From: a virus
Strand: one strand, 5' to 3'
Length of the DNA: 24,384 bases
IMG/VR virus record: IMGVR_UViG_3300031758_000556
Location: 1 to 24,384 of that record
In this document: piece by piece, positions 1 to 24,384 of the stretch
Numbering within the stretch: position 1 is the first letter of the stretch
Layout of the letters: each line of letters starts with the position of its first letter
The notes under the pieces: model-generated
The model's input: only the letters and a program-made list of their open reading frames with translations
What the model was told of the DNA's origin: nothing
Database searches by the model: none
Program-made: the position numbers and the translations under genes

Positions 1-1
1 A

Positions 2-742
2 TTTTCAGAAAGATCACAGGGATGGACCTCGTTCTGGTCATTTAAGCCAGAATGGATGATTGGTCTTAACGGATCATTCTATACGTGGAAGGATGGTTGC
101 TTGTACAAGCACAATACTAACGCTACGCGTAATGCATTCTACTATGACTGGCCTAATACTGAGTACTACACGTATGACTCAACTCTTACCACTGTATTCA
201 ACCAGGAGCCAATGTCTAACAAGATGTTTAAGACGGTATCACTTGATAGTACACAGCCTTGGTATACAACTATAACAACTGATCTATCGAGCGGAACAAT
301 TTCAGACACCTATTACAAGGAGAAGGAAGGTGAATGGTATGCGTTTATACGTAGACCAGATGATGGTTCATATGATACGATGTCTCTATCTACGCAAGGT
401 ATCGGGTCCGTTGTTTCGTACAACTCTGGAACATATACACTGCTATTCGCATTTGATATTGGCACAAGCATAAGTACTGGAGATAAGCTGTACAAGATTA
501 ACGGAACAAGTACACTGACCCTACTTGGGACTGTTGCCTCACACACCGCTACAACGATAACCCTTACTGCAGCAACGGCATCAGCCATAGCTCCAGGAAA
601 TGTAATTGTATATGTAAAGAACTCAATGGCAGAGTCTTTTGGTGCTCGTGGATACTACATGGAGGTGCAACTTATAAATTCATCAACAACTGAGGTAGAA
701 ATCTTTGCAATTTCATCATCCGTTTTTAAAAGTAACCCTTAA
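2..742 (+). CDS. C-terminal part of a tail nozzle/muzzle-like virion protein (5' end outside the window)
   Basis: The reading frame is open from base 2 and continues upstream, so the ATG at 56 is probably an internal methionine. The visible 246 residues are rich in Thr, Ser, Tyr and Gly, lack Cys, and look like a beta-rich structural protein. Sequence features such as GWTSFWSFKPEWM, SFYTWKDGCLYKHN, TTVFNQEP, KMFKTVSLD and KEGEWYAFIRRP resemble, from memory, the C-terminal part of large tail structural proteins of Bacteroidetes podoviruses and crAss-like phages. A separable domain of about 80 residues (roughly GIGSVVSYN to VIVYVKNS) looks like a small beta-barrel insertion. The position directly before the GNAT/internal-protein genes is that of the nozzle gene (gp12) in T7. 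The structural assignment is moderately sure; the exact role is inference. Confidence 0.6.
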   Translation, partial: FSERSQGWTSFWSFKPEWMIGLNGSFYTWKDGCLYKHNTNATRNAFYYDWPNTEYYTYDSTLTTVFNQEPMSNKMFKTVSLDSTQPWYTTITTDLSSGTISDTYYKEKEGEWYAFIRRPDDGSYDTMSLSTQGIGSVVSYNSGTYTLLFAFDIGTSISTGDKLYKINGTSTLTLLGTVASHTATTITLTAATASAIAPGNVIVYVKNSMAESFGARGYYMEVQLINSSTTEVEIFAISSSVFKSNP

Positions 743-748
743 TTTTAC

Positions 749-756
749 TATCTTTG
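749..756 (+). promoter_or_regulatory. Bacteroidetes-type -7 element TATCTTTG just before the GNAT gene
   Basis: TATCTTTG matches the Bacteroidetes -7 consensus TAnnTTTG exactly and ends 4 bases before the ATG at 761, so transcription would start at or within the start codon (leaderless or nearly so). I see no good TTG -33 element about 20 bases upstream (that area is a T/A run), so the promoter could be weak or helped by a phage factor, or the match could be fortuitous. Confidence 0.4.
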
Positions 757-760
757 CATC

Positions 761-1168
761 ATGGAAGTAAGATACTTGAATGATGCCGACTACTCAGATA
801 CACTGGTCAAGTGGTGGGATTCATGGGGATGGGTGGCACCATCAAGGAAGATGCTTCCAGAAAATGGCACAGGTGGAGTGATGGTAAGCAAGGACGGTAT
901 AGATATATGTGCTGGGTTTGTTTACTTCACTAACTCCACTATGGCATGGGTTGAATACATCGTGTCAAATAAGGAGTACAGAATTTCTGACAGAGGAGAG
1001 GCTATAGAACTTCTTATAACGACACTATCTGTTATAGCCCGCGACAAAGGTTATGAATTTGTTTATGCGTCAGTCAAGAACAAACCACTTATCCAAAAGT
1101 ATGAAAGATGCGGATTTAAGCTTGGTGATCAAGACTGTCAAGAATTAATAAAGATATGGCAGCAGTAA
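761..1168 (+). CDS. GNAT-fold protein in the internal-virion-protein cassette (T7 gp13-like position)
   Basis: This 135-aa protein has the layout of a GNAT acyltransferase fold: a strand ending in AWVEYIVSNKEYR, a dRGEAIELLITTLSVIARDKG helix in the acetyl-CoA-binding region, then the strand FVYASVKNKPLIQKYERCGFKLG, matching GNAT motif B (N..l...Y.k.GF). The classical Q/RxxGxG/A pyrophosphate loop is not clear (YRISDRGEA), so enzymatic activity is uncertain. It lies between the nozzle-like gene and the 234-aa internal protein and overlaps the latter by 13 bases. T7 gp13, a 138-aa protein needed for virion assembly, occupies the same position, and I believe its family (DUF2833) is acyltransferase-like. 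A structural or assembly role is therefore more likely than metabolism. Function is inferred from fold and synteny. Confidence 0.7.
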   Translation: MEVRYLNDADYSDTLVKWWDSWGWVAPSRKMLPENGTGGVMVSKDGIDICAGFVYFTNSTMAWVEYIVSNKEYRISDRGEAIELLITTLSVIARDKGYEFVYASVKNKPLIQKYERCGFKLGDQDCQELIKIWQQ

Positions 1169-1860
1169 CAACAGCATTGGCAGCAGGTACAGCACTTGCT
1201 GGAATGGGGATGAACATCGGTCAAGCAGTAAAGGCAAACAAGCAAGCCAAGGCAGCGGCAGGAGCTGCGGATGCAGCGGCAAAGCAGATCGCTAATATTA
1301 AAGAGCAAAATGCATTTAATAGAGTACAAGTACCTACACTTGGATTCGATCTTGCTCGTCAAGGATTAGACAGAACTACTACAGCAGCATTAGGTGCGGC
1401 TCAAGGAGCTGGAGCTGAGGGGGTTATCGGTGCTGCGTCTAATATAGTACAGGCACAGAAAGACCAAGAGCTGGCATTAGCTGCACAGGCTGGAGAGATG
1501 GGGATGCAGAGAGATCTGTACGAGGCTTCGGCACAGAGTGATATTAATGCTAGACAGGGAATTAGAGAGTTCGAGCTAGGATCCATGAAGCTTCAAGGAG
1601 CACAACAAGCAAAAGCCGATGCTGAGACTAGAAAGGCTGAGGCTATCGCTGGAGCTATTGGATCTGCTGGAAGTGCTTTGGGCTTTGGGGCTGAAATGAT
1701 AGACCTTTATGGAAGCAAAAGATCCAATTCTGGAGCTGGCAAGCCTGGGTCATTTAAAGGAACAACTGTTCAAACTCAACAAGAGTACTTAAACCAGCTT
1801 GAACTGGATAGGTTAGATCAGTTCAAGAATCAAGGAATGAATTTATTGGGTATAAAGTAA
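1156..1860 (+). CDS. Ala/Gln-rich internal virion protein (T7 gp14-like position)
   Basis: The 234-aa product is extremely rich in Ala, Gly and Gln. It opens with a small-residue hydrophobic segment (AAVTTALAAGTALAGMGMNI), followed by long helices with coiled-coil character (about residues 25-60 and 95-165) and a second small-residue segment (AIAGAIGSAGSALGFGAEMI, about residues 168-187). Hydrophobic small-residue helices plus Ala/Gln-rich coils are typical of podoviral ejection proteins such as T7 gp14, which is 196 aa and forms the outer-membrane part of the DNA-ejection channel. No catalytic motif is visible. The start at 1156 overlaps the end of the GNAT gene by 13 bases and the stop shares one base with the next ATG (TAATG), indicating coupled translation. 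The role is inferred from composition and gene order. Confidence 0.65.
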   Translation: MAAVTTALAAGTALAGMGMNIGQAVKANKQAKAAAGAADAAAKQIANIKEQNAFNRVQVPTLGFDLARQGLDRTTTAALGAAQGAGAEGVIGAASNIVQAQKDQELALAAQAGEMGMQRDLYEASAQSDINARQGIREFELGSMKLQGAQQAKADAETRKAEAIAGAIGSAGSALGFGAEMIDLYGSKRSNSGAGKPGSFKGTTVQTQQEYLNQLELDRLDQFKNQGMNLLGIK

Positions 1861-3392
1861 TGGAATACGCAGGATACGTCTCGCCAGAAAAGTCTGTAGA
1901 TTGGCAAGCCCTCTCTAACCAGATGGCTGAAAAGATTTACGGAATTGGCACAAAAAGAGAGGCAGAAAAAGAGGCTCTTGACAAGAAGGCTAAAGACCTT
2001 GAAAATATAGTTAACGACCCATCTATAATGGGTAAAAGCCAGACGGCTAACCAGATGTTCTTGGATGGAGCATTCAATGCTAAGGATCAGATATGGAAGT
2101 GGAATAAGGACCTAAAGGCTGGCATCATCACCCCAAAGGAGTACAGCAATAACATAACAAACCTACAGGACAACTGGTCTATATTGGCATTATCAGCAAA
2201 GACATTTGATGAAAGATATCAGGAGGTACTTAAGAGACAGGAAGAAGGCGTTGCTAGTAATCTTGAGCTTGAGTTTCTTGATAGATTCGGACAGATGGCA
2301 AACATACCAAACACAAAGATACAGGTATCGCAAGACGGTCGTGTATACATGGCGAAGGTTGACCCGAATACTGGAAAGGTTATTGGAGATGTTATGGATA
2401 CAAGGACTATGAACATGCCAGAAAACATACAAGTAAATAAGGTAGATGTCGGTTCAACTGTTGAGTCAATGACAGAGGGATGGGATCCATGGACCACATT
2501 TAAAGATCTAGGTCGTGGTGGAGAACTTACAATAACAGATATTAGACAAAACGAAGAGGTGTATGGTCCTATGAAAGCAAAGGTAGCAGAAGCTGTAGCC
2601 CCTAACTCAAACCCAAGGGCGCAAGTTTCTGTACTTGTAGACAATGGAGTTCTCAATGATCCTTCATACTACATGAATGATGCAGAATACAATTCAAAGA
2701 GACAAGAGCTTATTGACGATGCCATTCAGATAAAAAAGACAGCTGGTAGTGCTAATCCAACTCTTACTGAAAAGGAAATAAAGGATCTTGAGACTAATCT
2801 TATTAAGATACAAAAAGAACCGAACGGCGTAATAAATCCAGTGCTTACAGAAGAACAGCAGAAATTAGCCAAGGATCGAGTAATGCAGGATGTCGATATT
2901 CGAATGGAGCGTAAGGTATCTGGGTCTCCTAAGCAGCAGTGGTCTTCTGGAGGTGGAACTACAACTACAACGACCACCAATAAAGAAGAAGAGATGAAGC
3001 GTGGATACGTTGCTGCCGCTAAAGCTTTTGGTATTGATCCATTCAAGACAAAAGAAACTGGTAGTGTTGTATACTCTGGAAATCATGACTTTGGAGGCTT
3101 AAGTAAGTCTTATCAGTATAGGAAGACTGGAAAAGGAATTGAGATATACAATGCTGGAGATCTTGACCCTAACACAAATCAACCTATCAAAAAAGGAGAA
3201 AGAATGATTCCAGCAACACCTATAAAAATAGCAAAAACACCAGCTGATCTAGCTCAGTATGTATACAATGGTGAACCAGCATCCGCAGGTGCAGACTTTT
3301 GGAATGCAAGGAATTTATTCTACGAAGGAAACCCACCAAAAAGCGGCGGTGGTAAGAGCGGATCAGGAGACGATATATTTAAAAAAGAATAG
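1860..3392 (+). CDS. Internal virion/ejection protein, 510 aa (T7 gp15-like position)
   Basis: The start codon overlaps the preceding stop (TAATG) and the stop codon is followed directly by the ATG of the giant gene, so it belongs to the same translational unit. The protein is mostly helical and charged, with no membrane segment, signal peptide or Cys cluster. The N-terminal 150 residues look like a helical bundle (AYVSPEKSVDWQALSNQMAEKIYG). A run of seven Thr within GGGTTTTTTT, followed by an acidic/basic stretch, forms a flexible linker near residues 364-375. The C-terminus is Gly/Ser/Lys-rich (GGGKSGSGDDIFKKE) and probably disordered. Between a gp14-like and a gp16-like gene it corresponds to T7 gp15, the middle ejectosome component. 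I see no similarity I could name beyond this. Confidence 0.6.
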   Translation: MEYAGYVSPEKSVDWQALSNQMAEKIYGIGTKREAEKEALDKKAKDLENIVNDPSIMGKSQTANQMFLDGAFNAKDQIWKWNKDLKAGIITPKEYSNNITNLQDNWSILALSAKTFDERYQEVLKRQEEGVASNLELEFLDRFGQMANIPNTKIQVSQDGRVYMAKVDPNTGKVIGDVMDTRTMNMPENIQVNKVDVGSTVESMTEGWDPWTTFKDLGRGGELTITDIRQNEEVYGPMKAKVAEAVAPNSNPRAQVSVLVDNGVLNDPSYYMNDAEYNSKRQELIDDAIQIKKTAGSANPTLTEKEIKDLETNLIKIQKEPNGVINPVLTEEQQKLAKDRVMQDVDIRMERKVSGSPKQQWSSGGGTTTTTTTNKEEEMKRGYVAAAKAFGIDPFKTKETGSVVYSGNHDFGGLSKSYQYRKTGKGIEIYNAGDLDPNTNQPIKKGERMIPATPIKIAKTPADLAQYVYNGEPASAGADFWNARNLFYEGNPPKSGGGKSGSGDDIFKKE

Positions 3393-6300
3393 ATGAACGA
3401 TAAACTAGAACAACTATATAATCTGTATAAGAAGAATGGCATTATACAGTCTACTGACTTCAACACATTTTCATCCGCAAGTGATGATCAGAGAAAGAAA
3501 TTATATGATCTAGGAAGACAAAAAGGTTTGTTTAAGACCACCGACTACAACACGTTTAGTTCGGCATTTAGACCTATTAAAAAAAAAGAACAGTCGGTAT
3601 CACCATCCGCACAAAATCAAAAACCTACTTCTTCGGCTACTCAGCAAACGAAGAAGCCAAAGCCTTCGGTATCTTCATCAGTAGGAGGTAGGTTTGCTGC
3701 TGTTACTGAAGCTGTTGAGAAAAAGAAATCAACAGCTCAGAAAGATACTAAGCCACAAGTAGTTTTCCAATCTCAAGAAGGAAAGCGTAATGATATATTT
3801 ACTGGATACCCAGGGGAGGAAGGAAAGAAGTATAGACTTGATAACTCAACTGGTAAGCAAGTATGGATGGAGCTCACGTCTAGTGTTGTAGATAATGCGT
3901 TTGGTCCTACATATGATTTGACGGGTCAAACCCCTGATTATTTAAAAGTATCTACCAAGAAAAAGAACTATGAAATATACAACACGCCTATAACAGACCC
4001 AGCTAGAGTGGCTGAGCTGAACAGGCACTTCAAAAAGAACGCTTCTTCGTCTGAGATAGACCAAGTATTCACTGGATTCCCTGGAAAGGAATCAAATGAA
4101 TATAGGGTTAGAGATAATAAATGGGAGAGAAAAGAGAAGGGATCTAAATCTTGGCAGACTGTTATAAATGAAGGCTCAATACTTGCTCTAAATAAGCAGT
4201 TCAAACAGAATGTAGAACCAACAAAAGATATAGAGAAAGCTAAGATAGATCAAAAGAAAGAAATTGAGAACAAGAAAAACATGAATATCCTTCTTGCATC
4301 AATAAACTCAGATCTAGTTGGCGCAGAAGAAGAATATGTAGCTGAAGAGCTTGATAAGAAATTTCCAGGATTCAAGTTTATAGAGCAAGGACCATTCACT
4401 GATCAGCTGCTTGTTATTGCACCTAATGATAATAGGGTTAGTATTAGTCTAGATAATTTCACTGATGGTGACGATAGAACACAGGCAACTAGACTTAGAG
4501 AGTTCATTAGAAATAATTCAGATCAAAATCTAATACTAGCATCGAAAAAATTATCAGCAGCTGAAGAAAAAGAGAGGAGATTTGTTGAGGAATCAACAAA
4601 GACAATGTATGAAAATGACGTACCATCTGAGTTTAAATGGGTTGATGGCAAGCTAGTTGTGTCAACGTATTTAGATAAGCAGAAGGAGACCGAACAGTAT
4701 AAGAACATAGAGATAGAACAGAAGCTCGCAAGAAAGGAATATATAGACAGGAAAGAGCAACAGTTCAATGATATATATCATCGATTCAAAGGTCAAAAGG
4801 CTGATGAAAAAGAAGTGTCTTCTGCATATGCTGCAATCAAAAAGGACGACTACGAGATAAGGAGAGTCAACCAGTATATGAATGACATTAAAGGTACTAG
4901 CGAGGATGTAGCTAAGGAAAAGGCTAGTGTTGAGGATTATACAAATGATGCAGTAAATAAACTTAGATCTGGAGAAATAACAAAGGATCAATTTGAAGCT
5001 GAGTACAAGCCAGAGATAGATAGAAGAGTTGCAGAGCTAAAGAATAAAGGAAATGCACTTGCAGATGAACTGAATAATATCCAAAACGTAAACAAGGCTA
5101 TAGAGGAGTCTGTAGCAAAGAATTACATAATAGATGAGGCGACGGGATCTTTTGGTGGAGGTATGACGTCTAAATTTGTTAAGGGTCTAACTTATCTTCC
5201 TAGATTAGCTTCGCAAGGAAGTGTATCTGCAAAAGATCAAGAGGATATAGTAAGGCTTATAACTGGGGGAGGAACAACAAAAGAATACATGGAGTCTGAG
5301 GATAGATCAGATCTTGTAAAATCATTGTTTGGCCTTTCTGAATCCATGGGTGCATTAGCATCTGGATCGGCATTTGGTGGAGGTGCTGCTACATACGCAG
5401 CATTCTACGCACAATCATACTACGAGATGAAGGATGACTTGGATCAAGTAGAAGGTATGAGTGAAACATCAAAGGTACTTATGTCAGCTGTATACGGTGG
5501 TCTTAGTTCAGTACTGGAGAAGTATGGTATGGACCTGATTACTCAAAAGTCTGCTATTGGTAAGAACTTTAAGAACAATGTTCTAAAGAAAATGTTTGCT
5601 GATCTACCTAAAGATGCGTCAAAGGAGTACATAGATGCAGCAATGATGAATAGCATTAAGATGACGCTTGCTGAAGCTGGATTGAAGTCATTTACTGGAT
5701 CACTTGGAGAAGGTGTGACTGAATCACTTCAGTCTCTAACTCAAGTAGGAATAAAAGAAGCTTACGACTTGGCTAATGGATCAGAATTCTTTAATAACAA
5801 ATCTGGATGGGAGATATTATCAGATGTAATATATGAAGGATATCTAGGCGCACTTGGAGGAGGTGTTATGTCTACAGTAGCATCATCTCCTAAAGTCCTA
5901 AAGAATGGAGTCTTAAATGCACTTAACGGAGAACAGGCTGAATTACTTATGAATGCAGCCAATACTGAAGGTATTGATAAGGCACTTATAACGAACTTAA
6001 AGGCTAGTGTTCTCACTGGAAAGATAACAAAGGAAGAGGCTATCAATATATCAAATTCGTTTTCTAATGTTAAATCAAAGATAAATCAAATACCATCTGA
6101 TCTGTCTGTTAGTGATAAAGCAAAGGCTCTAGATCTGATGGTTGAGAAATCAACTATAGAAGACAGAATAGCTGGAAAGGATCCTAACCTTGTGTCTAAA
6201 GAGACTGAAAGAATAAACGAAATCAATAACCAGCTAAAAACAATATCACAAAATGCCGTTCAAGAGCAAACAACAGGTGAAGTTTCTGTTCAGCCAGAAA

Positions 6301-9300
6301 CCACAACTGGCCAAGAAGTGGAGGGAGGAAAACCCGAAGCAGGACCTAAAGTCGTTACCGAAGAAGAAATCACAGCAAAAGAAAAAGAACTAGATTCTGT
6401 TTGGAGTGAAAAAAATAAGCTACAAGATAAACTTGAAGGTCAAGGTCTAACTGAAGATGAAATAAGATCAAATGAAGACTTTAGATCTCTAATTGATAGA
6501 GCTGATGTTCTATCTTCAGAGATTTTCAAGCTTAAAGACAGTATTAAAGAAGAAGTAACAATAGACAAGCCTACTATAGCAATAAACGCTACCGTAGAGC
6601 TTGACAGGGTTAAGTCTGTTGACATGGAGTCAGAGGACGGTGCCACATTCAACCTTGATGGGACCAAGTACGAGGGCGGTGGGCTTATTGTCCCTGTGGC
6701 AAGTACAAACACTACTGTAGAGGAGATAACTCCAGAGATGATAGCAGACTTCGTTGAGGCTAACTCTGGAAAGATTGGAGACAAGAACACTGTAAAGGTT
6801 GGTATATACAAATTCCCAAACAGTAATAAGGTGTCTATTGACCTAAATGTTGTAGCTCCAGAGTCTTCAAGAGGTCAGGCTATTGAGTTCGGTAAACAAG
6901 CGGACCAGGAATCACTTTTCGACCTTTCAACTTTTGAGAATGTAAAGACTGGAGGGACTGGAATGAATCCAATGCAGTTTACAGACGATCAGTTCAAGGA
7001 GATAGCAAAGGCACTAAATGAGGGAAGGGTTCCAAATGTATTTGGTTCTCAGCAACCTGCTGCGCAAATGGATATGGATAACACACTTGAGAGAATCAAG
7101 GAGTCATCTAGAAAGTCAGACAGAAAGGCTGTAGGTATGTATAAGGCTGTACGTACAACCCTTCAAGCTTTGCCAGGCGTTAAGATAATTGTTCACGATA
7201 CCACTGATGCCTATAGAGAGGCAATCGCTAAGGCTGAAGGAAAGACCAAAGAGCAGGTGTCGTTAGAGGAGGATGTAGACGGGGTTTCATCTGGAACATT
7301 CCTTGCTAACGGAGAGATACATATTGATGCAACAACTGCGAATGCAGTTACTGTATTCCATGAGGCATTCCATTATGCACTGATGAAGAAAGGTCTTTCT
7401 GGGAAGGCAATCAGAGAGATGGTAGATGGTATTAAGAAGTCTGTTAAAAATAAGGAGCTACTTGCAAGAGTAGAGGACTTTGCTAACCAGTACAGCGAAG
7501 GCGAGAAGAGCGAGGAGTTCGCTGTAGAACTTGGCGCCTTATTAGCAGCTACAGAAAGCGAGATGCTTACACCTAACAACCTGCAGAAGTTCTTCACAAT
7601 CATTAACAATCTATTCAAGAAGGTTGGTCTACCAGCCCCATTTACAGCTGCGTCAACTCGTCAAGATGCGATCGACTTCATTAACTCACTTTCTAAAGGA
7701 CTTCGTGAGGGGACTGATGTTGGGATTAGTGAGGGAATAACATCAACACTAGATGTAAAAGAAAGGAAGAATAGAAAAGTAAATATTGGTGAAGACTACA
7801 AGCTTTCATTTGTAACGAAAGAAGATCTCATAGACATTGACGCACTTGTAAAAGATATAGAGTCTAAAGGACAAAAGGTTTGGTTCTGGGTAGCTGATCA
7901 GCTAGGAAGAGGTATGTATGATGATGCCGTTATGGGAGATACTCATTACCTTGACGCTGGACCATCATTTGCTCTTGATCCAGAGAATAGATCTAAAGGA
8001 GTTATATGGGCGTCTGGAGCTGAGAAGTCATTGCTAGATAAAAACATAAAGAACAGTGATTATATATTCATTATAAGTGGATCACCTCAAAAGTCAAAGC
8101 TATTCAATAAGAGTGTATTTGATTTGTACTCAAAAAGAATTGGGGACTTCAAATCATTTAAAAAGAAAGTACTTGAAGCTGGTGCAACCAAGTCTATCCA
8201 AGAAGTATTAAATGCACATGACTCATGGGAGTCATTAAGAGATGACGCATCTGTAGATAATCCTAAAACTAAAACGATTGGAACTGGCAGAAAGAAGTTT
8301 TTGATAGGAATAACTGATGCATTACAGAAGCCTAATTCTAAGACTTATAAAGTTCTTGAAAGCCTTAACGCTATATTAGATATTGAATCATTAAGAGACG
8401 ATTTCTATAGGGAGAATGAATTCGATATGAATGATGTTATGATCGTTCTTAAGCCTACTGCTGTTGGCGGTAAGTCGTCTCATTCTACGTATGAAAATGA
8501 TATACTTGGAGAAGTTGTCGGAGTACCAGATAAGGTTGTGAATGCGGCTGATATTATGCCAGATGATGTATACGAGCAAGTTAAGGACATGCATAGAGCA
8601 ATGGCTTCACAGAAGATAGCTCCATATGGGTCTGGTGTAAAAAATGTAAAAAGCAGAAGCAAACGAAAGTTATCGCCATCTGTAGCTGAGAAGCTTACTG
8701 AAGACGGAAACGGAAACTACGTATTCCAGCACTGGTCTTCAGGGAAGAGGGACGTTATAAAGCCAGGAAGTGGGCAGAACTCAATCACTGGTAAGGATGA
8801 AGCTTCATCGCTTTCAGCTGTTGGTGGATTGGCACAGTTCTATACAATGAAAGACCAGTCGGAGCCTGGTACTGGTAACGTGCTACATACGGTACTTGTA
8901 CCGATGGATAAGGTGTACGACGCTAAGGAGGATCCTATGAACTTCGAGCCAGAGGCTAGAAGATTATTCAATGAGGCTAGACCTGGTCAGGGATTTGACG
9001 AGGGGTATAGAGCTGCGTTCATAACCAAGGTAGCAAACCAGAATGGTTTTGATATGACTGTATATCCTTGGAGGAATACGGAGCTTCGTGCTCAAACTAC
9101 AATAGAACTTACTCCAGAGAGTGTAAATGTAGAATTCAAGGATAGAAAGAAAGATGAGTATAACGTTGGAGATAAAATTAACGTATATGGAAGAGATGCT
9201 GTAGTAACATCTGTTGATGGACCAGTAATTAACTACAAAGGTGAAACATCTCAAGGATCTATCAACGTTGAAAGATCACCAAGGTCTATTAGGAAGAAAA

Positions 9301-12300
9301 GAAAGGCACCAAAAAATGAGGCTATATCTAAAGCCAAAGAAAAGTACGATATATCTATAGACAGGGGTAACAGCGTTGATCAAGCAAGAAAGTCAGCCAT
9401 GTCTGACTTAAAGAAGAACGACTGGTATGCCAACGCAAGCGATATTGAAAGAGAGGATGCTGTTCGTGATCTTAGAAAGTTTTTTGGTCTGAAAGAAAAG
9501 TCTGCTCCTTCAGTAGCTAAAGTTAGCGCTACAAAGAAGACTACAGTAACTGTAGATGAGAAGACTGCACTTAAGGATCAACTGAAGCGTGCAGCTCGTG
9601 CAGCCCGTGGAGGAGCCAAGTCGATTAAGGACGCACAGAAAGCTATCGCTACAGAGATAAAGGCGATGGTTGAGACTGGAAGAGTGTCAGTGAAACAAGC
9701 TGCATCACTTACAGACAGACTTGCTAAGCTAAATACAGAGAACCCTATCGCTGTTGAGCGATTCTTATCATACGCTGAGCGTGTATTCGAAAGAGCTGAC
9801 TACGCACAGAGACTGAGCGATGCGTTCAAGGTACGAAGAGCTATCTCTAGATTATCAAAAGGAAAGAGCAACCAAGCTGAAGTAAAGGCTATGGGTAAGG
9901 CGTTCTTGGAGATAGATCCGTCAATGGTTGACGACATCGATGTGTACACTGAGATGGCTAATATGATCTATGACGCAATGAAGCCTAGCAAGTCAGCTGG
10001 TACTGAGGCGATCTATAAGAATGCTGCAGTTATCGCTGACGTTAATGCGTACACTGAGGAGATGGTCGCAGCTCAAGAGGAGCAGAAGAAGCAAGACATA
10101 CTTAACATGTACAACGAGCTTGTTACTGCTGGTGTTATCTCTTCTGATATGTCACTGAAAGATATTCAGACGATAATAAGTAAGATAAACGAGAACTTAG
10201 AGATAGAGATCGACGATACACTACTGAAAGCTATCAATAGTAAAATAGATACTGGAAGCGTTAAGGAATATAACAAGGGAACATTTGATATGTTGTCCAC
10301 CCTTGTTAGAGAGACAATGAAGACTGGAGTAGATCCGCTTACTGGAGAGAAGGTCAAATGGGACGATCGTTCTATGGCTCTTATCAAGAAGCTAATGAAT
10401 ATGGACCTAGACAGACTATCTATCAAGGAGCAGTTCAGTGCTATAGAGTCTATTCAGAACTTCATGGTTAACGGTATAACGTCTGGAATAGAAGCTACGG
10501 TGAATGCTTATGAGGGTACACTTAATGCGGATACTCTTGCAAATGAAGGAGTTAAGTCTAGAGACTTAAAGGTTTACTTCAGCAAGATGTTCGGACGAAT
10601 GATGTCTTATGAGTTCGCATCGCTGCCTGTACTTATGGATAGTATGTTCGGAGGTGTAAAGTCTGGTGGTCGTGTCATGGAGATGATGGGCCTTACGAAG
10701 TACGCTAACGGAATTGCAAGGGCTACGAAGACAATGACTGGAATAATAAACGAGTACGGCGAGAAGTTCTCTAAGTCGAAGCCTAACGGTGAAGCATTCA
10801 ACACAGCTAAGAACACATACGAGAGAGGTATGCTATCGTTCTTGAAGCGTACAGTTATGGGTACAGATCTAGAGATGGATGCAGAGCTTGCAAGACGTAT
10901 CGGGCTACTGCGTGACAGTATTACAGAACTAAGAAAAGGAAGCAAGGAGGATAACGCCAAGGCTGATATCTACGATGAGCTATTTAACAAGCTTGGATTA
11001 GATAGAGAGAACGTTAGTATCATCGATATCGAGGCGAGAGTTGACGCTACAAACAGACAAGCTGTAGACTGGTGGATCAGCAAATGGGCTGAGCATTATC
11101 CAGACCTATACGATGTAAGTTTGTCAGTGTTCAATACACAGCTTGGGAAGGATCTGAACTATACACCAGACAGATTCTCGAAGATAGAGCGTAGTAGAGC
11201 CAAGTCAAAAGAGGAGCAGGACCAAATGCTTGCAAAAGCTGGTGCATTCTCTGTAGGCCTTGAGTTTACTGATAAGAGCAAGTCTGGAGTATTGATGGAG
11301 TCAAACAGACCACAGAAGACACCAGGGCGCTTCGTTGATCTTGACTTCGATGTAAGTAATTCATCAGCTATGAAGTCGGCACTGATCGACATTAATACTG
11401 CTGGATCCGTTCGTCAAGTTGACGCGTTCTTGAACTCTGAGTCGTTTAGTGATATGATCCCTAACGAGAAGGATTACAAGCTGCTTATCAATAGAGTGAA
11501 CGACTATATCCGACTTACGAAAAGTAAGGAGGCTATGAGTTATGACTCATTCAAGGAACTAGACAAGGCACTTAATGTGCTTGCTGGATTTGGTACAGTT
11601 AAAGCGTTGGGTGGAGTTTTACAGCCTATTAAGCAGGTTATACCAGTTATGATCAACACGCTGGTTAACGCTGGTAATATTAACATGCGTGTAGCATTTG
11701 ATAAGGACTACAACGAGTGGCTGAATAATAGCGGAATGGCTATTGCGAATAGAGGGATGGAGGCGTCGTCTGCTGTTGAGTCGGCAAACAAGTACTTAGA
11801 TAAGGTGCCAGATGGTAAGGTTCAGACATTACTAAAGGCAGCTGACTCGGTGAATCAGTTCTGGCTTAAGACGTTCTTATCTAACTCTGACGTATTCATT
11901 GCTCGCGCATCATTTGAGGCGTACTACAAGCAAGACCTAAAGCGCAGAGGCAAGGATACCAATATCGACTGGAGCAATCATAAGATCGACCAAGAGGCCG
12001 CGAACTATGCACAACACATGGTTGACCGTCAGCAGAACATCTCTGACACGGCGATGGGTGGTAAGATGATGGCGTCTAATCAGACAGGAAGAAAGATCTT
12101 AAGAAAGACATTACTTCCGTTCGCTAACTTTGTTATGAACCAGAAGAACAGGATGTATTCTGATATTAGAGCGCTACAGAATCCTTTGGCTACTAAGGAA
12201 GATAAGGCTACAGCGTTCAGATCTCTTGTTGGTCTATCTTTGGAGATGATGACATTCCAGGCTATAGCATACGGCATTAGAGAGGCGTTCTCTTACGCTG

Positions 12301-13136
12301 CTGCAGAATTAGTTGGATGGGAGCCAGAGGATGAGGAAGAAAAAAAGAAACAAGCTAAGTACGCGAAACAGAATGTTGTTTCTCAAGGAGTAAAAGACTT
12401 CGTTTCACCAGTTCCATTGACAGATGGTGTAACTCTTCTAGCATTCAACTATCTAGCTGGCAAATTCCAGGACGTATTCTTGTCTGACGGAAAGGATGTA
12501 GCAGAGGCTATCAAGGAGAAAAATAAATCTCTAGTCGATAATGGTAACGAGCCAATGACAGCTGATGAGGTGGCTGAATTTACTGACAAATACAACGACG
12601 AGCATAAGTGGGAATTCAAGGATAAACAAGAGGTAGTTCCTTTGTTCGATCTTGGTACACCTAGTATTGTCCTTAAGAAGACTTACGATCTTTATACAAT
12701 GCTTGAGACAGCTAGAACTGGTGAGTTCGAGAAGGATTACCAAGGACGTAAGACTAAGATGTACTTGACTAAGGAAGATAAAGAGATCTTGAAAACTATG
12801 GTAGCTCTAGAGTCTGCTTACTTAGTTGGAGCAGCTCCAGTTGAGGTAGGTCAGTTAACCAATAAGGTTGAGTCTTTCGTTAAAAAGAAAGGAATGACTG
12901 AAACTCAGAAGGAGAAGTACGATGCTGCTAAAGAGAAGTTTGGGAAGGTTGAGCCTTGGATGATGGAGATCGTTAAGTCTAAAAAGAAAGAAGATGGAGC
13001 AATCCAGGAGATAGAATGGGTTAAATCATTCGGAGATCTTAACGAGAAGCAAGGAAGTAAGTATGTAGAGATCTTCAAAAAGAGAGAAGGACAGGTAACA
13101 TACGATGATATGATGAGAATATCTAAGATGAAGTAA
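3393..13136 (+). CDS. Giant polyvalent ejection protein with zinc-protease and ADP-ribosyltransferase-like domains (T7 gp16/N4 giant-protein position)
   Basis: At 3247 aa this gene covers 40% of the window. In order: two copies of a 29-residue motif (LYxLxxxxGhhxxTDaNTFSSA, residues 8-29 and 37-58); two copies of an FTGaPG..E..YR module 90 residues apart (136 and 226); coiled coils (about 270-570); a Gly/Ala-rich hydrophobic region (about 620-840); acidic coils (about 870-1060); a beta-rich domain (about 1070-1215); a zincin-like domain with HEAFH at 1323-1327 and candidate third ligand E1374 or E1375; a conserved-looking domain with VWFWVADQLGRG near 1495 (about 1455-1750) that I cannot name; a segment resembling polyvalent-protein ADP-ribosyltransferases (FQHWSSGKRD, H1780; AQFYTM); and about 1300 helical residues, including an LPD38-like stretch near 2900. 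Such proteins enter the cell with the DNA; in the polyvalent-protein concept of Iyer and Aravind their domains counter host defences. Ejection role likely; enzyme activities inferred. Confidence 0.8.
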   Translation: MNDKLEQLYNLYKKNGIIQSTDFNTFSSASDDQRKKLYDLGRQKGLFKTTDYNTFSSAFRPIKKKEQSVSPSAQNQKPTSSATQQTKKPKPSVSSSVGGRFAAVTEAVEKKKSTAQKDTKPQVVFQSQEGKRNDIFTGYPGEEGKKYRLDNSTGKQVWMELTSSVVDNAFGPTYDLTGQTPDYLKVSTKKKNYEIYNTPITDPARVAELNRHFKKNASSSEIDQVFTGFPGKESNEYRVRDNKWERKEKGSKSWQTVINEGSILALNKQFKQNVEPTKDIEKAKIDQKKEIENKKNMNILLASINSDLVGAEEEYVAEELDKKFPGFKFIEQGPFTDQLLVIAPNDNRVSISLDNFTDGDDRTQATRLREFIRNNSDQNLILASKKLSAAEEKERRFVEESTKTMYENDVPSEFKWVDGKLVVSTYLDKQKETEQYKNIEIEQKLARKEYIDRKEQQFNDIYHRFKGQKADEKEVSSAYAAIKKDDYEIRRVNQYMNDIKGTSEDVAKEKASVEDYTNDAVNKLRSGEITKDQFEAEYKPEIDRRVAELKNKGNALADELNNIQNVNKAIEESVAKNYIIDEATGSFGGGMTSKFVKGLTYLPRLASQGSVSAKDQEDIVRLITGGGTTKEYMESEDRSDLVKSLFGLSESMGALASGSAFGGGAATYAAFYAQSYYEMKDDLDQVEGMSETSKVLMSAVYGGLSSVLEKYGMDLITQKSAIGKNFKNNVLKKMFADLPKDASKEYIDAAMMNSIKMTLAEAGLKSFTGSLGEGVTESLQSLTQVGIKEAYDLANGSEFFNNKSGWEILSDVIYEGYLGALGGGVMSTVASSPKVLKNGVLNALNGEQAELLMNAANTEGIDKALITNLKASVLTGKITKEEAINISNSFSNVKSKINQIPSDLSVSDKAKALDLMVEKSTIEDRIAGKDPNLVSKETERINEINNQLKTISQNAVQEQTTGEVSVQPETTTGQEVEGGKPEAGPKVVTEEEITAKEKELDSVWSEKNKLQDKLEGQGLTEDEIRSNEDFRSLIDRADVLSSEIFKLKDSIKEEVTIDKPTIAINATVELDRVKSVDMESEDGATFNLDGTKYEGGGLIVPVASTNTTVEEITPEMIADFVEANSGKIGDKNTVKVGIYKFPNSNKVSIDLNVVAPESSRGQAIEFGKQADQESLFDLSTFENVKTGGTGMNPMQFTDDQFKEIAKALNEGRVPNVFGSQQPAAQMDMDNTLERIKESSRKSDRKAVGMYKAVRTTLQALPGVKIIVHDTTDAYREAIAKAEGKTKEQVSLEEDVDGVSSGTFLANGEIHIDATTANAVTVFHEAFHYALMKKGLSGKAIREMVDGIKKSVKNKELLARVEDFANQYSEGEKSEEFAVELGALLAATESEMLTPNNLQKFFTIINNLFKKVGLPAPFTAASTRQDAIDFINSLSKGLREGTDVGISEGITSTLDVKERKNRKVNIGEDYKLSFVTKEDLIDIDALVKDIESKGQKVWFWVADQLGRGMYDDAVMGDTHYLDAGPSFALDPENRSKGVIWASGAEKSLLDKNIKNSDYIFIISGSPQKSKLFNKSVFDLYSKRIGDFKSFKKKVLEAGATKSIQEVLNAHDSWESLRDDASVDNPKTKTIGTGRKKFLIGITDALQKPNSKTYKVLESLNAILDIESLRDDFYRENEFDMNDVMIVLKPTAVGGKSSHSTYENDILGEVVGVPDKVVNAADIMPDDVYEQVKDMHRAMASQKIAPYGSGVKNVKSRSKRKLSPSVAEKLTEDGNGNYVFQHWSSGKRDVIKPGSGQNSITGKDEASSLSAVGGLAQFYTMKDQSEPGTGNVLHTVLVPMDKVYDAKEDPMNFEPEARRLFNEARPGQGFDEGYRAAFITKVANQNGFDMTVYPWRNTELRAQTTIELTPESVNVEFKDRKKDEYNVGDKINVYGRDAVVTSVDGPVINYKGETSQGSINVERSPRSIRKKRKAPKNEAISKAKEKYDISIDRGNSVDQARKSAMSDLKKNDWYANASDIEREDAVRDLRKFFGLKEKSAPSVAKVSATKKTTVTVDEKTALKDQLKRAARAARGGAKSIKDAQKAIATEIKAMVETGRVSVKQAASLTDRLAKLNTENPIAVERFLSYAERVFERADYAQRLSDAFKVRRAISRLSKGKSNQAEVKAMGKAFLEIDPSMVDDIDVYTEMANMIYDAMKPSKSAGTEAIYKNAAVIADVNAYTEEMVAAQEEQKKQDILNMYNELVTAGVISSDMSLKDIQTIISKINENLEIEIDDTLLKAINSKIDTGSVKEYNKGTFDMLSTLVRETMKTGVDPLTGEKVKWDDRSMALIKKLMNMDLDRLSIKEQFSAIESIQNFMVNGITSGIEATVNAYEGTLNADTLANEGVKSRDLKVYFSKMFGRMMSYEFASLPVLMDSMFGGVKSGGRVMEMMGLTKYANGIARATKTMTGIINEYGEKFSKSKPNGEAFNTAKNTYERGMLSFLKRTVMGTDLEMDAELARRIGLLRDSITELRKGSKEDNAKADIYDELFNKLGLDRENVSIIDIEARVDATNRQAVDWWISKWAEHYPDLYDVSLSVFNTQLGKDLNYTPDRFSKIERSRAKSKEEQDQMLAKAGAFSVGLEFTDKSKSGVLMESNRPQKTPGRFVDLDFDVSNSSAMKSALIDINTAGSVRQVDAFLNSESFSDMIPNEKDYKLLINRVNDYIRLTKSKEAMSYDSFKELDKALNVLAGFGTVKALGGVLQPIKQVIPVMINTLVNAGNINMRVAFDKDYNEWLNNSGMAIANRGMEASSAVESANKYLDKVPDGKVQTLLKAADSVNQFWLKTFLSNSDVFIARASFEAYYKQDLKRRGKDTNIDWSNHKIDQEAANYAQHMVDRQQNISDTAMGGKMMASNQTGRKILRKTLLPFANFVMNQKNRMYSDIRALQNPLATKEDKATAFRSLVGLSLEMMTFQAIAYGIREAFSYAAAELVGWEPEDEEEKKKQAKYAKQNVVSQGVKDFVSPVPLTDGVTLLAFNYLAGKFQDVFLSDGKDVAEAIKEKNKSLVDNGNEPMTADEVAEFTDKYNDEHKWEFKDKQEVVPLFDLGTPSIVLKKTYDLYTMLETARTGEFEKDYQGRKTKMYLTKEDKEILKTMVALESAYLVGAAPVEVGQLTNKVESFVKKKGMTETQKEKYDAAKEKFGKVEPWMMEIVKSKKKEDGAIQEIEWVKSFGDLNEKQGSKYVEIFKKREGQVTYDDMMRISKMK

Positions 13137-13140
13137 AAAG

Positions 13141-13170
13141 AAAAGCCCCACCGTAATGATGGGGCTTTTT
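13141..13170. terminator. Bidirectional rho-independent terminator between convergent operons
   Basis: AAAAGCCCCA and TGGGGCTTTT form a 10-bp perfect stem around a 9-base loop (CCGTAATGA). The + strand ends in a T run. Read on the - strand the stem is followed by TTTTCTTTTT. It starts 4 bases after the giant gene's stop and ends 3 bases before the stop of the convergent - strand gene, so it can end both transcripts. Confidence 0.9.
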
Positions 13171-13172
13171 AC

Positions 13173-13382
13173 TTAGTCATCCAATGGTTTATCTAATAAC
13201 CATTCGTTTATTTCCCAGTATGAATAGTCTTTGCATGTTATCTCATCAATAGAGTATATCTTCAACTCTGGCCTTTCAGATTTGGCATATTCTATAGCTT
13301 TATCTTCGCTTGAGAATACGCCATAACAATCTTCATACTTATAGTAATCATCTGTCACTACACTCAAAACATATACCTTCAT
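13173..13382 (-). CDS. Small soluble protein of unknown function
   Basis: The 69-aa product begins MKVYVLSVV and reads as a compact alpha/beta protein: a strand, an acidic loop (TDDYYKYEDCYG), then VFSSEDKAIEYAKS, a strand-turn-helix seen in small phage and bacterial proteins with an S-x-(E/K)-A helix. An ATG at 13391 would add three residues (MTS) and overlap the preceding stop by 8 bases; I chose 13382, which leaves one base between the genes and gives the usual MKVYVL opening. It is the last gene of the - strand operon, directly before the terminator. No function can be assigned from sequence. Confidence 0.6.
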   Translation of the reverse strand: MKVYVLSVVTDDYYKYEDCYGVFSSEDKAIEYAKSERPELKIYSIDEITCKDYSYWEINEWLLDKPLDD

Positions 13383-13383
13383 A

Positions 13384-13776
13384 CTAGTCATCCAAAAGAT
13401 TACTATAAAACAACTGGAACACTACACCATACATCACTCGCGCAGAAATCACAATCATTAGGAATCCAATAAGCTGTAGCTCACAAGCATGCCATCCGAT
13501 TACAGATAGTGCGGTCCATAGAGTTATATTATGTACCCACTGAAAGAAGTGCCATGCGTCTGTTAGGAATACAAGGATGTTGGTAGAGAATAAGAACTTA
13601 GATCCCATAGATGGATTATTGTACTTATACTTGTTCCTCCATGAGAACGTTGGGTCCCACCAGTCTTCGTTCATATTTCTAAACACAGACCAACTAAACT
13701 TGTGCGCCAAGATATCTTGCGTAGCTTTTGCAGCTGCCGATATCCATATAAGAAAAGAAACTACCGCCCACTCCAT
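13384..13776 (-). CDS. Membrane protein with a W-DP-SWRNKYK motif
   Basis: The 130-aa product is hydrophobic, with likely membrane segments near residues 1-17 (EWAVVSFLIWISAAA), 62-80, 84-95 and 102-124. Between the first two lies a polar segment, NEDWWDPTFSWRNKYK. From memory, a W..P..SWRNKY motif recurs in uncharacterised Bacteroidetes membrane proteins. A longer frame from 13857 exists but its first 27 residues lie over the coding end of the upstream gene and look like non-coding translation (Cys/Arg/His-rich), so the ATG at 13776, which overlaps the upstream gene by 16 bases, is preferred. With the neighbouring two-helix protein it could affect the host envelope or lysis, but nothing in the sequence proves this. 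Confidence 0.6.
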   Translation of the reverse strand: MEWAVVSFLIWISAAAKATQDILAHKFSWSVFRNMNEDWWDPTFSWRNKYKYNNPSMGSKFLFSTNILVFLTDAWHFFQWVHNITLWTALSVIGWHACELQLIGFLMIVISARVMYGVVFQLFYSNLLDD

Positions 13777-13964
13777 GGATTCTTGTTTATTATAGTGTGA
13801 TAAATAGTAAGCACAAACGTTGCAATTCCGAGTACAGCCATAGCTATGGCGAACCATGTGCCAGTTGTCTCCTGGTTGTATCTGAATAGCTTAATCATAG
13901 CTACCATAACTACGAAGGAAAATACTATTCCTCCGTAGTAAAAGATTTTTTCTATTAGTCTCAT
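13761..13964 (-). CDS. Small two-helix membrane protein (holin-like topology, function unknown)
   Basis: The 67-aa protein has two clear transmembrane helices, about residues 8-27 (FYYGGIVFSFVVMVAMIKLF) and 37-58 (WFAIAMAVLGIATFVLTIYH), joined by a short polar loop (RYNQETTGT) and ending in a short basic tail. Size and topology fit class II holins, but they fit many small phage membrane proteins too, and no endolysin gene lies next to it. It is followed by the 130-aa membrane protein with a 16-base overlap, so the two are coupled. A -7-like element at 14000-14007 lies 36 bases upstream of its ATG. Confidence 0.6.
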   Translation of the reverse strand: MRLIEKIFYYGGIVFSFVVMVAMIKLFRYNQETTGTWFAIAMAVLGIATFVLTIYHTIINKNPWSGR

Positions 13965-13994
13965 TAGAATAAGTGTGTTAATTTTGTTTTCATT

Positions 13995-14699
13995 CTATGC
14001 AAATATAAATTTAGTTTTGTTTTTTATATATCCAACTAGCATAGCTCTCAAATTATTTTTGTTGATATTATTGTATATAGAGGCATCATTGACATTGTAA
14101 TAAAATATGCCATTTTCAGTGTCAAGTACTATTCTAGACCTTGTGTTTTTAAATCCAGAAAACTTATCAATAAGAGCTAATTTTAACATCTGCTTTGTTT
14201 CATCAGTCATTGGTCTTCCATGCTTATGTTTGCCAGATTTAATCTTTGATTCCAATATTTTAGCTTTCCATTCTTCAGTGAATACCCTGCCTTTGAATCT
14301 GTTTGACAGTTTCTGCCTTGTCTCTTCACTTTTAGTTGTACCATACATTGGATTTTTAACACCAAGCTTTCCTTCAGAAAGTTTTTTAGAAGTATATTCA
14401 GAAACAACCCTAGGCTTACCATAAGATTCAGCTAACATAGAATTTAATCCGTTTGGCGCCAATGAATTATAATGATCTTGCCAGTGCCTCTCTCTTACAT
14501 TCATTTCTTCAAATTCACATTCCTCTATTATTTCAAATATATGATTATCAACACCATGCTTTTTTAGCGAGTTAATTAATACAGTCTGAGTTTTGCATTG
14601 AAGATTTTTGTATTGCTTGAATCTTTTATCTACATTCCTGCTCTGACCTATATATATCTTGCCAGATGGTGACTTTATCATATATATTACACACTTCAT
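13995..14699 (-). CDS. Freestanding GIY-YIG homing endonuclease with NUMOD-type DNA-binding modules
   Basis: The 234-aa protein starts with a GIY-YIG nuclease domain: VIYMIKSPSGKIYIGQS gives the paired VIY/YIG strands, followed by R21/R25-type basic residues and a Glu-rich helix (EIIEECEFEEMNVRERHW) that carries the metal-binding Glu region. The centre holds NUMOD3-like repeats (GVKNPMYGTTKSEETRQKLS and similar basic segments) that contact DNA in I-TevI and Seg enzymes. The C-terminus (VLDTENGIFYYNVNDASIYN) resembles NUMOD1. The gene begins 4 bases after the phosphoesterase stop and is more AT-rich than its neighbours, as expected for a mobile homing gene. No intron boundary is apparent, so it looks freestanding, like T4 seg genes. 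The family call is firm; target site unknown. Confidence 0.9.
   Translation of the reverse strand: MKCVIYMIKSPSGKIYIGQSRNVDKRFKQYKNLQCKTQTVLINSLKKHGVDNHIFEIIEECEFEEMNVRERHWQDHYNSLAPNGLNSMLAESYGKPRVVSEYTSKKLSEGKLGVKNPMYGTTKSEETRQKLSNRFKGRVFTEEWKAKILESKIKSGKHKHGRPMTDETKQMLKLALIDKFSGFKNTRSRIVLDTENGIFYYNVNDASIYNNINKNNLRAMLVGYIKNKTKFIFA
14000..14007 (-). promoter_or_regulatory. Candidate -7 element TATATTTG upstream of the membrane-protein genes
   Basis: On the - strand TATATTTG matches TAnnTTTG. The nearest TTG upstream is 25 bases away, longer than the usual spacing. It lies inside the last codons of the GIY-YIG gene, so it could give the downstream genes their own transcript beyond the endonuclease. 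An AT-rich context makes a chance match possible. Confidence 0.3.
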
Positions 14700-14703
14700 A
14701 TTA

Positions 14704-15876
14704 TTAATTAAAGAAATATGTTTTAGTTATCTTTTGAGATGTGTTCTTGGATATATTTTGCATTACAAATCCAGATCGCCCCTTCTTAAAGTTAGTCTGT
14801 GCCCACTCAGAAGATGGACTGAATGCTGGATAGTTAAAGTATTCAAACTCATCAGATGTACACATATCAAATAAGCACTGATGAGAATCTCCCTTACTAA
14901 ACTCTATATTCTCAACAAATCTAAGGTCGCTGTTGTGTCTTATGTATTGAGATATCTTTTCGGAAGTTCTAGGATCTAACATAGGCTTGAATCCAAATTT
15001 CAAATTCCTAGAATCCTTTCCGTGAGTTATGATAAACGCATGCTTTCCGACAATATAGTGATTGATAAACCTCTGATGGTTAACCACATCTACATTAGCA
15101 AATTTATGCTCTGCTATTTGTTTGAATGCTGAGTTAACTACATATCCGAATGAACCAGCATGATTGTCTTCACATATGTTATTACACCATATGTACTTAT
15201 ACTCACGAGCCAACAAACTTACAAGCAGTATCTTAGCTTTTAGTCCAGTATCAAAAGCTTCTTCATTAGTCATGTTCTGAGGTAGCTTATGACCTTTTCT
15301 CGTCGTTTCTCCATCCCATCCATCCATGTAGTCACCAAGCTCATCTATAATAAGAGTGTCGCCAGATTTGTTCTTAAGCACAAAGTCAGCCATTTCGTGT
15401 ATTCTGTCTGTAAGAACTACTTCGTTCCATTCTGAAGGATACAATGCTAATCCACCTCTGCTAGCGTCCATCCCCACGTGAACATCTGTCCATATAAGCC
15501 TATCGACTACATCTCCAACTTGCACGTTAGATATCCTTGCTATTGGCGTAGATGATTCAAGACAGTCAGATATTATCTTTTCGAAGTCTATACTAGCATA
15601 AGGATCTGACTCTCCTCTAACATTAATAGAATAGTGCTGACCCTTGTACCAGTAATGCTTAACATCGCTCGGATCTATTCCGTTCTTTTCGCACTCTGCT
15701 ATAATGTCGTTATCTAGAGCCATGTGTTTCCGTATAGTACGGTTAACCATTATTCTAATAGAGTCGCTGTACTCTAGGTTGCCTTCTTTGCAGATCATCC
15801 TAGCGATCTCAACCTTATTCTCAATTCCAGATTCGTGTAGAGCGATAGCCCTACTTTTTATCAGTGATTTCTTCAT
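14704..15876 (-). CDS. Calcineurin-like metallophosphoesterase (possible DNA-end nuclease)
   Basis: The 390-aa product has the metallophosphoesterase signature in order: D131-x-H133 (WTDVHVG), G181-D182-x-x-D185 (ELGDYMDG), N238-H239 (CEDNHAG in place of GNHD/E) and H285 (ITHGKD). These residues bind the di-metal centre in the calcineurin/Mre11 superfamily. The first 60 residues form a predicted helical, HTH-like region (SGIENKVEIARMICKEG) that may bind DNA. Phage enzymes of this type include SbcD/Mre11-like nucleases, but no Rad50/SbcC partner is visible and substrate specificity cannot be read from the sequence. A GTG at 15900 would extend it by 8 residues; I chose the ATG. It overlaps the upstream 61-aa gene by 26 bases. 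Confidence 0.8.
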   Translation of the reverse strand: MKKSLIKSRAIALHESGIENKVEIARMICKEGNLEYSDSIRIMVNRTIRKHMALDNDIIAECEKNGIDPSDVKHYWYKGQHYSINVRGESDPYASIDFEKIISDCLESSTPIARISNVQVGDVVDRLIWTDVHVGMDASRGGLALYPSEWNEVVLTDRIHEMADFVLKNKSGDTLIIDELGDYMDGWDGETTRKGHKLPQNMTNEEAFDTGLKAKILLVSLLAREYKYIWCNNICEDNHAGSFGYVVNSAFKQIAEHKFANVDVVNHQRFINHYIVGKHAFIITHGKDSRNLKFGFKPMLDPRTSEKISQYIRHNSDLRFVENIEFSKGDSHQCLFDMCTSDEFEYFNYPAFSPSSEWAQTNFKKGRSGFVMQNISKNTSQKITKTYFFN

Positions 15877-16036
15877 CTCGGTATGTTTTTTGAATGTCAC
15901 TCAGGCACTTTTTCATATCTTTGATAGTATTATTGATAGTATTAGTATCAAGGTCCATCATGGCTTCGTACAGGTCTGTACAATGCTCATAGATCTCGTC
16001 CATTGTTGAGTTGACATAGTTAACTACACTTGCCAT
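15851..16036 (-). CDS. Small acidic helical protein, first gene after an internal promoter
   Basis: The 61-aa product is acidic and almost wholly helical (MDEIYEHCTDLYEAMMDLD, then TINNTIKDMKKCLSDIQKTY), consistent with a two-helix hairpin or coiled coil. It does not match a family I recognise. It is preceded by a near-perfect Bacteroidetes promoter (16057-16087) and by a 9-bp inverted repeat whose second arm contains its start codon, and it overlaps the downstream phosphoesterase gene by 26 bases. This suggests it leads a separately controlled transcript with the phosphoesterase and endonuclease genes. Confidence 0.6.
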   Translation of the reverse strand: MASVVNYVNSTMDEIYEHCTDLYEAMMDLDTNTINNTIKDMKKCLSDIQKTYRDEEITDKK

Positions 16037-16058
16037 ACTTAATTGATTTAGTATGGCA
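16031..16058 (-). promoter_or_regulatory. Inverted repeat spanning leader and start codon of the 61-aa gene
   Basis: TGCCATACT and AGTATGGCA are perfect 9-bp inverted copies separated by 10 bases. Read on the - strand, the first arm abuts the -7 element and the second arm contains the ATG of the 61-aa gene. In RNA the hairpin would hide the start codon; in DNA it would be a palindromic operator at the transcription start. Confidence 0.55.
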
Positions 16059-16087
16059 AATGTATTACTTATTTTTTAGGTTAGCAA
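16057..16087 (-). promoter_or_regulatory. Bacteroidetes promoter TTG-N20-TACATTTG
   Basis: On the - strand TTG (16087-16085), 20 bases and TACATTTG (16064-16057) match the Bacteroidetes consensus in both boxes and spacing. Transcription would start about 14-16 bases before the ATG at 16036. The -33 box lies inside the short upstream ORF. Confidence 0.65.
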
Positions 16088-16184
16088 TTCTTTCTTTGAT
16101 TTTATCAACCTTTTGTTGATCTTTTTTCTTTTCGAAGTACTTAAGTTGGTTCTTAAGGGTCTTTCTTAAATTTACTAGATTCAT
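16065..16184 (-). CDS. Candidate 39-aa basic helical protein
   Basis: An ATG frame of 39 residues fills the only gap between the 93-aa-type gene and the 61-aa gene. It reads MNLVNLRKTLKNQLKYFEKK and continues as a Lys/Gln-rich helix ending in ERIANLKNK, with a heptad-like Leu/Ile pattern. It overlaps the end of the upstream gene by 32 bases, in keeping with the overlaps throughout this operon. No strong ribosome-binding site is visible and the length is short, so it could be a chance frame; the regular amphipathic helix argues for a real gene. Confidence 0.45.
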   Translation of the reverse strand: MNLVNLRKTLKNQLKYFEKKKDQQKVDKIKERIANLKNK

Positions 16185-16431
16185 AAAGCTTAGATGAAAA
16201 TTTAGGGTTAATAATTTCGTATTCGTATGTAAACTCTGGAAACTTCTTGCTGTCGATTGTCTTCTTTACGAGCGACCTTAGCTCCCATGTAAGGATGTCA
16301 ACTGGTATCTTGAATGTCTCGTCATTAAGTATAACTGGATGGTTGTATAGCTTTGTAATTCGAATGTCTCTCTTTCTCCTAGCCCTTACGACAATATCGG
16401 AGATGTATAGCGACCTGCTATCCATTAACAT
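16153..16431 (-). CDS. Hypothetical protein, 92 aa
   Basis: The protein opens MLMDSRSLYISDIVVRARRK and alternates short strands with basic turns (RKRDIRITKLYNHPVILNDE, FKIPVDILTWELRSLVKKT), suggesting a small beta-rich or alpha/beta fold. I do not recognise a family. A TTG one codon earlier (16434) and an ATG at 16425 are alternative starts; the ATG at 16431 overlaps the upstream stop by 14 bases. Its place among replication-associated small genes suggests an early accessory role, but nothing specific can be said. Confidence 0.55.
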   Translation of the reverse strand: MLMDSRSLYISDIVVRARRKRDIRITKLYNHPVILNDETFKIPVDILTWELRSLVKKTIDSKKFPEFTYEYEIINPKFSSKLYESSKFKKDP

Positions 16432-16693
16432 CAACCATCTCGTTAGCTACCCACTGTCTAAATGCTAGGCCAGCATTATGCTGTTGGTCCGCAAGGGACT
16501 TCTTCTCTTCCATTTCAAGTCCCTCAAAGAACTTATTATCTGCTCTTCGTATCTCGTTTAGCAGTAGGTTAGCCTTCTGCGCCATTGAATGCCGAAACAC
16601 GTTGGTGTCCTTAAGATCTTCAATGAAATCTGCGATTGTTGGAAGTACCGTTGCCAGTGCAAGGTATTTCTGTGATGTTGTTGGGTTACTCAT
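16418..16693 (-). CDS. Hypothetical helical protein, 91 aa
   Basis: The product is predicted to be all-helical, with an amphipathic first half (SQKYLALATVLPTIADFIED) and a charged second half (RRADNKFFEGLEMEEKKSLA), ending in an aromatic segment FRQWVANEMVDVNG. It has no Cys, membrane segment or nucleotide-binding motif. Its ATG overlaps the upstream stop as ATGA (16690-16693), the classic arrangement for termination-reinitiation, which supports it as a real gene. No function is recognisable. Confidence 0.6.
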   Translation of the reverse strand: MSNPTTSQKYLALATVLPTIADFIEDLKDTNVFRHSMAQKANLLLNEIRRADNKFFEGLEMEEKKSLADQQHNAGLAFRQWVANEMVDVNG

Positions 16694-17073
16694 AATTCAA
16701 ATTCTTTTAGGTATAAATCAATTACTCTCTTTGTTTTCTCAAGGTCTTCCTTGAGTTGTCCTTTCTTACGGCATCTTACCACCCGTTTAATTATATCGAA
16801 TTCATATGCATTAAGGCCGTGATCTTCAGCAAACTTATACAGACTACCGTTTGAGTTGTCGTAGTGCTGATCAGTATCGCCTGGATCTACATGAAGTTCA
16901 TATGCAGTTATAGGGAAGAATAACCACTGCCACTTATCATCATAAATGTTGACATAAAGTTCTGCACCAGGTGCATTTTTACATACTCTCGCTTGCACCA
17001 CGTCATCGACATTAGATACAATAACGTATTCACACATATCTTTAATTCTTACTCTCATAAAACTCTTTTTCAT
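16690..17073 (-). CDS. Protein with DUF3310-like C-terminal domain
   Basis: The C-terminal part of this 127-aa protein, YDNSNGSLYKFAEDHGLNAYEFDIIKRVVRCRKKG followed by QLKEDLEKTKRVIDLYL, follows the DUF3310 pattern (helix, hydrophobic-G-iiKYv-R-KGG-EDLeKA..yL). DUF3310 is common in phages, is sometimes labelled a nucleotide-kinase-like protein, and has no firmly established role. The first 70 residues form an extra beta-rich region (RVRIKDMCEYVIVSNVDD, AELYVNIYDDKWQWLFFPIT) absent from the shortest family members. The match is by eye; R-CRKKGQLKEDLEK is the most diagnostic stretch. The downstream gene begins in an ATGA overlap with its stop. Confidence 0.65.
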   Translation of the reverse strand: MKKSFMRVRIKDMCEYVIVSNVDDVVQARVCKNAPGAELYVNIYDDKWQWLFFPITAYELHVDPGDTDQHYDNSNGSLYKFAEDHGLNAYEFDIIKRVVRCRKKGQLKEDLEKTKRVIDLYLKEFEL

Positions 17074-17311
17074 TTAAACTTAATTCATTATAACTATACG
17101 ACGGAACAGTTCCATACATATCTTCACAATCATGGTATGGAACGGTCTTCGATCCGAAGACTACTCCAGTAGTACTTAGAAGTGTGTACTTCATGTGATA
17201 CTTGAATATAGCGTTGAATCTTCTGTCGCCTATCCTGCATCTCTTCTGAATGTCTTTCTTCTTCATTCCAAGAGAGATCATCTCCCTTATTACTTCTGTT
17301 CCTTTGTACAT
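17042..17311 (-). CDS. Small protein with an N-terminal helix-turn-helix-like segment
   Basis: Residues 1-40 of this 89-aa product (EVIREMISLGMKKKDIQKRC, then RIGDRRFNAIFKYHM) have the spacing of a helix-turn-helix with a G in the turn and a basic second helix, so it may bind DNA. The remainder (TTGVVFGSKTVPYHD to the C-terminus) looks loop-rich and has no recognisable motif. It overlaps both neighbours (22 and 32 bases). A small transcriptional regulator or homing/packaging accessory protein is possible, but the HTH is short and the call is tentative. Confidence 0.55.
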   Translation of the reverse strand: MYKGTEVIREMISLGMKKKDIQKRCRIGDRRFNAIFKYHMKYTLLSTTGVVFGSKTVPYHDCEDMYGTVPSYSYNELSLNEKEFYESKN

Positions 17312-17532
17312 GCGAATACAATATTACATTGTGGTAAAAAATCAATCAGCTTCGATTGGTCTGCTAATCTACTAACATTAAAGTTATCATCCAATACTTT
17401 TGCTGATAAAATTACTATCCTACCATTATCAAGCTCGAATTCGTCAACTAAGATATTGTGCATCTTAGGCTCGTCTAGGTCGAAAGCTTTGATTAGATCA
17501 CGGACATTAGTATTGATTAGTGTCGTTTTCAT
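17290..17532 (-). CDS. Hypothetical protein, 80 aa
   Basis: The ATG at 17532 gives a product starting MKTTLINTNVRDLIKAFDLD; a TTG three codons earlier is an alternative. The sequence suggests an alpha/beta fold: helix (RDLIKAFDLDEP), strand (GRIVILSAKVL), helix (SRLADQSKLIDFL) and a final strand (CNIVFACTK). No catalytic motif or family is recognised. It overlaps its neighbours by 22 and 26 bases, as do the other genes of the operon, supporting it as coding. Confidence 0.55.
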   Translation of the reverse strand: MKTTLINTNVRDLIKAFDLDEPKMHNILVDEFELDNGRIVILSAKVLDDNFNVSRLADQSKLIDFLPQCNIVFACTKEQK

Positions 17533-17701
17533 CAAAATCAATTTTAGTCTGATTATTACTAATCGACATTAAGTATTCTAGCCGATCTTTGTGCTTTAAC
17601 AGCAGGTCATTCATTGTTTGTATCTGACGATTAATCGAATCAATGGTCACACGTTCAATAGCCCTCTCTATCCTAAGCTTCTCTTCTGTCCAATATTCCA
17701 T
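17507..17701 (-). CDS. Hypothetical coiled-coil protein, 64 aa
   Basis: The product is one long amphipathic helix (RIERAIERVTIDSINRQIQT, MNDLLLKHKDRLEYLMSI) with a polar, Asn/Asp-rich tail (NNQTKIDFDENDTNQY), consistent with a short parallel or antiparallel coiled coil. It has no recognisable family. It overlaps the VRR-NUC gene by 29 bases at its start and the 80-aa gene by 26 bases at its end. Confidence 0.5.
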   Translation of the reverse strand: MEYWTEEKLRIERAIERVTIDSINRQIQTMNDLLLKHKDRLEYLMSISNNQTKIDFDENDTNQY

Positions 17702-18032
17702 ATACTTTACTTTTAAACGTTTCTAAATCTCTAACCAGCCAGTACTCGCGACCAAGTGCCTCAACCCTCTGCTGGAACTTCTTCTGTGCTTCCTTCTGTG
17801 TTCCACGATCGTCCTTGAACTCGCAATAGACGACGGTAAAACCAAAGTCAATTACCGTGTCCGATGCCCCTGGAAGCATACCTGTCGCCTTCTTACGCAT
17901 CTGCTCCATCATATCCTTACCATCGTTTGGTATTGAGTACATAAGGTAGCGTGGTTCGTGGTGTGCTAGGCAGAACGTATTACGGAACCATAGGATAGAC
18001 TCTTGCTGTATTCGATCTTCTGAGTGTTTCAT
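17673..18032 (-). CDS. VRR-NUC family nuclease
   Basis: The 119-aa protein has the compact VRR-NUC (virus-type replication-repair nuclease) PD-(D/E)XK core: an N-terminal helix with E5/E11 (SEDRIQQESILWF), a strand SIPNDG, then GMLPGASD with D58, the E71-x-K73 motif (VVYCEFKDD) and a helix QKEAQKKFQQRVEALG with a conserved Gln. Family members act on branched or flap DNA; phage versions are near the minimal size of about 100-120 aa, as here. The ATG at 18032 overlaps the helicase stop as ATGA, which decides the start over the ATG at 18065 (11 residues longer). Adjacent helicase and primase genes point to processing of replication or recombination intermediates. Confidence 0.85.
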   Translation of the reverse strand: MKHSEDRIQQESILWFRNTFCLAHHEPRYLMYSIPNDGKDMMEQMRKKATGMLPGASDTVIDFGFTVVYCEFKDDRGTQKEAQKKFQQRVEALGREYWLVRDLETFKSKVYGILDRREA

Positions 18033-19423
18033 CTCTTTAAAAATTTCATTTGTTGCCAAGCCCATCCAGTAGAGTATCCAAGCTCACGACCAAACTGACC
18101 CAGCTTATCTATCCCCTGGCGTCTCATGTACGCTGTAGCTTTTCTTCTATCCACTTTACCGACTTTCACTAGTACAGCCAACTCATCTGGGGTACAATCC
18201 TTCATCGGTTTGTTAGGTATGTCCTTCTCGAAATACTCTACCATAACGCCAGTCCTAAGATCTTTCACAATCACGGGGAATACGTATCCGCAGTACTCAC
18301 ATACACTGGCTGACCCCACAAGCATCGCCTCGCACTTAGGGCAGTCCTTTACCACTGCTGCTCCTAGACTGTTTCGTTTCTTCTGCTTGAGTGACCATTC
18401 CCTTGGCTGTGACCACATCCCGTGACGGGTGTGGTTGCCTCCGAAGTCGAGTACACTAAAGAACGACTTCCCCTCACTTGGTCTAGACCCCCTACCGATC
18501 ATCTGAAGGAACAACGGAAGACTGTCTGTCGCTCTGTTGAGTATCACACATTCTATAGGTGGGTGGTCATAACCAGCTGTAAGTATGGATGCATTGTTAA
18601 GTACCATGAACTCACCGCAGTGAAACCTATCCAGTATCTCCTCACGTTCCTTTTTAGGAGTTTTAGATGTGATGGAGTACGATTCTATTCCGCAAGCATT
18701 GAAACGATCTGACATCGCATTAGAATGCTCGATGTTACAGTTGAACACTATAGTCTTCTTTCCTTCGCACCTTCGCCTCCACTCGTCTATAAGCCCATCA
18801 TATAGCTTCGACTTGTTGAAGTGGTTGAACTGCGATCGCTCTGAGTAGTCTCCACTAACCCCACGTGATAGATCGGAGAAGTCATCAGCCATCTGATACG
18901 CCTTGTATGGCATAAGGAATCCATCACGTATAAGGTCTGGAGTATCTATTGGTTGAACAATACTTGTGTAGTACTTCTCGAAGTGCTTTCCCACTGGTGT
19001 AGCTGTAACTCCCAACACATAGGATTCTGGATAGATGTCGATGATCTTACTGAAGTTACCTACGTGACACTCATCGATTATGATAAGGTCTGGTCGTATG
19101 TTCTCCAGTAGCGACTCCCTTCTGCCAAGCGTCTCAACCATCACAACGAATACGCCTTCATACACTGTTGGAGATGGACTGTCTGGACCTATTATCAGTG
19201 GATGTATACCTATCCTTTCAAACGTCTTATAGGTCTGATCGAATAGTTCCGTCCTGTGCGTTAATATGATTACTGTCTTGCTCCTCTCCGCAGCAAGTTT
19301 AGCCATGAAGCTAAACGTGAAGGTCTTCCCAGCACCAGTGGGGAGGGCTAAGACTTGACGTCTATGATCCCTCCACCCTTGGCTAATCTGCTGTGTTGCT
19401 GTTATCTGGTACTGTCGTAGCAT
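18029..19423 (-). CDS. SF2 DEAD/DEAH-type DNA helicase with C-terminal zinc ribbon
   Basis: All main SF2 motifs are present: Q-like start LRQYQ, motif I PTGAGKT (28-34), motif II D117-E-C-H (DECH), motif III TATP, a helicase-C domain with KTIVFNCNIEHSNAMSDRF, and motif VI QMIGRGSRP. After it come four cysteines, C361-x2-C364 and C375-x2-C378, a zinc ribbon, then a C-terminal helical tail. The layout matches the phage/plasmid helicases related to RadD/YejH and T5/T7-like D10 proteins that open or remodel DNA during replication and recombination. The start overlaps the primase gene by 41 bases; the Q-motif region leaves no room for a later start. The downstream VRR-NUC starts in an ATGA overlap, suggesting that helicase and nuclease work together. 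Confidence 0.9.
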   Translation of the reverse strand: MLRQYQITATQQISQGWRDHRRQVLALPTGAGKTFTFSFMAKLAAERSKTVIILTHRTELFDQTYKTFERIGIHPLIIGPDSPSPTVYEGVFVVMVETLGRRESLLENIRPDLIIIDECHVGNFSKIIDIYPESYVLGVTATPVGKHFEKYYTSIVQPIDTPDLIRDGFLMPYKAYQMADDFSDLSRGVSGDYSERSQFNHFNKSKLYDGLIDEWRRRCEGKKTIVFNCNIEHSNAMSDRFNACGIESYSITSKTPKKEREEILDRFHCGEFMVLNNASILTAGYDHPPIECVILNRATDSLPLFLQMIGRGSRPSEGKSFFSVLDFGGNHTRHGMWSQPREWSLKQKKRNSLGAAVVKDCPKCEAMLVGSASVCEYCGYVFPVIVKDLRTGVMVEYFEKDIPNKPMKDCTPDELAVLVKVGKVDRRKATAYMRRQGIDKLGQFGRELGYSTGWAWQQMKFLKR

Positions 19424-21800
19424 CCTTAAACATGTTTAGTTGTTCTGGTAACTTTACATTCCACAAGATCTTCATACCTTCTGTAGGTTTCCATCTCTTC
19501 GGTGATGTGTTGTACATATACTCACCGTAAAGGTCGAGCCACTTGTAGAACCTCCTCTGTAGTATGGGGAACCTTCCTCTAGGACCGTAGTCTGGGTTAG
19601 CCTCAACGAATCCGTTGTATACAGAAGCTGCATAGTGTTCTGTCAGTGCCTTAGTCAGATCGTTCATCGGATCCTTAGCCCACTCAACAAAGTCGAACGA
19701 TGTACTCTGCACTAGGTTAAGAAGCTTGATGTTCTTGAATCCTGTCTGCATTAGACCCTTCTGTAGGTACAGCTGAATGTTGCTAACCATGTAGTTATCA
19801 AACCTTGTCCACTCGTTCTTATCCCAGTCGCTGAAGAAGAAGTGTCCAAACTCATCGTAAGGTGTAAAGTCCTTGTTGTAATGAGCGGTCCACTCCAGCT
19901 CGTGCTTACGTCTGTCAAACGATCCTCCAGACCCACGGACACCATAGTTGGTTGTAATTACAATCTTTGGTGATCGTTCGAATGGTATATGTATCTCATC
20001 CTTGTTCTTCTTCTCTAGTGTTATGCCTCCAGTAATAACGGAGAACAACCGCTCGAAGTCAAAGCTCTTCTGGGCATCGTCAAATACCAGCATCTGTGTA
20101 TCTGCTGACACCCTCTGATAAGGGAACGACTTGGAGAATGAGAACATCTTTCCATCTATCACAACAGTCCTCTTGATCTTTGCGATGGCATCCATGAATA
20201 GGGACTTACCGCTACCACCGTTAGGGTTGTCTGATATCACCTCGTCATTTAATATAACAGCTGGTGACTTGTGTGGTGGCTTGAATGAATGCATCAGGTA
20301 CCCAATCGTGCTCTCTATGGAGCTAACCTTGTCGCTGTCAGCACCACCTATCCTTGATATGAAACGCTTGTACACACACTGAGAATGATCTCCAACGATG
20401 AAGTCCCTGTCTATCTTCTGCTTCTCCCATATGTAGCCATCTATATCCATGTAGTCGATGGTCTCGTACCCACCTGCAGTGATCCTAACTACACAATTCC
20501 TAAAGTACAGATATGCCATGTCCTTTGTGTCCCTCATGACCTTTGGCTCAATCGATCGAAGGAAGGACAGGTGATCTTCAGTGAATAGCTTTGTGCGGTC
20601 AGCAAAGTAGTTAAAGATAGACTTGTCTTGCAACTTGTACAGATACTTGTTTAGCACCGTGTCCCGTATCTCATCTGTTGTAACATCAGAGATTACGTTG
20701 TTGTTGACCTTCACGAATACAAATATATCTCCACCATTAACATAGTACTTTGCAAACCCTAGACCTTCAAGGTACTCCTTGTATAGGTGGTTGATATGCT
20801 TTACTGCACCTTTGCTGTTCTTGGTCCAAAATATGGACGGACCCTCATCTGCATCCTTAACGATCTTCTGAACGACTTCAACGTCGATATCTTTCGATAT
20901 CTGTATGATGTCCTCAGTAGGTGTTCCAGATTTCGCCATCTGCTTGATGGCGTCTATCTTCTCAGTGTCTTCATAGAACTTTGTGCCATGCGCAGCTTTA
21001 TCCTTATAGGCACTCCAAGCGATCGTAGGTATCTCCCTCTCCATGTCGCCAGCTGTATCATACGAAAGCATGATGTCCCTAGCAGTTGTCTCTGGCACGC
21101 CAAACTCATTGAGCGCCTTCGCAAGTACGAATAGGTTATTGTTTCTACTCCCTGGCACCATGCCGAATTCTTTTTCCCACCATATACGTAGACGCTTGAC
21201 GATCTCCGTCTCGTTCTCCAGTCTAATTGTAGGAGTAGAGTTCTTGATATCCATCGTCTCGACATGGACCTCTTCCCAAATCTTGCTTGATTCATTTATG
21301 TATATGTTTGGATCATAGCTCTCGTAACAAACACGGGAAATATCCTTGCATGCAACGTCAAATTCCTTTCTATTGTAGTGTTTCTGTAAGGCCAGAAAAT
21401 AGTTCTTGTGGTTCTTTATATCTTTCGGTATTCTCACGATTACCTTTAGACCATCACCAGATGGCGATGTGAAGACAGCATATGAGTAAGGGTCACTAGT
21501 CAGATCGAATCTAAACTCAGCCATCTCCAGATCGGATTCAAATCCATCGAAGTCCAGACATATTAAACCGCTATGCTCAACGCAAGCAGATGCCGAACGT
21601 GCCGTGAACTTTCCGCTGAAGCATATAGCTGGAAGCTGTCTCTTGAGCATGTTCCTCCTATCCTTATCGCTTTCTACACGAATTCTTTCAACCAACGCCT
21701 TAGATGAGCCATCTCTGATACGAGTAATGGCAGAAGATACTTCCCTGTGGTATGCTTGAGATGTATCTATTACTGACTTGAAATATGTTATCATGGGCAT
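19383..21800 (-). CDS. Primase-helicase: BT4734/VirE-N-like AEP primase domain fused to a D5-type SF3 helicase
   Basis: The 805-aa protein begins with a VirE-N/BT4734-like region typical of Bacteroidetes elements. GLICLDFDGFE carries the D83-x-D85 metal motif and SPSGDGLKVIVRI (about 112-124) the S-G-x-G nucleotide-binding strand of archaeo-eukaryotic primases. Residues about 200-275 (WWEKEFGMVPGSRNNNLFVL) look like a PriCT helical domain. The C-terminal half is a D5-like superfamily 3 helicase: Walker A GGSGKS (528-533), Walker B LVFDDAQ (D574-D575), and sensor/motif C KIVITTNYGV, followed by RRKHELEW with an arginine-finger candidate. It would unwind and prime phage DNA. An ATG two codons later is an alternative start. 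A terminator hairpin lies just upstream, so it may be expressed by read-through. Confidence 0.88.
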   Translation of the reverse strand: MPMITYFKSVIDTSQAYHREVSSAITRIRDGSSKALVERIRVESDKDRRNMLKRQLPAICFSGKFTARSASACVEHSGLICLDFDGFESDLEMAEFRFDLTSDPYSYAVFTSPSGDGLKVIVRIPKDIKNHKNYFLALQKHYNRKEFDVACKDISRVCYESYDPNIYINESSKIWEEVHVETMDIKNSTPTIRLENETEIVKRLRIWWEKEFGMVPGSRNNNLFVLAKALNEFGVPETTARDIMLSYDTAGDMEREIPTIAWSAYKDKAAHGTKFYEDTEKIDAIKQMAKSGTPTEDIIQISKDIDVEVVQKIVKDADEGPSIFWTKNSKGAVKHINHLYKEYLEGLGFAKYYVNGGDIFVFVKVNNNVISDVTTDEIRDTVLNKYLYKLQDKSIFNYFADRTKLFTEDHLSFLRSIEPKVMRDTKDMAYLYFRNCVVRITAGGYETIDYMDIDGYIWEKQKIDRDFIVGDHSQCVYKRFISRIGGADSDKVSSIESTIGYLMHSFKPPHKSPAVILNDEVISDNPNGGSGKSLFMDAIAKIKRTVVIDGKMFSFSKSFPYQRVSADTQMLVFDDAQKSFDFERLFSVITGGITLEKKNKDEIHIPFERSPKIVITTNYGVRGSGGSFDRRKHELEWTAHYNKDFTPYDEFGHFFFSDWDKNEWTRFDNYMVSNIQLYLQKGLMQTGFKNIKLLNLVQSTSFDFVEWAKDPMNDLTKALTEHYAASVYNGFVEANPDYGPRGRFPILQRRFYKWLDLYGEYMYNTSPKRWKPTEGMKILWNVKLPEQLNMFKDATTVPDNSNTAD

Positions 21801-21803
21801 TAG

Positions 21804-21835
21804 GAAAAATAACCCCCACCGTGTTGGTGAGGGTT
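21804..21835 (-). terminator. Rho-independent terminator between the SSB-like and primase genes
   Basis: On the - strand AACCCTCACC, a 5-base loop and GGTGGGGGTT form a 10-bp stem with one non-Watson-Crick position, followed by ATTTTT. It lies 17 bases after the SSB-like stop and just before the primase ATG, so it should reduce primase-operon expression relative to the SSB-like gene. Confidence 0.75.
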
Positions 21836-21851
21836 GGTTAATTTAATTTGA

Positions 21852-22220
21852 CTAAAACGGAAGATCCTCTTCCTCTGAATCTCCTAGCGGATCTGGTGCG
21901 CTAAGGTCGATGGTAGGGGCTGGCGCTGGCGCTGATCCAACGGTATCAATTCGCCATGCCTCCAGTGTATTGAAGTACTTGGTCTCTCCCTGTGGGCTCG
22001 TCCACTCACGACCACGAAGGTTGAAAGACACTTCGACTTCCTGTCCTTCCATAATTGTGTCCAATAGATCGCACTTGTCTTGCGTCACCTGGAAAGAGAT
22101 TACCTGCGGATACATTGCATCACCGTCTGATACGACTAGATCGCGCTTTGAAAACTTTTCGGACACCTTCACAGTGTCTCCAATGAACTTTACAGTTCCT
22201 GTCAACTTGTAGTTACTCAT
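21852..22220 (-). CDS. Single-stranded-DNA-binding protein, DUF3127 type
   Basis: The 122-aa protein follows the DUF3127 pattern of Bacteroidetes: LTGTVKFIGDTVKVSEKFSKRDLVV, then a strand YPQVISFQVTQDKCDLL, EGQEVEVSFNLRGREW, and KYFNTLEAWRIDTV, all compatible with an OB fold. After residue 97 comes an Ala/Pro linker and a very acidic tail ending EEEDLPF. That ending copies the SSB C-terminal tip (DDDIPF), which recruits replication and repair partners. Together with the adjacent exonuclease and primase-helicase this argues for a phage SSB. It is followed by a terminator, so a short abundant transcript is plausible. DNA binding is inferred from family and tail, not shown. Confidence 0.85.
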   Translation of the reverse strand: MSNYKLTGTVKFIGDTVKVSEKFSKRDLVVSDGDAMYPQVISFQVTQDKCDLLDTIMEGQEVEVSFNLRGREWTSPQGETKYFNTLEAWRIDTVGSAPAPAPTIDLSAPDPLGDSEEEDLPF

Positions 22221-22229
22221 ATTACTGAT

Positions 22230-22370
22230 TTATATTGATTTACGTAGATCATAGTGGAGGATTAATTTCTTTGTGCCGTCCTCCATGGCAATAACTTGCT
22301 CTCTTCTTCTGTACTTTGCAATCTTAGTCACTGTAAGACTGATTCCTTTTTTGTTTCCTTTTAATCTCAT
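22230..22370 (-). CDS. Candidate 46-aa basic protein downstream of the last attC-like site
   Basis: An ATG frame of 46 residues (MRLKGNKKGISLTVTKIAKY, RRREQVIAMEDGTKKLILHYD) fills the space between the attC-like element and the SSB-like gene, ending 9 bases before the latter's ATG. The product is basic with a strand-rich pattern and an A-rich leader (AACACAACAAATG) like that of Bacteroidetes genes. It starts 38 bases after the GTTA of the attC-like site at 22409-22454, close to the 29 and 34 bases seen for the two cassette genes. However, no matching CTTATAAC end is found downstream, so it may be phage sequence that received the array. No family is recognised. Confidence 0.5.
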   Translation of the reverse strand: MRLKGNKKGISLTVTKIAKYRRREQVIAMEDGTKKLILHYDLRKSI

Positions 22371-22408
22371 TTGTTGTGTTTATTATATTAATAAATTTTT
22401 ACTTCTTA

Positions 22409-22454
22409 TAACAAAGCATAAGCGACACTAAAGCGATCGCTTATGCGACTGTTA
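22409..22454 (-). repeat. attC-like recombination site 1 (end of the 78-aa cassette)
   Basis: On the - strand: TAAC, 4 bases (AGTC), a 10-bp perfect stem GCATAAGCGA/TCGCTTATGC around an 11-base loop, 3 bases (TTT), GTTA. The last base of the 78-aa gene's stop codon is the first base of the flanking box AGCATAAC, which complements the GTTATGCT at the start of the same cassette. Confidence 0.6.
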
Positions 22455-22731
22455 TGCTCAAGTGCTTGATTCTTCATTCTTTAATAAATCTTCTATTGTT
22501 CTGAATTGTCTGTTTGTCTTGTCATCAATCCACAAAAAAGAATTCGTTCTACTTTCGTAGCACTCTATTAAGAATAAGTCATCTTTACTGTATTGCGGAG
22601 ATTCATCTATAGGCGTTTCTCCTTCATATTTAAAGCCCATATCTTCTAAGATTTGATACGTTATTGGTTCATCTGTAATTCTTTTTTGTTCCATTTTATT
22701 TTATTTGTTAATATTCCGCACCTAAGCATAA
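22412..22731 (-). mobile_element. Integron-like gene cassette B (78-aa gene plus its attC-like site)
   Basis: The unit runs from the TT of GTTATGCT (complement of 22725-22732) to the G of site 1. Its two ends, GTTATGCT and AGCATAAC, are perfect 8-bp inverted repeats and differ from those of the neighbouring cassette. It holds one promoterless-looking gene in the orientation expected of integron cassettes (start near the leading end, stop adjoining the attC-like site). No recombinase is encoded here. Confidence 0.6.
22458..22694 (-). CDS. Cassette gene: acidic hypothetical protein, 78 aa
   Basis: The product is acidic and soluble. A helix-forming start (PITYQILEDMGFKYEGETPI) is followed by a polar linker (DESPQYSKDD), a strand (LFLIECYESRTNSFLWIDD) and a helix (FRTIEDLLKNEE). 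The centre resembles small bacterial proteins with an 'hxxhGF..e' opening, but I cannot name a family. Codons are AT-ending (GAA, AAA), unlike the surrounding phage replication genes. It is bounded on both sides by attC-like elements, its stop merges with one of them, and it therefore appears to be mobile cassette cargo. Functions of such cargo range from antitoxin-like to defence proteins; nothing here decides between them. Confidence 0.7.
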   Translation of the reverse strand: MEQKRITDEPITYQILEDMGFKYEGETPIDESPQYSKDDLFLIECYESRTNSFLWIDDKTNRQFRTIEDLLKNEESST

Positions 22732-22777
22732 CCACACCTTAGCGCAACTGAAGTATGCGTCAAGCTGTTTAACGTTA
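22729..22777 (-). repeat. attC-like recombination site 2 (between the two cassette genes)
   Basis: On the - strand: TAAC, 6 bases (GTTAAA), arm CAGCTTGACGCA, 9-base loop, arm TGCGCTAAGGTG (9 Watson-Crick pairs, one G-T, two mismatches), 2 bases (TG), GTTA. The asymmetric 6/2 spacers match site 3. The flanking box before TAAC is CCGC and after GTTA is TGCT. Confidence 0.6.
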
Positions 22778-23097
22778 GCGGTCATGCTAATCGGCTTCCT
22801 CTAAATTATCGGCGGACATACCAAAAACACCATACCCACCTAAAAATGGCATTTCATCATTTGACTTTTCACAGGTAATGGTTACGCTTCCATCTTCTTG
22901 TTCTTCGTATGAACGTGGACTATATCGGTTTCCAATATCTTCGGTAATTCTTTTGTCTTTGTACTTTTTCCACGGCACAATTTGTTCAGCTACTTTCCTT
23001 ACATTTTCAGGGCGTTCAGAAAGCCATTTTTCCCATTCTTGTTTTTGTTCTGTTGTTAATTCCATTTTACTTTGATATATGAAGCACGAACCGCTAA
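22732..23097 (-). mobile_element. Integron-like gene cassette A (92-aa gene plus its attC-like site)
   Basis: The unit runs from the TT of GTTAGCGGT (complement of 23090-23098) through the 92-aa gene and site 2 to the G of site 2's GTTA. Its leading box GTTAGCGGT and the box ACCGCTAAC in front of its own site 2 are perfect 9-bp inverted repeats. This within-cassette complementarity is the hallmark of integron cassettes. Confidence 0.6.
22787..23065 (-). CDS. Cassette gene: acidic hypothetical protein, 92 aa
   Basis: The N-terminal half is helical (TTEQKQEWEKWLSERPENVR, KVAEQIVPWKKYKDK) and the second half is a short strand-rich acidic region (EEQEDGSVTITCEKSNDEM, GYGVFGMSADNLEEAD). The opening W..WL..RP..V and W..Y motif resembles small bacterial proteins found as cassette or island cargo, but I cannot assign a family. 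Fourteen of its fifteen Glu codons are GAA and Lys is mostly AAA, while the adjacent exonuclease gene uses many GAG and AAG codons. That, plus the flanking attC-like sites, supports lateral acquisition. The ATG lies 29 bases after GTTA of site 3 and follows an A-rich leader (AAAGTAAAATG). Confidence 0.7.
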   Translation of the reverse strand: MELTTEQKQEWEKWLSERPENVRKVAEQIVPWKKYKDKRITEDIGNRYSPRSYEEQEDGSVTITCEKSNDEMPFLGGYGVFGMSADNLEEAD

Positions 23098-23220
23098 CAA
23101 GTGCTATACAATATGGCGGCTGACGTGCTTCGATTAAACATTTTTACTAATTCAAACTTTGGTGCTTCGTATTGGGCTTTCTGCTGAAACCCCGCCACAT
23201 CGTATAGCACCGATACGTTA
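23095..23220 (-). repeat. attC-like recombination site 3, long hairpin form
   Basis: On the - strand: TAAC (its TAA is the exonuclease stop), 6 bases (GTATCG), a 19-base arm, a 72-base loop, the second 19-base arm (17 of 19 positions pair), 2 bases (TT), GTTA. On the + strand the arms are GTGCTATACAATATGGCGG (23101-23119) and CCGCCACATCGTATAGCAC (23192-23210). The loop repeats GTGCTTCG twice, and GAAGCACG recurs inverted at 23081-23088. Confidence 0.65.
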
Positions 23221-24021
23221 TCCACAATTCTTACCCTTCAGCATCTCAATCCTATCCAGAGCATACTTACCAGCTGCCTTAAGCCTACGCTCCATATGGG
23301 CCTTGACATCGTCTTCCAATGAAACCTCAACGATCGTGTATCTTAGTCGTGGATCAAGGTCGTCCACATAGTGTAGATCATCCGACTCACCTTCCCACAC
23401 CATCTCTTCTGGTGTAGACATTAGGACGTGGATGATCTTTCCTTTGGTCCATCCCTTCATCAGAATATACATACGTACCTGCCATGTGTAATCAGAATTC
23501 TCGGCGTCTTCTACCGTCTCTGGGAAACTATCCTTGGTCTCTGGACACTTGATATCTATTACTTCACAATCATCGTAATCAACGATGTCTGGATGTCCCT
23601 TCACCAGATCTCCATACGTCAGCTCTTCTTCCGACTTAACCCACGCCTTGAGTAGCTGAACGTTCATAAACTCGATCGCTGATTGCTCAACCTCGTTCCC
23701 CTTTTCCGTAGCCCTATTGCCACGGAAAGGAGGTCTCTTGTAGTTATAGATTAACTTCTTTACACACTTGTTGAGGTATGTCTTCGCTCCAGCTGGTAGC
23801 TCGATGATACCAGCATTAAAGTTTTCATCAATGGTAAGAAGGTTGTCAAGCTCTGCCTTCATGTTGTCAGTTAACTCAAGCTTCTTCTTCTCCTTTGGAT
23901 CGGTAGAAACAAGGAACGACGCATGCCTGTCAGACAGCTCACCCTTTCTCTTCTTCTGCGCCTCAGTAAGACCATCTGTCCCACTGAATAACGGAGCTAT
24001 GTTATGCGTTTGGAGTAGCAT
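23218..24021 (-). CDS. PD-(D/E)XK exonuclease, YqaJ/Cas4-like
   Basis: The 267-aa protein carries the PD-(D/E)XK nuclease core: a helix with E110/E112 (RATEKGNEVEQSAIEFM), D145 in GHPDIV, D156-I-K158 in EVIDIKC and Q181 in WQVRMYI. The pattern G-x-x-E...GxPD...DhK...Q is that of YqaJ/lambda-exonuclease and Cas4/RecB-type nucleases, which resect DNA ends in phage recombination. The first 100 residues are a charged helical extension. The start overlaps the preceding gene by 20 bases. Next to an SSB-like protein and an OB-like protein it probably forms the phage's recombination/replication module. Its TAA stop provides the first bases of the neighbouring attC-like site, marking the point where the cassettes begin. 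Confidence 0.87.
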   Translation of the reverse strand: MLLQTHNIAPLFSGTDGLTEAQKKRKGELSDRHASFLVSTDPKEKKKLELTDNMKAELDNLLTIDENFNAGIIELPAGAKTYLNKCVKKLIYNYKRPPFRGNRATEKGNEVEQSAIEFMNVQLLKAWVKSEEELTYGDLVKGHPDIVDYDDCEVIDIKCPETKDSFPETVEDAENSDYTWQVRMYILMKGWTKGKIIHVLMSTPEEMVWEGESDDLHYVDDLDPRLRYTIVEVSLEDDVKAHMERRLKAAGKYALDRIEMLKGKNCG

Positions 24022-24384
24022 CTTGTAGTTGTTTTAGTTGTTCTGGTGTAATACTGTACGCTGCCTTCAGTGCATCGATCGTAACGGCACCCTGTGATAC
24101 CATCTTGATCGCCTTCTGTAGTCCAGTATCGTCCATTGTTTTTAATTGTGCAACAGGTGCTGCAGATTGTTTCGCAGGACGAGTAGAAAAACGTAGCGCA
24201 TCTACCTTTCCTTCTGGAGACGATACCTTCTCTACTCCCAACACTACCTGTTTACCGATGAACGATTCCAATTCAATACTATCGAACACCTTGGTAAGGC
24301 GCTTCATGTTTGTAACGTTACAAACCATCGGCTTCTGGAACTCCTTAAGCTTTAGGAATACCTTCTTCTCCTTTCCCATCTGCC
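24002..24384 (-). CDS. OB-fold-like small DNA-metabolism protein (5' end outside the window)
   Basis: The frame continues past the ATG at 24377-24379 to the window edge (a Gln codon precedes it), so the true start may be outside. The visible part opens KVFLKLKEFQKPMVCNVTNM, then KRLTKVFDSIELESFIGKQVVLGVEKVSSPEGKVDALRFSTRP. The pattern N..n...l...f....e.fiGk.v.L......s..G.v.alR.rp is one I know from small phage proteins found beside exonucleases and SSBs, probably OB-like. A C-terminal helical tail (TGLQKAIKMVSQGAVTIDAL, EQLKQLQDATPNA) may be a protein-interaction segment. It overlaps the exonuclease gene by 20 bases, so the two are coupled. Function unproven. Confidence 0.6.
   Translation of the reverse strand, partial: QMGKEKKVFLKLKEFQKPMVCNVTNMKRLTKVFDSIELESFIGKQVVLGVEKVSSPEGKVDALRFSTRPAKQSAAPVAQLKTMDDTGLQKAIKMVSQGAVTIDALKAAYSITPEQLKQLQDATPNA

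Follow-up and report, generated by a model that had tools for sequence, protein, structure and literature searches.

The window, that is, the whole stretch of DNA analysed here (24,384 bases), is a virus record with replication proteins similar to those encoded by phages of Flavobacterium, Nonlabens, Polaribacter, and other Bacteroidota. Its plus strand holds a single ORF of 3247 aa (3393–13136), which takes up about 40% of the contig and likely encodes a virion-carried multidomain protein. At about 13100–13200 the coding strand switches and the GC skew changes sign, at the border of the structural and replication modules. On the minus strand, a 234-aa protein at 13995–14699 with a GIY-YIG-like start (CVIYMIKSPSGKIYIGQS), recognised by eye, is probably a homing endonuclease. 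Further along, also on the minus strand, one finds in this order the exonuclease, site 3, a 92-aa gene, site 2, a 78-aa gene, site 1, a 46-aa ORF, and the SSB:

23218–24021, minus strand: phage exonuclease, upstream of the array (phrog_5715 exonuclease, 1.3e-32)
23095–23220, minus strand: attC-like site 3, TAAC-GTATCG-19-bp stem-TT-GTTA, spacers 6/2; one box is TAAC + G, the other GTTAGCGGT
22774–23220, minus strand: cassette B unit (site 3 hairpin, GTTAGCGGT, 92-aa gene, ACCGCTAAC), 9-nt box complementarity
22787–23065, minus strand: cassette B gene, an ORF of 92 aa with six IMG/VR relatives at 60–88%
22729–22777, minus strand: attC-like site 2, TAAC-GTTAAA-imperfect stem-TG-GTTA, spacers 6/2; intact copy in phage contig L189
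22451–22777, minus strand: cassette A unit (site 2 hairpin, GTTATGC, 78-aa gene, GCATAAC)
22458–22694, minus strand: cassette A gene, an ORF of 78 aa whose sole IMG/VR relative found is the identical copy in L189
22409–22454, minus strand: attC-like site 1, TAAC-AGTC-GCATAAGCGA..TCGCTTATGC-TTT-GTTA, spacers 4/3, perfect 10-bp stem
22230–22370, minus strand: ORF of 46 aa between the array and the SSB
21852–22220, minus strand: SSB-like protein (DUF3127), downstream of the array (phrog_4932, 3.3e-35; PF11325, 2.8e-25)

An earlier note, made from the sequence alone, had proposed these coordinates and spacers for the three sites, and both hold when sequence and folding are examined; the profile matches bear out its placement of the cassettes between exonuclease and SSB-like genes. 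It also saw no integrase, in agreement with a tblastn search using two recombinases of the family described below, which gives no match in the 24-kb window, a linear fragment. No attI-like site occurs in the window itself. Its view of the hairpins as unrelated needs qualifying: sites 2 and 3 share a class (AACG at the first box, a long 5′ and a short 3′ spacer), and site 1 is atypical (AACA, 4/3). Site 1 is probably the phage's own acceptor or an array-end site. Site 3 overlaps the end of the exonuclease gene, the TAA stop codon sitting in the site 3 box. Both cassette genes are bracketed by reverse-complementary boxes (9 nt for B, 8 nt for A if the flanking base is included); this is the mark of cassette ends and had escaped the earlier note. 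With three sites in 0.8 kb and no integrase, the window qualifies under a relaxed site definition as a CALIN (at least two attC within 4 kb without an integrase). The cassette B protein has no Pfam match above cut-off, and its AF2 model, of moderate confidence (pLDDT 77), has no PDB match at E < 0.001; structure prediction for cassette A is poor. A homologue of cassette B in phage locus L082 (87–88%) is also a cassette, with boxes GTTGTGC..GCACAAC. The exonuclease used as bait finds no IMG/VR relative and only distant ones in the phage collection.

A two-link chain of box matches of at least 8 nt arises in 5 of 200 shuffles and is, alone, weak evidence. Site 3 scores 17.7 in a hairpin-plus-box scan, in which shuffled windows yield 0.05 sites of at least 11 per window. 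A covariance model trained on 12 sites, with site 3 included and sites 1 and 2 left out, ranks these two as the best matches of the window, on the right strand (E of 0.024 and 0.034), and the covariation on 12 sites amounts to 62 both-side cells, versus 18.6 when shuffled. The covariance-model search proposed in the earlier note finds the site class in at least 13 of 119 Bacteroidota genomes, which also contain arrays. This is a floor, because only 45 candidates per genome were scored and because the model, R1, whose loop was cut to 8 nt, misses long-loop sites, including site 3. Read on one strand, a site of this class has an R box (YAACG/TGTTR), an asymmetric unpaired loop with a long and a short side, mostly 6/2 or 5/2, and then a long stem. 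Among linked phage sites the unpaired central spacer is 6/2 in 130 of 238 and 5/2 in 68 of 238. In R′, the G that follows AAC is invariant (26/26 sites); this base is also a conserved position of canonical attC (PMC2727003). A search of Rfam gives no attC-like match, and a sub-threshold hit of a miRNA model to the site 3 stem (E of 0.48) was ignored. The pattern TAACGGTTTGCG..GGCGGG was set aside, most of its matches being due to chance (about 3 convincing loci of 20).

Cassette A is also found in L189 (3527–3853), the only IMG/VR contig matched by the 78-aa protein, where it lies between other cassettes. The two copies are 100% identical over 327 bp (window 22451–22777) and have unrelated flanks, the identity ceasing at the YAAC box on either side. 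What they share begins with the TAAC of site 2, continues with its hairpin and the 78-aa gene, and ends with the AAC of site 1. Hence, the hairpin travels upstream of its gene, and exchange takes place at the box next to the 6-nt spacer; a crossover at the box beside the short spacer, suggested by analogy with classical drawings, is the opposite of what the L189 identity indicates. Six further cassettes are common to pairs of phage contigs (L403/L411, L426/L442, L362/L409, L369/L373, L362/L393, and L413/L468), and their blocks break at the same boxes within 0–9 nt, with the exception of one end in L362/L393. The shared blocks end at the 4-nt box, beyond which the sequences differ. As judged from sequence comparison, the seven cassettes common to different phage contigs demonstrate mobility with exact breakpoints, and these breakpoints place the crossover in the GTT/AAC triplet of R′.

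The earlier note had named a constant pair of genes in related phages as the observation that would argue against mobile cassettes; L189 has one of the two, among other cassettes. It had also suggested looking for relatives without cassettes, and these exist: in the syntenic phages L502, L005, L006, L007, L002, and L511, exonuclease and SSB are separated by a cassette-free gap of 5–58 bp, and the relative L503 carries sites elsewhere. Together with the covariance-model matches, these data support its reading of the locus as an attC-type cassette array. Cassettes A and B are each absent from 395 Bacteroidota genomes, and cassette B was found neither in genome_contigs nor in the phage records.

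Such arrays are frequent in phages. The site pattern of one sub-type matched 117 stretches in IMG/VR. The matches of this pattern and of a second one define 142 loci, on contigs of uncultivated viruses, in which a scanner tuned on sites of this class identifies 325 sites and 164 neighbours linked by their boxes, against 2 and 0 in shuffles. The complementarity of R′ (GTTR..) and R″ (..YAAC) seen in the window (9 and 8 nt) is a property of 164 linked phage pairs. The largest array has 22 sites in 14.6 kb, and some arrays are on contigs of more than 120 kb. At L401 (6095) and L423 (5210), two sites with matching boxes lie 21 bp apart, apparently an empty cassette without a gene. Eight of the site-bearing loci (L082, L387, L386, L390, L441, L380, L396, and L393) encode a tyrosine recombinase of one family. 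L390 is a phage, since its recombinase gene is followed by those of terminase, portal, and major head protein.

Arrays of the same sites occur in genomes of Bacteroidota. For example, L206 has 12 sites whose neighbouring boxes match by at least 8 nt, and the box matches of chromosomal arrays span 8–10 nt. The recombinase found beside several of these arrays matches the integron integrase profile TIGR02249 in two pieces, skipping profile positions 180–238, which correspond to the IntI insert. One array-linked recombinase was used as bait in 148 genomes, many of them MAGs, and gave 15 close and 20 more distant homologues, picked by protein score alone; 20 Xer-like loci served as controls. The close loci have 33 sites in about 233 kb and the distant ones 33 in 324 kb, versus 3 in 357 kb for the Xer controls; no site was detected at 2 of the 15 close and 4 of the 20 distant loci. 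The sites point outward from the recombinase gene with a single exception (81/82; seven of the loci counted belong to genomes that had initially been selected for having sites). Downstream of the recombinase stop, at a distance of about 66–102 bp, a GTTR box terminates an A/T-rich stretch; it matches the R″ box of a downstream cassette by 9–10 nt in 13 of 15 chromosomal loci. By its sequence and its place next to the integrase gene, this box is an attI-like site. In L223 (G001:C57), the gene at 402–1771 encodes a XerC-like recombinase of 421 aa, extended at its C-terminus; it adjoins a site and is possibly itself a cassette gene.

Chromosomes and phages differ in the orientation of the cassette genes. 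In chromosomal arrays the gene precedes the attC-like site in the same orientation, lying opposite to the TAACG-first strand in 23 of 25 cassettes; the Vibrio control shows the same arrangement. Phage cassettes, those of the window among them, have the gene on the TAACG-first strand in 162 of 175 cases, five of the 162 coming from L236, a MAG contig with genes matching phage families. The contrast has a Fisher p of 7e-19, with linked cassettes treated as independent. L236 itself (9.4 kb) is phage-like, was binned with the bacterial MAG G425, and has seven sites and a DNA methyltransferase cassette. At phage loci with a recombinase, the array is upstream of the recombinase gene and points the same way, so that the inversion gives a single operon direction.

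Two parts of classical integrons are missing from this system. The distance between DR and LRH, measured on linked recombinases elsewhere, as the window has none, is 60–61 aa in both homologue groups versus 102 aa in IntI1; therefore, the IntI-specific additional domain (I2) is absent. No IntI above the TIGR02249 cut-off was found in 12 genomes carrying such sites. The C-terminus of the family is mostly SPLD or SPFD, as in IntI, versus FHPRG in Xer, and a midpoint-rooted tree with only two IntI sequences separates Xer from a group of IntI and the insert-less proteins (100/100), with the phage recombinases forming one clade (100/99). The sites, in turn, lack extrahelical bases on the R″–L″ arm: the corresponding bulge is present in 3 of 246 phage sites and 4 of 66 chromosomal sites, and the same scanner, applied to a Vibrio phage integron as a positive control, finds 3/3 spacers and the bulge in most sites.

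Integron integrases have I2 to accommodate the extrahelical bases of attC (PMC4792948). When these bases are removed, the bulge of the spacer can still impose strand choice, and attC × attC recombination fails for IntI1 and VchIntIA (PMC2727003). The mechanism in the present system must therefore differ. Given the roles assigned in these two works, a system that has neither I2 nor extrahelical bases, and in which the asymmetry of the spacers is exaggerated, would form a coherent whole. It is likely that an integron lineage of Bacteroidota never had, or lost, both I2 and the extrahelical bases that go with it, that loop asymmetry sets the choice of strand and box instead, and that a separate branch of the lineage exists in phages, among them large ones, where it has a recombinase clade of its own and a pool of small-gene cassettes in inverted orientation.

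Very probably, the window holds an integrase-less array (CALIN) in the genome of a Bacteroidota phage, and the array is a member of an integron-like lineage found in Bacteroidota and in the phages that infect them, with A and B as mobile cassettes. In such a system, one strand of each site would fold into a hairpin, and the insert-less, IntI-related tyrosine recombinase would carry out strand exchange at the YAAC box on the long-spacer side. Cassettes would leave as circles and enter attC-like or attI sites. The order in chromosomes is recombinase, attI, cassettes, with each gene before its site; in phages the array precedes the recombinase of the phage clade. Because the phage cassettes have gene and site inverted with respect to each other, their genes share one direction with the recombinase gene and, in L390, with the late genes. 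Cassettes A and B would have been inserted between exonuclease and SSB, where they may be read with the phage operon and may benefit the phage. The recombinase responsible was presumably encoded by the host, by another phage infecting the same cell, or by a portion of this genome missing from the sequence. Counted against this interpretation are the lack of a family recombinase in the window, the absence of A and B from the 395 genomes, the atypical site 1, the recombinase loci devoid of sites, and the failure of IntI1 and VchIntIA in attC × attC when extrahelical bases are missing.

Among the rival explanations, the least improbable is that of ordinary attC cassettes from a bacterium with a normal integrase, that is, a CALIN of the classical IntI type. 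The GTTATGC and GCATAAC boxes look VCR-like. CALINs are also known from phages, and a site of phage P12002L is used by IntI1 (PMC9892861). Yet the linked recombinases lack the IntI insert, the 12 site-carrying genomes examined have no IntI above cut-off, and the R″–L″ bulge, which the same scanner detects in Vibrio sites having 3/3 spacers, is nearly absent from sites of this class, which makes a classical origin improbable. Homologous recombination, or modular shuffling at conserved linkers, would dispense with a site-specific recombinase altogether, boxes and hairpins serving as homology. Phages are indeed mosaic, and the alike hairpins of one sub-type could recombine. However, the identity of shared blocks ceases at a 4-nt box and the sequences past it differ, the end boxes of a cassette match each other rather than a fixed linker, and the sites cluster beside one recombinase family; this reading is thus very improbable. 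Finally, the hairpins might be transcription terminators or processing signals and the box pattern a matter of chance, as could be argued from the perfect hairpin of site 1 directly 3′ of a gene and from the chains obtained in shuffled windows. These readings were rejected as hardly credible, since the hairpin was carried within its unit to L189, 164 linked pairs face none in shuffles, and further box-exact cassettes exist elsewhere.

Within the favoured reading of an integron-like lineage, the phage cassettes may form a closed pool moved only by phage-encoded recombinases and not by host integrons. This is suggested by the single clade of phage recombinases, by the proportion of inverted genes (162:13 in phages versus 2:23 in chromosomes), and by the lack of A and B in the bacterial genomes. 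On the other hand, the hairpin type of L189 is also found in a Flavobacteriales MAG (L170/L204), phages and chromosomes have the site structure in common, and the sampling of genomes is thin. A closed pool is, on balance, somewhat less probable than its contrary.

These results point to an integron-like system widespread in Bacteroidota and their viruses, whose recombinases and sites do without two parts thought essential in classical integrons. The array system is recurrent and has its own recombinase family, and is thus more than an oddity of one phage. Because both I2 and the extrahelical bases are missing together, the origin of single-strand cassette recombination becomes testable. The arrays, with their small cassettes and up to 22 sites, also represent a large reservoir, as yet unread, of accessory genes that phages can exchange with one another. 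Complete integrons of Bacteroidetes have been reported from Salinibacter only, in one case (PMC9024848), and IntegronFinder demands the IntI-specific domain (PMC9668308); defining and searching integrases by I2 could explain the near lack of integrons in this phylum.

With classical integrons, such as class 1 and the Vibrio superintegron, the system shares complementary R′ and R″, the GTT/AAC crossover, the conserved G after the AAC of R′, an attI-like site beside the recombinase, and polar arrays. It differs from them in its recombinase without the IntI insert, its sites without R″–L″ extrahelical bases, its 6/2 or 5/2 spacers (3/3 in the Vibrio control), and the inverted genes of phages. Xer and XerA give similar HMM scores (NF040815, 208–216 bits; XerD, 184–188), but the family is a separate branch, with the IntI-like C-terminus and a linkage to cassette arrays. 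In a survey of tyrosine recombinases, the insertion is held to be essential for integron function though not fully conserved (Smyshlyaev et al. 2021, PMC8138268); the insert-less proteins described here, which may or may not coincide with the integron-like subgroup of that work, adjoin cassette arrays.

The earlier note thought an attC-type array in a Bacteroidota phage unusual and possibly undescribed. Such an array is in itself not new: phage CALINs, including that of the Bacteroidota (Polaribacter) phage P12002L, also an attC array without an integrase, are already described in Qi et al. 2023 (PMC9892861). According to the same work, five of six phage sites tested work with IntI1, and a P12002L site, not matched one to one with those scanned here, recombined in IntI1 × attI1. 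Our scan of P12002L shows the same boxes (AACG..TGTT) and asymmetric 5/2 or 6/3 spacers. Several sites of the class are present in this phage (L088; e.g., 38035–38090, 38879–38936, and 40761–40949), and some flank methyltransferase and Mom-like genes. The part of PMC9892861 examined makes no link to the insert-less family, to phage-encoded recombinases of it, or to inverted genes. In the literature searched, mainly open-access journal papers, no integron lineage lacking I2 and extrahelical bases and having a phage branch was found. Because both features were tested for and found missing, the system is not filed as a classical integron. It works like an integron; sister lineage or variant is the most fitting term.
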